Below are positions 1 through 64,000 of a DNA stretch of 64,000 bases, piece after piece (within the stretch, counting starts at the first letter, position 1; each line of letters begins with the position of its first letter). Under the pieces are notes generated by a model. It had not been told where the DNA came from. It did not search any database and saw only the letters and a program-made list of their open reading frames with translations. The position numbers were made by a program, and so were the translations under genes. The stretch covers positions 2,604,001 through 2,668,000 of the forward strand of contig NZ_CP015093.1 of NCBI RefSeq assembly GCF_001975705.1, written 5' to 3'. The DNA is from Salipiger abyssi. Its GTDB lineage: Bacteria; Pseudomonadota; Alphaproteobacteria; Rhodobacterales; Rhodobacteraceae.

Positions 1-1
1 G

Positions 2-589
2 TGCCGCTGGTCGGTCGAGGAAGGGGTCGCGCAGCTTGCCGATATCGGTCGCCATGTGGCCGGACGGGCGCGTTTTGCCGATCTGGTGGTCCTGCCGAAA
101 CCCTATGGCGCGGATCACGGTGTCGAGCTGGAGCCGGTGACCGAGGGCGCGCTCTTCGAAGGGCAGACACCGGTGCTGATCGTGCCAGAGGGTGTGGCAC
201 CGAAATCCGCGCCCTCGCGGATCGTGATCGGCTGGAACGAAAGCAACGAGGCGCTGCGCTCGGTGCGGGCGGCCCTGCCGCTGCTGCAAAGCGCCGACAA
301 CGTGCATCTGGCGGTGATCGACCCGCCGCAGCACGGGCCAAACCGCTCGGATCCGGGCGGCGCGTTGTCGCAATATCTCGCCCGCCACGGCGTGAAGGCC
401 GAGATCGACGTGCTGTCGAAAACCATGCCGCGGGTCTCCGACGTGCTGCGCCGCCATGTGCAGGATGTCGATGCCGATATGGTGGTGATGGGCGCCTATG
501 GCCATTCGCGGTTCCGCGAGGCCATTCTGGGCGGCGCCACGCGCAATATGCTGGAACAGGCGGAAGTGCCGGTGTTCCTGGCGCATTGA
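2..589 (+). CDS. Universal stress protein (UspA family), 5'-truncated by window edge
   Basis: The reading frame is open from the first bases of the window to the TGA at 587-589, so the N-terminus lies outside. The visible part contains the end of one Usp domain and a second one. The C-terminal half carries the Usp nucleotide-binding signature (GAYGHSRFRE followed by GGATRNML), and VVMGAYG is the usual penultimate strand. Tandem-domain Usp proteins of about 270-280 residues are common in Alphaproteobacteria. These cytoplasmic proteins accumulate under starvation or oxidative stress and have no single agreed biochemical function. A strong terminator follows at 637-665, so it probably ends its transcription unit. 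Confidence 0.85.
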   Translation, partial: CRWSVEEGVAQLADIGRHVAGRARFADLVVLPKPYGADHGVELEPVTEGALFEGQTPVLIVPEGVAPKSAPSRIVIGWNESNEALRSVRAALPLLQSADNVHLAVIDPPQHGPNRSDPGGALSQYLARHGVKAEIDVLSKTMPRVSDVLRRHVQDVDADMVVMGAYGHSRFREAILGGATRNMLEQAEVPVFLAH

Positions 590-636
590 CGCGGCGATCC
601 GCTGAAATTTGAGCATGCACTTGCGAAAGTGCCCGG

Positions 637-665
637 GGCAGAGCCGCATGGCTCTGCCTTTTGTT
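637..665 (+). terminator. Rho-independent terminator after the usp gene
   Basis: A perfect 9-bp stem (GGCAGAGCC / GGCTCTGCC) with a GCAT loop is followed directly by TTTTGTTG. It lies 48 bp past the usp stop codon. Confidence 0.8.
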
Positions 666-723
666 GTATTGTCCCTCCCCTGGCCACAAGCTGAGTCTCA
701 AAAGCATGTATGCGGGGCTCGCT

Positions 724-1782
724 ATGACTGTATTGGCCAATTTACAGTTTCTGCGTGTCGTCGCGGCGCTGCTGGTTGTTGCGCATCACGCCTCGCGCTC
801 CATGCTGGAGGCCTTTCCTGCGCTGGAGCCGATCACCTTGGGCGTGGCCGGCGTCGATATCTTCTTCATCCTCTCGGGCGTCGTCATCACATTGTCGCAT
901 GAGCACAAGAGCGAAAGCCGGGGAGCGTTCCTGCGTGCCCGGATCATCCGTATCGTGCCGATGTACTGGCTGGCGACGCTGATGCTGAGCCTTATGCTCC
1001 TGGTCGGGCTCGAACCTCTCGGCCGGGCTCAGGCCGATCTGACGCTGGGCGAGATCGCCACATCGCTGTTGTTCATTCCGCACAACACCGCCTCAGGCGC
1101 GAGCGGCCCGCTCCTGCTGGTCGGCTGGACGCTGAATTACGAGATGTTCTTCTACCTGCTGTTCGGGCTGTTCATCGCGCTGCCGCCCAGAGGGCGCGTT
1201 TCCGCGACCCTCTTCGCGATCCTTCTTCTTGTGCTTGTCGGTGTGCTCGGGCTTGCGGGCGGCAAGATCGCGACGACCTATACCGATCTGATCCTGTTGG
1301 AATTCGCCGCAGGTATGCTGCTTGGGCACTATTGGGCGAACCGGCGCGCCGGCGATCGGGACAGACTGATCGGAAGCATGTTTCTTGCGCTGTCGCTGGC
1401 CGGGTTCGCGCTCTCGACGACCAGTCAGGCCATGGGTCTTCCCGAGCCGCATCGCGTGGTGATTTGGGGCATTCCCGGACTATTCGCGGTGATCGGTGCG
1501 ATGTTCCTCGAAGCCGGCGGTGTTGCGGTCAGGAACCGAAACCTGCTGTTGCTGGGCGCCGCAAGCTATGTCCTTTACCTCTTCCACCAGTTCGTCCTGC
1601 AAACGCTCCAGAAGGGGCTCGCCGCGGCGTCGGTGAGCCTGGCGACCCCGGCGGGGGCGCTGCTCTATCTCGGCCTTGCGGTCGCGATCTCTTGCCTGAT
1701 CGCAGTCGGCATCCATAGGAAAATAGAGCAGCCGGTGACACGCTTCCTGAAAGGCGGTCGAACGAAAGCGGTCTCCGCCTGA
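724..1782 (+). CDS. Acyltransferase family 3 membrane protein
   Basis: A polytopic membrane protein of about 352 residues with some ten hydrophobic segments. The N-terminus LQFLRVVAALLVVAHHA carries the Arg in the first segment and the His pair at its end that characterise the OafA/ExoZ-like acyltransferase_3 family, which transfers acyl groups to exported glycans. The start is uncertain: ATG at 724 gives the normal family N-terminus, ATG at 706 adds six residues, and neither has a good ribosome-binding site. It stands alone between a terminator and the convergent fnrL, so the acceptor glycan cannot be inferred from context. Confidence 0.8.
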   Translation: MTVLANLQFLRVVAALLVVAHHASRSMLEAFPALEPITLGVAGVDIFFILSGVVITLSHEHKSESRGAFLRARIIRIVPMYWLATLMLSLMLLVGLEPLGRAQADLTLGEIATSLLFIPHNTASGASGPLLLVGWTLNYEMFFYLLFGLFIALPPRGRVSATLFAILLLVLVGVLGLAGGKIATTYTDLILLEFAAGMLLGHYWANRRAGDRDRLIGSMFLALSLAGFALSTTSQAMGLPEPHRVVIWGIPGLFAVIGAMFLEAGGVAVRNRNLLLLGAASYVLYLFHQFVLQTLQKGLAAASVSLATPAGALLYLGLAVAISCLIAVGIHRKIEQPVTRFLKGGRTKAVSA

Positions 1783-1809
1783 CAGGCGGGCGACGCGCCA
1801 TCGCCGGTA

Positions 1810-2556
1810 TCAGGCGAACATGCCGCCGTCCGAATCGTCGCCGGCCTCGTCGAGCAGACGCGCCATGTCGGGAATGGTGACGTGGCGCTTGCCTTCGAGT
1901 TCGATCACCCCGTCCTTTTTCAGCGCCGAGATCTGGCGGCTGACCGTTTCCAGCGTCAGGCCGAGGTAGTCGGCCATCGCCTCGCGGGTCAGCGGCAGAT
2001 CGAAGACCAGCGTGCCCGTGGCGGTCCGCATATTGATCGAAGCATCGCGGCGCGCGATGATCGAGAGCAGCGAGGCGATCTTTTCGCGCGCGGTCTTGCG
2101 CCCGAGCACCAGCATCCATTCGCGCGCGGCATCCAGCTCGTCGAGCGTCATCTCGAGCAGGCGCTGTGCGATATGCGGGGTCTGGCGCATCATCTCTTCG
2201 AAGGGCGATTTGCGGAAGCAGCACATCACGAGATCGGTGGTGGCGACCACATCGTAAGCGGCGGAGGCGCGCCCCGGGCGGCCGACGAAATCGCTGGGCA
2301 GCAGAAGGCCCACCATCTGCGTGCGCCCGTCCTCCATGGTCTGAGTGAGCGTCGCGATCCCCGACACAACCGAGCCTACGAAATCCATCCGGTCGCCGGA
2401 CCAGATCACCGTCTGTCCGGCCTCGAACTTGCGATAATACTTGATCTCTTCCAGCCGCTCCAGCTCGTCGGATTCGCAGCGCGCGCAGACGGCCCGGTGC
2501 CGGATCGGGCACTCGGCACAGTCTTGCGAGACGGTGAGGGAGCGTTCATTCAGCAT
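1810..2556 (-). CDS. fnrL: Crp/Fnr-family oxygen-responsive regulator FnrL
   Basis: 248 residues: a cysteine-rich N-terminus (Cys 13, 16, 24, 27), a cyclic-nucleotide-binding-like barrel, a further Cys pair (MCCF) in the region where Fnr has its central ligand, and a C-terminal winged helix with recognition segment LGLTLETVSRQISALKK. Fnr proteins hold an oxygen-labile 4Fe-4S cluster and activate genes under low oxygen. In Rhodobacter the orthologue FnrL sits beside the anaerobic coproporphyrinogen oxidase gene and controls it. The same arrangement is seen here, with an Fnr box in the divergent intergenic region that could also autoregulate fnrL. Confidence 0.92.
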   Translation of the reverse strand: MLNERSLTVSQDCAECPIRHRAVCARCESDELERLEEIKYYRKFEAGQTVIWSGDRMDFVGSVVSGIATLTQTMEDGRTQMVGLLLPSDFVGRPGRASAAYDVVATTDLVMCCFRKSPFEEMMRQTPHIAQRLLEMTLDELDAAREWMLVLGRKTAREKIASLLSIIARRDASINMRTATGTLVFDLPLTREAMADYLGLTLETVSRQISALKKDGVIELEGKRHVTIPDMARLLDEAGDDSDGGMFA

Positions 2557-2614
2557 AGTGTGTTCACAGTCCTGTTAGCGGGTCACCCAAATCACCGGCT
2601 CTGTGGCGGTACTC

Positions 2615-2628
2615 TTGATCTGGGTCAA
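2615..2628. promoter_or_regulatory. Fnr/FnrL box between fnrL and hemN
   Basis: The sequence TTGATCTGGGTCAA matches the Fnr consensus TTGAT-N4-ATCAA at nine of ten half-site positions. It lies 36 bp upstream of the hemN ATG and 59 bp upstream of the fnrL ATG, so it can serve both divergent genes. Confidence 0.85.
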
Positions 2629-2663
2629 TGTTCCAACCCTCGCGCTTTCTTAAGTGTAGGCGC

Positions 2664-4019
2664 ATGATCACGCGAAAACAACTCTCCCGCCTGGGGCTCT
2701 TCGACGCGAAAGTCCCCCGGTACACGAGCTATCCGACGGCGCCGCATTTCTCGAATGCAGTGGCACCGGGCGATTTTGCCTCATGGATCGAAGCGGTGCC
2801 GGAGGGCGGCACGGTTTCGCTTTATCTGCATGTGCCGTTCTGTCGCAGGTTGTGCTGGTTCTGCGCCTGCCGGACGCAGGGCACCGCAACGCTGGGGCCG
2901 GTCGAATCTTATGTGCAGACGCTGCTGTCCGAGCTCGATCTGCTCAAGGCGCATCTGCCGCGCGACGTGAAACTGTCTCGGCTGCATTGGGGCGGGGGCA
3001 CGCCGACGCTGCTGTCGCCCGGGCTGATGCAGGCACTGATCGACAAGGTGGCCGAGGTGGCGCCCTTTGCCGAGGATGCGGAATTCTCGGTCGAGATCGA
3101 CCCCAACGAGATCGACGGCGAGCGGCTCGACGTGCTGGCCGCCGGCGGCATGAACCGCGCCTCCATCGGGGTGCAGGATTTCGACGAGCAGATCCAGGCC
3201 ACGATCGGACGGCCGCAGGGCTATGACGTGACCCGCCGGGCGGTGGAGATGATCCGCGAGCGCGGCGTCGCCAGCCTCAACGCCGATATCCTCTACGGTC
3301 TGCCGCATCAGACCCGCGCAAAAATCACCGAGACGGTGCAAAAGCTGCTCTCCTTCGCGCCCGACCGGGTGGCGCTTTACGGCTATGCGCATGTGCCCTG
3401 GATGGCCAAGCGCCAGCAGATGATTCCCTCCGACGCGCTGCCCACCCCGGCGGAGCGGCTGGACCTGTTCGACACGGCGCGGCGGCTCTTTGCCTGGGAC
3501 GGTTATGCCGAGATCGGCATCGACCATTTCGCCACCCCCGATGACGGGCTCGCCATCGCGCAGAAGACCGGCAAGCTGCGGCGCAATTTCCAGGGCTATA
3601 CCGATGACACCTCCGAGGTGCTGATCGGGCTGGGTGCCTCGTCGATCTCGAAATTCCCGCAGGGCTACGCGCAGAACGCGCCGGCGACCTCGGTCTATAC
3701 CGCTTCGGTGCGCGAGGGGCGCTTTGCCACGTCGCGCGGCCACGCCTTCGGCGGCGACGACCGGCTGCGCGCGCGGATGATCGAAATGCTGATGTGCGAT
3801 TTCCGCATCCGCTCGGAAGAGCTGGAGCAGGATTACGGCGTGTCGCCCGCGGCGCTGAAGGCGATGTTCTCCCGCGCCAACGAGCAGTTCGAAGGGCTGC
3901 TGGAGATCACCGAGGACGGGCTTTTCATCCCGCCCGAGGCGCGTCCGCTGACCCGGATGATCGCGCGGAGCTTCGACGCTTACGATCTCTCCAAGGCCGG
4001 GCACAGCTCAGCTATCTGA
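2664..4019 (+). CDS. hemN: Oxygen-independent coproporphyrinogen III oxidase
   Basis: 451 residues, the normal length for HemN. It is a radical-SAM enzyme that decarboxylates coproporphyrinogen III to protoporphyrinogen IX without oxygen during haem synthesis. The cluster motif CxxxCxxC is seen as FCRRLCWFC, followed by the HemN-type CRT. The YTSYPTAPHF N-terminus and the WGGGTPTLL segment are also typical. ATG at 2664 was chosen because it gives the standard N-terminus and has AGTGTAGG upstream. The Fnr box 36 bp upstream indicates low-oxygen activation by the neighbouring FnrL. Its last 12 bp overlap the convergent MarR gene. Confidence 0.95.
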   Translation: MITRKQLSRLGLFDAKVPRYTSYPTAPHFSNAVAPGDFASWIEAVPEGGTVSLYLHVPFCRRLCWFCACRTQGTATLGPVESYVQTLLSELDLLKAHLPRDVKLSRLHWGGGTPTLLSPGLMQALIDKVAEVAPFAEDAEFSVEIDPNEIDGERLDVLAAGGMNRASIGVQDFDEQIQATIGRPQGYDVTRRAVEMIRERGVASLNADILYGLPHQTRAKITETVQKLLSFAPDRVALYGYAHVPWMAKRQQMIPSDALPTPAERLDLFDTARRLFAWDGYAEIGIDHFATPDDGLAIAQKTGKLRRNFQGYTDDTSEVLIGLGASSISKFPQGYAQNAPATSVYTASVREGRFATSRGHAFGGDDRLRARMIEMLMCDFRIRSEELEQDYGVSPAALKAMFSRANEQFEGLLEITEDGLFIPPEARPLTRMIARSFDAYDLSKAGHSSAI

Positions 4020-4502
4020 GCCCTCGAAGGCCGCAAGCCATGTGCCGAGGAGCGCGTCCAGTGTGGCGCGCTCTTCGTCGTTCAGCGCGGCGACAAGCCG
4101 GTGCTGGTTGGCGACGTGATCGGTCACCGCCGCGTCGATATCGGCCTGTCCGCGTTCGGTCAGCTGCACCACGAAACCGCGCCCGTCCTCGGGGTTGGGC
4201 ACGCGCCGCACCTGGCCCGCCGCCTCCAGCCGGTCGAGCCGGTTGGTCATCGTGCCCGAGGTCACCATGGTCGTGGCCAGCAGATCCTTGACCGTCAGCG
4301 CATGGGGCGGGCCGGCGCGGCGCAGCGTGGCCAAGACGTCGAACCCGGCGGGGCTGAGCCCGTGGGTCGCGAAGCACTCCGCATGCGCCTGCGCCAGATG
4401 CCGCGCCAGCCGCCCGAGCCGCCCGATCATGCCCATCGGCCCGACATCGAGATCGGGGCGTTCGCGGTTCCATTGTGCCTTGATTTTGTCGACCTGATCC
4501 AT
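4008..4502 (-). CDS. MarR-family transcriptional regulator
   Basis: 164 residues with the MarR winged helix: LSPAGFDVLATLRRAG, the recognition helix TTMVTSGTMTNRLDRLEAAG, then the wing RVPNPEDGRGFVVQLTERG. It is divergent from an EamA-type exporter gene, with three copies of a palindromic operator-like sequence in the 96 bp between them. The simplest reading is that it represses itself and the exporter until an unknown ligand releases it. Its stop codon lies inside the 3' end of hemN on the other strand. Confidence 0.9.
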   Translation of the reverse strand: MDQVDKIKAQWNRERPDLDVGPMGMIGRLGRLARHLAQAHAECFATHGLSPAGFDVLATLRRAGPPHALTVKDLLATTMVTSGTMTNRLDRLEAAGQVRRVPNPEDGRGFVVQLTERGQADIDAAVTDHVANQHRLVAALNDEERATLDALLGTWLAAFEGSDS

Positions 4503-4526
4503 GTGCAGGGTCTGCGAAAATATTGT

Positions 4527-4586
4527 CTTGACGTCAAGGTATTCCTCATTATCTTGACGTCAAGATTTATATCTCGACATCAAGAT
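4527..4586. promoter_or_regulatory. Triple MarR-type operator array
   Basis: Three near-identical palindromes lie between the divergent MarR and EamA genes: CTTGACGTCAAG at 4527-4538, ATCTTGACGTCAAGAT at 4551-4566 and ATCTCGACATCAAGAT at 4571-4586. Their centres are 26 and 20 bp apart, so the last two lie on roughly the same helical face. The last one ends 12 bp before the EamA start codon, where a bound repressor would block transcription. Confidence 0.75.
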
Positions 4587-4598
4587 AGTGAGGCTCCC

Positions 4599-5482
4599 AT
4601 GTCCCGCCCAACCGATATCGCGCTGACCGCGCTGGCTCCGATTGTTTGGGGCAGTTCCTATTTCGTCAGCACCGAGTTCCTGCCGGGCGCGCCGCCGCTG
4701 ACGGTGGCGGCGCTGCGGGCGCTGCCGGCGGGGCTGCTGCTGCTCGCGGTGACGCGGCAATTGCCCGGGCGCGATTGGCTCGGACGGGTGGCGGTGCTGG
4801 GGCTGCTGAACTTTGCGCTGTTCTGGAGCGCGCTGTTCATCGCCGCCTACCGCCTGCCGGGCGGTGTGGCCGCGACGCTGGGCGCGGTGCAGCCGCTGGT
4901 CGTGCTGCTGCTCGCGGCGCTCTGGCTGGGCACGCCGCTGCGGCTGGCCTCGGTGCTGGCCGCCCTAGCGGGGCTGTTCGGGGTGGGGATGCTGATCCTC
5001 GGCCCCGAGGCGCGGCTCGATCCGGTGGGGATCTCGGCGGCGCTGCTGGGGGCGCTGTCGATGGCGGCGGGAACGGTGCTCAGCCGCCGCTGGCAGCCGC
5101 CGGTGCCGCCGCTGAGCTTTGCCGCCTGGCAACTTACGGCGGGCGGTGTGCTGCTGGTGCCGCTGGCGCTGGTCATCGACCCGCGCCTGCCGCAGATGGA
5201 TGCCGCCGCCCTGGGCGGGCTGCTCTGGCTGGGCCTCGTGGGCGGCGCGCTGACCTATTGGGCGTTTTTCCGGGGCATCGCCAAGCTCGGCCCCGCCGCC
5301 GTTGCGGGGCTCGGCTTTCTCAGCCCGCTCTCGGCGGTGGTTCTGGGCTGGGCCGTGCTGGGGCAGGGGCTGTCGCCGCTCCAGGCGGCGGGGGCGGTCC
5401 TGGTGCTTGGCTCGGTCTGGCTCGGGCAGAAAGCGGCGGCGCCGGGGCCCAAGAAATTTCGTACGAAATTTCTTGGGCGGGC

Positions 5483-5486
<4 letters not shown>
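4599..5486 (+). CDS. EamA/DMT-superfamily transporter
   Basis: 295 residues, about ten transmembrane helices, made of two EamA repeats (starting near ALAPIVWGSSYF and near ISAALLGALSMAAGT). DMT proteins export amino acids, metabolites or drugs from the cytoplasm; the substrate is unknown. ATG at 4599 gives the canonical start and lies just after the operator array. The final codons (PKKFRTKFLG before RA-stop) come from a 32-bp palindromic dispersed repeat, so the C-terminus seems to have been rewritten by a repeat insertion. It overlaps the convergent ABC gene by 4 bp. Confidence 0.88.
5447..5478. repeat. 32-bp palindromic dispersed repeat (GAAATTTC type), copy 1
   Basis: A perfect 32-bp palindrome with arms GCCCAAGAAATTTCGT and the reverse complement, centred at 5462/5463. 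It forms the last codons of the EamA gene. Related copies occur at 43673-43696 and 43702-43729, so this is a dispersed element and not only a local hairpin. Confidence 0.85.
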
Positions 5487-7071
<1,585 letters not shown>

Positions 7072-7075
<4 letters not shown>

Positions 7076-8265
7076 GAAAAGGTCTTTCTCGGGTCGAAGG
7101 CATCGCGCACGCCTTCGAAGATGAAGACCAGCAGGGAGAGCATCAGCGCGAAGACGGTGAAGGCGGTGAAGGCGAGCCAGGGCGCCTGGAGGTTCTGCTT
7201 GGCCTGAAGCGTCAGTTCGCCCAGCGACGGCGCCGAGGAGGGCAGGCCGAAGCCGAGGAAATCGAGCCCGGCGAGCGTCGAGATCGTGCCGGTGACGATG
7301 AAGGGCAGCATGGTCAGCGTGGCCACCATCGCGTTGGGCAGCATGTGGCGGAACATGATCGTCATGTTCGACACGCCGAGCGCCTTGGCCGCGCGCACAT
7401 ATTCAAGATTGCGCGCGCGCAGGAACTCGGCCCGCACCACCCCCACCAGTGCCGTCCAGCCGAAGAGCACGGTCAGGATCACCAGCAGCCAGAAACTTCG
7501 CCCGAGGATCGCAAAGAGGATGATGATCACGTAGAGGGACGGCGTCGCCGACCAGATCTCGATCACCCGCTGAAAAATCAGGTCGAGCCAGCCGCCGAAA
7601 TAGCCCTGAAGCGCCCCCGCGACGATGCCGATGATCGATGCGAAGACCGTCACGATCAGGGTGAACAGGATCGACAGGCGGAAGCCGTAGATCACCCGCG
7701 CGGTGACGTCGCGCTTGGTGTCGTCGGTGCCGAGCCAGTTCTGCGCGTTGGGGGGCAGGGGGGCGGCGCCGGGCCGGTCCACGGGGGTGTTGAAGCTGTA
7801 GGGGATCGGCGGCCAGATCATCCAGCCCGCCTGCACATCCGCGCCGAGATCGTCGCCGGCATCGACCGCGGCGATCAGCTCGTCGGGCGTGTCGAAACAA
7901 TCCACCAGCCCGCCGGTCTTGATCAGGCATTGCACCTCGGGGTCGCGATAGACCGCCTCGGTACGGAAATCGCCACCAAAGGCGGTCTCCGGATAGAACT
8001 GGAAGATCGGCATGCGCAGCTCGCCGCGATAGCTGACGAGGATCGGTTTGTCATTGGCGAGGAACTCGGCAAAGAGCGAGCCGATAAACAGGATCAGGAA
8101 GATCACCAGCGACCAGAAGGCGCGGCCGTTCTTGCGGAAGTTGCGCCAGCGGCGCTTGTTCAGCGGCGAGAGCGCAAAGCGCCCGGGCCTTGGCTGCGGT
8201 TCGACCGCCATGCCGGGCTCGGGCTGGGGGCGGATGCCGCCCACGGTGTCGGGCTCGTAACTCAC
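7072..8265 (-). CDS. yejE: Peptide ABC transporter permease (YejE-like)
   Basis: About 397 residues, an inner-membrane permease of the DppC/YejE type. A first membrane helix (FWSLVIFLILFIGSLFAEFL) is followed by a long periplasmic segment of about 130 residues, then a cluster of helices with the EAA loop YVRAAKALGVSNMTIMFRHM. The periplasmic insertion is characteristic of YejE. GTG at 8265 was chosen because it lies one base after the yejB stop and has GAGGG upstream; ATG at 8211 is an alternative. The N-terminal 50 residues are proline-rich and cytoplasmic. Confidence 0.88.
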
Positions 8266-8266
8266 C

Positions 8267-9352
8267 TCAGCCCTCGCGTTTCTCGAAGTCGATGCGCGGA
8301 TCGACCAGCACATACATCAGGTCGGAGATGATCCCCACCACCAGCCCGATCAGGCCAAAGATGAAGAGCGTGCCGAAGACCACCGGATAATCCCGCGCCA
8401 CCGCCGCCTCGAAGCCGAGCCGGCCCAGCCCGTCGAGCGAAAAGATCGTCTCGATGATCAGCGAGCCGGAGAAGAACACGCCGATGAACACCGCCGGAAA
8501 GCCCGCGATGACGATCAGCATGGCGTTGCGGAAGACATGCCCATAAAGCACCCGCCGCTCGGTCAGCCCCTTGGCGCGGGCGGTCATGACGTAGTGCTTC
8601 TTGATCTCGTCGAGAAAGCTGTTCTTGGTCAGCAGCGTCAGCGTGGCAAAGGCCGAGATCGTCGAGGCCAGCACCGGCAGGGTGATATGCCAGAAGTAAT
8701 CGCCGATCTTTGCCGGCCAGCTCAGCGTCTCCCAGTTGTCCGAGGTCAGCCCCCGCAGCGGAAAGATCTGCCAGTAGGAACCGCCGGCAAAGAGCACCAG
8801 CAGCAGGATGGCAAAGAGGAAGCCGGGGATCGCATAGGCCACGATGATCGCGCCGCTCGTCCAGGTGTCGAAGGCCGAGCCGTCCTTTACCGCCTTGCGG
8901 ATGCCCAGCGGGATCGAGACGATATAGGCGATCACCGTCGACCAGAGACCCAGCGTGATCGACACCGGCATTTTCTCCAGCACCAGATCGGTGACCGAGA
9001 TCGAGCGGAAATAGCTCTCGCCGAAATCCAGCCGCATGTAGTTCCACATCATATTCAGGAAGCGCTCCAGCGGCGGCTTGTCGAGCCCGAACTGCCGTTC
9101 GAGATCCTCGATGAACTCCTTGGGCAGCCCGCGTGCGCCGACATAATCGCTGTCGGAGCCGAAGGTCTGCTCGCCGGTGTCGTTGCTGCCGCCGGAAAAC
9201 CCGGAGAACACGTCGCCATCGCCCTGCATCTGGGCCAGAACCTGCTCGACTGGGCCGCCGGGCACGAACTGGACGAGGGCGAAATTGATGATCATGATCC
9301 CCAGCAGCGTGGGGATGATGAGCAGCAGTCGTCTTAGGATATAGGCGCCCAA
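8267..9352 (-). CDS. yejB: Peptide ABC transporter permease (YejB-like)
   Basis: 361 residues. The DppB/YejB start [20 protein letters not shown] is followed by an insertion of about 70 residues between the first two helices, then the permease core with EAA loop [20 protein letters not shown]. It pairs with YejE to form the channel. It begins 4 bp after the binding-protein gene and stops 1 bp before the yejE start, so the four genes form one operon read leftwards. Confidence 0.92.
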
Positions 9353-9356
9353 CGGG

Positions 9357-11291
9357 TTACCTCAGCACGCCAGCGGCTTTGAGAGCCTCGTGTTTTTCCT
9401 GATTGAGCCACCAGAAATCCAGATAGCCCACCGCATAGGGAGGCAGCGTCTCGGGGTGCTCGTACATGTCATACGACGCGATCCAGGTCTCGGCGACATA
9501 GCCCGCGGGTACGATCACCCGGTGCCAGCGCAGCGCCCGGTCGAGCGCGCGCAGGGCGACGATCTCGTCCTCGCGGGTCTCGGTCATGAGCGCCGCCTCA
9601 ATGATCGCATCGACCATCGGGCTTTGCAGTGAGGCGGGGTTGTAAGAGGACACCACCGCCGCGTCGGAGCCGAACATCTGCTTCAGCCCGGTGCCCGCCG
9701 CCAGGAAGGTGTTGTAGCGGAAGAAGACAATGTCGAAGTCTTTGTCATAGTACCGCTGCGCGTATTGCGCAGAATCGACCTTGTCGATCTCGATGGTGAC
9801 GCCGAAGGTCGTGAGTGTGCCGACATAGGTGGTGGCCATCGCCTCCACCGTGTCCGAGGTGCCCGAGGACAGCATCAGCTTCAGTGTCAGCGGCTCGCCC
9901 TCGGCATTGCGCAGCTTGCCGTCGTCGCCGACCTCCCAGCCGGCGGAGGCCAGAAGGCGCAGCGCCCGGCGCATATTGCGGCGGTCTGCCGGTGTGTCCG
10001 GATCCGAGGTATGGGCCATGACGGCCTCTTCCTCGAAGATCTCGGGCGGGATCACGTCGCCGAGCGATTCCAGAAACGCCTTTTCGGCGCCTTCCGGGAC
10101 GCCCTTGGCCTCGATCTCAGTGCCCTCGACAAAGGAATTGCGCTGGGTGGTCAGGCCGTATTGCAGCGACTCGCGGGTCCACTCGAAGTTGAAGGCCAGT
10201 GCCAGCGCCTCGCGCACGGTCTTGTCGTCCATCGGCGCGCGCAGCGTGTTGAAGACAAAGCCGGTATTGGTGGGCGGCGCGCCGTCGGGCAGGGATTCGC
10301 GCTTGATCGTGCCGTTCTCGACCGCCGGGAAATCGTAGCCGGTGGCCCAGCGTTTGGTGCTGCCTTCGGGGCGGAAGGTGTAGATGCCTGCCTTGAACGC
10401 CTCGAACTCGGCGGCGTCGTCGGCGAAATACTCGATCCGGACGCGATCGAAATTGTGCCGGCCCTTGTTGATCGGCAGATGCCAGCCCCAGTAGTCGGGG
10501 TTACGCTCATAAACCACGTAACGGTTGATCTCGTAATCGCCCACCAGCCACGGACCGGTGGCCATCGGCGACAGCAGGCTCGGCTCGTCGAGCCTCTCGC
10601 CGGTCTCTTCGTACCAGGCTTGCGAGAACACCGGTGTGCCGCCGACTTGGCTGATCAGCGAGCGGCGCGAGATGCCGTCGACAAAACTGTACTTGATGGT
10701 CAGATCGTCGATCACTTCGACGCCGGCGACGCGTTCCTTGACGCCGCGCGCATAGCTGCGGATGCCCTGTTCGAGAAACAGGTTGTGGGTGAAAAGCGCG
10801 TCCTGCGCGGTCACCTTCTCGCCATTGGAAAAGCGCGCCTCGGGGCGGATGTGAAACACGCACCATTCCTGCGACGCGGGGTATTCCACGCTTTCGGCCA
10901 GCAGGCAGTAGGCATCGGTGATCGAATCCGCCGGCAGCCCGCCCTCGAAGGGCATGTCGCCGAACATGGCCTCGGCGACGACGTTGGAATTGCCTTCGGC
11001 GCGGCCCTTGCTGGCCCAGCGGTTGAAACCGTCGAAAGTGCCGCGTGCGCTGAGCGAGATTTCCCCACCCTTCGGCGCATCGGGATTCACATAGTCGAAA
11101 TGGGTAAAATCGGCGGCATATTTCAGATCGTTGTAGAAGGAGTAGCCGTGGCTGCGGATCATCTCCTGCGCGACATCGGTGGCGGCCCAGCCGGTGCGCG
11201 GCAGACCTCCGAAACCGGTCGCCATCGCGCCGCCCCCGATCAGGCCCATGGCCTGGCGTCTGGTGAGAAGGCTTGCCGGGTCTTTGGTCAT
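9357..11291 (-). CDS. yejA: Extracellular solute-binding protein, family 5 (YejA-like)
   Basis: 644 residues. The N-terminus has a twin-arginine (Tat) signal, [20 protein letters not shown], with probable cleavage after GWA. The mature part is a family-5 peptide-binding protein: [25 protein letters not shown] and the terminal [13 protein letters not shown] segment are typical of the YejA group. It captures oligopeptides in the periplasm for YejB/YejE. As the first gene of the operon, its upstream region 11292-11507 should hold the operon promoter; no clear operator was seen. Confidence 0.92.
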
Positions 11292-11424
11292 CGTGCTCTC
11301 TCCTGTTGCGGGCCTTGGAACGGGCGCCTGTCTGCGTCTCTTGTCACTTAGGCTAGGATGACGGGCAGCGGATGTTCAAGTTTCGAAAACGTGATCTTTG
11401 CGGATGCCAGCCGTGCGATACGAA

Positions 11425-11455
11425 GAACCGCCGCTCCCTGCGGAGGCGGCGGTTC
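11425..11455 (-). terminator. Probable terminator of the cytochrome c gene
   Basis: A 10-bp perfect stem (GAACCGCCGC / GCGGCGGTTC) with an 11-base loop lies 53 bp past the cytochrome stop, read leftwards. The U-tract is weak (TTCTTCG), so efficiency is uncertain. Confidence 0.5.
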
Positions 11456-11507
11456 GAAAAGCGGCGTCATGCACCTGCGGCAGATCGCGCCGGTGCGAAA
11501 GCCCGGC

Positions 11508-12023
11508 TCAGCCGCCCAGGCTTTCCAGATAGGCGATCAGGTTCACGCGGTCCTCGGGCTTGTTGAGGCCGGCAAAGCTCATGATCGTGCCCGGCGCGGC
11601 ACTGCGGGGGCTTTCCAGGAAGTGGAAGAGGTTTTCCGGCGTCCAGGTCTCGCCCACCTGCTCCAGCGCGCCGGAATAGGCAAAGCCGTCCACCGCGTCG
11701 ATCGGGCGTCCGACGACGCCGTCGAGATGCGGGCCGGTGGCGTTGCTGCCGTCGATCTTGTGGCAGGCGCGGCATTTGCCGAAGACGCGCTCACCCTTGG
11801 AGGCGTCGGCGGAGGCCATCAGCGTGGCGAAATCCATCGGCTCTTCCTCGGCGGCGCCGGCATCGCCGTCATCGGTCTCGATCACGTAAGACGCCACCTG
11901 TTCGCCGCCGTGACCGCCACCCATGCTGAACAGCGTATCACCGACCCAGCTGCCCAGCAGATAGATCAGCAGGGCGCCGCACACGCCGCCCACGGCTTTG
12001 GTAATCGTCATCGTGTCAAGCAT
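11508..12023 (-). CDS. Membrane-anchored class I cytochrome c (CycM/c552-like)
   Basis: 171 residues. An uncleaved N-terminal membrane anchor (AVGGVCGALLIYLLGSWVG) is followed by an acidic linker and a cytochrome c domain with haem-binding CRACH and a distal Met in GTIMSFAGL. Membrane-tethered cytochromes of this type carry electrons from the bc1 complex to terminal oxidases in Paracoccus and Rhodobacter. ATG at 12023 was chosen because it places the anchor at the N-terminus; longer versions would extend over low-complexity arginine-rich sequence that is antisense to the pheA start. It is divergent from pheA. Confidence 0.9.
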   Translation of the reverse strand: MLDTMTITKAVGGVCGALLIYLLGSWVGDTLFSMGGGHGGEQVASYVIETDDGDAGAAEEEPMDFATLMASADASKGERVFGKCRACHKIDGSNATGPHLDGVVGRPIDAVDGFAYSGALEQVGETWTPENLFHFLESPRSAAPGTIMSFAGLNKPEDRVNLIAYLESLGG

Positions 12024-12151
12024 TTGTCGCGTACCCCAAAGATATCCCTCGCGCGGGTGTCTACGGCTTCCCTTGCCGTCTGGCAAGGTATAGAAGCCGC
12101 GACCAAACGCGCAAGGGCTCTTGCGTCGAAAAAATTTGAACGGACCCGACC

Positions 12152-12985
12152 ATGAAGAACCGCATCGCCTTTCAGGGAGAACTCGGCGCCTATTCGCATC
12201 AGGCCTGCCGCGACGCCCGTCCCGACATGGAGGCGCTGCCCTGCCACACCTTCGAGGACGTGATCGGCGCGGTGCGCGAGGGGGAGGCACGGCTGGCGAT
12301 GCTGCCGGTGGAGAACACCACCTATGGCCGGGTCGCCGACATCCACCGGCTGCTGCCGGAAAGCGGGCTGCGCATCGTCGACGAGGCCTTTGTGCGGGTG
12401 CATATCAGCCTGATGGCGCTGCCCGGCGTCGCGCTGGAAGAGCTGGAGGTCGTGCGCGCGCATCTGGTGCTGATTCCGCAGGCGGCGGGCTTTCTCTCGC
12501 AATACGGCATTCGCGGCGAGGCCGCCGCCGACAGCGCAGGTGCCGCGGCGGAGCTGGCGGCGGAACAATCCCGCGAGGTGGGGGTGCTGGCCTCGGACCT
12601 CGCGGCGGAGATCTACGGGCTCAATATCCTCGCCCGCCATATCGAGGATCATTCGCACAACACCACGCGTTTCCTGATCATGGAGCCCGAGGCGGATCTG
12701 TCGCGCCGGGGCGAGCATGGCATGATGACCACCTTCGTGTTTCAGGTGCGCAACATCCCGGCGGCGCTCTACAAGGCGATGGGCGGTTTCGCCACCAACG
12801 GGGTGAACATGACCAAGCTCGAAAGCTACATGGTCGGCGGCTCGTTCACCGCGACGCAGTTCTATGCCGATATCGAAGGGCATCCCGAGGATCCGCCGGT
12901 GAAGCGGGCGCTCGAGGAGCTCGATTATTTCACCGAAAAACTGGAGATCCTCGGCGTCTATCCCCGCGATCCGCGGCGGGACTGA
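12152..12985 (+). CDS. pheA: Prephenate dehydratase
   Basis: 277 residues, monofunctional (no chorismate mutase domain). It converts prephenate to phenylpyruvate in phenylalanine synthesis. The catalytic domain starts at IAFQGELGAYSH and contains the NTTRFLIM segment carrying the conserved Thr. The C-terminal ACT domain includes NMTKLESYMVGG, the ESRP-like phenylalanine-binding loop, so feedback inhibition by phenylalanine is expected. Followed after 21 bp by a small membrane-protein gene. Confidence 0.93.
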   Translation: MKNRIAFQGELGAYSHQACRDARPDMEALPCHTFEDVIGAVREGEARLAMLPVENTTYGRVADIHRLLPESGLRIVDEAFVRVHISLMALPGVALEELEVVRAHLVLIPQAAGFLSQYGIRGEAAADSAGAAAELAAEQSREVGVLASDLAAEIYGLNILARHIEDHSHNTTRFLIMEPEADLSRRGEHGMMTTFVFQVRNIPAALYKAMGGFATNGVNMTKLESYMVGGSFTATQFYADIEGHPEDPPVKRALEELDYFTEKLEILGVYPRDPRRD

Positions 12986-13006
12986 CGCATGAGGGCAGGG
13001 GGGCGC

Positions 13007-13501
13007 ATGACGGATGGCGAGATCATCGCGAGGGTAAAGGCGACGGGGCCGCGCCGGGCAATCGGTGTCGGCGCGCTGGGGGCGCTGGGGCTGCTGCTGC
13101 TCTGGCTCGCGGTGACCGAACCGCCCTCGGGGCTGCACTGGCAGCTCTTCCTGGTGCTGCTGGGCGCGGGCGCGCTCTGGATGGCGCAGCTCATGTGGCG
13201 CGCGACCGGGCACACGCTGCTGCTCACCGAGGAGATGCTCTGCGACAGCACCGGCGCGGTTCTGGCGCGGGTCGAGGAGATCGAGAAGGTCGACCGCTCG
13301 ATGTTCGCGATGAAGCCGTCGAACGGGTTTCTGGTGCGGCTGCGGACCCCGGCGCCGCGCGCCTGGCAGCCCGGGCTGTGGTGGCGGCTGGGCCGGCGCC
13401 TTGCGGTGGGCGGTGTGACCGCCGGGCGCGACACCAAGCCGATGGCCGATGCGCTGGCGCTTTTAGTGGCACGGCGCGACGGGGCGCTGCCGCTGGACTA
13501 A
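13007..13501 (+). CDS. Conserved hypothetical membrane protein
   Basis: About 164 residues with two hydrophobic segments near the N-terminus (GALGALGLLLLWLAV and WQLFLVLLGAGALWMAQLMW), then a cytoplasmic domain. The pattern LTEEMLCDSTGAVLARVEEIEKVDRSMFAMKPSNGF resembles bacterial PH-like membrane-associated domains. No function can be assigned. ATG at 13007 has AGGGGGG just upstream; ATG at 12989 is the alternative. It probably shares the pheA transcript. Its stop codon overlaps the A-rich base of a terminator that serves the opposing operon. Confidence 0.7.
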   Translation: MTDGEIIARVKATGPRRAIGVGALGALGLLLLWLAVTEPPSGLHWQLFLVLLGAGALWMAQLMWRATGHTLLLTEEMLCDSTGAVLARVEEIEKVDRSMFAMKPSNGFLVRLRTPAPRAWQPGLWWRLGRRLAVGGVTAGRDTKPMADALALLVARRDGALPLD

Positions 13502-13531
13502 AAAGCCCGGCCGCGCAGGGCGCGACCGGGC
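13500..13531 (-). terminator. Terminator of the Tad-like operon
   Basis: Read leftwards, GCCCGG pairs with CCGGGC around a GC-rich loop that can pair further, followed by TTTTTAG. It lies 23 bp past the stop of the last Tad-like gene. There is no U-tract on the plus strand. Confidence 0.75.
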
Positions 13532-13553
13532 CTGGATCGTCGGTGGGCTGCGC

Positions 13554-14279
13554 TCACCAGTCGTAGTAGTAGCCGTATCCATCGTTCGGTTCGATGTTGT
13601 TCGAGCCGTCCTCGTTGTTGCAGTCGGTGGCGTTCTCGGCGTTGTTGTTGCACAGCGAGTCGCCCGGCGCATCCTGGTCGCCATTGCCCCAGCCGTTGTT
13701 CTCGCCGGCCCACAGCACCTGCGGCGCATAGCGCGGATGGGTGAAGCTGTAGGTGCGGATGACCATCGGATCGAGCCCGACATTGAAGACCGGGAAATAA
13801 TCCTCCCAGGTTTCGACCAGAATGATCTGGCCCGAGTCCATCATGACCGGCAGATGCGGCAGGTAATCGTCCAGGTCCTGCGTGCGGAGTTCTACCGCAT
13901 CGCCGCGTGCCGCAGACCATTCCACGGAATAAGTATTGTTGCTTTCACGATAGCTCACGACGGTAAGCCGCATGTCGAGCGGGTAGCTGGTCGCGCCCGC
14001 GACATACTCGACCGGGTTCCTCGTCAGCAGGCCGAGAAGCCGGAAAGCGTTGTCGACATAACCCGAGTCGATCGCATCGGTTTCGCGCGAGAGCATGTCA
14101 CCGATGGCGTAATTGGCCTTTTGATCGACCGAGTGCTGACGGAACGCGTCGAACAGGACCCACGATGCCGCGAAGAGCACGAACAGGATCGGGATCATGA
14201 TCATGACTTCGACGGTGATATAGCCCTCGGAGTCGCGCGTGAAGCGGCGCAGGCGGGGGATGATCTTGGTTTTCAGCAT
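13554..14279 (-). CDS. TadE/TadF-like pilus assembly protein
   Basis: 241 residues. The N-terminus RRFTRDSEGYITVEVMIMIPILFVLFAASWVLF is a TadE-type prepilin-like segment: a charged leader, a Gly before the processing region, Glu a few residues on, and one hydrophobic helix. The remainder is predicted to be outside the membrane and ends in an acidic Asn- and Asp-rich tail. TadE-like pseudopilins support Flp pilus assembly and surface adhesion. ATG at 14279 has GAGGG upstream. Third gene of a three-gene operon, 10 bp after the preceding one. Confidence 0.78.
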   Translation of the reverse strand: MLKTKIIPRLRRFTRDSEGYITVEVMIMIPILFVLFAASWVLFDAFRQHSVDQKANYAIGDMLSRETDAIDSGYVDNAFRLLGLLTRNPVEYVAGATSYPLDMRLTVVSYRESNNTYSVEWSAARGDAVELRTQDLDDYLPHLPVMMDSGQIILVETWEDYFPVFNVGLDPMVIRTYSFTHPRYAPQVLWAGENNGWGNGDQDAPGDSLCNNNAENATDCNNEDGSNNIEPNDGYGYYYDW

Positions 14280-14289
14280 CTCACTACCC

Positions 14290-14826
14290 TCACTGCGGTT
14301 CGTGGACGAAGGTGCCGGTCGACACCAGTGCGGTATAGCCCTGCGCATCGGTTTGCAGCGTGCTGCCCAGATACGAGGTGGGGCTGATGGGCCGGTACTT
14401 GTAGCAGGCGCGCAGCAGCATCATCTCATGCTCGCGCCCGGCTTCGAAGGTGCGCTGCGGCGTGACCTCCAGAGCGGTGTCGATACAGTCGACGGTGGCC
14501 GGCGGCTGGACCCAGGCGCGCATGTCCAGCCCGACCATTTCCAGTTGCAGCTTGTTCATGCAGTCGGGCAGTGCGTTGGCGCGGTCGCAGATGCTCTGCT
14601 TGAGCTGTTCCGGGGTATAGGCCGTACCGGTGCCGAGCTTGACCTCGCGAATGGTCTGGTCGAGCGCGCGCTCCAGCTGCGTTTGGCGGATGGTCAGCGC
14701 ACCCATTTCGATTGTCGAAAGCGCGATGCCGACCATGAGCGGGGTCCAGAGGGCGAAGGGAACAACCACGGAGCCCTCTTCGCCGTTACGGAAACGGCGC
14801 AGGGTGTTTTTGATGAAGCCGATCAT
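14290..14826 (-). CDS. TadE-family pilus assembly protein
   Basis: 178 residues. It begins MIGFIKNTLRRFRNGEEGSVVVPFALWTPLMVGIALSTIEMG, a TadE-like leader and helix (GEEGSVVVPF carries the Gly of the processing region). The rest is an extracytoplasmic domain with four Cys residues that could form disulphides. Its ATG overlaps the preceding stop codon by 4 bp, so it is translationally coupled to the TadG-like gene. The substrate of assembly is unknown. Confidence 0.8.
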   Translation of the reverse strand: MIGFIKNTLRRFRNGEEGSVVVPFALWTPLMVGIALSTIEMGALTIRQTQLERALDQTIREVKLGTGTAYTPEQLKQSICDRANALPDCMNKLQLEMVGLDMRAWVQPPATVDCIDTALEVTPQRTFEAGREHEMMLLRACYKYRPISPTSYLGSTLQTDAQGYTALVSTGTFVHEPQ

Positions 14827-16259
14827 TGCGTGAGCCTCAGCTGGTTTAGCGTATGGGCGATGGTCGAGAACGCATCTGAAATCTCGACGCCTTCGACGCG
14901 GAAGAAGTGGGCCGGCGAAGAGGCGCAGTTGCGCATCACGTTGGCGCCATGGTCGCTGACCTCGAAGCCGATCGACCAGATGAGGATGCCCTGATCCTTG
15001 GCGGCGGTGCAGATATTGCTCAACAGCCGGTCGCCGGTGGTGGCATCGTATTTCTGGTAGTAGAAGCTGCTGCGCTCCCAATAGCTCACATAGCGGTCGA
15101 GATAGTACCAGAGGTTGTACCGCTCCCACTGGGCGTATTCGCCTTCGGAGTTGTAGGCCCAGTTCTGGATCCGGTTCGAGCGGTCGTGCTGACCGTCGGT
15201 CATCAGGACCACGGTCTTGAGCACTTCATCGTCGTCGTAATCGACCGGGCGCCCCTCGAACACCGCGTCGACGGTGCCGTTCTGGATCATGCCGCTGGCA
15301 ATCGGGCGGGTCGACGGGTCGAGCAGGGCGGTGGCCCATTTCATGCCCATGAAGATCGAGGTGCCGGCGCGCGGCTGGAAACGGCTGATCTGGCGCTTGA
15401 TCGCATCGGCATCCTGGCTCCAGGCGCGGATGCGCTCGTAGTCGTAGCGCGGGCAGACCGTGTCGGTGCGGGTGTTGCGGCCGTCATAGTTCCACTGGAA
15501 GTGCTGCATCTGGTCGTAGGTGCGCGAGAAATCCAGCGCGGCAGAGCTGAAGACGCTGTCCGGCATCTCGATGCAGTGGGAATAGCCGTGCTTCCAGTTC
15601 ACATTGAGATAGCTCAGGAGCTCCGGGCCGGCATTGACGTGTTCGGAATAGGGCACCAGCGAGATCGAGACGAGATCCTCGGAGCCGTCATTGACCAGCG
15701 TGTCGACGAATTCCGACGCGGCGTCTTTGAGCTCTTCCATCTTGTTGCCGTCGTCCATCGAGCCCGAAATATCGAGCACCATGGAAATCTCGACCTTGTT
15801 GATACGCTCGGAGGCTTCGGACAGCCCGTAAGACTGAAGCGTGTCGGCGCCGATCAGATACATGAAGTTCGAGGGCATCGTCGAATAGCCCTCGGCGGTG
15901 ACGGTGCGATAGTTCAGGCCCTCGTTCACGTTGACCGAGACCAGCGCATCCCCCAGCGCCATCTTTTCCATGTAGTCTTCGACAACGCCTTCGGCATCGA
16001 GCTGGTTGTCGAGGTCGGCCGCGGCAAGCACCGCGCGGTCGAGCGTGTTCTGAACCTTGTTGCGTTGCAGCTCGGCGTGAATCATGTCGATGCCGACACC
16101 GCCGAAGACGATCATCAGCAGCGCCAGGGCCACGGCCATGAAGGTCATGCTTCCCTCGTCTTCTCCCGAGAAGCGGCGGAGACGGCTCGTCAGGGCCGAA
16201 ACGGCGGTCGCTGTCCGTGGGAAATGAGCGCTCTTTTCGATAGAACGTTTTTGTTTCAT
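14823..16259 (-). CDS. TadG-like protein with von Willebrand factor A domain
   Basis: 478 residues. The N-terminal part (SGEDEGSMTFMAVALALLMIVFGGVGIDMI) is the Tad-type leader and helix; then comes a vWA domain with a clear metal-binding MIDAS motif DISGSMD and a downstream TDGQHD. TadG proteins belong to the Flp/Tad pilus system and are thought to act at the cell surface. ATG at 16259 has GGAAGG at good spacing. Gene order TadG-TadE-TadE without the ATPase or secretin genes in the window suggests a detached cluster. Confidence 0.85.
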   Translation of the reverse strand: MKQKRSIEKSAHFPRTATAVSALTSRLRRFSGEDEGSMTFMAVALALLMIVFGGVGIDMIHAELQRNKVQNTLDRAVLAAADLDNQLDAEGVVEDYMEKMALGDALVSVNVNEGLNYRTVTAEGYSTMPSNFMYLIGADTLQSYGLSEASERINKVEISMVLDISGSMDDGNKMEELKDAASEFVDTLVNDGSEDLVSISLVPYSEHVNAGPELLSYLNVNWKHGYSHCIEMPDSVFSSAALDFSRTYDQMQHFQWNYDGRNTRTDTVCPRYDYERIRAWSQDADAIKRQISRFQPRAGTSIFMGMKWATALLDPSTRPIASGMIQNGTVDAVFEGRPVDYDDDEVLKTVVLMTDGQHDRSNRIQNWAYNSEGEYAQWERYNLWYYLDRYVSYWERSSFYYQKYDATTGDRLLSNICTAAKDQGILIWSIGFEVSDHGANVMRNCASSPAHFFRVEGVEISDAFSTIAHTLNQLRLTQ

Positions 16260-16594
16260 CCCGATTCCTTCCGTTCCGGGCGACCCCGGAGTATGCCCCC
16301 ACAGACACACATTTTGATGCCGCGATATTTGCTCTCCCAAGATGGCCAAATTAGGGCGCATTTGATGGGAAATTCGGGAATTTCCTTCATTTCTCATCAA
16401 CAGATCGGATGGCGTCGCGGCTCTGTTGCGGGGCCTGCAACAATCCCCTGGTCGAGGGTTAACGGAGTGCTGTCGTCGCAGGGCAAATCAGGCGAAAAAG
16501 GGATTTGCCGCGGAAATGGGCGGCTCTAAGGTTAAAAGGTGAGTCCGGAAGATATGACCCATAACGGGCAACCGGACGAAAGGGAGGAAAGACC
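16260..16594. other. Divergent promoter region between tadG-like and gdh genes
   Basis: 335 bp without a gene, less GC-rich than its flanks. It contains a perfect palindrome GGAAATTCGGGAATTTCC at 16368-16385, about 110 bp upstream of the tadG-like start, which could be an operator. The gdh end carries a strong ribosome-binding site (GGGAGGAAA) just before its ATG. No RNA gene was recognised. Confidence 0.6.
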
Positions 16595-18031
16595 ATGAGC
16601 GCTGCACCGGCGAATGAGCCGACGTTCCGTCAGAGCGTCGATCTGATGTTCAACCGGGCGGCGGCCCTGATGGATCTGCCCCCCGGGCTGGAAGAGAAGA
16701 TCCGGGTCTGCAACGGCACCTATACGGTGCGCTTCGGCGTGCGGCTGCGCGGCCAGATCCAGACCTTCACCGGCTACCGCGCGGTGCATTCCGAACATAT
16801 GGAGCCGGTCAAGGGCGGCATCCGCTATGCCTCGGCGGTCGATCAGGACGAGGTCGAGGCGCTGGCCGCGCTGATGACCTATAAATGCGCGCTGGTGGAG
16901 GCGCCCTTCGGCGGCTCCAAGGGCGGGCTCTGCATCGACCCGCGCGAATACGACGAGTACGAGCTGGAGCAGATCACCCGGCGCTTTGCCTATGAGCTGA
17001 TCAAGCGCGACCTGATCCATCCCAGCCAGAACGTGCCGGCGCCCGACATGGGCACGGGCGAGCGCGAGATGGCCTGGATGTCGGATCAATACGCCCGCAT
17101 GAACACCACCGATATCAATGCCCGCGCCTGCGTCACCGGCAAGCCGCTGAACGCGGGCGGCATCGCGGGGCGGGTCGAGGCGACGGGGCGCGGGGTGCAA
17201 TACGCGCTGCGCGAGTTCTTCCGTCACCCCGAGGATGTGCTCGCCGCCGGCATGACCGGCGGGCTCGAGGGCAAGAGGATCATCGTGCAGGGGCTCGGCA
17301 ATGTGGGCTACCACGCCGCCAAGTTCCTCTCGGAGGAGGATGGCGCGCTGATCACCGGGATCATCGAACGCGACGGCGCGCTCTACGATCCCAAGGGGCT
17401 GAACGTGGAAAAGGTGCGCGACTGGCTGATCCGCCATGGCGGGCTTGCGGGCTATCCCGATGCCAATAGCTTCGCCGATGGCGCGGCGATGATGGAGAGC
17501 GATTGCGACATTCTGATCCCGGCGGCGCTGGAGGGCGTGGTCAACCTCACCAATGCCCACAACATTCAGGCGAACCTGATCCTGGAGGCGGCGAACGGGC
17601 CGATCACCGCCGGCGCCGACGATATCCTGCGCTCACGCGGGGTGGTGATCATCCCCGATCTCTACGCCAATGCCGGCGGTGTGACGGTGAGCTATTTCGA
17701 ATGGGTCAAGAACCTCTCGCATATCCGCTTCGGTCGCATGCAGCGGCGTCAGGAGGAGGCGCGCCACCAGCTCGTCCTCGACGAGCTGGAGCGTCTCGAT
17801 ACCGCGATGGGCGATGCCTGGAACCTCTCGCCGAGCTTCAAGCAGAAATACCTGCGCGGCGCCGACGAGCTGGAGCTGGTGCGCTCGGGGCTCGATGACA
17901 CGATGCGCATCGCGTATCAGTCGATGCGCGAGGTCTGGCATGGGCGCAACGATGTCACCGATCTGCGCACCGCCGGCTTCATCGTCGCCATCGAGCGCGT
18001 CGCAAAGAGCTATCGCGCCAAGGGGCTGTGA
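16595..18031 (+). CDS. gdhA: Glutamate/amino-acid dehydrogenase (Glu/Leu/Phe/Val family)
   Basis: 478 residues, hexameric-type NAD(P)-dependent glutamate dehydrogenase that interconverts glutamate and 2-oxoglutarate plus ammonia. The substrate-binding lysine is in PVKGGIRYA, the catalytic lysine region is APFGGSKGGL, and the dinucleotide-binding fold starts at IIVQGLGNVGYHAA. The protein is about 50 residues longer than minimal family members owing to its C-terminal helices. Specificity for glutamate over leucine is likely but not proven by sequence alone. Confidence 0.88.
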   Translation: MSAAPANEPTFRQSVDLMFNRAAALMDLPPGLEEKIRVCNGTYTVRFGVRLRGQIQTFTGYRAVHSEHMEPVKGGIRYASAVDQDEVEALAALMTYKCALVEAPFGGSKGGLCIDPREYDEYELEQITRRFAYELIKRDLIHPSQNVPAPDMGTGEREMAWMSDQYARMNTTDINARACVTGKPLNAGGIAGRVEATGRGVQYALREFFRHPEDVLAAGMTGGLEGKRIIVQGLGNVGYHAAKFLSEEDGALITGIIERDGALYDPKGLNVEKVRDWLIRHGGLAGYPDANSFADGAAMMESDCDILIPAALEGVVNLTNAHNIQANLILEAANGPITAGADDILRSRGVVIIPDLYANAGGVTVSYFEWVKNLSHIRFGRMQRRQEEARHQLVLDELERLDTAMGDAWNLSPSFKQKYLRGADELELVRSGLDDTMRIAYQSMREVWHGRNDVTDLRTAGFIVAIERVAKSYRAKGL

Positions 18032-18115
18032 CTGTCGCCCTGTCGCCCTGCGTGACATTGGCTGCGCGGGGCGGTAGGGCAGGGCGGAAAACGCGATGAA
18101 GACGGAGCGAAAGCG

Positions 18116-18397
18116 ATGCTGAGAGCGGGATTGATCCTGGCGGTGGCCATGGCGTCGGCCGGGCCGGTTGTGGCGCAGAGCAAGACAGAGCAATGCGAGT
18201 CCAGTGCAGACATCGTCATGACCGCGGTGCAGGCGCGCAAGGATGGCGAGTCGAAAGCCAAGGCGCGCCGCGCGCTGCGCGAGGCGCTCGACCGCACTGC
18301 CGGCGACATGCTGGCCGAATGGATCTGGGGCCTGCCCGAAGAACAGCTGACCGAAGAGGTCGGCGCGGCCTGGGAGGCGCAGTGTCTTGCACAATAG
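18116..18397 (+). CDS. Small secreted hypothetical protein
   Basis: 93 residues with an N-terminal signal peptide (MLRAGLILAVAMASAGPVVAQS, cleavage probably after VVA). The mature part is about 73 residues, helical and charged, with two Cys (QCESS near the start, EAQCLAQ at the end) that could form a disulphide in the periplasm. No family recognised. Preceded by a purine-rich stretch (GGAGCGAAAGCG) giving a plausible ribosome-binding site. It lies between gdh and dnaG. Confidence 0.65.
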   Translation: MLRAGLILAVAMASAGPVVAQSKTEQCESSADIVMTAVQARKDGESKAKARRALREALDRTAGDMLAEWIWGLPEEQLTEEVGAAWEAQCLAQ

Positions 18398-18565
18398 CCG
18401 CAACCGCGCGGCGCGCCTGCGGCGCACAGGATTTGTGCGCGCAGGTGGCGGGCTGACGCCTCTGCCGGGCGGGGATGCATGTGGCACCGGCATGCCGTGC
18501 GTATTTCTCAAGAGAAGAAACACGGGCTTCTGGACTCGGGGGCCGCGCGGCCCGATATTCAGTCC

Positions 18566-20512
18566 ATGAGTCTGCCCCCCGGTTTCCTGGATGAACTGCG
18601 CAGCCGCACGAGCCTGACACAGGTCGTGGGGCGCAAGGTGCTGTGGGACAACCGCAAGTCGAACCAGGCCAAGGGCGACATGTGGGCGCCGTGCCCGTTC
18701 CATCAGGAAAAGAGCGCCTCGTTCCATGTCGACGACCGCAAGGGCTTTTACTACTGCTTCGGCTGCCAGGCGAAGGGCGACGCCATCTCCTTTGTGAAGG
18801 AGACGGAGAATGTCGACTTCATGGAGGCGGTCGAGATCCTCGCGCGCGAGGCCGGGATGACCATGCCCGCCCGCGACCCGCAGGCGGCGAAAAAGGCCGA
18901 CCGACGCGAGCAGCTGGCGGCGGTGATGGAGCAGGCGACGCGCTGGTTCCGCATGCAGCTGCGCAGCGGCGCGGCCTCGGAGGCGCGGGCCTATCTCGAA
19001 CGGCGCGGGCTGACCGGGCCGGTGCAGGACCGGTTCGAGCTGGGCTTTGCGCCGGAGGGCTGGCAGAATCTCTGGGATCACCTGCGCGGGCAGGGGGTGG
19101 CGGAGGATCTGATCCTCGGCGCCGGGCTGGCCAAGCCCTCGGATCGCGGCAAGGCGCCTTATGACGTGTTCCGCAACCGCATCATGTTCCCGATCCGCGA
19201 CGCGCGCGGCCGCGCCATCGCCTTTGGCGGGCGCGCCATGGATCCGCGCGACAATGCGAAATACCTCAACTCGCCCGAGACCGAGCTCTTCGACAAGGGC
19301 CGCAACCTCTATAATCACGCGCCGGCGCGCGAGGCGGCGGGCAAGGGCGCGCCGCTGATCGTGGCCGAGGGCTATATGGATGTGATCGCGCTCAGCGAGG
19401 CGGGGTTCGGCGCCTCGGTGGCGCCTCTGGGTACGGCGGTGACCGAGACGCAGCTGCAACTGCTCTGGCGGATCTCTGACGAGCCCATCGTGGCGCTCGA
19501 TGGCGACAAGGCCGGGTTGCGCGCCGCCTACAGGGTGGTCGACCTCGCGCTGCCGCTCCTGCAGGCGGGCAAATCTCTGCGGTTCGCGCTGATGCCCGAG
19601 GGCAAGGATCCGGACGACCTGCTGCGCGCCGAAGGGGCGGGGGCGGTGAAGACGGTCCTCGACGCGGCGCTGCCCATGGTGCAGCTGCTCTGGCGGCGCG
19701 AGACGGAAGGCAAGGTGTTCGACAGCCCCGAGCGCAAGGCGGCGCTCGATGCGCAGCTGCGCGAGGCGCTGCGGCGCATTCAGGATCCCGGCCTGCGGCG
19801 CCATTACGGCGACGAGATCAAGGAGCTGCGCTGGCAGCTCTTCCGCCCGCAGCGCCCGGCGCGCGGCAAGGGCTTTGGCAAGCGCGCCTGGAACGCGCCG
19901 CCGCCGCCCACTTCCAGCGCCAAGAGCTCGCTGCTGGTGGCCGCCGGCGAGGCGGCGGAGCTGGAGCTGCGCGAGGCGGTGATCCTCGCGGTGCTGCTCT
20001 GCACGCCGGAGCTGATCCCGGAATTCGAGCATCAGCTCGACGCGCTGCGCTGCGCCGATCCGCAGCGCGCGGCGCTGCGCGACGTGCTGCTGGGCCATTC
20101 CGGCGGCACGCCGGAGGCGTTGCGCGCCACCGCAGAGGAGAGAATCGGCGCCGAGGCCCTTGAATCCCTGCTCTCGGCACGCCATGTCGCCATCGTTCCC
20201 TGCCTGCGCCAGCCCGGAGACACGACACTCGCCCGGCTGACCGTGGCCGAGGAGCTGGCGAAGATCGCCGCGCAGACCGGGCTCGATGCCGAGATTGCCG
20301 AGGCCGAGGAGGATCTGGCAGATCTGGCCGACGAGGCGCTGACCTGGCGGCTCGCGCAGGCGGCACAGGCCCGCAATCAGGCGGTGCTGCGCAAGGACGA
20401 GGACGAGATGGACTACGATTTCGCGCCCAACGGGGCGCGGATCGACAAGGACGAACGCAGCGCTTTCGAGGCGCTCATGCAACAGATTCGCTTTTCCAAG
20501 CACGGGAACTAG
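18566..20512 (+). CDS. dnaG: DNA primase
   Basis: 648 residues. DnaG makes RNA primers at the replication fork. The N-terminal CHC2 zinc finger is visible (CPFHQEKSASFHVDD, then FYYCFGC), followed by the DnaG core and TOPRIM domain (IVAEGYMDVIAL with the conserved Glu; ALDGDKAG with the Asp motif), and a C-terminal helicase-binding region after a Pro-rich linker (NAPPPPTS). ATG at 18566 gives the usual MSLPPGFLDELR start. It is followed by rpoD, the usual macromolecular-synthesis order. Confidence 0.96.
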   Translation: MSLPPGFLDELRSRTSLTQVVGRKVLWDNRKSNQAKGDMWAPCPFHQEKSASFHVDDRKGFYYCFGCQAKGDAISFVKETENVDFMEAVEILAREAGMTMPARDPQAAKKADRREQLAAVMEQATRWFRMQLRSGAASEARAYLERRGLTGPVQDRFELGFAPEGWQNLWDHLRGQGVAEDLILGAGLAKPSDRGKAPYDVFRNRIMFPIRDARGRAIAFGGRAMDPRDNAKYLNSPETELFDKGRNLYNHAPAREAAGKGAPLIVAEGYMDVIALSEAGFGASVAPLGTAVTETQLQLLWRISDEPIVALDGDKAGLRAAYRVVDLALPLLQAGKSLRFALMPEGKDPDDLLRAEGAGAVKTVLDAALPMVQLLWRRETEGKVFDSPERKAALDAQLREALRRIQDPGLRRHYGDEIKELRWQLFRPQRPARGKGFGKRAWNAPPPPTSSAKSSLLVAAGEAAELELREAVILAVLLCTPELIPEFEHQLDALRCADPQRAALRDVLLGHSGGTPEALRATAEERIGAEALESLLSARHVAIVPCLRQPGDTTLARLTVAEELAKIAAQTGLDAEIAEAEEDLADLADEALTWRLAQAAQARNQAVLRKDEDEMDYDFAPNGARIDKDERSAFEALMQQIRFSKHGN

Positions 20513-20559
20513 CTGTGCAGGTAGGGAAAACTGGAGGAAAACGGGGTAAACGGGTGGCC

Positions 20560-20598
20560 GAATCAGTTGATTCGCCGCATGATTCGCGGAACCGAATC
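20560..20598. promoter_or_regulatory. Paired GAATC inverted repeats upstream of rpoD
   Basis: Two inverted repeats lie in the dnaG-rpoD gap: GAATCAGTTGATTC at 20560-20573 (perfect) and GATTC-N8-GAATC at 20581-20598. They start 57-95 bp before the rpoD ATG and could be operators or a 5' leader hairpin. Purpose unknown. Confidence 0.4.
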
Positions 20599-20654
20599 AC
20601 TTCACCCGCGCGACCGCCGGCCCATCGGGCCGCCTCCCTTTGACGGAGCACTTC

Positions 20655-22646
<1,992 letters not shown>

Positions 22647-22665
22647 TCGCGTTGGGCTGCTGAGC

Positions 22666-22950
22666 ATGTCGTTCTGGAAAAAACTCTTCGGCGGCGGCGC
22701 GGATGACGGCGCGGCGGCGCCGCAGGCCGAGGCGGTGGAATACAAAGGCTTCCACATCGTGCCGGAGCCGATGGCCGCCGACGGGCAGTTCCGCGTCGCC
22801 GCGACGATCTCGGGCGAGGTGGATGGCGAGGAGAAGACCCACAAGCTGATCCGCGCCGATGTGCTGCGCGATCACGACGACGCGGTCGAGGCGTCGCTGC
22901 GCAAGGCGAAACAGATGATCGACGAGCAGGGCGCGCGGCTGTTCGGCTGA
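22666..22950 (+). CDS. HlyU-family protein
   Basis: 94 residues matching the small HlyU family (MSFWKKLFGGG start, AVEYKGFHIVPEPMA, THKLIRADVLRDHDDAVEASLRKAKQMIDEQG). This family was named after transcriptional activators of haemolysin genes but is not the ArsR-like Vibrio HlyU; in Alphaproteobacteria its function is unclear. It starts 19 bp after rpoD and ends before a strong terminator, so it may be cotranscribed with rpoD. Confidence 0.8.
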   Translation: MSFWKKLFGGGADDGAAAPQAEAVEYKGFHIVPEPMAADGQFRVAATISGEVDGEEKTHKLIRADVLRDHDDAVEASLRKAKQMIDEQGARLFG

Positions 22951-22971
22951 GCGCGCCTCTGACGTAAACAG

Positions 22972-23003
22972 AAACGCCGTCCCGGTTCGGGGCGGCGTTT
23001 TTT
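22972..23003 (+). terminator. Rho-independent terminator after the rpoD-hlyU unit
   Basis: Stem AAACGCCGTCCC / GGGGCGGCGTTT with a short GGTTC loop region, followed by an uninterrupted T run. Confidence 0.9.
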
Positions 23004-23131
23004 GTTTGCCTGCGGGTAAAAATTGCGGCGCGGGCGTCGGGGCCGGGCGGCGCGCGCGTATCGCTGAAAGGCGCTCACGGAACATTCACGTGCAGTGTGG
23101 CGTTCTGTCTGCAAGCCGAAAGGAGATCTCA

Positions 23132-23383
23132 ATGACCCGCCTTATCGTTCTGACCGCTGCCGCAACCTGCGTTTCCGTTGCCGCCTATGCCGCGACAGAG
23201 GCGCTGATGACCAATGAGCCGGAGGTGATCGTGATCGAGGTGGCGCCCGAGGAACTTGCCGATTGCGAGGAAACGCTCCGTCAGGTCGGCCAGATGCCCG
23301 CCGTGACCGATTCCGGCTCGCCCATGCTCATCGACAGGGCCTCTGATCTGCCCAGCGTGGCCTGCGAGGCAGTCGAGGCCTGA
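23132..23383 (+). CDS. Small secreted hypothetical protein
   Basis: 83 residues beginning with a signal peptide (MTRLIVLTAAATCVSVAAYA, cleavage probably after AYA). The mature part is acidic with two Cys (ADCEETL and SVACEAV). No family recognised. A good AGGAG ribosome-binding site precedes the ATG at 23132. It stands between the rpoD-hlyU terminator and yjbQ, so it probably has its own promoter. Confidence 0.65.
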   Translation: MTRLIVLTAAATCVSVAAYAATEALMTNEPEVIVIEVAPEELADCEETLRQVGQMPAVTDSGSPMLIDRASDLPSVACEAVEA

Positions 23384-23448
23384 TCCCGCACCGTGCGCTC
23401 TGGCGATGTGCGACGCGAGCCGCTATCCAGAACCAAACGGGAGCGGCG

Positions 23449-23856
23449 ATGCAGACGACTTTCATGATTTCGACGACCGAGCCGGGGCTCTACGAATTCA
23501 CCCGCGACGTGGCTGGCTGGGTCGAGGGTACGGGGCTGCTGACGCTCTTTGTTCGCCATACCTCGGCCTCGCTGCTCATTCAGGAAAACGCCGATCCCGA
23601 GGTTCAGAGCGATCTCACCGCCTATTTCCACCGGCTGGTGCCGCCCTCGGACGATCCGTCCATGTCCTATCTCACCCATACCTATGAGGGGCCCGACGAC
23701 ATGCCCGCTCATATCAAGGCGGCACTGTTGCCGGTGTCGCTCTCGATCCCCGTAAGCGGCGGGCGGCTGGCACTCGGCACCTGGCAGGGGATCTATCTCT
23801 TCGAGCACCGCCGCGCGCCGCATCGCCGTCAGGTTGTGGCGCATCTGAGCGGGTAG
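23449..23856 (+). CDS. YjbQ family protein (UPF0047)
   Basis: 135 residues, a single YjbQ/UPF0047 domain. The conserved segment is VRHTSASLLIQENADPEVQSDL, followed by YLTHTYEGPDDMPAHIKAALL and GTWQGIYLFEHR, which hold the histidines of the presumed metal/phosphate site. Some homologues complement thiamine-phosphate synthase defects, but the physiological role remains unclear. The C-terminal QGIYLFEHRRAPHRRQVVAHL is standard, so the gene is intact. Confidence 0.88.
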   Translation: MQTTFMISTTEPGLYEFTRDVAGWVEGTGLLTLFVRHTSASLLIQENADPEVQSDLTAYFHRLVPPSDDPSMSYLTHTYEGPDDMPAHIKAALLPVSLSIPVSGGRLALGTWQGIYLFEHRRAPHRRQVVAHLSG

Positions 23857-24056
23857 GCGGCGCGACAAGACTGGTCTGCGTTTCCGAAGCGACGAATATT
23901 CACAAGGCGCAGCGATTTTTCCTATTGTCATTTCCCCTTATCTTGTTGCCTAATTTCTCCTCTACCCAATGTCTGGCGGCTCCCCTATAGTGGCTGTGGA
24001 TAAGTGGGGACAAAGCCCACGACCGAGGCAGAGAAGAACAGATTAGGGGAACGGCC

Positions 24057-24527
24057 ATGCGCTGCCCGTTTTGCGGACATATCGATACGCAAGTGAAGGA
24101 CTCCCGACCGGCCGAGGAGCATGTCTCGATCCGGCGGCGGCGGTTCTGCCCGGCCTGCGGAGGCAGGTTTACCACCTATGAGCGCGTGCAGCTTCGCGAT
24201 CTGGTGGTGATCAAGACCAACGGACGGCGCGAGGATTTCGACCGCGACAAGCTCGAACGCTCGATCCGCATCGCCTTGCAGAAACGGCCCATAGAGCCCG
24301 AGCGCGTGGACCAGATGATCAGCGGCATCGTGCGGCGGCTCGAAAGCCTCGGCGAGACCGATATCCCCTCCAAGCAGATCGGCGAGATCGTGATGGAGAC
24401 CCTGGCCCGGATCGACACCGTGGCCTATGTGCGCTTTGCCAGCGTCTACAAGAATTTCCAGGCCGCCGACGATTTCGACAAATTCGTCAGCGAATTGCGT
24501 CCAGAGACCGCCCCGGCGGAGAAGTGA
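24057..24527 (+). CDS. nrdR: Transcriptional repressor NrdR
   Basis: 156 residues. N-terminal zinc ribbon (MRCPFCGH and FCPACGGRF) and an ATP-cone domain ([20 protein letters not shown]). NrdR senses dATP/ATP and represses ribonucleotide reductase genes; in this genome the class II enzyme at 48041-50326 is a likely target, although no NrdR box was recognised there. Its stop overlaps the ribD start by 4 bp, the common nrdR-ribD arrangement of Alphaproteobacteria. Confidence 0.95.
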
Positions 24528-25615
24528 GCGACGACACCCGCCACATGGCCCATGCCCTGAGGCTGGGCCGGCGACGGATGGGCCAGTGCTGGCCCAACCC
24601 GGCTGTGGGCTGCGTGATCGTCAAGGACGGGCATGTGGTGGGGCGCGGCGCCACCGCACAAGGCGGGCGCCCGCATGCGGAACCGCTGGCACTTTCGCAG
24701 GCCGGCGATGCGGCGCGCGGCGCCACCGCCTATGTCACGCTGGAGCCCTGCGCCCATCACGGCAAGACCCCGCCCTGCGTCGAGGCGCTTGTGCGTGCCG
24801 GTATCGCGCGCGTCGTGGCACCGCTGGCCGACAACGATCCGAGAGTGTCGGGCAAGGGGTTCGAGCATCTGCGCCGGCACGGCGTCGAGGTGACCACCGG
24901 CGTGCTGGCCGAAGAGGCGGCGCGCGATCATGCCGGCTTCTTTCTGCGTGTCGATCAGGGGCGCCCGCTGGTCACGCTGAAGCTCGCCAACAGTTTCGAC
25001 GGGCGCATCGCCACCGCCACCGGCGAAAGCCAGTGGATCACCGGGCCCGAGGCGCGCCGCGTCGTGCACGGCCTGCGCGCGTCGCATGACGCGGTGATGG
25101 TGGGGGCGGGCACCGCGCGCGCCGACGATCCGGCGCTGACGGTGCGCGGCTGGGGAGAGGTCCGGCAGCCGGTGCGGGTGGTGGTCTCGCGCCTCATCGA
25201 CGTGCCGCTGATGAGCAAGCTCGCCAGCACCGCGCGCGACGTGCCGGTGTGGCTGGTGCATGGCTCGGACGCCGCGTCGCAGACCCGCCGCGCCTGGGAA
25301 AGTTGCGGCGCACTCCTCCTGCCCTGCGAGGTGTCGGGCGGGCGCATCGACCCGCAGGCGCTGCTCGCGGCGCTTGGTGCGCAGGGGCTCACACGGGTGT
25401 TCTGCGAGGGTGGGGGGCAGCTCGCCGCCTCGCTGCTTGCCGCCGATCTGGTGGATGAGCTGGTGGGCTTCACCGCCGGCATCGCGCTGGGGGCCGAGGG
25501 CCGCCCGGGCATCGGCGCCATGGGCGTCGACCGTCTGGCGGAGGCGCCGCGTTTCGTGCTGGAGGAGGTGCGGGCCACCGGCGCGGATGTCATGCATCGC
25601 TGGCGCCGGGGCTGA
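24524..25615 (+). CDS. ribD: Bifunctional riboflavin biosynthesis deaminase/reductase
   Basis: 363 residues. The N-terminal deaminase domain shows the zinc site [11 protein letters not shown] with [11 protein letters not shown]; the C-terminal reductase domain begins [15 protein letters not shown] and includes [21 protein letters not shown] and [13 protein letters not shown]. It carries out the second and third steps of riboflavin synthesis from GTP. The GTG start at 24524 overlaps the nrdR stop, implying translational coupling. No FMN riboswitch is seen in front of it. Confidence 0.95.
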
Positions 25616-25651
25616 GCGCGAGCGCCCGGCGCGGGGCCGGGCGATGCGGGA

Positions 25652-25879
25652 TTAGTGGACCGTCACCGGGGCAAAGTCGTTCTGCCGCGCCAGCACGAAG
25701 GCGAGCTTGCGGTCCTTGACCAGCGCCAGCCGTTCGCCATCGGAATTGTGCACGGCATAGAGCGTCTCCAGCCCGCCGAGCTGGCTCTGCATTTCCTCGG
25801 GCAGATCCACGGCGGCGACGGGGCGGACATAGACGATGCGGTCTTCGCCCGGGAGTTTGAATTCGAACTTGGTATTCAT
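25652..25879 (-). CDS. DUF1150 family protein
   Basis: 75 residues: starts MNTKFEFKLPGEDRIVYVRPV and contains VDLPEEMQSQLGG and LYAVHNSDGERLALVKDRKLAFVLAR, which is the DUF1150 pattern. These small proteins are commonly encoded after Hsp20 genes in Alphaproteobacteria, as here (4 bp after the hsp20 stop). Function unknown; a link to heat stress is inferred only from the operon. Confidence 0.85.
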   Translation of the reverse strand: MNTKFEFKLPGEDRIVYVRPVAAVDLPEEMQSQLGGLETLYAVHNSDGERLALVKDRKLAFVLARQNDFAPVTVH

Positions 25880-25882
25880 GGC

Positions 25883-26293
25883 TTACCCCTTTCTGATCTG
25901 GATCGTCTGAACCACCGTCTCGGGACGCGACAGCGTGAGATCCACGTGCAGCAGGCCGTTCTCCATCACAGCCTCCCCCACTTCCACGCCATCGGCCAAG
26001 ACGAAACTGCGCTGGAACTGCCGCGCCGCGATGCCGCGATGCAAAAAGATGCGTTCCGCGCCATCCTCGCGCTGCCGCCCGCGGATCACCAGCTGGCGGT
26101 CCTCGACGGTAATCGACAGGTCATTTTCCGAGAAACCGGCCACGGCGAGGGTGATCCGGTAGGAATCGTCCGCGGTCTGTTCGATATTGAAAGGCGGGTA
26201 GCCTTCGCTCGACTTGGCAGTACGTTCGAGCAGGCGCTCGAGCTGCTCGAAGCCGAGCATATGCGGGTAGGAACCCAGGGTCATTTTGCTCAT
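25883..26293 (-). CDS. Small heat shock protein Hsp20 (IbpA-like)
   Basis: 136 residues with an alpha-crystallin domain: YPPFNIEQTADDSYRITLAVAGF, LVIRGRQ, then FLHRGIAARQFQRSFVLADGVEV and a LLHVDL strand. It is an ATP-independent holdase for unfolding cytoplasmic proteins. ATG at 26293 was preferred over ATG at 26299, because AAGGA lies 7 bp before 26293 but only 1 bp before 26299. The C-terminus carries a VQTIQIRK segment in the place of the usual I-x-I/V oligomerisation motif. Confidence 0.92.
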   Translation of the reverse strand: MSKMTLGSYPHMLGFEQLERLLERTAKSSEGYPPFNIEQTADDSYRITLAVAGFSENDLSITVEDRQLVIRGRQREDGAERIFLHRGIAARQFQRSFVLADGVEVGEAVMENGLLHVDLTLSRPETVVQTIQIRKG

Positions 26294-26451
26294 CGACATG
26301 TCCTTAACAGAAAGCGACCGTCCATGCCGGGCCCCGAATTTCGGCAACCCGACCACATGAATATGGGAAGCGTGCGGATTATGCGCAAGGGCTTTGCCAA
26401 AACGTGGGGAGTTGCTATTTTAAACGCCTGCACTGCAAGGAGATCCCCCGC

Positions 26452-26676
26452 ATGGACGCGCCGCAAGATATCTCGATGAAGACCGAGGAGGTGTTGCGGG
26501 TCGAGCTGGAGGTGTTCAGACGCGAACACCGCGATCTCGACGATGCGATTGCCGCCCTGCACGAGCGCGGCGTGGCCGATCAGCTGACCTTGCAGCGGCT
26601 GAAGAAGAAGAAGCTGTTTCTCAAGGACAAAATCGCCCTGATCGAGGACCGGCTGACACCCGATATCATCGCCTGA
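26452..26676 (+). CDS. YdcH/DUF465 family protein
   Basis: 74 residues, almost entirely helical coiled-coil: EVLRVELEVFRREHRDLDDAIAAL and LQRLKKKKLFLKDKIALIEDRLTPDIIA. The LKKKKL-LKD-I pattern defines the DUF465/YdcH family, of unknown function. ATG at 26452 has AAGGAGAT upstream; upstream in-frame start codons would add a non-conserved stretch. Confidence 0.85.
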   Translation: MDAPQDISMKTEEVLRVELEVFRREHRDLDDAIAALHERGVADQLTLQRLKKKKLFLKDKIALIEDRLTPDIIA

Positions 26677-26767
26677 CCGTCCTGCCTGCGCGAATGCGCA
26701 GGAAACGGATCGCGCAGGCCGCCGCCATTGGCCGACAAGCTCCCCATGTCCGGATGAGGGAGGTCGC

Positions 26768-27364
26768 ATGGCCGAGGTGGTTCTGTCGCTGATCGTGTTT
26801 CTGTTGCCGCTGGCCTACAGCCCGGGGCCGGCCAATATGGTGTTTGCCGCAACCGGCGCGCGCTTTGGCTCGCGCGCCACGATTCCGATGAGCCTTGGCT
26901 ATCATCTGGCCACCTGGGCGGTCACTCTCGCCATCGGGCTGGGCTTTGCCGGCGCTGTCGGGCAGATGCCGCTGCTGCTCAAGGCGCTGAGATGGGCGGG
27001 CGCGCTCTATGTGCTCTATCTCGCCTGGCGCCTCGCCCGCGCCGGGGCGTCTTCGTCCAAGGCCATCTCGGGCCTGTCGGGGATGCGTGACGGTGCGCTC
27101 CTGCTGCTGCTGAACCCCAAGGCCTATGTGATCATCGCGCTGATGTTCGCGCAGTTCCTTGGCCGCGCGCCGCTCGGTCCGGTCGCAGAGGTGGTGCTGA
27201 TCACCACGGTCTTCACCCTGAACAACCTGCTGGCCTTCATCTGCTGGACGGTGGTCGGCGACCGGATCGCGGCGCTGTTTCGCAGCGAGCGGGCGGCGCG
27301 GCGGCTGAACGCGGGGTTTGCACTCGTTCTCGCCGGCGTTGCCCTGTGGATGCTGCTCGGCTGA
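26768..27364 (+). CDS. LysE/RhtB-family translocator
   Basis: 198 residues, about six membrane helices. The N-terminus contains the family signature YSPGPANMVFAATGARFG, and LLLLLNPKAYVI in the middle is typical. LysE/RhtB proteins export amino acids; the substrate is not predictable. GGGAGG lies shortly before the ATG at 26768. Confidence 0.88.
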   Translation: MAEVVLSLIVFLLPLAYSPGPANMVFAATGARFGSRATIPMSLGYHLATWAVTLAIGLGFAGAVGQMPLLLKALRWAGALYVLYLAWRLARAGASSSKAISGLSGMRDGALLLLLNPKAYVIIALMFAQFLGRAPLGPVAEVVLITTVFTLNNLLAFICWTVVGDRIAALFRSERAARRLNAGFALVLAGVALWMLLG

Positions 27365-27400
27365 GGCCCCGTGGGGTGGGCAATCCGCCCATTGCCGCGC

Positions 27401-29359
<1,959 letters not shown>

Positions 29360-29363
<4 letters not shown>

Positions 29364-30448
29364 GCCCCACCCTCCAGTTGCAGCAGCAGGCCGGGGCGGA
29401 TCACCCCGCCCACCGCCGGCGCGGCGCGGCCCTGTCCCAGCCGCGCGGTCAGCGCGTCATAGCGCCCGCCCGTGGCGATGGGCGGCAGATCCGGGCGCTG
29501 CGGCGCCAGGAAACCGAAGACGAAGCCGTCGTAATATTCCATCGAGGTGCGCCCGTAGCTCGCCTCGAATTCCAGCGCCTCCACGTCGATGCCGCGCGCC
29601 GCCAGCGCGTCGCAGCGCCGCGCGAAGCGCTCGACCGCCGGCAGCAGCCCGGGCAGGTCGACAGCGATGTCGTGCAGATGCTCCAGCGCATAGGGGCAGG
29701 TCTCGCGCACCGCCAGCAGCGTGTCGATCAGCTGCACCTGGCTGTCGCAGAGCGGCCCCTCGGCGGCATCGGCGCGCAGCGCTTCGATGCGCGCGGCGAT
29801 CTCCGCCTCCGAGCGCATGCCGATCATCGGCCCGGCCCCGGCCATGGCATCCTGCGCCTCCAAGAGCGCCTTGCGCGCGGGTGGCGGCGGGGTGCGGCCG
29901 GAATAGCGGTCGAGCAGGGCGCGGAACCGGCGCGGGCGCCAGATATGCCGCATCAGCGCGTCCCGGCGCCGCTCGGATGTCTTCAACCCCGCCACGGCGG
30001 CGGTGAGAATCCCGATATCGCCAGTCACCGCGCGCAGCCCAAAGGGCGCCAGCGTCTCGGCAAAGAGCGCGAACACCTCGGCATCCGCCTGCGCCGGCGC
30101 CTCATCCGCAAAGAGCTCGTACCCCACCTGGAAATATTCCGAGGCGCGCTCGGGGTGCTCTTCCTGCCGCCGGAACACCTCTCCGCAATAGGTGTAGCGC
30201 GAGGGCGCGGCGCCGCTCTGCATATGCATCTGTACCACCGGCACGGTGAAATCCGGGCGCAGCATCACCTCGCCGCGCGCCGGATCCTGGGTGACATAGG
30301 CGCGGGCGCGGATATCCTCGCCATAGAGATCGAGCAGGGTCTCGGCGGGTTGCAGGATGGCGCAATCCACGTTTTTGGCGCCGGCCTCGACAAAGCGGGC
30401 ACGCAGCCGCACCGCCTCGGCGCGTTCCTCTGCGATGCTCACGCCCAT
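29360..30448 (-). CDS. hisZ: ATP phosphoribosyltransferase regulatory subunit
   Basis: About 362 residues, a catalytically inactive histidyl-tRNA synthetase paralogue that activates short HisG. The class II synthetase core is seen ([43 protein letters not shown]), lacking the anticodon-binding domain. ATG at 30448 lies inside the hisS 3' end; GTG at 30442 overlaps the hisS stop as GTGA and is an equally possible start. hisS-hisZ-hisG form one tight operon read leftwards. Confidence 0.92.
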
Positions 30449-32058
30449 TGGCTCAGGATCTCTTTGACCTTGGCGACCAGCTCGCCGCGCGGCACCTCGT
30501 ACTGGCTGGGCCGCTCCTTCCATTCCTCGAGCGTCGCCTCCTGCGCCAGCTTGGCGCCGAGGATCAGGTCCTTGATCTGCACCACGCCATTGGCCTTCTC
30601 GTCGCCGCCCTCGATCACCGCGACGGGCGAGTTGCGCTTGTCGGCATATTTGAGCTGGTTGCCGAAATTCTTCGGATTGCCGAGATAGACCTCGGCGCGG
30701 ATGCCGGCATTGCGCAGCTCGGCCACCATGGTCTGGTAATCGGCCATACGGTCGCGGTCCATGACCGTCACCACCACCGGCCCCTGCACGCTGCCGCCGA
30801 TGCGGCCCTTCTCGCGCAGCGCGGCAAGCAGCCGGTCGACGCCGATGGAAACGCCGGTCGCCGGCACCGCCTGACCGGTGAAGCGCTTGACCAGATCGTC
30901 ATAACGCCCGCCGCCGGCGACCGAGCCGAACTGCCGCTTGCGGCCCTTCTCGTCGAGGATCTCGAAGGTCAGCTCTGCCTCAAAGACCGGCCCGGTGTAA
31001 TAGCCGAGGCCGCGTACGACCGAGGGATCTAGCCGAATGCGATCTGCGAAGTACCCTTGTGCCGCGAGTAGATTCTCGATTTGTCGAAGTTCATCGACAC
31101 CTTCTTGTCCGACTTTCGAATCTTCCACCAGTTCAGAAAGATAGTCGAGCACAGCGCCGTTCCATACCTCGTATTCAAGCGCGTCGAGAGAATTTCCGGC
31201 AGGTTCGAATGAGCCTTCACTTGGTTTTTGAGCAGCGTCTTCAAAGACTTTTATGGAAAGTCCAAAAGACTCGCCTGCGATTTCATTGAGTTTTTGGGTA
31301 ATATTCTCGCTAGCATTGACGAATCGCATGATAATTTCTGCTTGGTCAGCGCTCAGGTTTGCGCCGCTAGTAAAATCACCACTATTGTCTTGTCGCCCTT
31401 TTCCGAGCAGGGCTGCAACGCCATCCTTACCCAGGCGATCCAACTTATCAATCGCTCGGAGAACAATTCCACGCTCATGTGCCTTGTCTTGACCATCAAG
31501 GCCAGCCGCTTCGAGAATTCCGTTCAACACCTTGCGGTTGTTGACCCGCACCAGATAATCGCCGCGCGGAATGCCGACCACTTCCAGCGTGTCCGCCAGC
31601 ATCGCGCAGATCTCGGCATCGGCGGCCACTGAGCCGGTGCCCACCGTATCGGCGTCGCATTGATAGAACTGCCGGAACCGTCCGGGCCCGGGCTTTTCGT
31701 TGCGCCAGACCGGCCCCATGGCATAGCGCCGATAGGGCGTCGGCAGATCGTTGCGGTGCTGGGCATAGACCCGCGCCAGCGGCGCGGTGAGGTCATAGCG
31801 CAGCGCCACCCAGCCCTCGTCCTCGTCCTGCCAGGCAAAGACCCCCTCGTTCGGGCGGTCCACATCGGGCAGGAACTTGCCGAGCGCCTCGACCGTCTCC
31901 ACCGCGCTCGATTCCAGCGCCTCGAAGCCGTAGCGATGATAGACCCCGGCGATGGCGCGCAGCATCTCGGCGCGCTCGCTCACTTCCGATCCGAAATAAT
32001 CGCGGAATCCCTTCGGCGTCTGCGCCTTGGGGCGGGGGGCTTTTTTCACTTTGGCCAT
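30439..32058 (-). CDS. hisS: Histidyl-tRNA synthetase, with a mosaic central segment
   Basis: 539 residues. Class II motif 2 is [17 protein letters not shown], the histidine-specific loop is [13 protein letters not shown], and the anticodon-binding domain is at the C-terminus. It charges tRNA-His. The central part encoded by about 31030-31520 is strikingly AT-richer (42% GC over 31201-31320) than both flanks near 70%. It includes a segment (from [15 protein letters not shown] to [11 protein letters not shown]) that makes the protein longer than its usual relatives as I remember them. The reading frame is intact, so the enzyme should work. Confidence 0.92.
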
Positions 32059-32140
32059 GGCGGGCTCCGGGCTCCTCCAGATTGCGCGCCTCCCTTAGCC
32101 CCTCAGGCGCAAAGGAGCAAGCGAGCGCCGCGCTCCGGGC

Positions 32141-32163
32141 TTTCATCTTTCCGCAAATACTCC
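32141..32163 (-). repeat. Dispersed motif GGAGTATTTG...AAAGATGAA, copy 1
   Basis: On the minus strand the sequence reads GGAGTATTTGCGG then AAAGATGAAA. It lies between hisS and slyX, about 80-105 bp upstream of the hisS ATG. A closely similar motif occurs at 46967-46990. I recall this motif as frequent in Rhodobacteraceae intergenic DNA; the function is unknown. Confidence 0.6.
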
Positions 32164-32241
32164 AAACGGTCCCGCCGTGGACATCCCGCGCCGCGCCGCC
32201 TATCTCTCGCGCACAAGACCCCCGCCCAGAGGAGCCTGCCC

Positions 32242-32448
32242 ATGCCCGCCGATACCGCCGCTCTCGAGGAACGCATCGCGCATCTGCAGCGCGTGGTCGA
32301 GGATCTCTCCGATACCGTCGCACGTCAGGATCAGGAGATCGCGCTGCTCACCCGCCGCGTGGCGCTGCTCATGGAGCGCGAGGCGGCGCGGCAGGACGAG
32401 GGCACCGGCGGGGTGGTGATGGGCGACGAGCGCCCGCCGCATTACTGA
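32242..32448 (+). CDS. slyX: SlyX family protein
   Basis: 68 residues. A coiled coil with heptads (LEERIAHLQRVVEDLSDTV followed by RQDQEIALLTRRVALLMER) and a C-terminal GDERPPHY, the SlyX hallmark ending in PPHY. Function unknown. AGAGGAG stands before the ATG at 32242. Convergent with dnaE, 45 bp apart. Confidence 0.9.
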   Translation: MPADTAALEERIAHLQRVVEDLSDTVARQDQEIALLTRRVALLMEREAARQDEGTGGVVMGDERPPHY

Positions 32449-32493
32449 GCGCGACGCTCCGAGGAGGCGCCGCAAGGGGCCGAGGAGGCCGGC

Positions 32494-35400
32494 TCAGAAA
32501 TCCTCCACCGCCAGCACTCCGTCGAGCGATTTCACCGCCCCCTTGATCTCCGGCGTCACCGGGAACTCCTGCTTGAGATCCATCTCCACCTCGCCCGGCA
32601 GCCCCGCCGCCGTCAGGCACAGCCGGATCGGCCCGCGCCCGGCCTTGGGCATCTGCTCGGAGGCGCGGCTCAGCACCGAGGCGACCTGCGCCACCGTGCC
32701 CGGCTCCTCGATGAAGATCCGCAGCCCCGAGGCGCCGGCATCGGCGACCACATGCTCGACCGGCCCGAAACTGCGCGCCAGAAGCTTGAGCTGATCGGAT
32801 TCCAGCGTCGCCTCGACGGTCACCACCACCTTGGCGCCGGTCTCCAGCATGTCGCGGGATTTCTCCAGCGTCTCGGAAAAGATCGTCACCTCATAGGCGC
32901 CGGTCGGATCGGAAAGCTGGGCAAAGGCAAAGCGGTTGCCGCGCGCCGATTTGCGCTCCTGCCGCCCGGCCACCACGCCCGCCAGCTTGGCGATGCAGGC
33001 GCCGCCGCGGGCCCTCTCCTCGACATCGTCCAGCGTCATCACGTCGCGCCGTTTCAGCGCCGGCATGTAATCGTCGAGCGGATGGCCCGAAAGGTAGAAG
33101 CCGATGGCCTTGAATTCCTCGCTCAGCCGCTCTGCCGGCAGCCAGTCGGGCACCGGCGACAGGCGCGGCTCGGGCAGATCGTCGCCGGCCTCACCAAAGA
33201 GCGAGACCTGCGCGCTGCCCTTCTGCTCATGCACCGCCGCCGAATAGGCGACCAGCGCATCGAGACTCTCGAAGACCCGCCGCCGGTTGCGGTCGAGCTG
33301 GTCGAAGGCGCCGGCGCGGGCCAGCATCTCCAGCGGCCGCTTGCCGACCCGCTTCAGGTCCACCCGCCGGGCGAAATCGTAGAGATTGACGAAAGGTTTC
33401 TCACGCCCGCCCCGGACTTGATCCAGGGCCTCGCCGTTTGATGCCGTGACGCCCGCATCCGGATCCTGCCGCCCGGCCACCACCAGCTGCATCGCCTCGA
33501 CGCCGACATTCTTCAGTGCCCCCAGCGCATAGACCAGCTTCTGGTCGGCCACGTCGAACATCGCCTGGCTGCGGTTCACGCAGGGCGGCGTATAGCCCAG
33601 CTTCAGCCCCTTCTTCAGCTCGTAGAAATAGGTCGCGAGCTTGTCGGTGAGATGGATATCGCAGTTCATCACCCCGGCCATGAACTCCACCGGGTGGTTG
33701 GCCTTGAGCCACGCCGTCTGGTAGCTCACCACCGCATAGGCGGCGGCGTGGGATTTGTTGAAGCCGTAATTGGCGAATTTCTCCAGCAGGTCGAAGACCT
33801 CGGTCGCCTTCTTCTTCTCGACGCCGTTCTCCGCCGCGCCCTTTTCGAATTTCGGCCGCTCGGCGTCCATGGCCTCCTTGATCTTCTTGCCCATGGCGCG
33901 GCGCAGCAGGTCGGCGCCGCCGAGGCTGTATCCCGCCATTTCCTGGGCGATCTGCATCACCTGTTCCTGATAGACGATGATGCCCTGGGTCTCGGCAAGG
34001 ATATGGTCGATCGACGGGTGCACCGAGGTGATCTCGCGCAGGCCGTTCTTGACCTCGCAATAGACCGGGATGTTTTCCATCGGGCCCGGACGGTAAAGCG
34101 CCACGAGCGCCACGATATCCTCGATACAGGTGGGCTTCATGCGCTTGAGCGCATCCATCATGCCGGTACTTTCCACCTGGAACACCGCGACGGTCTTGGC
34201 ATCGGCGTAGAGCTTGTAGGTCTTCTCATCGTCCAGCGGGATGAGGTTCATCTGGTTCTCGCCGCCCTCGGCGGGCTGGTAAAGCTCCGTGCCGTCGGCG
34301 GCCACATGGATGGGCCGCCCGTCCTTGAGGATCAGGTTCACCGCGTTCTGGATCACCGTCAGCGTCTTGAGGCCGAGGAAGTCGAACTTCACCAGCCCTG
34401 CCTGTTCCACCCATTTCATGTTGAACTGGGTGGCCGGCATGTCCGAGCGCGGATCCTGATAGAGCGGCACCAGCTCGTCTGTCGGGCGGTCGGCGATCAC
34501 CACCCCGGCGGCGTGGGTCGAGGCGTTGCGGAGAAGCCCCTCCACCTGCTGGCCATAGGTCAGCAGCCGGTCGACCACCTCCTCGTTGCGCGCCTCCTCG
34601 CGCAGGCGCGGCTCGTCCTGAAGCGCCTTCTCGATGGAGACGGGTTTCACCCCCTCCACCGGGATCATCTTCGACAGCCGGTCGACCTGGCCATAGGGCA
34701 TCTGCAACACCCGGCCCACATCGCGCACCGCCGCCTTCGACAGCAGCGCGCCGAAGGTGATGATCTGCGCCACCTTGTCATGACCGTATTTCTGCTGAAC
34801 GTAGCGGATCACCTCTTCGCGGCGGTCCATGCAGAAGTCGATGTCGAAGTCGGGCATCGAGACCCGTTCGGGGTTGAGGAAGCGCTCGAAGAGCAGCGAA
34901 TAGCGCAGCGGGTCGAGGTCGGTGATGGTAAGCGCATAGGCCACCAGAGAGCCGGCGCCCGAGCCCCGGCCCGGCCCGACGGGGATATCGTGCTCCTTGG
35001 CCCATTTGATGAAGTCTGCCACGATCAGAAAGTAGCCGGGAAAGCCCATGCCCTCGATGATGCCCAGTTCGAAATCGAGCCGCTTCTGGTAGTCCTCGGG
35101 GCTGACCGCGTGCGGGATCACCGCCAGGCGCTTTTGCAGGCCCTCATTGGCCTGGCGCCGCAGCTCCTCGACCTCGTCATCGGCGAATTTCGGCAGGATC
35201 GGGGCGCGCTTGTAGGTCATGAAGGCGCAGCGCTTGGCGATCTCGACGGTGTTCTCGATCGCCTCGGGCAGATCGGCAAACAGCGTCGCCATCTCCTGCG
35301 GGGTCTTGAGGTAATGCTGCGCGGTCAGCCGGCGGCGCGGTTCCTGCTGGTCGACATAGGCGCCCTCGGAGATGCAGATCAGCGCGTCATGCGCCTCGTA

Positions 35401-36054
35401 CATGTCGGATTTCGGGAAATACACATCGTTGGTGGCAACCAGCGGCAGCCCCATCTCATAGGCCATCTCCACATGGCCGCGCTCGGTCAGCCGTTCCGCC
35501 TCGGGCAGCCCGTCCTCGCCGGGATGGCGTTGCAGCTCGACATAGAGCCGGTCGTCATAGATCTGGTGCAGCCTCGTCATCAGCGTCTGCGCCGCGGCGC
35601 GGTGGTTTTCCCGCAAGAGCCGCCCGACCGGCCCGTCCGGGCCGCCGGAAAGGCAGATCAGCCCGGCGCCGTATTGTTCCAGCTCCTCCAGCGTCACATG
35701 CTCCTGCTGGCCGTCATGGCGCAGATAGAGGCAGGAATTGAGCTTCATCAGGTTTTCATAGCCGCGCTCGTTCTGCGCCAGAAGCACGACGGGGGCGGGC
35801 GGCCTGGGCCGTTCGCCCGGAACCGGCTGCACATATTGCAGATCGACCTGACAGCCGATGATCGGCTGCACCCCCGCGCCGCTGGCGGTCACGGAAAACT
35901 CCAGCGCCGAGAACAGGTTGTTGGTGTCGGTCACCGCCACGGCGGGCATGCCCATGGTCTCGCAGAGCCCCGGCAGCTTTTTCAGCCGGACGGCGCCTTC
36001 GAGCAGGGAATATTCGGTGTGGACGCGGAGGTGAATGAATCGGGGATCTGCCAT
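32494..36054 (-). CDS. dnaE: DNA polymerase III alpha subunit
   Basis: 1186 residues, the replicative polymerase. The PHP domain opens with HLRVHTEYSLLEGAVRL; the polymerase active site contains PDFDIDFCMDRR; tandem HhH, OB-fold (AGVVAGRQERKSARGN) and C-terminal domains follow. Between residues encoded at about 33395-33460 there is a non-family insertion whose core peptide EALDQVRGGRE is encoded by a 21-bp palindrome at 33409-33429, which does not break the frame. The start at 36054 gives the normal MADPRFIHLRVH N-terminus. Confidence 0.96.
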   Translation of the reverse strand: MADPRFIHLRVHTEYSLLEGAVRLKKLPGLCETMGMPAVAVTDTNNLFSALEFSVTASGAGVQPIIGCQVDLQYVQPVPGERPRPPAPVVLLAQNERGYENLMKLNSCLYLRHDGQQEHVTLEELEQYGAGLICLSGGPDGPVGRLLRENHRAAAQTLMTRLHQIYDDRLYVELQRHPGEDGLPEAERLTERGHVEMAYEMGLPLVATNDVYFPKSDMYEAHDALICISEGAYVDQQEPRRRLTAQHYLKTPQEMATLFADLPEAIENTVEIAKRCAFMTYKRAPILPKFADDEVEELRRQANEGLQKRLAVIPHAVSPEDYQKRLDFELGIIEGMGFPGYFLIVADFIKWAKEHDIPVGPGRGSGAGSLVAYALTITDLDPLRYSLLFERFLNPERVSMPDFDIDFCMDRREEVIRYVQQKYGHDKVAQIITFGALLSKAAVRDVGRVLQMPYGQVDRLSKMIPVEGVKPVSIEKALQDEPRLREEARNEEVVDRLLTYGQQVEGLLRNASTHAAGVVIADRPTDELVPLYQDPRSDMPATQFNMKWVEQAGLVKFDFLGLKTLTVIQNAVNLILKDGRPIHVAADGTELYQPAEGGENQMNLIPLDDEKTYKLYADAKTVAVFQVESTGMMDALKRMKPTCIEDIVALVALYRPGPMENIPVYCEVKNGLREITSVHPSIDHILAETQGIIVYQEQVMQIAQEMAGYSLGGADLLRRAMGKKIKEAMDAERPKFEKGAAENGVEKKKATEVFDLLEKFANYGFNKSHAAAYAVVSYQTAWLKANHPVEFMAGVMNCDIHLTDKLATYFYELKKGLKLGYTPPCVNRSQAMFDVADQKLVYALGALKNVGVEAMQLVVAGRQDPDAGVTASNGEALDQVRGGREKPFVNLYDFARRVDLKRVGKRPLEMLARAGAFDQLDRNRRRVFESLDALVAYSAAVHEQKGSAQVSLFGEAGDDLPEPRLSPVPDWLPAERLSEEFKAIGFYLSGHPLDDYMPALKRRDVMTLDDVEERARGGACIAKLAGVVAGRQERKSARGNRFAFAQLSDPTGAYEVTIFSETLEKSRDMLETGAKVVVTVEATLESDQLKLLARSFGPVEHVVADAGASGLRIFIEEPGTVAQVASVLSRASEQMPKAGRGPIRLCLTAAGLPGEVEMDLKQEFPVTPEIKGAVKSLDGVLAVEDF
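33409..33429. repeat. In-frame palindromic element inside dnaE
   Basis: Arms GCCCCGGA and TCCAGGGC (one mismatch) around a 5-base loop CTTGA. Read on the dnaE strand it encodes EALDQVRG. The same 8-5-8 architecture occurs at 39978-39998 and 49760-49780, both also inside genes. Confidence 0.85.
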
Positions 36055-36241
36055 GCAGACACATTATGGTGCGGGCGCGACGGGCGAAAGCCTCCTGTTG
36101 CGGCGGAGCGGGCGGCGCCAAGCACCGGGCAAAATCCATGTTTCAGAAACAATGCTGCCCAATTTTGACCGATTTCGCGCTCCACAAACGGCAGCTGAGG
36201 CAATAGAGCGACCGTGCGAGGCGTGCGCGGCGGGATCCGAG

Positions 36242-37255
36242 ATGAACCATGTTGCGAACAACCGGCCAATGTCGGGCGAGACGATGGGAGCGGATGCGGG
36301 CAATGCCCCCTCCGCCGCCGAGGATGCGTTCGGCTTCGATATCGATACGCGCCCGCCGCGCTCGCGCCTTCTGTCGCTGCTCAAGTCCGGACGTCACAAT
36401 GTGCTGCTGCTCGCGTCGCGGGTGGCACCTGCCATCACAGCGGCGCTGCTGGCGCGGCGCTATCTCAAATCCAGCAATTTCGTTGGCCCGGTGCAGCGCC
36501 GCACGCGGCGCGGTGTCAGCTTTCTTCAGGCGGCGCCCGATGTGGCGGTGATCCGTCACCAGCCGCAAGGCGTGCGACGCGGGCGCGTGCTGCTGGTGCA
36601 TGGTCATGACGGCAGTGTCCGGCAATTCGCTCGGCTTGCGCGGACATTGCGCAATGCCGGCGCCGAGGTCGATGCGCTGATCCTGCCCGGTCATCTCGAT
36701 CCGGTGCGCAGGATGTGCAGCATGGCCACGGTCACCCGCGCGATCCGGCATTGTGCCGAGACACTGGGCCCCTATGACGGCATGCTTGGCCATTGCGTCA
36801 GCGCCAACGGTCTGCTGTTCGCGCTGGACGAGGGGATCACCAGCCCCCGGGTCGTCTTCGTTTCCACACCCATCGAGTTGCACAAGCTGATCCGGCTGGG
36901 CGGCACGCAATACGGCATCGCCAATGGCTGTCTCGACCGGTTCGTGCAGGCGGTCAGCCGTCTGGGGGCGCCCTATCCGGTCGATCTGCCCTGGCAGCCG
37001 CTAGCGGCGCGGCGTGGCGAAAAGCTCCTGGCGGTGCATGCGCGGCACGATTACGCCGCTCCGGTCAAGGATCTCGACGCGCTGGGCCGGATCTGGCCGG
37101 ATGCGCAGGTCGATATTTTCGAGCAGGGCGATCACAATTCGATCCTGAACATGAACGCGCCGATCACGGCGATCACGGAGTTCCTGAGCGCGGGGTTCTC
37201 CGGGCCCGACGGCGACGACTGCGCCGACCCGCAGGGCGTGCAGGACTCGTCCTGA
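36242..37255 (+). CDS. Alpha/beta-hydrolase-fold protein with probable Cys nucleophile
   Basis: About 337 residues. The hydrolase fold is recognised by VLLVHGHDGS (HG oxyanion loop), a nucleophile-elbow position GHCVSAN, an acid in AVHARHDYAAPV and a final His in FEQGDHNSIL. Cys replaces the usual Ser, as in dienelactone hydrolases. The N-terminal 100 residues are less conserved and include a hydrophobic stretch (NVLLLASRVAPAITAALLA). Substrate unknown. The start is uncertain: ATG at 36242 and ATG at 36269 are both plausible, neither with a strong ribosome-binding site. It is divergent from dnaE. Confidence 0.65.
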   Translation: MNHVANNRPMSGETMGADAGNAPSAAEDAFGFDIDTRPPRSRLLSLLKSGRHNVLLLASRVAPAITAALLARRYLKSSNFVGPVQRRTRRGVSFLQAAPDVAVIRHQPQGVRRGRVLLVHGHDGSVRQFARLARTLRNAGAEVDALILPGHLDPVRRMCSMATVTRAIRHCAETLGPYDGMLGHCVSANGLLFALDEGITSPRVVFVSTPIELHKLIRLGGTQYGIANGCLDRFVQAVSRLGAPYPVDLPWQPLAARRGEKLLAVHARHDYAAPVKDLDALGRIWPDAQVDIFEQGDHNSILNMNAPITAITEFLSAGFSGPDGDDCADPQGVQDSS

Positions 37256-37445
37256 TTGCGTGCCACAGGGGGCTGCCCGGTTTGGCGGCGCAGAGGGCCG
37301 TGCTGCCTCGGAAATAAGCATTTTCTTCTTGCCAAGCCCGAAACCCGCCCCCTAGCGTAGTACGGCACAGGGATAGTCCGCGCGCTTTCTACGCCGCATC
37401 GGGGGCGCGCAGCAAAAGGACGGGTAAGGCGGCAGGTCTGTATAT

Positions 37446-38828
37446 ATGGATATCTCCTTTCTTCTGAACGGGGAAAGAGTCGAGCTGCGCGGGGTCTCGC
37501 CGACGCGCACGGCGCTCGACTGGCTGCGCGAAGAGCGCGGGCTGACAGGAACGAAAGAGGGCTGCAACGAGGGCGATTGCGGCGCCTGCACCGTGATGGT
37601 GAGCGATGCGCGCGGCAGCCGCGCGGTCAATGCCTGCATCCTCTTCCTGCCGCAGCTCCACGGCAAGGCACTGCGCACGGTCGAGGGGATCTCGGGCCCG
37701 GGCGGCGAGATGCACCCGGTGCAGGAGGCCATGGTCAGCCATCACGGCTCGCAATGCGGCTTCTGCACGCCGGGCTTCGTGGTCTCGATGGCCAATGCCC
37801 ATCTCAGGGGCGATACCGACTATGACGACGCGCTGTCGGGCAATCTCTGCCGCTGCACCGGCTACGCGCCCATCGTGCGCGCCGCCGAGGCCGCCGCAGA
37901 GGCGCCGGTGCCGGGCTGGATGGACGAGGGCGCGCTGCCCGAGGTCGCCGGGACGGTCTCGTCGCGGGACATGACCGCGCATGTGCCCGACAGCGCTGAC
38001 GAGCTGGCCGAGCTCGCCGCGCGCCACCCCAACGCCACGCTGGTGGCGGGGGCGACGGATGTGGGGCTCTGGGTCACCAAGCAGCTGCGCGATCTGCCGG
38101 AGGTGATCTTTCTCAACCGCTGTCGCGATCTTCAGGAGATCGAGGTCACCGACGAGGCGATCCGCATCGGCGCGGGCGTGACCATGGACCGCGTGCTCGA
38201 CCTGATGCGCGTGCATTTCCCGAGCTATGCCGAGATGCTGCGCCGCTACGGCTCCGGCCAGGTACGGGCGGCGGCGACCATCGGCGGGAATATCGCCAAC
38301 GGTTCGCCCATCGGGGACAACCCGCCGGTGCTGATCGCGCTGGGGGCAAGGCTGCATCTGCGCTACCGCGACACAAGGCGCGAAATGGCGATGGAGCATT
38401 TCTTTCTCGATTACGGCAAGCAGGACCGCTACCCCGGCGAATTCGTCGAGACGATCGAGATCCCGCGCCAGCCCGACCGGCTGCGGGTCTACAAGCTGTC
38501 GAAACGCTTCGATCAGGATATTTCGGCGGTCTGCGGCGCCTTCAATATCCAGGTGGAGGACGGCACGGTCACCGGCGCGCGCATCGCCTTCGGCGGCATG
38601 GCGGGCATTCCGAAACGTGCCGAGGCGGTGGAGGCCGCGCTTGTCGGCAAGCCCTGGAATGACGAGGCGGTGGTCGCCGCCTGGGACGGCTGGGAGGCGG
38701 ATTTCCAGCCGATGTCCGACATGCGGGCAAGTTCCGAGTACCGCCTGCTGGCGGCGCGCAACATGCTCACCCGCTATCTGCTCGAAGATCTCGGTGCCGC
38801 CACCAATGTGCGCGAGGTGCGGCCATGA
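37446..38828 (+). CDS. xdhA: Xanthine dehydrogenase, small (FeS/FAD) subunit
   Basis: 460 residues. Two N-terminal 2Fe-2S domains (CNEGDCGACTV; CGFCTPGF and CRCTGY) precede the FAD-binding domain (GATDVGLWVTK, IGGNIANGSPIGD) and a C-terminal CO-dehydrogenase flavoprotein-like domain. It passes electrons from the molybdenum subunit to NAD+ during oxidation of hypoxanthine and xanthine to urate. Start at 37446 gives MDISFLLNGERVEL. Its stop overlaps the xdhB ATG by 4 bp. Confidence 0.94.
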   Translation: MDISFLLNGERVELRGVSPTRTALDWLREERGLTGTKEGCNEGDCGACTVMVSDARGSRAVNACILFLPQLHGKALRTVEGISGPGGEMHPVQEAMVSHHGSQCGFCTPGFVVSMANAHLRGDTDYDDALSGNLCRCTGYAPIVRAAEAAAEAPVPGWMDEGALPEVAGTVSSRDMTAHVPDSADELAELAARHPNATLVAGATDVGLWVTKQLRDLPEVIFLNRCRDLQEIEVTDEAIRIGAGVTMDRVLDLMRVHFPSYAEMLRRYGSGQVRAAATIGGNIANGSPIGDNPPVLIALGARLHLRYRDTRREMAMEHFFLDYGKQDRYPGEFVETIEIPRQPDRLRVYKLSKRFDQDISAVCGAFNIQVEDGTVTGARIAFGGMAGIPKRAEAVEAALVGKPWNDEAVVAAWDGWEADFQPMSDMRASSEYRLLAARNMLTRYLLEDLGAATNVREVRP

Positions 38829-41242
38829 GCGTCACCAAACCCCTGCCGCATGACGCGGCGCCGCTGCATGTGACCGGCAAGGCGCGCTATATCGACGATA
38901 TCCCGGTGCCGCCGGGCTGCCTGCATCTGGCCTTTGGCCTCTCGGAGATCGCGGCGGGCCATATCGCCGAAATCGACCTTTCCGATGTGCGCCGCGCGCC
39001 GGGCGTGGTGGGCGTCTGGCAGGCGGAGGATCTGCCCTCGGATTGCGACTGCTCGCCCTCGCTGCATGACGAGCCGCTGCTGTCGGACGGCACGCTGCAT
39101 TATGTCGGCCAGCCGGTGTTTCTGGTCGCCGCGACCAGCCATCTCGCCGCGCGCAAGGCGGTGCGCAAGGCGCATATCACCTACGAGGCACGCGAGCCGG
39201 TCTTCAGCGTCGATGCGGCGCTCGCCGCCGATACCCGTTTCGAGGACGGCCCGCGCATCTGGGAAAAGGGCGATTCGGTGCAGGCGCTGGAGGCGGCGCC
39301 GAATGTGATCGAGGGCTCGCTCGAGATGGGCGGGCAGGAGCATTTCTATCTCGAAGGGCAGGCGGCGCTGGCGCTGGCGCAGGAAAACGGCGATCTGCTG
39401 GTGCACAGCTCGACCCAGCACCCGACCGAGATCCAGCACAAGGTGGCTCATGCGCTGCACCTGCCGATGCACGCCGTGCGGGTCGAGACCCGGCGCATGG
39501 GCGGCGGTTTCGGCGGCAAGGAGAGCCAGGGCAATGCGCTGGCCATCGCCTGCGCGGTGGTTGCCTCGGCAACCGGGCGGCCGGCCAAGATGCGCTATGA
39601 TCGCGACGACGACATGGTGATCACCGGCAAGCGCCATGATTTCCGCATTGATTACAGCGCCGGGTTCGATGACGAGGGCAAGCTGCTGGCGGTGGATTTC
39701 TTGCAATATGCCCGCTGCGGCTGGGCGCAGGATCTGTCCATTCCGGTGGCCGACCGCGCCATGCTGCACGCGGACAACGCCTATGACATCCCGGCGCTGC
39801 GGGTCGAAAGCCACCGGCTCAAGACCAATATGCAGAGCGCCACCGCCTATCGTGGCTTCGGCGGGCCGCAGGGCATGCTGGGGATCGAGCGGGTGCTCGA
39901 CCATGTGGCTCATGCGCTGGGCCGCGATCCGCTGGACATACGGCGGGCCAATTACTACGCCGATTACGACGACACCCGCCCCGGGCTCGACCCGGGGCCT
40001 CCCCCCGAGCCACCCGCGACTCTCCCCGACGAGAGCGGTGATACCGATCTCACCTCGCGCGGCGCGCCCGGCCCGGTGGGCCATGCCCCTGCCGCACCCG
40101 CCGGGGTGCAGACCACCCATTACGGCCAGCCGGTCGAGGATTTCATCCTGAACGCGCTGACTGACAAGCTGGCGGAAAGCTGTGGCTACGCCGAACGTCG
40201 GGCGCGTGTGGCGCAGTGGAACGAGGAGACCCCGCTGCTCAAGCGCGGGCTCGCGCTGACCCCGGTGAAATTCGGCATCTCCTTCACGCTCACCCATCTC
40301 AACCAGGCCGGCGCGCTGGTGCATGTCTATCAGGACGGCTCGGTCGCGATGAACCATGGCGGCACCGAGATGGGGCAGGGGCTGTTCCAGAAGGTGGCGC
40401 AGGTCGCCGCCGCGCGCTTCGGCATTCCGCTCGACATGGTGCGCATCACCGCCACCGACACCGCGAAAGTGCCCAATACCTCGGCCACGGCGGCCTCCTC
40501 GGGCTCCGATCTGAACGGCATGGCGGTGCAGGTCGCCTGCGATACCATCCGCGACCGCATGGCCGAACATCTCGCCACGCTCTATCAGGCTGACGCGGCA
40601 GAGGTGCTTTTCGCCGATGGATATGTGCATGTGGGGGAGGAGTCTCTCAGCTTCGCCGAGGCGGCCAAGCTTTGTTACGAGGGCCGTGTGAGCCTGTCGT
40701 CGACCGGGTTCTACAAGACGCCCAAGGTGGAGTGGGACCGGATCCGGGGGCAGGGGCGACCGTTCTATTACTTCGCCTATGGTGCCGCCTGCACCGAGGT
40801 GGTGCTCGACACGCTCACTGGCGAATACCGCATCCTGCGCACCGATATCCTGCATGACGCAGGATCGTCGCTGAACCCGGCGCTGGATATCGGCCAGATC
40901 GAGGGCGGCTATGTGCAGGGCGCCGGCTGGCTGACCACCGAAGAGCTGGTCTGGGACGACAAGGGCCGGCTGCGCACGCATGCGCCTTCGACCTACAAGA
41001 TTCCCGCCTGTTCCGACCGGCCCGAGATCTTCAACGTGGCGCTCTGGGACGGGCGCAATGTCGAGGAGACGGTCTATCGCTCCAAGGCGGTGGGGGAGCC
41101 GCCTTTCATGCTGGGGATCTCGGCGTTTCTGGCGCTGTCGGACGCGATTGGCGCCTGCGGCGAGGCCTATCCGGCGCTCGACGCGCCGGCCACGCCCGAG
41201 CGGGTGCTGATGGCGATCCGGAAGGCGCAGGATGGCGTTTGA
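38825..41242 (+). CDS. xdhB: Xanthine dehydrogenase, large (molybdopterin) subunit, with internal insertion
   Basis: 805 residues. Molybdenum cofactor-binding motifs are present (GGGFGGKESQGN; AYRGFGGPQG; EMGQGLFQKVAQ) and the catalytic Glu lies in SKAVGEPPF. Between DDTRP and VQTTHYGQPVED the protein contains about 40 residues that look foreign to the family: Pro-, Gly- and Asp-rich, and partly encoded by a perfect palindrome at 39978-39998. The frame is kept. Cotranscribed with xdhA and xdhC; xdhC starts 11 bp inside its 3' end. Confidence 0.93.
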   Translation: MSVTKPLPHDAAPLHVTGKARYIDDIPVPPGCLHLAFGLSEIAAGHIAEIDLSDVRRAPGVVGVWQAEDLPSDCDCSPSLHDEPLLSDGTLHYVGQPVFLVAATSHLAARKAVRKAHITYEAREPVFSVDAALAADTRFEDGPRIWEKGDSVQALEAAPNVIEGSLEMGGQEHFYLEGQAALALAQENGDLLVHSSTQHPTEIQHKVAHALHLPMHAVRVETRRMGGGFGGKESQGNALAIACAVVASATGRPAKMRYDRDDDMVITGKRHDFRIDYSAGFDDEGKLLAVDFLQYARCGWAQDLSIPVADRAMLHADNAYDIPALRVESHRLKTNMQSATAYRGFGGPQGMLGIERVLDHVAHALGRDPLDIRRANYYADYDDTRPGLDPGPPPEPPATLPDESGDTDLTSRGAPGPVGHAPAAPAGVQTTHYGQPVEDFILNALTDKLAESCGYAERRARVAQWNEETPLLKRGLALTPVKFGISFTLTHLNQAGALVHVYQDGSVAMNHGGTEMGQGLFQKVAQVAAARFGIPLDMVRITATDTAKVPNTSATAASSGSDLNGMAVQVACDTIRDRMAEHLATLYQADAAEVLFADGYVHVGEESLSFAEAAKLCYEGRVSLSSTGFYKTPKVEWDRIRGQGRPFYYFAYGAACTEVVLDTLTGEYRILRTDILHDAGSSLNPALDIGQIEGGYVQGAGWLTTEELVWDDKGRLRTHAPSTYKIPACSDRPEIFNVALWDGRNVEETVYRSKAVGEPPFMLGISAFLALSDAIGACGEAYPALDAPATPERVLMAIRKAQDGV
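39978..39998. repeat. In-frame palindromic element inside xdhB
   Basis: Perfect arms GCCCCGGG and CCCGGGGC around the 5-base loop CTCGA. It encodes part of RPGLDPGP. Its orientation relative to the gene is opposite to that of the dnaE and nrdJ copies. Confidence 0.85.
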
Positions 41243-42170
41243 GCTCGACGCGTTGCGCGCGGCGGTGGCCGCTCATGGCCGCGTGGCGCGGGTCGTGGTG
41301 GCCGGTGTCGCGGGTTCGGCCCCGCGCGAGGTGGGCGCGGCGATGCTGGTCTGGGAGGGCGGGCAATCGGGCACCATCGGCGGCGGCGCGCTGGAGCTGA
41401 TGGCGGCGGAGGCGGCGTTCATGCATGAGGGGCTGAGCCGGCACCCGCTGGGCCCCTCGCTGGGCCAGTGCTGCGGCGGCGCGGTGACGCTTCTGACCGA
41501 GATCTACGATGCCGAGGCCATGGCCGCGCTGGAGGGCCGCGAGGTCATCGCGCGCGGCCCCGGCGAGGCGCCCCTGGCGGTGACGCGGCTGCTCGACCGG
41601 GCGCGGGCGCGCGGAGAGAGGCCGGAACCGCAACTGGTGCAGGGCTGGATGGTCGAGCCGGTGGCGCGGCCTGTCCGGCAGCTCTGGGTCTGGGGCGCGG
41701 GCCATGTCGGGCGCGCCATCGTGTCCACGCTGGCGCCGTTGCCGGGGCTGGGCATCACCTGGGTCGACACCGCCCCCAAGCGCTTTCCGGCGGAGGCGCC
41801 TGAGGGGGTGACAGTGTTGCCCGCCGCCGATCCGGCGCTTCTGCTGCGCCACGCCCCGCAAGAGGCGGAACATCTGATCCTGACCTATAGCCACGAGCTC
41901 GATTTCGCGCTCTGCCACGGGCTGCTGAGCCACGGCTTCGGCTTTGCCGGGCTGATCGGGTCGGATACGAAATGGGCGCGGTTCCGGTCGCGACTTCGGG
42001 CGCTTGGCCATGGCGATGCGCAGATTTCGCGCATATGCTGCCCGATTGGGCAGAAATCCCTGGGCAAACATCCGCAGGCCATTGCCATCGGCGTCGCGGC
42101 GCATCTACTCGACAGGACAACGGGGGACGAACAGGCGTGGCAGACACACTTCTCAGCATCCGGGGGCTGA
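41232..42170 (+). CDS. xdhC: Xanthine dehydrogenase accessory protein XdhC
   Basis: 312 residues. XdhC binds molybdenum cofactor, promotes its sulphuration and inserts it into XdhB. The N-terminal XdhC/CoxI domain includes VAGVAGSAPREVGAAMLV and GQCCGGAVTLL; a Rossmann-like domain starts at LWVWGAGHVGRAIV. It overlaps xdhB by 11 bp and the ABC ATPase gene by 34 bp, tying purine oxidation to the transporter in one operon. Confidence 0.93.
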   Translation: MAFELDALRAAVAAHGRVARVVVAGVAGSAPREVGAAMLVWEGGQSGTIGGGALELMAAEAAFMHEGLSRHPLGPSLGQCCGGAVTLLTEIYDAEAMAALEGREVIARGPGEAPLAVTRLLDRARARGERPEPQLVQGWMVEPVARPVRQLWVWGAGHVGRAIVSTLAPLPGLGITWVDTAPKRFPAEAPEGVTVLPAADPALLLRHAPQEAEHLILTYSHELDFALCHGLLSHGFGFAGLIGSDTKWARFRSRLRALGHGDAQISRICCPIGQKSLGKHPQAIAIGVAAHLLDRTTGDEQAWQTHFSASGG

Positions 42171-43660
42171 CCAAGGCCTATCCGGGCGTCGTGGCCAATG
42201 ACGACGTCTCCTTCGATATCATGAAAAGCGAGATCCACGCGCTGCTGGGCGAGAATGGCGCCGGCAAGTCGACGCTGGTGAAGATGATTTTCGGCCTGGT
42301 GAAGCCCGACAAAGGCGAGATGGTGCTCGACGGCACCGCCTATGCGCCGGGAAAGCCTTCGGATGCGCGGCTGTCGGGCGTGGCCATGGTGTTCCAGCAT
42401 TTCTCTCTGTTTGACGCGCTGGACGTGGCCGAGAACGTGGCGCTGGGCATGGAGACGCCGCCGCCGATGCGCGATCTGGCGCGGCAGATCCGCGAGGTTT
42501 CCGAGAATTACGGCCTGCCGCTCGATCCCTTCCGCGTGGTGGGTACGCTCTCGGCGGGCGAGCGTCAGCGGGTCGAGATCATCCGCTGCCTGTTGCAGAA
42601 CCCGCGCCTGCTGATCATGGACGAGCCGACCTCGGTGTTGACGCCGCAGGAGGTGGAGATCCTGTTCCAGACACTGAACCAGCTGAAATCCGAGGGCACC
42701 TCGATCCTCTATATCTCGCACAAGCTGGAGGAGATCCGCACGCTTTGCGACGAGGCGACGATCCTGCGGCTGGGCAAGAATGTCGGCACCTGCACCCCGC
42801 GCGAGGTCACGGCGCGTCAGATGGCCGAGATGATGGTGGGAGCGAGCTTTGCCACGCCCGAGCCCAAGGCGGGCGAGAAGGGTGAGGTGCTGCTGAAATG
42901 CGATCACCTTTCGATGGCCGCGCCGGGCGCTTTCGGCACGCCGCTGCGCGAGATCTCGCTCGAGGTGCGCGCCGGCGAAGTGCTGGGCATCGGCGGTGTC
43001 GCGGGCAACGGGCAGGACGAGCTGCTGATGGCGCTCTCGGGCGAACGATTGTCGCCAAAGGGCACGATCTGGTTCAAGGGCACCGATGTCAGCCGCGACG
43101 GCCCGATACGGCGCCGCGATGCGGGGCTGCTCTCGGGGCCGGAGGAACGGCTTGGCCATGCGGCGGCGCCCAACATGAGCCTCACCGAAAATGCCGTGCT
43201 GACGGCGGCGCGGCGCAAGCGGCTGGTCAATAACGGTCTTATCGACTGGGGCAGGGCAAAGGGTTTTGCCGAGGAGGTGATCGCCCGGTTCGATGTCCGC
43301 ACCCCGGGGCCGGGCGTGGCCGCGCGGGCGCTCTCGGGCGGCAATCTTCAGAAATATGTGGTGGGGCGCGAGATCCTTCAGGCGCCGGATGTCTTTGTGG
43401 TGAACCAGCCGACCTGGGGTGTGGACGCGGCGGCGGCGGCGGCGATCCGGCAGGCGCTGCTTGATCTTGCCGCCAAGGGCGCGGCGATCATCTGCATTAG
43501 CCAGGATCTCGACGAGTTGATGGAAATCTCCGACCGTTTCGGAGCTCTGAACGAGGGACGGCTGTCGCCGACGCGCCCCCTGGCGGAACTGGATATCGAA
43601 AAGATCGGCCTGATGATGGGCGGCGCGCATGATATGGAGGTAGCCCATGCGGATGGCTGA
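42137..43660 (+). CDS. Purine/nucleoside ABC transporter ATPase (BMP-type, two ABC domains)
   Basis: About 507 residues with two ABC domains in the sugar/nucleoside-transporter arrangement: Walker A LLGENGAGKSTLVKMI and LSAGERQRVEIIRCL in the first half, and a degenerate P-loop GIGGVAGNGQDELLMAL with LSGGNLQKYVVGRE in the second. It drives the two permeases that follow. GTG at 42137 was chosen because it gives ADTLLSIRGLTKAYPG, the normal domain start. Coupling to xdhABC indicates purine bases or nucleosides as substrate; this is inference from context. Confidence 0.9.
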   Translation: MADTLLSIRGLTKAYPGVVANDDVSFDIMKSEIHALLGENGAGKSTLVKMIFGLVKPDKGEMVLDGTAYAPGKPSDARLSGVAMVFQHFSLFDALDVAENVALGMETPPPMRDLARQIREVSENYGLPLDPFRVVGTLSAGERQRVEIIRCLLQNPRLLIMDEPTSVLTPQEVEILFQTLNQLKSEGTSILYISHKLEEIRTLCDEATILRLGKNVGTCTPREVTARQMAEMMVGASFATPEPKAGEKGEVLLKCDHLSMAAPGAFGTPLREISLEVRAGEVLGIGGVAGNGQDELLMALSGERLSPKGTIWFKGTDVSRDGPIRRRDAGLLSGPEERLGHAAAPNMSLTENAVLTAARRKRLVNNGLIDWGRAKGFAEEVIARFDVRTPGPGVAARALSGGNLQKYVVGREILQAPDVFVVNQPTWGVDAAAAAAIRQALLDLAAKGAAIICISQDLDELMEISDRFGALNEGRLSPTRPLAELDIEKIGLMMGGAHDMEVAHADG

Positions 43661-43672
43661 GGCGCGTTTGCC

Positions 43673-43729
43673 AAGAAATTTCGTTCGAAATTTCTTTGTC
43701 GCGAAGATTTTTCGTACGAAAAACCTTCG
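43673..43729. repeat. Two tandem GAAATTTC/TTTCGTACGAAA palindromes in the ABC operon
   Basis: Palindrome A (43673-43696) has arms AAGAAATTTCG and CGAAATTTCTT around TT; palindrome B (43702-43729) has arms CGAAGATTTTTCGT and ACGAAAAACCTTCG with one mismatched pair. They lie in the 87-bp gap between the ATPase and first permease genes. Palindrome A matches the repeat at 5447-5478 in both arms. Confidence 0.85.
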
Positions 43730-43747
43730 GTTCCCGGGGGCCGCGCA

Positions 43748-44833
43748 ATGATCCGGCTGGAAAAGCGTCCCAACCCGTCGCGGCTCTGGACCGGGCTGAC
43801 GCCGATCCTGGCGGTGCTGCTGACCATGGTGGTGGGCGGCGTCATGTTCGCGCTTCTGGGCAAGCCGCCGCTGGAGGCGATCCGCACGATTTTCTGGGAT
43901 CCGCTGTTTCACCCGCAATTCGCTGGTTATTCGCGCCCGCAGCTTCTGGTCAAGGCAGGGCCACTGATCCTGATCGCCATTGGCCTGTCGGTGGGCTTTC
44001 GCGCGGGCATCTGGAATATCGGCGCCGAGGGGCAGTATATCATGGGCGCGGTCTGCGGTGCCGCCGTGGGGCTGGCCTTCTACCCCGCCGAGACGGTGCT
44101 GCTCTTCCCGCTGATGGTGATCGCCGGCGCGCTGGGCGGCTGGGCTTGGGCGATGATCCCGGCCGTCCTCAAGACCCGCTTCGGCACCAACGAGATCCTC
44201 GTCTCGCTGATGCTGGTCTATGTGGCCGAGAACATCCTCGCCTCCGCCTCCGCCGGCTGGCTGCGCAATCCCGAGGGCATGGGCTTTCCCGGCTCGCGCA
44301 ATTTCAAGCAATGGGCTGCGGTCTATAATGACGAGCTGGTGAGCAATACGGGCATGCATTGGGGCGTGGTCGCCGCCTTCATCGCGGTGATTGCCGCCTA
44401 TGTGCTGATGGCGCGGCACATCCAGGGCTTCAATATCCGGCTGACCGGCGAGGCGCCGCGCGCGGCGAAATTTTCCGGCGTGAGCCCGGCGCGGATCATC
44501 TTTCTCTGTCTCGGCATCTCCGGCGCGCTGGCGGGCATGGCGGGGCTTTTCGAGGTCACCGGGCCGGCGGGCCAGATCAGCATCGATTTCGGGTCGGGCT
44601 ATGGTTTCACCGCGATCATCGTGGCCTTTCTGGGCCGGCTGAACCCGTTCGGCATCCTGCTCGCCGGGCTGCTCATGGCGCTGACCTATATCGGCGGAGA
44701 GCTTGCGCAGCTCATGCTGGGCCTGCCCGGCGCCTCGATCCAGCTTTTCCAGGGGATGCTCTTGTTCTTCCTGCTGGCGACCGATGTCTTTACCAATTAC
44801 CGCATCCGGCTGACCGGACGGGAGGTGGCGTGA
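43748..44833 (+). CDS. BMP-type ABC transporter permease 1
   Basis: 361 residues, about ten membrane helices. The pattern AGIWNIGAEGQYIMGAVCGAAVGL and TRFGTNEILVSLMLVYVAENIL is characteristic of YufP-like permeases of BMP-family nucleoside/purine importers. Starts 87 bp after the ATPase gene, separated by two hairpins that may lower or stabilise expression of the distal part. Its stop TGA overlaps the next ATG (TGATG). Confidence 0.9.
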   Translation: MIRLEKRPNPSRLWTGLTPILAVLLTMVVGGVMFALLGKPPLEAIRTIFWDPLFHPQFAGYSRPQLLVKAGPLILIAIGLSVGFRAGIWNIGAEGQYIMGAVCGAAVGLAFYPAETVLLFPLMVIAGALGGWAWAMIPAVLKTRFGTNEILVSLMLVYVAENILASASAGWLRNPEGMGFPGSRNFKQWAAVYNDELVSNTGMHWGVVAAFIAVIAAYVLMARHIQGFNIRLTGEAPRAAKFSGVSPARIIFLCLGISGALAGMAGLFEVTGPAGQISIDFGSGYGFTAIIVAFLGRLNPFGILLAGLLMALTYIGGELAQLMLGLPGASIQLFQGMLLFFLLATDVFTNYRIRLTGREVA

Positions 44834-45741
44834 TGGATCCCGTTCTGCTTGTCGCCTCGATCATGGTCTCGGCCACGCCGATCCTGCTGGCCGCCATCGG
44901 CGAGATGGTGGTGGAGAAATCCGGCGTGCTGAACCTCGGTGTCGAGGGCATGATGATCACCGGCGCCGTGATGGGCTTTGCCATCGCCGTCACCACCGGC
45001 TCGCCGGTGCTGGGCTTTCTCGGCGCCGCCGTAGCCTCCGCCGTGCTGTCGCTGAGCTTCGGCCTGCTGACGCAATATCTGCTCTCGAACCAGGTGGCGA
45101 CGGGGCTTGGGCTGACGCTGGTGGGGCTGGGGCTCTCGGCGCTGATCGGCTCGAATTACGAGGGCCAGAGGGCGCCGAGCCTCGCCAAGCTCGACATTCC
45201 CGGGCTGGGCGACATCCCGGTGCTGGGCCCGATGGTCTTTGCCCATGATTTCGTGGTCTATCTCAGCCTCGCGCTGGTCGCCGCCGTCTGGGCCTTCCTG
45301 AAATACACCCGTGCGGGCCTTATCCTGCGCGCGGTGGGCGAGGATCACGAGAGCGCCCATGCGCTGGGTTACAAGGTGGTGCGGGTGCGGATGCTGGCCA
45401 TTGCCTTTGGCGGCGCCTGCGCGGGGCTGGGCGGCGCCTATGTGAGCCTCGTGCGGGTGCCGCAATGGACGGAAGGCATGACCGCCGGCGCCGGCTGGAT
45501 CGCGCTGGCCATCGTGGTGTTTGCATCCTGGCGCCCGCTGGGTGTGCTGATCGGGGCCTATCTCTTTGGCGGGGTCACGGTCATCCAGCTCAACCTCCAG
45601 GCGGCGGGCACCACGGTGCCGGTGGAGCTCTTGTCCATGTCGCCATACCTGATAACGATCATCGTGCTGGTGATCATCTCGGCCCGGGGCGCGCAGGGTG
45701 CGCCCGGATCTCTGGGCCGGCCGTTCCACGCCGCGTCCTGA
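44833..45741 (+). CDS. BMP-type ABC transporter permease 2
   Basis: 302 residues, about eight to nine membrane helices. It begins MDPVLLVASIMVSATPILLAAIGEMVVEKSGVLNLGVEGMM, the YufQ-type permease signature (SGVLNLGVEGMMITGA). It pairs with permease 1. Translational coupling with the upstream gene (overlapping TGATG) supports equal production of both subunits. Confidence 0.92.
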   Translation: MDPVLLVASIMVSATPILLAAIGEMVVEKSGVLNLGVEGMMITGAVMGFAIAVTTGSPVLGFLGAAVASAVLSLSFGLLTQYLLSNQVATGLGLTLVGLGLSALIGSNYEGQRAPSLAKLDIPGLGDIPVLGPMVFAHDFVVYLSLALVAAVWAFLKYTRAGLILRAVGEDHESAHALGYKVVRVRMLAIAFGGACAGLGGAYVSLVRVPQWTEGMTAGAGWIALAIVVFASWRPLGVLIGAYLFGGVTVIQLNLQAAGTTVPVELLSMSPYLITIIVLVIISARGAQGAPGSLGRPFHAAS

Positions 45742-45811
45742 CGGGGCGGGGCATGGACCTATGACCTCAAACAGTTAAAAACAGTACTGAAAGACAGGGA
45801 GACCGAGAGAA

Positions 45812-46882
45812 ATGAAACGCAGAACCCTTCTGGCCTCGGCCGCCGCGCTGAGCCTCGCCGCGGGCGCCGCTTTTGCCCAGGACGTGCCGAAGATCGGCTT
45901 TGTCTATGTGGGTCCGGTGAACGATGGCGGCTGGTCGCAGCACCACCACGAATCCGCGATGAAGATGAAGGAGCATTTCGGCGACGCGATCGAGCTCATC
46001 GAGCAGGAATCGGTGCCCGAGGGCGCGGATGCCGAGCGCGTGCTGACCCAGATGGCGCTGTCGGGCGCCGATCTTATCTTTACCACCTCCTTCGGCTACA
46101 TGGATCCGACGATCAATGTCGCGGCCAAGTTCCCGGATGTGAAATTCGAGCACGCCACCGGCTACAAGACCGCCGAGAACGTCTCGGTCTATTCGGCGCG
46201 CTTCTACGAGGGCCGGGCGATCACCGGCTATCTGGCCGGCGCGATGACCGAGACCAACAAGATCGGCTATATCGCCTCCTTTCCGATCCCCGAGGTGATC
46301 CGGGGCATCAACTCCTCCTATATCCACGCCAAGCAGGCGAACCCGGATGTGGAGATCGCGGTGGTCTGGATCTCGACCTGGTTCGATCCGGCGAAAGAGG
46401 CCGACGCCACGCAGGCGCTGCTCGATCAGGGTGCCGATGTGGTGCTGGCGCATACGGATTCCACCGCGCCGCTGGCGGTGCTGGAAAAGGCCGGCGCCTA
46501 CGGCTTCGGTCAGGCCGCCGACATGGCCGAATACAAGCCCGAGCCGCGCATCTCCTCGATCATCGACGACTGGGCGCCCTATTATATCGAGCGCGTGCAG
46601 GCGGTGATCGACGGTGACTGGGAGAGCGTGAACACCTGGGACGGCATCGGCGAAGGCATGGTCGGCATCGGTGAGTTCACCGGCCCGATCCCCGACGATG
46701 TCGTGGCCACGGTGACGCAGATGAAGGAAGACATCGCTTCGGGCGACTATCACCCCTTCACCGGCCCGCTCAACAAGCAGGACGGCTCGGCCTGGCTGGC
46801 CGAGGGCGAGGTGGCCGACGATGGCACGCTGGCGGGCATGGATTTCTATGTCGAAGGCGTCACGGGCAGCATTCCAAACTGA
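45812..46882 (+). CDS. BMP-family substrate-binding protein
   Basis: 356 residues. Signal peptide MKRRTLLASAAALSLAAGAAFAQ with cleavage after AFA; there is no lipobox, so the protein is probably free in the periplasm. The mature start VPKIGFVYVGPVNDGGWSQHHHESA is the Bmp/PnrA (Med) nucleoside-binding pattern, and GADLIFTTSFGYMDPTI and GYLAGAMTETNKIGYI follow. It delivers purines or nucleosides to the permeases encoded just upstream. A strong terminator 25 bp later closes the xdh-transporter operon. Confidence 0.92.
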   Translation: MKRRTLLASAAALSLAAGAAFAQDVPKIGFVYVGPVNDGGWSQHHHESAMKMKEHFGDAIELIEQESVPEGADAERVLTQMALSGADLIFTTSFGYMDPTINVAAKFPDVKFEHATGYKTAENVSVYSARFYEGRAITGYLAGAMTETNKIGYIASFPIPEVIRGINSSYIHAKQANPDVEIAVVWISTWFDPAKEADATQALLDQGADVVLAHTDSTAPLAVLEKAGAYGFGQAADMAEYKPEPRISSIIDDWAPYYIERVQAVIDGDWESVNTWDGIGEGMVGIGEFTGPIPDDVVATVTQMKEDIASGDYHPFTGPLNKQDGSAWLAEGEVADDGTLAGMDFYVEGVTGSIPN

Positions 46883-46906
46883 GCTTTTCGGGAGCGATGA
46901 GATTGG

Positions 46907-46943
46907 CACCGCCGGCGCGATCCGCCCGGCGGTGTCTTGTTTT
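46907..46943 (+). terminator. Terminator of the xdh-transporter operon
   Basis: Stem CACCGCCGG / CCGGCGGTG (46907-46915 with 46926-46934) followed by TCTTGTTTT. Confidence 0.85.
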
Positions 46944-46966
46944 GCGGTGGCGGGATGCCTCCGGCG

Positions 46967-46990
46967 GGAGGTATTTGGAGAAAGATGAAG
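46967..46990 (+). repeat. Dispersed motif GGAGGTATTTGGAGAAAGATGAAG, copy 2 (in two parts)
   Basis: GGAGGTATTTGG at 46967-46978 and AGAAAGATGAAG at 46979-46990 match, apart from one extra G and two changes, the minus-strand copy at 32141-32163. It lies between the terminator and the YdcF-like gene. Confidence 0.6.
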
Positions 46991-46999
46991 GGGCGGGGC

Positions 47000-47491
47000 A
47001 TGAGCTTGCGGCCGGTGGCGCTGGTGTTGGGGGCGGCGGTGCGCGAGGACGGGCGCGCCTCGCCGGCGCTGGCGCGGCGGGTGGCGCGGGCGGTGCAGCT
47101 CTGGCAGGCGGGAGAGGTGCGGGCCATTATCGGCTGCGGCGGGGTGGGGCGCTTTCCACCCGCCGAGGCGGCAGTGATCGCCGGGCTGTGCCGGCAGGCC
47201 GGTCTGCCTGCGGAGGCGGTGCTGGAGGAGGCGCGCTCGGTCGATACCGAGCAGAACATCCTGCTGGCGCTGCCTCTGCTGGAGGCGCTGGAGACGCGGG
47301 AGGTGGTGCTGGTCACCGATCTCTATCACCTGCCGCGAGCGCTGCTGGTGGCACGCCGGGCCGGGCTGAGCGCGCGCGGGGCCGCGACGCCCGTGCGGGG
47401 CGCGAGGCCGCTGCCGCAGCTCAGGGCGGCGCTGCGCGAGATGCCGGCGTTTCTGTGCTATCTGCTGCGCGGGGCAGGGCGGCGTCGGTGA
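47000..47491 (+). CDS. YdcF-family (DUF218) protein
   Basis: About 163 residues with a DUF218/ElyC-like domain: ALVLGAAVREDGRASPALARRVARAVQLW, a Gly-rich GCGGVG loop, EARSVDTEQNILLALPLL and LVTDLYHLPRALLVARRAG. Related proteins act in envelope polysaccharide metabolism, but this short form has no membrane anchor and its role is unknown. ATG at 47000 has GGGGCGGGG upstream; ATG at 46985 belongs to the dispersed motif and is less likely. Convergent with the DUF1489 gene, 2 bp apart. Confidence 0.8.
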   Translation: MSLRPVALVLGAAVREDGRASPALARRVARAVQLWQAGEVRAIIGCGGVGRFPPAEAAVIAGLCRQAGLPAEAVLEEARSVDTEQNILLALPLLEALETREVVLVTDLYHLPRALLVARRAGLSARGAATPVRGARPLPQLRAALREMPAFLCYLLRGAGRRR

Positions 47492-47493
47492 GG

Positions 47494-47925
47494 TTAGAGA
47501 ACGCCGATCTCGGCCAGCGCCCCGGCGAGCTCCGGCGGCAGCTCGTCCTCGCTCTGGCGGTTTTCCGGCAGGTCGGGCGGCGCGTCGGCGGGGGCGAGGT
47601 AACGCCAGCCCTGGAACGGACGGCGCGGCGCGGCGGCGACACGGATCAGCCCCGGCGCCAGCACGATGGCGCAGCGCGCGGTGCCGTCGCTGCCGGTCAC
47701 CCGGTCGAGCCGCAGGATCGGCTGGCGGCATTGCACCATGCCCTGGATCACCCAGTAGATGCTGCCGCCGGCGAGGATCTCGGCCTCGCGCCGGGGAAAC
47801 ATCCGCGTGACATGGCGCGGCAGCCCGTCCTCGTATCGCCCCGCCTGGGCGGCCTGCCAGGCGGCGAGGGACTCGACGCTTTCCGTGCCGACGCTGAGTT
47901 TTATCAGATGTGTGATCTTATCCAC
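47494..47925 (-). CDS. DUF1489 family protein
   Basis: 143 residues. HLIKLSVGTESVESLAAWQ at the N-terminus and the central PRHVTRMFPRREAEILAGGSIYWVIQGMVQCRQPIL are the DUF1489 pattern, conserved across Alphaproteobacteria without known function. Length is normal for the family. The gene is divergent from nrdJ with a 115-bp gap. Confidence 0.85.
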   Translation of the reverse strand: MDKITHLIKLSVGTESVESLAAWQAAQAGRYEDGLPRHVTRMFPRREAEILAGGSIYWVIQGMVQCRQPILRLDRVTGSDGTARCAIVLAPGLIRVAAAPRRPFQGWRYLAPADAPPDLPENRQSEDELPPELAGALAEIGVL

Positions 47926-48040
47926 AGAGTCGCCCCCAAGCTGTCATGATATTGTAGTCCCGCGCGGGGCAGCTTCAAGGCGTTGTGCAGGGCTCGCCCT
48001 TTGCGCTACCTTTGGTGCTCTGCCGGATAAGGGAATCGCC

Positions 48041-50326
48041 ATGAGCCGTTTCGCCGCCCCCATCGCCGAACAGATCTGGGACATGAAGTACCGCTTCAAG
48101 CAGGCGGATGGCGCGCCCATCGACGGCACGGTCGAGGACAGCTGGCGCCGCATCGCCCGCGCTCTGGCCTCGGCGGAGAAACGGCCCCAGGACTGGGAAG
48201 AGACCTTCTTTGCCGCGCTGGAGGATTTCAAATACCTCCCCGCCGGGCGGATCACCGCCGGCGCCGGCACCGCGCGCTCGGTGACGCTGTTCAACTGCTT
48301 TGTCATGGGCACGATCCCCGACAGCATGGCCGGCATCTTCGACATGCTGAAAGAAGCCGCGCTGACCATGCAGCAGGGCGGCGGCATCGGCTATGATTTC
48401 TCCACCATCCGGCCCAAGGGAGCCACGGTGCACGGGGTGGCGGCGGATGCCTCCGGCCCGCTGTCCTTCATGGATGTCTGGGACGCCATGTGCCGCACCA
48501 TCATGTCCGCCGGCTCGCGCCGGGGTGCGATGATGGCCACCATGCGCTGCGATCACCCGGATATCGAGGATTTCATCGGTGCCAAGGCCGACAGCGCGCG
48601 GCTGCGCATGTTCAACCTTTCGGTGCTGGTGAGCGACGCCTTCATGGAGGCGGTGAAGGCCGGCGGCTCCTGGGATCTGGCATTCGACGGCAAGGTCTAT
48701 CGCACCGTCGAGGCGCGCGACCTGTGGAACCGCATCATGCGCGCGACCTACGATTACGCCGAGCCGGGGGTGATCTTTATCGACCGGATCAACCAGGCCA
48801 ACAACCTCAACTATATCGAGGAGATCGCGGCCACCAACCCCTGCGGCGAGCAGCCGCTGCCGCCCTATGGCGCCTGCCTGCTGGGGTCGATCAACCTCGC
48901 CCGCCTGGTGAGCGCGCCCTTCGAGCCCGGCGCCCATATCGACGAGGAGGCGCTGGACGGGCTGGTCGCCACCGCCGTGCGGATGATGGACAATGTGGTC
49001 GACGCCTCGCGCTTCCCGCTGCCCGCGCAGCAGGAGGAGGCCCGGAACAAACGCCGTATCGGGCTGGGGGTGACGGGGCTCGCCGATGCGCTGCTGATGA
49101 AGGGGCTGCGCTATGGCTCGGAGGAGGCCGCCGCGCAAACCGAACGCTGGCTGCACCGCATCGCCCGCGCGGCCTATCTGGCCTCGGTCGAGCTTGCCAA
49201 GGAGAAAGGCGCCTTCCCGCTCTTCGATGCGGAGAAATACCTCGCCTCGGGCAATATGATGCAGATGGACGAGGATGTACGCGCCGCAATCCGCACGCAC
49301 GGCATCCGCAACGCGCTGCTGACCTCTATCGCGCCCACCGGCACGATCTCGCTCTATGCCGGCAACGTGTCGAGCGGCATCGAGCCGGTCTTTGCCTATG
49401 CCTATACCCGCAAGGTGCTGCAAAAGGACGGCACGCGCACCGAGGAAGAGGTGGTGGATTACGCGGTGCAGATGTGGCGCGACCTGAAGGGCGACGCGGA
49501 CCTGCCGGAGCATTTCGTCAATGCCCAGACGCTCGATCCGCAGGATCATGTGCGCATGCAGGCGGCGGCGCAGAAATGGATCGACAGCTCGATCTCCAAG
49601 ACGATCAACTGCCCGGAGGACATCTCCTTCGAGGCATTCAAGGACGTCTACATGATGGCCTACGAGACCGGCTGCAAGGGCTGCACCACCTATCGGCCCA
49701 ACGAGGTGACCGGCTCGGTGCTGACGGTGAGCGAGACCGCCGACGTGGCCCCCGGTGAGGCCCCGGAACAGGTCCGGGGCACGCAGGAGGGCGCCGAGGT
49801 GGTCTATATGTCCGAACCGCTGGACCGGCCGCAGGCGCTTGAGGGGCAGACCTACAAGCTGAAATGGCCCGACAGCGAGCATGCGATCTATCTGACGATC
49901 AACGATATCGTGGTCGGCGGACACCGGCGGCCCTTCGAGGTGTTCATCAACTCCAAGAACATGGAGCATTACGCCTGGACGGTGGCACTCACCCGGATGA
50001 TCTCGGCGGTGTTCCGGCGCGGCGGCGATGTGAGCTTTGTGGTCGAGGAACTGAAGGCGGTGTTCGACCCGCGCGGCGGCGCCTGGGTGAAGGGCAAGTA
50101 CATCCCGTCGATCCTGGCCGCCATCGGCGGCGTGATCGAGCGGCACATGATCGCCATCGGCTTTCTGGAAGGCGAGGGGATGGGGCTGAAATCCGACCCT
50201 CAGGCAAAGGTCGTGGGCCTCGACGCCCCGCGCGGCAAGGCCTGTCCGTCCTGCGGCCAGTACAGCATGATGATGGTCGAAGGCTGCATGACCTGCTCGA
50301 ACTGCGGTCATTCGAAGTGTGGGTGA
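48041..50326 (+). CDS. nrdJ: B12-dependent (class II) ribonucleotide reductase
   Basis: 761 residues. It reduces ribonucleotides to deoxyribonucleotides using adenosylcobalamin. The finger-loop/active-site segment NPCGEQPLPPYGACLLGSINL, GVTGLADALLMKGL and TTYRPNE are typical, and the C-terminal Cys-rich tail (CPSCGQYSMMMVEGCMTCSNCGH) is the redox/zinc-like end of class II enzymes. Between SETADVAPG and EVVYMSEPLDRP lies an insertion encoding EAPEQVRGTQ from a perfect palindrome at 49760-49780. NrdR at 24057 is a likely regulator. No cobalamin riboswitch is seen in the 115-bp leader. Confidence 0.95.
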   Translation: MSRFAAPIAEQIWDMKYRFKQADGAPIDGTVEDSWRRIARALASAEKRPQDWEETFFAALEDFKYLPAGRITAGAGTARSVTLFNCFVMGTIPDSMAGIFDMLKEAALTMQQGGGIGYDFSTIRPKGATVHGVAADASGPLSFMDVWDAMCRTIMSAGSRRGAMMATMRCDHPDIEDFIGAKADSARLRMFNLSVLVSDAFMEAVKAGGSWDLAFDGKVYRTVEARDLWNRIMRATYDYAEPGVIFIDRINQANNLNYIEEIAATNPCGEQPLPPYGACLLGSINLARLVSAPFEPGAHIDEEALDGLVATAVRMMDNVVDASRFPLPAQQEEARNKRRIGLGVTGLADALLMKGLRYGSEEAAAQTERWLHRIARAAYLASVELAKEKGAFPLFDAEKYLASGNMMQMDEDVRAAIRTHGIRNALLTSIAPTGTISLYAGNVSSGIEPVFAYAYTRKVLQKDGTRTEEEVVDYAVQMWRDLKGDADLPEHFVNAQTLDPQDHVRMQAAAQKWIDSSISKTINCPEDISFEAFKDVYMMAYETGCKGCTTYRPNEVTGSVLTVSETADVAPGEAPEQVRGTQEGAEVVYMSEPLDRPQALEGQTYKLKWPDSEHAIYLTINDIVVGGHRRPFEVFINSKNMEHYAWTVALTRMISAVFRRGGDVSFVVEELKAVFDPRGGAWVKGKYIPSILAAIGGVIERHMIAIGFLEGEGMGLKSDPQAKVVGLDAPRGKACPSCGQYSMMMVEGCMTCSNCGHSKCG
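49760..49780. repeat. In-frame palindromic element inside nrdJ
   Basis: Perfect arms GCCCCGGA and TCCGGGGC around a 5-base loop ACAGG. It encodes part of EAPEQVRG, nearly the same peptide as the dnaE copy (EALDQVRG), in the same orientation relative to its gene. Confidence 0.87.
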
Positions 50327-50407
50327 GCGGCGAGCTGCCATATAGTTGTGGCTGAAAGCAATTCTTGGCCACTTTCGGTAGGAAATTGGCCACTTTGAAA
50401 GCACAAA

Positions 50408-50437
50408 ATGCCCACCGGCGTGAAAGCCGGTGGGCAT
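50408..50437 (+). terminator. Terminator after nrdJ
   Basis: A 12-bp perfect stem ATGCCCACCGGC / GCCGGTGGGCAT with loop GTGAAA, followed by TCGTGTATTTTG. It lies about 80 bp past the nrdJ stop. Confidence 0.85.
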
Positions 50438-50728
50438 TCGTGTATTTTGCCATTGTGGAATGGCTTCATGCCTCACTGACCATTGCGCGGCTTTCGCGCA
50501 TCGAGAAGGACTAAGAACTCTCTGCGAACGCTTTGTGAATGGCTAACCCATGGAACGGTTTGGGTCATTGGCGATAGTAGGGATCAACAGAAGCGTAGAA
50601 TGAACACGATGTGCCGCAGAAGAAGGTGCTTGCCGTGGTTCTTCTGCTGATATGATCGAGTTTCGCGTCCGATCAGGCGTAGGAGTCTTGGGCCAAGCAG
50701 TTTCGGAGGTGGCAACCTGAAGGCAATG
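50438..50728. other. Non-coding junction between core genome and the IS
   Basis: About 290 bp of lower GC content with no credible gene. It contains a 9-bp inverted repeat (GCAGAAGAA at 50616-50624, TTCTTCTGC at 50639-50647) of unknown role. The left end of the insertion sequence starts at 50729. Confidence 0.55.
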
Positions 50729-50757
50729 TGACCTGCTCCCCATAGAGTCCGCGTTTT

Positions 50758-51576
50758 TTAGTTCGCTCTGTTCAGGGTTTGGTCCTCTACTGACCGTTGG
50801 TGATACTCCCACGGTGTGAGCCCGTCGAGGCTCGTGTGGGGGCGATGGTGGTTGTAGTCTTCGCGCCAGGCCGAGATAAGCTCCCGGGCGTGGCGCAGGT
50901 TGGCGAACAGGTGCTCGTTCAGGCACTCGTCGCGCAGGCGGCCATTAAAGCTCTCGACGAAGCCGTTCTGCATGGGCTTTCCTGGCGCGATGTAATGCCA
51001 CTCGACCTTGCGGTCCTCCTGCCATTTCAGGATGGCATTCGATGTCAGCTCCGTTCCGTTGTCACTGACCACCATACATGGATAGCCGCGCACCCGGGCG
51101 ATGCTGTCGAGCTCACGGCCGACACGTTGCCCCGACAGCGAAGTGTCCACGACCGTCGCCAGGCATTCCCGGCTGAAGTCGTCGATGACGCACAGCACCC
51201 GGAACCGGCGCCCGTCTGAGAGGCTGTCCGAGACGAAGTCCAGGGACCATCGCTGGTTCGGCCCTTGTGGGATCGCCATCGGGGCCCTCGTTCCGATCGC
51301 GCGCTTGCGACCGCCGCGCTTGCGCACTGTCAGGCCCTCTTCCCGGTAGATCCGGTAAAGCTTCTTCCAGTTCACCTTCCAGCCTTCGCGACCAAGAAGC
51401 AGGTGCAGCCTTCGATAGCCGAAGCGACGCCGTTCGCTGGAAATCGCCTTCAGCCTCTCCCGCAGCTCGGCGTCTACAGGTCTAATTGATCCACGTCGAT
51501 ACACACGCGGGTCGATCCCGGCCAGGGCACAGGCCCGCCGCTGGTTGTAGTTCTTCTCTGTCATGGCCCAGTCCAC
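50758..51576 (-). CDS. IS3-family transposase OrfB (DDE catalytic part)
   Basis: 272 residues as read from a GTG at 51576, but normally produced as an OrfAB fusion by -1 frameshifting. HTH_21 and rve integrase domains are visible: [29 protein letters not shown], then catalytic acids in [15 protein letters not shown] and [14 protein letters not shown], the D-D-35-E set. It ends with the usual [18 protein letters not shown]. All three acids are present, so the element may be active. Confidence 0.92.
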
Positions 51577-51599
51577 GGCTCGTCGCCTTGCACCGGGCT

Positions 51600-51866
51600 T
51601 CAGAAGTTTTTTCCCAGCATCTCCTTGAGCGTGGCCACATCCAGCATCTGCTCCGCGAGCATCTTCTTGAGCTTCGCATTCTCAGCCTCCAGCGCCTTCA
51701 GCCGTTTGGCCTCCGACACCTCCATGCCGCCATACTTCGAGCGCCACTTGTAGAACGTGCCGTCACTGATGCCATGCTTCCGGCACAGCTCCTTGGCACC
51801 TATCCCGGCCTGGTGCTCCTTTAAAATGCCAATGATCTGCTCTTCGCTGAAACGGCTTTTCCGCAT
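51600..51866 (-). CDS. IS3-family transposase OrfA (HTH_8, leucine-zipper)
   Basis: 88 residues: HTH domain [42 protein letters not shown] followed by a leucine-zipper-like helix ([23 protein letters not shown]). It binds the IS ends and inhibits or assists transposition. Close to its 3' end (51606-51615) the coding strand reads GGGAAAAAAC shortly before the TGA, the slippery sequence for -1 frameshifting; the -1 frame runs open as [19 protein letters not shown] into OrfB. Confidence 0.92.
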
Positions 51867-52300
51867 TGTCTGTCTCCTCGTTTGGAGAACAGGCTAACTT
51901 CAAAACGCGGACTTTTCAGGGGAGCAGGTCACACCCAACGCGTTATCACGCGCCCCGTACGAGCTACCGAAAATTCTTGCCCTGATTTCTGAAATCGATC
52001 CGTCATTGACTTCCGACTATCGTTATCTGCGCTTGATCGATTTGCTGGAGCGGTGTTAACGGCGACCTGGTCTTTCGTTTGAAAGTTCAACTCGCATCAA
52101 ATGGCACGCAATTTGGCGCCTGGCATTGTACTTCCTCCCGCTAAATCGCGGCTTACTGCCAAGCCGCGAACGACCGCTCTCCGCCCATGTCGTTGCTACC
52201 TTGGCCCTTGAAACGCGTATGATCGCTATCTTCGGCCTGGCTTGTCCAATTGGCGCTGCCGCTTTCCGGCACCTATTTAGCCACCTGTTCGCTTGCCTGC
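51867..52300. other. Right end of the IS and spacer up to the helicase gene
   Basis: 434 bp. 51867-51931 is the promoter and right end of the IS; 51934-52059 is a short coding remnant (listed separately); 52060-52300 appears non-coding. A 91-codon open frame on the minus strand (52056-52331) overlaps the helicase 3' end and is arginine-rich without family features, so I do not call it. Confidence 0.5.
51934..52059 (+). pseudogene. C-terminal gene remnant cut by the IS
   Basis: From the IS border the frame is open to a TAA at 52057-52059 and encodes about 41 residues (begins PNALSRAPYELPKILALI, ends RYLRLIDLLERC). It has no start codon and a natural protein-like composition, so it may be the tail of a gene destroyed by the insertion or by a flanking deletion. 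The 5' part was not found on the other side of the IS. The family is unknown and chance is possible. Confidence 0.35.
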
Positions 52301-55234
52301 TTAACGACCTAACTTCGACTTTCCTGCGCAATCAGGGAAACGTACGCAGCCCAGGAAAGCCCCGTATCTTCCCCTCCGTTCCACGAGCCAGCCGTCGGTG
52401 CATTCCGGGCAAGGTGCTTGGACGGCTCCGCACTCTCCGCAATTCTTCTCGCCTTTCGGTTCCTTGCGAACCGGAAGCCCGGTGCCGCAAGCGGGACAGG
52501 CGGGCATGCGATTGCCGCAGTGCTTGATGTGCTCGCAACGGTACCAGCCTGGGCCATCAACGCCGGGCATGAACAGCAGGCGGCCACCACATTGCCCGCA
52601 TGTATGGGTGCGCTCCTGGGCCTCGCTTGGGCTGGCTACGTCATAGATGGGATCTTTCAGCAGTTCCGTGACGAAGGCTGAAGGGCGCGCTTCGGACGCC
52701 AGGATCGTGACCGTTCGGCGTGCCCGGGTCATGGCGACATACATCACGCGGCGCTCTTCAGCGTTGGCGAAGGGTTCCGCTTCGGGCGAGACAAGGGCGA
52801 GAAGAGGGTCGTCGACGATCATCGATGGAAAGCCCATGCGTGCGCTATCGGCGCCGAGCAGGACAACGTGGTCGGCCTCCAGGCCCTTTGAGGCATGGAT
52901 AGTCTTGAAGGTGATCGTCAGGTTCGGATGCCGTCGACGAAGGCTGCGCATGTCGGGCTCGATAAAGCGGTAGCGGCCCAGCAAGAGCACCGTTGCCTTG
53001 CGACCAAGAGGAGCAGGCTCTGCCGCCAGAGCTTTCAGGCTGTCGTCCAGCACCTGGTCGCCGGTCTCGCGCCGAGTCCAGGCAATCCGGATTACGGGAT
53101 GCTCTGCCTCGCCGGCAGGAACAACCATCTTGGTGATCTGCGCCGGGTTGCACAGCACGAAGCGCCGGGCAGCCAGGGCGATCTTGTCGACCGACCGGAA
53201 CGTCCGTCCGAGGTCGACCGTGCGGTGGACACCGGTGTGGCCAGCGAAGACGCCGCCGAACTCGCGACCGAAGTTGCGCATGATGTGGATGTCGGAGCCG
53301 GCAAAACGGTAGATGGACTGCCAATCGTCGCCGACGGCAAATATCCTCGTCTCCGCATGCTGGTTTTTGAGCGCCTGGATTAGCCGCGCCCGGCCGGTCG
53401 AGATGTCCTGGAATTCGTCGACAAGGATATGGCGGAACGGGCTCACGTAACGCCCGCTTTCCACCAGCGCGGTCGCGCGGTTCACCATGTCCTCGAAATC
53501 GATGCGCTCGCCCAGCCTGTCCTGATATTCGCGGTATACCGCCCCGAAGATCTTGAGAAAGGCATCGCCGCGTTTGCCCATCTTCAGGGTCGCGGCCTTC
53601 GTCTCGCAATCGCCCAGGTGATAGCCGCCGTTCTTGAAGTGCCGCAGGAAGGTCGCGATCAGTGACGTGAAGCCGTCGACGACACCAAGGGATGTCACGC
53701 TGTCGTAGATCTCGAGGGCAGGGCGCGGGCGGAGCGTGACATGCGGCGCGACCTTCTCTGCCAGCGCTTCGAGCAACCGGCCTTCCTCGTTCTCCCAGCT
53801 ATAGGTCTCGATCAGGGTCGTGCCGTGTTCAGCATGGACCTGGCGTTTCCAGGCCATGCCCTCTAGGTAGGCGTCGCGATCGATGAAGGGGGCGGTGGTC
53901 AGCTCCTCCGTACCGTCCGGCTGTGTTGCCTTGCGGACGCCGAAATGCTCGAGATAGACCCCGCTCTCGGTGAGCCGGAAGTCCGGTGTGTAGGCGCGCC
54001 TGCCGGTCCCGGTCAGCTCGTGCTCGTAGGTCGGCTCGTACTTGTAGGCGATGCCATTCAGGTACAGCCAGTTGGCGATCGTCAGCTCCTCGAAGCTGGC
54101 GACGGTGTCGCCCTTCAGGCTTCGCAGGTTCCGGCTTTCAACCTCGGAATACCACTTGTGGGCGGAGTCGTAGTCCCATGCATTGGGGATATCGTCGAAG
54201 AAGCCGGCGAACCAACCCACCACGGTTCCGGCGATGTCGGCCATCCGGCTCACGATGTTCCGCAGGATGTCCTTGATCAACTGGAGGAAGGCCTTGTCGT
54301 CGGTCGCCGTCGGTGCGAGGGGCGGTTTTTCGCCCTCGACCGTACCGATGATCTCGTAGGCCAGGGCGTGGAAGGTGCGCGCCATGATCGGCACGCCGCA
54401 CCGCGCCTCGATGCGATCGGACATTTCGGTGGCGGCATCCTTGGCGAAGGCCAGGAGCAGAAGCTCATGCGGCTGCCGGATACCGGCCTTCACCAGATAG
54501 GCAGCCTTGGCGGTGATGACCGAAGTCTTGCCCGAGCCGGCACCGGCGAGGACGAGCGTTGCATCTTCGTCGACCACGACGGCCAGCCGCTGCTCCGGCG
54601 TCAGCGGCATGGACTCGACGGTTTCGAAGAACTCTTTCCAGTCCGCCAGCTGCTGGTCGGTAAAGGCTGCGATTGCCGCATCGCGGAGTTGCTCTGGATT
54701 GCGGGCGAACTCCATGATCGGAGACAGGCGCGCCATCGTCTCCTCGCCCAGGGCTGCTGGGTTGAGCTTCTTCAGGACGTGGGCGTCGAGGTCGGCGGCA
54801 TGGCTGGCGACTGGGTCTACAAGGCAGGCGGCGGGATATCTCGTCGGTGCCTTCAATCCCTCGATTGCCGTCATCAGGGCCGCAATCGCGTCGTCTTCCT
54901 TGGAAAGCTGGGCAAGATTGTAGCCTGACCAGGCTGTTTCGACAGCTTGTGCGAAGGCTCTGGCGGGTGCCTCCTGGACCCCGGGCAGCAGGACGCAGGA
55001 CTGGTTTCCGAGATCCAGGGTGAGGCGGGCGGAGACACGGCCACGCTGTACCACGGGACTTGCCGCGATCTCCGAGAGGTGGATCCAGGCATGAGCGCCG
55101 CCGGACGCCGCAATGGTGTCGTCCTGGAGTGCCAGCTCTCGCGGGTGCTTGCGGAAGGGGTCAGACAGGAAGGCGGGCAGTGGGCGCGATACAAGTTTCA
55201 TCGAAATCCAGAGGTCGAGTTCCATCTCCGACAT
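52301..55234 (-). CDS. UvrD/HelD-like superfamily 1 helicase with embedded nuclease-like domain and C-terminal zinc ribbons
   Basis: About 977 residues. Walker A LAGAGSGKTS lies near residue 230, motif II LVDEFQDIS near 606, then VGDDWQSIYRFAGSD and the motif VI region VMYVAMTRARRTVTIL. Between motifs Ia and II there is an insertion near residues 380-435 (FEELTIANWLYLNG, YTPDFRL, YLEHFGV) resembling a PD-(D/E)XK endonuclease fold, although YLEHF is not a classic EXK. The last 100 residues hold Cys-rich ribbons (CGQCGG, CPACG, CGECG, CPEC) like topoisomerase C4 fingers. ATG at 55234 has GGGGAG upstream. A DNA-repair or defence role is inferred. Confidence 0.82.
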   Translation of the reverse strand: MSEMELDLWISMKLVSRPLPAFLSDPFRKHPRELALQDDTIAASGGAHAWIHLSEIAASPVVQRGRVSARLTLDLGNQSCVLLPGVQEAPARAFAQAVETAWSGYNLAQLSKEDDAIAALMTAIEGLKAPTRYPAACLVDPVASHAADLDAHVLKKLNPAALGEETMARLSPIMEFARNPEQLRDAAIAAFTDQQLADWKEFFETVESMPLTPEQRLAVVVDEDATLVLAGAGSGKTSVITAKAAYLVKAGIRQPHELLLLAFAKDAATEMSDRIEARCGVPIMARTFHALAYEIIGTVEGEKPPLAPTATDDKAFLQLIKDILRNIVSRMADIAGTVVGWFAGFFDDIPNAWDYDSAHKWYSEVESRNLRSLKGDTVASFEELTIANWLYLNGIAYKYEPTYEHELTGTGRRAYTPDFRLTESGVYLEHFGVRKATQPDGTEELTTAPFIDRDAYLEGMAWKRQVHAEHGTTLIETYSWENEEGRLLEALAEKVAPHVTLRPRPALEIYDSVTSLGVVDGFTSLIATFLRHFKNGGYHLGDCETKAATLKMGKRGDAFLKIFGAVYREYQDRLGERIDFEDMVNRATALVESGRYVSPFRHILVDEFQDISTGRARLIQALKNQHAETRIFAVGDDWQSIYRFAGSDIHIMRNFGREFGGVFAGHTGVHRTVDLGRTFRSVDKIALAARRFVLCNPAQITKMVVPAGEAEHPVIRIAWTRRETGDQVLDDSLKALAAEPAPLGRKATVLLLGRYRFIEPDMRSLRRRHPNLTITFKTIHASKGLEADHVVLLGADSARMGFPSMIVDDPLLALVSPEAEPFANAEERRVMYVAMTRARRTVTILASEARPSAFVTELLKDPIYDVASPSEAQERTHTCGQCGGRLLFMPGVDGPGWYRCEHIKHCGNRMPACPACGTGLPVRKEPKGEKNCGECGAVQAPCPECTDGWLVERRGRYGAFLGCVRFPDCAGKSKLGR

Positions 55235-55775
55235 ACCAGACGCTCCCCAGGTGGGAAGCCTTCGCGTCCAGGTGGCATTGACTGGTTCCGAGTACTTGTC
55301 GCGTGGAATGCGGTACGTCACGTCGGCGACATACCTTTGTTCTCAAGCGTGCAGTGTCCGGATGCGGTGGTAGCGCGCTACAGGGCGCGGGCCCCAAGGT
55401 CCCGGCCACCTTTCTCTATGAGGCTGGATGTCGAGGTTTGCGATTTGGCTGGTTTGTCCCCGCCAAGGGAGCAAACTCGCCGATCTCCAAACCGTCGAAA
55501 CAGCGAATCCCATCGACACGCCCCTAGCCGCCGAGGCCTGGGCAGCGGTGCAGAAGCGGCGACCGGTACCCGCAGTGCAGCTCTGAGGCGATCTGGTGGG
55601 AACCTCGTTGCCTCAGGGGATGATCACTCCAAGACGCGTGGCAACTTTCTTCTCGTGATGTCCTGCTCATCACCTTGCGAGAACATGTCCGCCTTCGTCG
55701 CGCTGGCCCCGGGAGCGTGACGCCGATGGCCCTTGAAGTGGTCATCTGAAGAAAATTCAGAGAATATTTTTTCGC

Positions 55776-55854
55776 ATTTTCAGGGGATTGACTCATTTCT
55801 GGCCAGAGCCTTCAAGGCCGGGCGCATTTTTCTGTTTTGGATTTTCAGCGGATT
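55776..55854. repeat. Direct repeats upstream of the tnsA-like gene (candidate transposon end)
   Basis: Two 14-bp direct repeats, ATTTTCAG-G-GGATT and ATTTTCAG-C-GGATT, 65 bp apart, with a weaker third (TTCAGAGAAT) at 55756. The core CATTTTCAG resembles the repeats at the ends of Tn402/Tn5053-family transposons. In Tn7-type elements such sites lie just upstream of tnsA, as here. Confidence 0.5.
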
Positions 55855-55908
55855 CGCGGACCTTCCCCTTGTGCAAGGTCGGCGGTCCATGAGGGCCACG
55901 TCCTGCGC

Positions 55909-55937
55909 AAAAGAAAACGCGCACCCTCGGGTGCGCG
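55909..55937 (-). terminator. Orphan minus-strand terminator
   Basis: Stem CGCGCACCC / GGGTGCGCG with a very short loop. Read leftwards, it is followed by TTTTCTTTT. No minus-strand gene precedes it between 56076 and 55937, so it may end a small RNA. Confidence 0.6.
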
Positions 55938-56076
55938 CCTGGAAGTTGGGGCAAAGATCGCCCGTGTATCACTTGCCAAGCTAGAGGCCGAAAATGGTCC
56001 GGGCAAGCGCGGTCTGAGCTCCAGGATGAAAATATGACTACTCCGGAAACGCCTCGTTTCCGGGAACGGAGACGGC

Positions 56077-56817
56077 ATGTCGAATTACGAAGACTGGTTG
56101 CAGGACCAACCGGCACCCAAGAAGAAACAGCCAGCCTTGGTGGTGGCACCGATCCACGGGGTGCTTCCCTATGCTGGTGCTCTCAATCCGCTGACCCGCA
56201 GCGACACGGCCAAGCGGGTGTCGGTTGCGATCGCAACGCCGATGACGGGCGGCATCCGGCAGGTCTACCACTATGATGGCGAGTCCGAATACGCCGTCAC
56301 CTTGGATGCCCTTCGCAGCCCCGAACTCTATGGGCTGGAAGTGCAGCTTGCGCCTGTTTACTACTATTGCCGTCGCCAGAGGGGAGTGTACCCCCATCAT
56401 TTCGATTTGCGGCTCACCTTCAAGGATGGGTACCGGCGCGCGGTTTTCGTGCGCAACGCGACGAGCTTGGCGAAGCGCGAAACCCAGGACGAAATCGACG
56501 ACATCTTCGCCGCGGTCACCGAGGACTTTGCTGACGACTGCATGGTCGTCTGCACCGATGACTACACGCGCGCCTATCGCGACAACCTTCGCCGTATCTG
56601 GGACTATCTGCAGGTGTCGGACGATGACGCGGATGATCTCGTCGAGGATGCCGCACGCAATACCAGCTATTGGTATCTGAGCGACCTGATCGCGAATTGC
56701 GACATGGAGCCGTGGCGCTGCTACCAGGCGGCGATGCGGCTCATCGGCCAGAATGTGCTCTGGGCGGACATGCACGGCGTCATTGACTATCCCTCGCGGG
56801 TCGCGCTGAACGCATGA
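56077..56817 (+). CDS. TnsA-like (TniC-like) transposition protein
   Basis: 246 residues. The order ESEYAVTLDALRSPELYGLEVQLAPVYYY, YPHHFDLRLTFKDG and RRAVFVRNA follows the TnsA endonuclease layout (first Glu, a PDF-like strand, an EVK-like strand). However, the position of PDF reads HHFD (residues 107-110) and the position of the catalytic Lys reads FVR (124-126), so the nuclease site looks altered. TnsA normally cuts the 5' ends of the element. ATG at 56077 has GGAG 6 bp upstream. Its stop overlaps the next gene by 4 bp. The identification rests on pattern and neighbours. Confidence 0.7.
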   Translation: MSNYEDWLQDQPAPKKKQPALVVAPIHGVLPYAGALNPLTRSDTAKRVSVAIATPMTGGIRQVYHYDGESEYAVTLDALRSPELYGLEVQLAPVYYYCRRQRGVYPHHFDLRLTFKDGYRRAVFVRNATSLAKRETQDEIDDIFAAVTEDFADDCMVVCTDDYTRAYRDNLRRIWDYLQVSDDDADDLVEDAARNTSYWYLSDLIANCDMEPWRCYQAAMRLIGQNVLWADMHGVIDYPSRVALNA

Positions 56818-59057
56818 CTTCGCAGCCGCTCTACAACATCCCCAAAGGATCCATCCTGAAGCTGGATGGTCGCGAACTGATGGTGTCGGTTCGCGAGGAG
56901 AGCGGCTATGCGGTGGAGTGCAAGGAAACCGGCGAGTGTTTCACGCTGCCGCTTGAGCGGGTTGAGACTGCAATCCGACACCGGGATTGCGAGGTGATCA
57001 AGCCGGCCGACGTCGAAAGGCGGAAGGCCCTGCTCAAGCATACCGACGGCCTCGAGTGCGTTGAGCAGCTTTCGGAAAAAGACCAGCGGATTGTCCAGGC
57101 GCGCCTCGCCCTTGTTATCGCTCAGAACGAGCTGCGCGCCGAGGGCGTGAAGCTCACCCAGCGCAGCATGAACAAGAGCGGTACACATCGCCGTCTGCTT
57201 CTGACCCGCGCGGAACAGATCGCGCCTGGGCACAATTTTCTCGGGACACGCCGCGGCGGGAAGCTCGCAAGCGGCTTTGATGTTCCGCAAGGGCGGACCC
57301 TGACCAACTACCGCGACGTCTACCATCGCTTCGATCAGAACCCAGTTGTCTTGGCGGATCGTGATCGCATGAAGGGGCGCCGGGAGCCAAGGCTCTGCAA
57401 ATGGCAAGAGCGGTTCATCGACTACGTCCTCAACCGTTGGCATGATCCTAAGCAGCCAAAATTGGCATCAGTTTACAAGCTGGCGACAAAAGTCTTCCAC
57501 CGCTCTCCCCAAGAGATGGCGCAAGACATCAACTTTCCCTCGATCACGACGATCCGCACGCGTGCGAAGGCGATTTCTGGTGTCGTGACCGTGATCGGCC
57601 GCGGAGGAGCGCGGCACGGGACCAACACCAAGGGAGCTGGTTCTACCGATGTGCGCGCCCTGGGATTCGGTGAGAAGTTCGAAACAGATCAATATCTATT
57701 GTCGATTTTCACCTCCGGCGATGGTGTCGTACGTGCTGAGATTATCGATCCCAAGGAAGCTCCGCAGGAGCTTGCGGACAATGAGATCCGACGCTGCTGG
57801 CTCCATGTGATCCTTGATATCGCGACCCGCGAGGTGCTGGGTTGGGTCATGTCTGAAACGGCCGATGCCGATCACAGCAAGGCTCTGCTGCGCATGGCGA
57901 CCCGGGACAAGACCAAGGAGAAGGTGCGATACGGCTGCAAACAGGATCCCGTGCCGCCCGTCCGCTTGGGGCTTGCGCTAGCGGACAATGGCACGGCCAC
58001 CCGGAATGCAGACGTGTATGCGGGGCAGCTCGGAATGGGCATGGCCGTGATGACGGCGCGCGCGCACCAGCCCATGGATAAGCAGACGGTCGAGCGGCTT
58101 TTCGGCACGACGCAATGGGACGTGCTGAACTTCCGGCCAGGGTACACCGGTAGCCGTCCTGGCGAACTGACCGGCTACGAGCCCAAGCCCTCGGCCGAAA
58201 TCAGTCATGACGACCTCTATGGCACCCTCACGCGATATTTTATCGATGAGTATCCCTTCCGGCCGCATCGCGGCACCGGGATGTACGGTGCGACCCCTCG
58301 TCAGAAGCAGGAAGAGGCCCTTCAGCTTTACGGCCCGATGGAACCGCCGTCGCAGCGCGACCGGTGTCTGCATTTGGGAGCAAAGGTTCAGGCAACCACG
58401 ACGTCAGAAGGGGTCAGGGCGTTCAATATCCCGTTCAACTCTACGGAACTCCAACGCTTCGCAGCGGGGCGCCCGAAGCGGGTCACCGTTCACCTCGATC
58501 CCGACGACCTGCGGAAGGTCCATGTCACTGCCGAGGGGGAAGACGCCGTGATTGAAGCCCGCCTTAGCATGACCGTCTTCAAGGACCAGACGCTCGAAGA
58601 AGCCATCGAGATCATGGGGACTGCGACGAAGTCCAATCCGATCTTGCGGGAACTCCATGATCGACACCTGAGCGAAGCGATGAAGCGCCGTGCGCTTGAA
58701 TCCGGCTTCTTCCCGGATTCCCGCGATCCGTCGAGCTACCAGACGCTCGCACAGCTCGAGGCTCGCGCGAGCAAACTGCTTCAGGTCGAAACGCGACCCG
58801 CCGCCTACATCGGCGCGACTGCTGCACCCGGGCATCTCATGAGCAGGGGCCGCACGTCGGGTGTGGTGCCGGCACGCCCAGCCGGTACGGCTCCGTTTAA
58901 ACCGCCATCCGCTTCGACGCCTCCCAGGGCGAGTACATCGTCGCCGCGGTTCGCTGGACAGGCGGATGGGCCCCCAGAGACGGGGGCAACTTCGGCGCCA
59001 GACCCTGACGACATCAAGGCCATGACCTTCGGCCCCATCAAGGATAGCAAACTGTGA
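56814..59057 (+). CDS. TniA/TnsB-like DDE transposase
   Basis: 747 residues, the length of TnsB. An N-terminal DNA-binding region is followed by a retroviral-integrase-type core with catalytic acids D292 (FETDQYLL), D391 (ALADNGTA) and E427 (KQTVERLFG); exactly 35 residues separate the last two, giving DDX35E. A Mu-type C-terminal beta-barrel (VTVHLDPDDLRKVHVT) and a Pro/Ser/Thr-rich tail follow; in TnsB such tails contact TnsC. It joins the 3' ends of the element to target DNA. Overlaps both neighbours by 4 bp. Confidence 0.9.
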   Translation: MTSQPLYNIPKGSILKLDGRELMVSVREESGYAVECKETGECFTLPLERVETAIRHRDCEVIKPADVERRKALLKHTDGLECVEQLSEKDQRIVQARLALVIAQNELRAEGVKLTQRSMNKSGTHRRLLLTRAEQIAPGHNFLGTRRGGKLASGFDVPQGRTLTNYRDVYHRFDQNPVVLADRDRMKGRREPRLCKWQERFIDYVLNRWHDPKQPKLASVYKLATKVFHRSPQEMAQDINFPSITTIRTRAKAISGVVTVIGRGGARHGTNTKGAGSTDVRALGFGEKFETDQYLLSIFTSGDGVVRAEIIDPKEAPQELADNEIRRCWLHVILDIATREVLGWVMSETADADHSKALLRMATRDKTKEKVRYGCKQDPVPPVRLGLALADNGTATRNADVYAGQLGMGMAVMTARAHQPMDKQTVERLFGTTQWDVLNFRPGYTGSRPGELTGYEPKPSAEISHDDLYGTLTRYFIDEYPFRPHRGTGMYGATPRQKQEEALQLYGPMEPPSQRDRCLHLGAKVQATTTSEGVRAFNIPFNSTELQRFAAGRPKRVTVHLDPDDLRKVHVTAEGEDAVIEARLSMTVFKDQTLEEAIEIMGTATKSNPILRELHDRHLSEAMKRRALESGFFPDSRDPSSYQTLAQLEARASKLLQVETRPAAYIGATAAPGHLMSRGRTSGVVPARPAGTAPFKPPSASTPPRASTSSPRFAGQADGPPETGATSAPDPDDIKAMTFGPIKDSKL

Positions 59058-60043
59058 CCAACCCCTTCATCATTCCCTCGTTGGCAAACCTGAATGCGGA
59101 CCTGGCGCAGCGTCATTTCCCGCTCGCCAGGGGCGAGGAACTTCAGCAGACCTTCGCGCAGCTCTTCAGTCGCCACTTGGGGCGTCTGCGGTCCGGGAAG
59201 GGCTTCGAGGCACGTAGCCTCCTTGTGACGGGGCTGTCTGGTTCTGGCAAGACCGCCGAGATCTCGGACATGCTGAACCGCTTCAACGGGACCGCCGTTC
59301 TCTTGCCAGACGGCAAGGACGCGCGGTTTGCAAGCTGCGTGCTTGAGGCGAAAGGGTCCTGGAAGGACCTTGGCCGCAAGACGCTTCACGCCTTGGGCTA
59401 TCCGATTACGAACAAGACGCGCCGGACCCAGTTTGAGATCTGGGATCTGGTCATCAAGCAGGCCAAGCTCCAGGGCGTCATCGGGATCTACTACGACGAG
59501 GCGCAGCATATCATGCGCGGAAAGTCGGATGCCGAGGTTCTGAGCGTCCTGGATGCGTTCAAGACGCTCATGAAGTCACACGACTGGCCGCTCATGTTGA
59601 TCCTTTCGGGTGTTCCGGAACTGGGAGACTACGTGCAGCGCGAGCCACAGCTCGATCGGCTGATGACTAGGATCGAGTTCCAGGAAATCGATCTGAGCAG
59701 TGCGCCCGGGCATCCAGCGCAGGACTACGAAACCCTCAATGAAATCGTCGGGAGCTACGCCATCAGCGCGGGGCTCGATGTCGATGCGCGTCTACCGACG
59801 GGAGATTTCCTGCACCGCCTTGCGACTGCCGGCGCATTCCGGTGGGGATTGGTCATCGACATGGTCGTCGATGCTGTAGCGCTTGCCGTTGCCAGGAGGG
59901 AAGGGGTGGTTGAGCGGTCGGATTTCGTGGCGGCCTGGTGCGAGAAAACCGGAATGAACCAGCTGGCGACACTATTCACCCATGAAAGCTACGAGAGGAT
60001 GTTCCGGAGGGACAAGCCGTTCCGGGCCGCCATCGGCACCTGA
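59054..60043 (+). CDS. TniB/TnsC-like AAA ATPase
   Basis: 329 residues, the size of TniB and shorter than Tn7 TnsC. Walker A GLSGSGKT at 60-67, Walker B GIYYDEAQH near 144-152, then sensor segments (LILSGVPELGDYVQREPQLDRLMTRIEF). It selects target DNA and activates the transposase by forming filaments on DNA. GTG at 59054 overlaps the tniA stop. No TniQ/TnsD or resolvase gene follows; a terminator stands 30 bp after the stop codon, so the operon ends here. Confidence 0.9.
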   Translation: MTNPFIIPSLANLNADLAQRHFPLARGEELQQTFAQLFSRHLGRLRSGKGFEARSLLVTGLSGSGKTAEISDMLNRFNGTAVLLPDGKDARFASCVLEAKGSWKDLGRKTLHALGYPITNKTRRTQFEIWDLVIKQAKLQGVIGIYYDEAQHIMRGKSDAEVLSVLDAFKTLMKSHDWPLMLILSGVPELGDYVQREPQLDRLMTRIEFQEIDLSSAPGHPAQDYETLNEIVGSYAISAGLDVDARLPTGDFLHRLATAGAFRWGLVIDMVVDAVALAVARREGVVERSDFVAAWCEKTGMNQLATLFTHESYERMFRRDKPFRAAIGT

Positions 60044-60072
60044 TCTTCCAGGACAATTCAGTCTTTGAGAAA

Positions 60073-60096
60073 CCCGCGCTTCGGCGCGGGTTTTTT
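60073..60096 (+). terminator. Terminator of the tnsA-tniA-tniB operon
   Basis: Stem CCCGCGC / GCGCGGG with a TTCG tetraloop, followed by six T residues. Confidence 0.92.
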
Positions 60097-60360
60097 CATG
60101 CCTAGACGCTGCAGCCCGTATGCCCACATGAGCTAAGGCCCTGATACTGCGCATGTTTTTGGTTTGCGCGCATGCTTATGCTTTCAATCAGGAAGCCGCG
60201 TCCGGCAAGTTGTTGAAAACCTTTATGAATTCCTGACGCCGAATCGGAAGTGATTGATTTTGCGCACTCATCTGCTTTCTCTGACTCATATTTGTGGTGT
60301 GGCGTGCCGCGCGACATGACCTAACCGTCTCACAAGGTCATTTTGAATGAGAAGATAAAG

Positions 60361-60391
60361 AAACGGCCTCGGGGAGTACCCGAGGCCGTTT
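60361..60391 (-). terminator. Perfect 13-bp hairpin, probable terminator
   Basis: AAACGGCCTCGGG pairs with CCCGAGGCCGTTT around GAGTA. Read leftwards it is followed by CTTTATCTT; read rightwards only by TGCATG. It may stop transcription entering the island from the right. Confidence 0.65.
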
Positions 60392-60510
60392 GCATGTCTG
60401 GCTGTGGCGACGCCTAGGGGTTTTTGCGGGGGGCAGCACGTTAAGGAGAACAGCCGACCTCCGTGCATGACGCAGAATCGCACTCAAGGTCGTCACGAAG
60501 GGCGGAAAAG

Positions 60511-60552
60511 TAGGCTAACTTTAAACCGCGGACTTTTCAGGCGTGCAGGTCA
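60511..60552. mobile_element. Solo IS end remnant matching the IS at 50729-51931
   Basis: Over 41 bp this stretch matches the right end of the intact IS (51891-51931) at 37 positions, including AGGCTAACTT, CGCGGACTTTTCAGG and GCAGGTCA, in the same orientation. Homology stops abruptly inside the element. It marks the right edge of the accessory island. Confidence 0.8.
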
Positions 60553-60611
60553 CTGATTACCAGAAGCTACATAGTCGGCGGTGCTACAGGACGAGCGAAC
60601 GCTCCTGATCG

Positions 60612-61208
60612 TCACGGCTTACGCTTTCTGCCAAAGCATATATGCATCAAAGGCGTTATTGGCAGCTGCAACACCTCCGCCGTTTTGTCGTCGTCGAAAC
60701 CGGCAACAAGGACGGACCCCAATTCCATTTCTACCGCCTGAAGCGACAGGTTCTGGGCAATCGCGCCGCTCTCGATATAGGCATAGCGCTTGCCGCGGTG
60801 GCCGAACGGGGGTTGATCGGAGAAGGCCGCGTTGAGCTTGTCCAGATCAGCGCACAGGGTGACGATCAGCGGCGCCGCTTCCAGCCATGGCTGATCGTCG
60901 AGCGCCGCCTGCCGCAGGTCTCGGCGTAGGTCTTGGGCGGTTTTGAGAGCGGTATCGCCGGTTTGCGCGTCCACGTCGTAGACGCCGATGGCCATCCCCT
61001 CCACCCGCCCGACCGTCAGTAACAGCCGGATCGGATAGAGCGCATGCGCGGAGGGGGCGGCGCGTTTGCCGGCAGTGTCACGCAGCCCCTGCGCGGTGTC
61101 GATGAGGCGGTCGACCGCCACGCGGGGTAGCGGGCTGTCGGCGAATTCCCGCACTGAGCGCCGTCGCGCGAGGAGGCCGGAGAAACTGCCTTGGGTCTCG
61201 GGGGTCAT
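60612..61208 (-). CDS. SagB/nitroreductase-family protein
   Basis: 198 residues. The nitroreductase fold is indicated by LLARRRSVREFADSPLPRVAVDRLIDTAQG at the N-terminus, APSAHALYPIRLLLTVGRVEGMAIGVYDVD in the middle and YIESGAIAQNLSLQAVEMELGSVLVAGFDD near the end, the SagB-type (ThcOx-like) FMN oxidoreductase pattern. The substrate is unknown. It is last in a leftward operon; its ATG overlaps the CoxG-like stop codon by 4 bp. No terminator is obvious; the IS-end remnant follows within 60 bp. Confidence 0.8.
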   Translation of the reverse strand: MTPETQGSFSGLLARRRSVREFADSPLPRVAVDRLIDTAQGLRDTAGKRAAPSAHALYPIRLLLTVGRVEGMAIGVYDVDAQTGDTALKTAQDLRRDLRQAALDDQPWLEAAPLIVTLCADLDKLNAAFSDQPPFGHRGKRYAYIESGAIAQNLSLQAVEMELGSVLVAGFDDDKTAEVLQLPITPLMHICFGRKRKP

Positions 61209-61678
61209 GTCTGCGCCTCCGTTGCAATGTCGGTCGTTTCTTGTTCCAGAGCCGCGGTCAGGTTCTGGAAAAATGTATCCGACAGTTTCTGTACGGTCGA
61301 TTGCAGCATCCTGTTGCCCAGTTGCGCGATCTTGCCGCCGATCCGGGCCTGCACATGATAAGTCAGACGGGTGCCGGTGTCCTCGGGCAGGAGGTCCAGC
61401 CGAGCCTCGCCTCGTGCAAAGCCGGCGACGCCGCCCTTGCCTTCGCCCTCAAGCAGATACTGTTGGAGCGGCGAGATTTCCTCGATCCGGACGGTGCCGT
61501 GAAACCGGGCCTTGATCGGGCCGATCCGCAGGATGACGGAGGCGACAAAGCTGCCGTCCTCCTGTTTTTCCACGCGGTCGCATCCCGGAATGCTGCGTGC
61601 CAGGATGTCCTCGGAATTCAGCGCCTGCCAGACCTCTGTCGGGGTGGCGTTCAGGTGATATGTGCCGTCGAAATCCAT
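61205..61678 (-). CDS. CoxG-like SRPBCC protein
   Basis: 157 residues, a START/SRPBCC-fold protein of the CO-dehydrogenase subunit G (CoxG) family: MDFDGTYHLNATPTEVWQALNSEDILARSIPGCDRVEKQEDG at the start, IGPIKARFHGTV in the centre and VQARIGGKIAQLGNRML near the end. CoxG proteins anchor or mature molybdenum hydroxylases, but no molybdenum enzyme gene is in this cluster. Located between the nitroreductase and PyrD-like genes. Confidence 0.85.
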   Translation of the reverse strand: MDFDGTYHLNATPTEVWQALNSEDILARSIPGCDRVEKQEDGSFVASVILRIGPIKARFHGTVRIEEISPLQQYLLEGEGKGGVAGFARGEARLDLLPEDTGTRLTYHVQARIGGKIAQLGNRMLQSTVQKLSDTFFQNLTAALEQETTDIATEAQT

Positions 61679-61681
61679 CGC

Positions 61682-62629
61682 TCAGGCGACCCTGCGGCTT
61701 TGCGGGCGTTCGAAATCCGCATCGTGTGCGGCCCCGACAAGCTGCTCCACGTCGTCGATGCCGTTTTGCGCCATCCAGGCTTCAAGTTCCCGAAGCGCAC
61801 GAGGGAGCGCCATCGGGTCGACATAGGACACCGTTCCGAAGGCCACGGCAGAGGCGCCCGCAGCCATGAATTCGATCACGTCGCGATAGGTGGCCACGCC
61901 GCCCATGCCGAAGATCGGCAGGCTGATCGCGCGGTAAAGCGTCCAGACCATATAGACCGCCATCGGTTTGATCGCGGGCCCCGAGAGCGCGCCGACCCCG
62001 TTGCCGATCATCGGTTTCAGCGTGTCGGCGTCGATGCACATGGCGCGCGGCGCGTTGACCAGCGCCACAGCGTCGGCGCCGGCCGCCTCGATCGCCTGTG
62101 CGACCGGAACGAGCGAAGAATAGTCCGGTGCCAGCTTCGCGATGAGCGGCAGGTCGGTCTGCTCGCGCGCGCGAGAGACGAGCCTGTAGGCGGCGTCGGG
62201 ATCGTATCCGAAATCGAGCCCGCCTTGCTTCAGATTGGGGCAGGACAGGTTGAGCTCCAGCCCGGCGAATGCGTCAAGGTCTGTGCAGCGCCGCACCACC
62301 TCGGCATATTCGTCCTCGGTCCGCCCGATCACGCTCTGGATCACCGGCAGGTTGAGCGCCTTGAGGCGCGGGGCGTCTTCCGTCTCGAACTGGTCCCAAG
62401 GGATCGAGGGAATGCCAACCGAGCTGTGCAGCCCGGCCGGCACTTCCAGCACGCGCTGCGGCGGGTTTCCGGGCCACTGATGCGGGCGGATCGTCTTGGG
62501 GACCAGTGCGCCCATGGTTTCGACCGGGAAAAACTGACTGAAGCGGCCGTGGTGGCCATAGGTTCCCGAGCCGACGGTCAGCGGGTTCTTCATCTCGATG
62601 CCGGCGATGGTGATGCTGAGGTCAGGCAT
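61682..62629 (-). CDS. Class 1B dihydroorotate dehydrogenase-like FMN protein (PyrD paralogue)
   Basis: 315 residues, a TIM-barrel FMN enzyme. PLTVGSGTYGHHGRFSQFF, ELNLSCPNLKQGG (with the motif around the Asn/Cys site), LIAKLAPDYSSLVPVAQA and FGMGGVATYRDVIEFMAAGASAVAFGT match the PyrD 1B/PreA family. The usual NTMRGM-like substrate loop reads NAPRAM. ATG at 62629 has GGAGG upstream and overlaps the preceding gene by 8 bp. The setting, with a GntR regulator and nitroreductase, suggests a catabolic role and not pyrimidine synthesis; this is inference. Confidence 0.85.
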   Translation of the reverse strand: MPDLSITIAGIEMKNPLTVGSGTYGHHGRFSQFFPVETMGALVPKTIRPHQWPGNPPQRVLEVPAGLHSSVGIPSIPWDQFETEDAPRLKALNLPVIQSVIGRTEDEYAEVVRRCTDLDAFAGLELNLSCPNLKQGGLDFGYDPDAAYRLVSRAREQTDLPLIAKLAPDYSSLVPVAQAIEAAGADAVALVNAPRAMCIDADTLKPMIGNGVGALSGPAIKPMAVYMVWTLYRAISLPIFGMGGVATYRDVIEFMAAGASAVAFGTVSYVDPMALPRALRELEAWMAQNGIDDVEQLVGAAHDADFERPQSRRVA

Positions 62630-63416
62630 TGGCAACCTCCCAGGTGTTGAAGACCGGACCGTGATGGCAAACCTCGCGATAGCCGCGGCTTTCTCCGTCG
62701 CGGTCGAGGTTCACTTCGATGATGCAGCCGTGGCAGTCGCCGAAGCCGCAGGCCATATGCTGTTCCATTGCCGATTGCGCCGGGATGCCGTGCGCGCGTG
62801 CAAGCTTGTCGACCTGCCGGATCAGCCGGTTGGAGCCGCAGACATACATCGCGTCGAATGCGGTGCTTTCCGCCATGCGCAACAGGTGGTCGGTGACCAG
62901 CGCCACATCGTCCGGCGTGTCGTCGGCATGGGTAAAGACCTGCCCGCCGTGGCTGGCAAAGATCTCGGCTCCGACAAGGTTGTCTCGGCTGCGTGCGCTG
63001 AGGAACGCATGGGATGTGACGCCGCGCGCGGCGGCGAGATCGGCCAGCATGGGCAGCGCGGCGATGCCGATACCGCGACCGACCAGTGCAATGGTCTTTG
63101 CGTCTTCGGGCAGCTCGAAGCCCTTGCCGAGAGGGCCGATCAGATCGCAGAGCGCCCCCGGTTGCAGCGTTTCCTTCATCAGCCGGGTGCCGTTTCCGAG
63201 GATCTTGTAGGCGACCTGAAGGCGCGTCTTCTCGGGGTTCACCCGATAGACGCTGAACGGGCGGCGCAAAAACGGGGCGAGGCTGTCGCGAATGCGGATG
63301 TTGACGAACTGGCCCGGCTCCAGCGCTGCGGCGACAGAGGGCGCCTCGACCTCCAGTAGCCAGTATTCCCCCGTCAGATGTGTGTTCGACACCACGGGCG
63401 CATCGGTCTGTTCCAT
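62622..63416 (-). CDS. PyrK-like iron-sulphur flavoprotein (electron transfer subunit)
   Basis: 264 residues. A ferredoxin-reductase-type FAD/NAD module (LEPGQFVNIRI, FLRRPFSVYRV, VGRGIGIAALPMLADLA) is followed by a C-terminal 2Fe-2S site with CGFGDCHGC and a later Cys in EVCHHGP. In class 1B enzymes this subunit passes electrons from PyrD to NAD+. ATG at 63416 has AGAGGA upstream. First gene of the leftward operon, preceded by a GntR-type operator candidate. Confidence 0.88.
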   Translation of the reverse strand: MEQTDAPVVSNTHLTGEYWLLEVEAPSVAAALEPGQFVNIRIRDSLAPFLRRPFSVYRVNPEKTRLQVAYKILGNGTRLMKETLQPGALCDLIGPLGKGFELPEDAKTIALVGRGIGIAALPMLADLAAARGVTSHAFLSARSRDNLVGAEIFASHGGQVFTHADDTPDDVALVTDHLLRMAESTAFDAMYVCGSNRLIRQVDKLARAHGIPAQSAMEQHMACGFGDCHGCIIEVNLDRDGESRGYREVCHHGPVFNTWEVANA

Positions 63417-63426
63417 GCAGTCCTCT

Positions 63427-63451
63427 TTGTATTTATTGAAATTGGATACAA
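63427..63451. promoter_or_regulatory. Candidate GntR/FCD operator
   Basis: TTGTAT at 63427-63432 and ATACAA at 63446-63451 form an inverted repeat with a 13-bp spacer, and TTGGATACAA (63442-63451) by itself is close to the TTGTATACAA-like operators of FadR-type regulators. It lies 11-35 bp upstream of the pyrK-like ATG in an AT-rich stretch, where the promoter is expected. Confidence 0.5.
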
Positions 63452-63492
63452 ATATACATAAATCCATAAGCCGCGCAACGCATGAAATGAAA

Positions 63493-63520
63493 AAACCCGG
63501 CGCCCTGGGGCGCCGGGTTT
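63493..63520 (-). terminator. Terminator of the GntR gene
   Basis: Stem AAACCCGGCGCCC / GGGCGCCGGGTTT with a very short loop. Read leftwards, it is followed by TTTTTCATTT. It lies 28 bp past the stop of the GntR gene. Confidence 0.85.
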
Positions 63521-63547
63521 GGAAATCACGCGGAAAATTCTGCGCGG

Positions 63548-64000
63548 TCAGGCGAGTTTGGCGATGGTCTCCACGTTCTGGCGCACATGGGCGCGCACCT
63601 TCCGCTCAAGGTCTTCGGGATCGCCTGCCTTCACCGCATCCACCAGGCTTTGATGCTCAAGGCCTGTGATTTCCAGCTCCTTCGATTCTGCGTAGTAGCT
63701 GCGGAAATAGGGGCGCAGCATGAGCCGGAGGCGCTGGCTCTGCTGGATCAGCAGCGGCCGCTTGCTACAGGCCGTGAGGTAGTTGTGGAAATCGTCATGC
63801 GCCGCGATCCACGCCGTCAGATCCTGGCTCACATTCTGCATCCGCCAGTGCAGGTGTTCGAGTTCGCTGATCTCGGTCGCGCTCATACGTGGCAGCGCCA
63901 ACCGCGCCGCCAGCGCCTCGAGCACGGCGCGCATTTCAATGATCTCCACCACCTCTTCCGAGGAATACTGCGCCACCGAGGCACCGCGGTTGGCAATGAT
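63548..64000 (-). CDS. GntR-family regulator with FCD domain, 5'-truncated by window edge
   Basis: The frame is open at the window edge; about 150 C-terminal residues are visible, so the winged-helix N-terminus lies outside. The FCD ligand domain is recognised: VVEIIEMRAVLEALAARLA, AWIAAHDDFHNYLTACS (metal-binding Asp and His) and GLEHQSLVDAVKAGDPEDLERKVRAHVRQNV (further His). FadR-type GntR proteins usually repress catabolic operons until an acid ligand binds. It stands upstream of, and in the same direction as, the pyrK-pyrD-like operon, with its own terminator between. Confidence 0.88.
   Translation of the reverse strand: MIANRGASVAQYSSEEVVEIIEMRAVLEALAARLALPRMSATEISELEHLHWRMQNVSQDLTAWIAAHDDFHNYLTACSKRPLLIQQSQRLRLMLRPYFRSYYAESKELEITGLEHQSLVDAVKAGDPEDLERKVRAHVRQNVETIAKLA

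Follow-up and report, generated by a model that had tools for sequence, protein, structure and literature searches.

Genes and features of the locus

The window analysed here is a stretch of 64,000 nucleotides of Salipiger abyssi (NCBI RefSeq assembly GCF_001975705.1, contig NZ_CP015093.1, positions 2,604,001 to 2,668,000), and all coordinates are those of the window. The features that concern us begin with an ORF that, from reading its sequence, we take to be nrdJ:

47759..50326, plus strand: nrdJ, for a vitamin B12-dependent ribonucleotide reductase, with the attachment site at the 3' end of the gene
50338..50342: CATAT, left copy of the target-site duplication
50343..50345, plus strand: AGT, probably the final trinucleotide of the element's own left end
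50346..50728, plus strand: left end, probably a remnant, of a second family of transposons ('X'), beginning TGT, with repeated TTGGCCACTTT
50729..51931, minus strand: IS3-family insertion sequence of 1203 bp, not flanked by a duplication
52301..55321, minus strand: cargo gene for a helicase IV/UvrD-like protein with a Top1-type zinc ribbon, 1006 aa
56077..56817, plus strand: tnsA
56814..59057, plus strand: tnsB, DDE transposase
59054..60043, plus strand: tnsC, TniB-sized AAA+ ATPase, 329 aa
60070..60096, plus strand: terminator-like hairpin and T run, 3' of tnsC
60148..60286, minus strand: right end, with terminal AGTCAGAG (60279-60286) and three 18-mers resembling TnsB sites
60287..60291: CATAT, right copy of the target-site duplication
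60361..60391, plus strand: 13-bp inverted repeat, probably the terminator that nrdJ originally had and is now separated from

The three tns genes overlap by 4 bp, as originally described, and their frames are all open. The product of the first has the TnsA fold and matches Tn7 TnsA by both Foldseek and VIA, which upholds the kinship with TnsA on which the original prediction depended; VIA matches past Tn7 TnsA cover mainly a winged-helix C-terminal part. TnsB was assigned by family matches, sequence matches to PDB entries, and its DDE residues; in TnsC, AAA_22 and TniB score above the cut-off, and Walker motifs are present. The window copy has, then, the heteromeric transposase (TnsA plus TnsB) and the AAA+ regulator (TnsC/TniB) of a Tn7-like element. 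The selector of such elements, TniQ or TnsD, was not found in the 64-kb window, again as first reported. The DNA of the helicase cargo is shared with other genomes at about 93.5% identity (52160-56100 in L031, 52163-55898 in L091).

The right end, the target duplication and the empty site

The 18-mers of the right end start at 60278, 60184 and 60165 on the minus strand, and the terminal pattern occurred in none of 100 shuffles. Homology at this end breaks off at 60286 in L018-L023, a set of six relatives; in another relative, L046, it does so at 60289. The CATAT duplication is of 5 bp and lies at a fixed site, as is typical of Tn7-like elements; the insertion begins 17 nt past the nrdJ stop codon. 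Comparison across related genomes, proposed with the original prediction as a way to find empty sites, did find them: the site after nrdJ is empty in three of the 12 congeners examined, and in one empty-site genome (L082) a hairpin similar to that at 60361..60391 directly follows nrdJ.

A stop in homology at 55636 had suggested a shorter element of 4.65 kb, comprising tnsABC only. This was dropped because the flanks just beyond 55636 are common within subgroups. The left boundary is placed instead at 50343, where the target duplication and the empty site put it, and the copy in its present form measures 9.9 kb.

Relatives of the element and their selectors

The A1 profile finds matches, distant ones included, in 51 of 394 genomes of the family. 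TnsA of the window is 95% identical to that of G403, 95% to that of G405 and 86% to that of G407; TnsB is 95% identical to that of G403. Of 19 related genomes, 12 encode a long TniQ (about 590-650 aa) on the contig that carries tnsA, upstream of that gene and in the opposite orientation. Where relatives are complete, tniQ is found between tnsABC and the left end; it lies 0.1-11 kb in from that end and is separated by cargo from tnsABC, at distances of up to 33 kb. The TniQs of G403, G405 and G407 are 93-97% identical to one another. In the remaining seven genomes the contig with tnsA shows no TniQ; four of these contigs run out within about 8 kb, and in the other three genomes (G414, G417 and G430), none was found in some 24-41 kb upstream of tnsA, so copies without TniQ may not be rare. 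An IS1595-type zinc-ribbon protein was considered as a substitute selector and rejected, since the four regions inspected that encode it (in G413, G418, G419 and G426) have a long TniQ as well.

Left ends of the relatives start with AGTCAGAG or AGCCAGAG, and the motif is present in G403, G405, G407, G427 and G428. In seven other genomes, of at least three genera, the left end lies 16-20 nt past nrdJ, and a homologue of nrdJ flanks it there too. It follows nrdJ directly in G405 and G396, and lies behind an X insertion in G407 and in G403, the latter if contig C2 is circular. An nrdJ-adjacent left end is also seen in G427, and in G258 and G042; the exact pattern of these two occurs in two of the 394 family genomes and matched no controls. 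A clean duplication accompanies four of the seven elements in which both ends were seen (e.g. GTCAG in G403, GAAGC in G427, TGTTC in G428). There is none in G405, G407 or L117, the last of which seems to be split by an inversion. The G428 element, which has two types of TniQ, adjoins a tRNA-Arg(CCU) gene rather than nrdJ. Compared with G403 and G407, its TnsC is 96-98% identical and its TnsB 82-86%, but the TniQ at its left end only about 30%.

The left side of the window copy

The element's own left-end motif was not found in the window copy, nor, at up to three mismatches, in the rest of its genome; of the two ends, only the right is present. An X-like end and an IS3 copy without duplication occupy the place of the left end and tniQ, so the left end and tniQ have most likely been deleted. 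Segment 50346..50728 aligns to X ends that other genomes carry downstream of nrdJ, although the alignment is short and divergent, and blastn gave no match to another genome among the fetched loci. It could instead be the element's own left end, diverged, in which case only tniQ has been lost. That the deletion was IS-associated is weakly supported, since of seven other IS3 copies checked, five have a 4-bp duplication and two, like this one, do not. As a unit, the window copy can probably no longer move, even though tnsABC is open.

Origin of the unit and its mode of targeting

The unit is very probably the right-hand part of a decayed Tn7-like transposon, of a kind homing to the nrdJ 3' end, that has lost its left end and tniQ. 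By homology, TnsB would bind the repeats at both ends and, together with TnsA, excise the element; TnsC would link these proteins to a TniQ/TnsD-type protein; and the latter would recognize the end of nrdJ, directing insertion to a point 16-20 bp past the stop codon, where 5 bp are duplicated. The position of the insertions, and the close identity of TniQ in G403, G405 and G407, suggest that TniQ may bind the nrdJ 3' end. The left end and tniQ were most likely lost afterwards, through further insertions and a deletion associated with the IS. Loss of the target selector was among three options first offered for its absence, and is the one favoured by close relatives that carry TniQ within the same element.

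Another of those options was a different targeting route, by which a functional tnsABC acts without TniQ, through TnsC alone, for example, or through the ends of resident elements. The trio is open and conserved, several loci have an element end 1-6 nt from the end of another, and in three of the 19 genomes a long contig with tnsA has no tniQ, all of which would fit. The nearest relatives (G403, G405 and G407) nevertheless carry tniQ inside the element, bounded by the same two ends as tnsABC; the window copy lacks its left end; and the constancy of the insertion point behind nrdJ in at least three genera implies sequence-specific selection. We consider this route very unlikely.

The trio might, alternatively, be retained for a role in the host or in defence, and no longer be a transposon, its frames being open despite the lost left end. 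Little time since decay would account for this, and the patchy distribution (51 of 394 family genomes) and the several different sites resemble those of a mobile element. The matches reported by PADLOC, moreover, are confined to TnsB, UvrD helicases of a generic kind and two weak ones of TnsC (E 0.009 and 0.075). Such a role is less probable still. Least probable of all is that TniQ is supplied in trans by another element of the same genome. A second Tn7-like element is present, at C5:2.02 Mb, with TnsA-, TnsB- and TnsC-like genes and a TniQ of 546 aa. The TniQ of this second element shares about 27% identity with the nrdJ-type TniQ, however, its TnsB about 23-25% and its TnsC 30% with those of the window or the family, identities so low that cross-talk is unlikely; and the left end of the window copy is missing in any case.

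The reading as a decayed, nrdJ-homing transposon removes one claimed example of a TniQ-less Tn7-like system. Claims of this kind need the whole element, because as much as 33 kb can separate tniQ from tnsA, with the two on different strands. It also adds nrdJ as a candidate attachment site for a family in which near-identical tnsABC genes are combined with exchanged selectors. The change of both selector and site between G428 (tRNA-Arg) and G403/G407 (nrdJ) is a natural experiment on targeting by TniQ, and the family might serve as a tool for safe-site integration in Rhodobacterales. Among the openly accessible literature matches listed, and by term searches within PMC10293859 and PMC8649781, nrdJ was not found named as a Tn7-type site, and the matches listed show no account of this nrdJ-homing family.

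Possible stacking at nrdJ, and the TnsA active site

More tentatively, and with somewhat less than an even chance in our estimation, the nrdJ 3' end is the homing site of two Tn7-like families that stack, the window copy is a decayed stack, and the TnsA of the resident family cuts differently or not at all. The TniQs of the two nrdJ-associated families are only 26-28% identical. The second family would insert within the resident element, 4-5 nt from its left terminus, and, because the duplication is of 5 bp, the resident end would be regenerated intact (GAGTC in G407, AGTCA in G403). Two unrelated elements could in this way share a single safe site; the window copy, with its offset of 3 nt, would be what is left of such a pair.

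The active site of the family's TnsA is unusual. Where Tn7 TnsA has Q and K (Q130 and K132), the family has F or Y and R or K, and the resident family's enzyme, with an aromatic residue at the first position and mostly arginine at the second, may cut differently or not cut. A firm claim of a degenerate nuclease was dropped: 18 of 92 sequences have K at position 126, and comparators vary at the Q130 position (Q, E or A).

Comparison with known systems

The family resembles Tn7 in its TnsA fold, DDE TnsB and AAA+ TnsC, in the TniQ-family selector of the relatives, in repeated TnsB-type end sites, in a 5-bp duplication, and in insertion just past a conserved gene. That gene is glmS for Tn7 and nrdJ here; TnsC is 555 aa in Tn7 and 329 aa here; and the family's tniQ lies outside the tnsABC operon, on the other strand and near the opposite end. 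The window copy differs further in lacking tniQ and the left end altogether.

With Tn402/Tn5053 (TniA-TniB-TniQ-TniR), the family shares a TniB-sized ATPase and TniQ, but the window has a TnsA-fold protein in addition. No resolvase was found among the neighbours scanned with Pfam (the helicase and the IS3 ORFs), and TnsC of the window has no significant similarity to TniB of R751. The unit had been placed between the Tn7 and Tn402 groups; this is not supported, the combination of TnsA with a TniB-type ATPase of about 330 aa occurring also on a cyanobacterial plasmid (L119, pMIC7113.04). There, TnsA, a transposase, TniB (329 aa) and TniQ are annotated in a row, with tniQ, in contrast to our family, directly 3' of tniB; TnsC is 27% identical over 170 residues. 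A TnsB tree that places the family between Tn7 and Tn402 was not used, the Tn7 and cyanobacterial branches being very long.

The proposed likeness to tniC-tniA-tniB of Acinetobacter proved weak. Tn6022-type elements have the same order of TnsA-like, TniA and TniB genes, but TnsB is 24.5% identical over 43% of the query, and the similarities of TnsA and TnsC are not significant. Assignment of the unit to Tn402-like or Acinetobacter-like elements was rejected on this weak similarity. According to PMC10293859, Tn6022 uses TnsF together with a short TniQ, and TnsE as well. Where Tn6022 combines short TniQ and TnsF with a comM site, relatives of the window copy have TniQs of about 590-650 aa and sites at nrdJ and tRNA-Arg. 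This long, TnsD-like TniQ suggests that the family recognizes DNA directly.

The window element and its family

We read the window copy as a decayed transposon whose family is Tn7-like and ordinary in mechanism. The three-gene trio of the original prediction is real, and comprises:

56077..56817, forward strand, tnsA
56814..59057, forward strand, tnsB
59054..60043, forward strand, tnsC

TnsB carries the DDE residues where they had been placed (D292, D391 and E427), and TnsC is indeed small, or TniB-sized (329 aa), and TniB-like. By sequence, TnsA gave no significant family match. Its predicted structure (mean pLDDT 89.2) has Tn7 TnsA as sole strong match, with modest TM-scores (0.40–0.53 by query), and this upholds the proposal that the first gene is TnsA-like. 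Ninety-one TnsA homologues were found out of 451 candidates; the organisms named among them we take to be Rhodobacterales. Loci with these homologues in named genomes number 51, by title nearly all Rhodobacterales (the two other labels are Martelella and Marinicella). TnsB accompanies TnsA in 47 of them and TnsC in 37, in a tally where several loci stop at a contig end.

A protein of ~190 aa is encoded upstream of tnsA in 16 of the 51 loci (e.g. L034, 8937–9527), in 12 as the next sizeable ORF upstream. In the one member scanned, the only Pfam match over the cut-off is an IS1595-type zinc ribbon; the protein is possibly an accessory factor. Regions with it in four genomes (G413, G418, G419 and G426) also encode a long TniQ.

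TnsA active-site residues

In Tn7 TnsA, residues E63, D114, Q130 and K132 have roles. Among 92 family sequences, E71 and D110 are each conserved in 91. At position 124, the counterpart of Q130, 66 sequences have F and 26 have Y; at position 126, the counterpart of K132, 74 have R and 18 have K, and all nine diverged members have R there. Each of the five comparators has K at the K132 place; their Q130 place is occupied by Q, E or A. Judged from sequence, these substitutions might alter cutting by the window-family TnsA.

Ends and insertion site

DNA similarity to relatives breaks off exactly at position 60286 in L018–L023 and at 60289 in L046. The right end opens with AGTCAGAG and continues into an 18-mer of the AAANCANAAGNNTGCGCA type, of which two further copies lie deeper inside. 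The terminal pattern occurs once in the window (0 in 100 shuffles) and once in the whole own genome. A target duplication brackets the element, beside its attachment gene:

47759..50326, forward strand, nrdJ
50338–50342, left copy of CATAT, ending 17 nt past the nrdJ stop codon
60287–60291, right copy of CATAT, directly outside the right end

Because the nrdJ end of the congener G411 directly adjoins the sequence of window 60295–60401, its 3' side reads as an empty site. Such sites, which it had been proposed to seek across related genomes, were found in G411, G406 and G397. Among 12 congeners examined, from 20 genomes of the genus (own included), the site downstream of nrdJ is empty in three, holds a window-family left end in two, and the end of a second family, X, in seven (divergent in G394).

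The spacing between nrdJ and the family's left end is 16 nt in four genomes: G405, G396 and, read across an X insertion, G407 and G403. It is 17 nt in the window, 19 nt in both G258 and G042, and 20 nt in G427, the location of L024, an uncultured Rhodobacteraceae bacterium. The tool's grouping places G258 and G042 in two different genera, neither of them the window's. In G403, nrdJ is close to one end of contig C2 and the element close to the other; the spacing given requires C2 to be circular, which the matching duplication AGTCA supports but does not show. tblastn confirmed nrdJ in L136, L137 and G427 (79–87% identity). The exact pattern searched for, strict enough that diverged cases escape it, occurs in 2/394 family genomes, G258 and G042 (reversed control, 0). 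nrdJ as an attachment site was not found in the literature searched; the site, the fact that two families share it, and the substitutions in TnsA are new to us.

Duplications are clean in four of the seven elements with both ends visible (window, CATAT; G403, GTCAG; G427, GAAGC; G428, TGTTC), and not clean in G405, G407 or L117, the last apparently inverted. On L117, a Tritonibacter plasmid, inverted copies of one ORF (9019–9651 and 29064–29696) flank the tnsABC right end, with tniQ and the left end outside them, which suggests an element split by inversion.

Probable loss of tniQ and the left end

Relatives with both ends are built alike: tniQ, in reverse orientation, comes after the left end, cargo follows, and tnsA-tnsB-tnsC precede the right end.

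Lengths of two-ended relatives, computed from end positions
G403, 39.6 kb
G405, 26.3 kb
G407, 19.3 kb
G427, 20.4 kb
G428, 38.7 kb

The distance from the left end to the start of tniQ is 0.1–0.2 kb in G427 and G428 and 5–11 kb in G403, G405 and G407. A TniQ is encoded on the tnsA contig in 12/19 genomes, upstream and on the opposite strand, the nearest 0.6–24 kb away; PF06527 matches these above its cut-off, as it does long TniQ proteins from two relatives. Seven of the 19 have none on that contig, which in four ends within about 8 kb; G414, G417 and G430 have none upstream of tnsA despite 24–41 kb there. The corresponding stretch of the window reads:

50346–50728, X-like end
50729–51931, IS3-family element, 1203 bp, without flanking duplication
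then helicase cargo, which in G403 sits between tniQ and tnsABC

Since these occupy the place where relatives have tniQ, tniQ and the left end have most likely been lost. Loss was one option originally offered for the missing target selector, and it is the one favored here, relatives carrying tniQ between left end and tnsABC. The IS3-family element may have caused the deletion; other IS3 copies checked have a 4-bp duplication in 5/7 and none in 2/7.

At least eight identical full-length copies of this IS3 element, the window's included, occur in the own genome. The cargo (52301–55321) encodes a helicase IV/UvrD-like protein of 1006 aa with a Top1-type zinc ribbon, and is ~93.5% identical in DNA to L031 and L091; its matches to GajB in PADLOC seem to be of a kind that UvrD helicases give in general.

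Possible stacking at nrdJ and exchange of TniQ

X seems to be another family of Tn7-like elements. Its far junction was read in G407 and G403; beside the far end lie a TniQ-like gene in G407, and TnsB-, TnsC- and TniQ-like genes in G403. X TniQ is 26–28% identical to that of resident nrdJ-site elements. X lies just inside the resident left end, at an offset of 4 nt in G407 (duplication GAGTC) and 5 nt in G403 (duplication AGTCA). As the offset does not exceed the duplication length, the resident end appears to be regenerated after insertion. The window's left junction is of the same kind (AGT, 3 nt), its opposite side deleted.

TniQs of the nrdJ-site elements in G403, G405 and G407 are 93–97% identical; that of G398 is of the same type (93–96%), its left end not seen on its contig. 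The G428 element lies 13 nt past a tRNA-Arg(CCU) gene. Compared with G403/G407, its TnsC is 96–98% identical (using a 300-aa frame in G403), TnsB 82–86% and TnsA 86–91%; its left-end TniQ is only about 30–31% identical, and a second TniQ is 91–92% identical to the nrdJ type. The G427 TniQ is 41–42% identical to that type, and the element is nevertheless at nrdJ. The principle of TniQ partner exchange is already known, since PMC11406308 describes it within a Tn7-like branch.

The 38.7-kb G428 element (contig C2, loci L120–L122) encodes these two TniQs and is flanked by the duplication TGTTC. The own genome has a second Tn7-like set at C5:2.02–2.03 Mb (L111, L112), with a TnsA-like protein (176 aa), TnsB, TnsC (389 aa) and TniQ (546 aa), and has an IS3 copy in its vicinity. 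Its contig C4 (156 kb) carries five TniB and TniQ sets (L002–L006 and L009–L013) with a TniQ frame of 287 aa. Four of the sets score identically, which suggests that one element has spread recently on this replicon.
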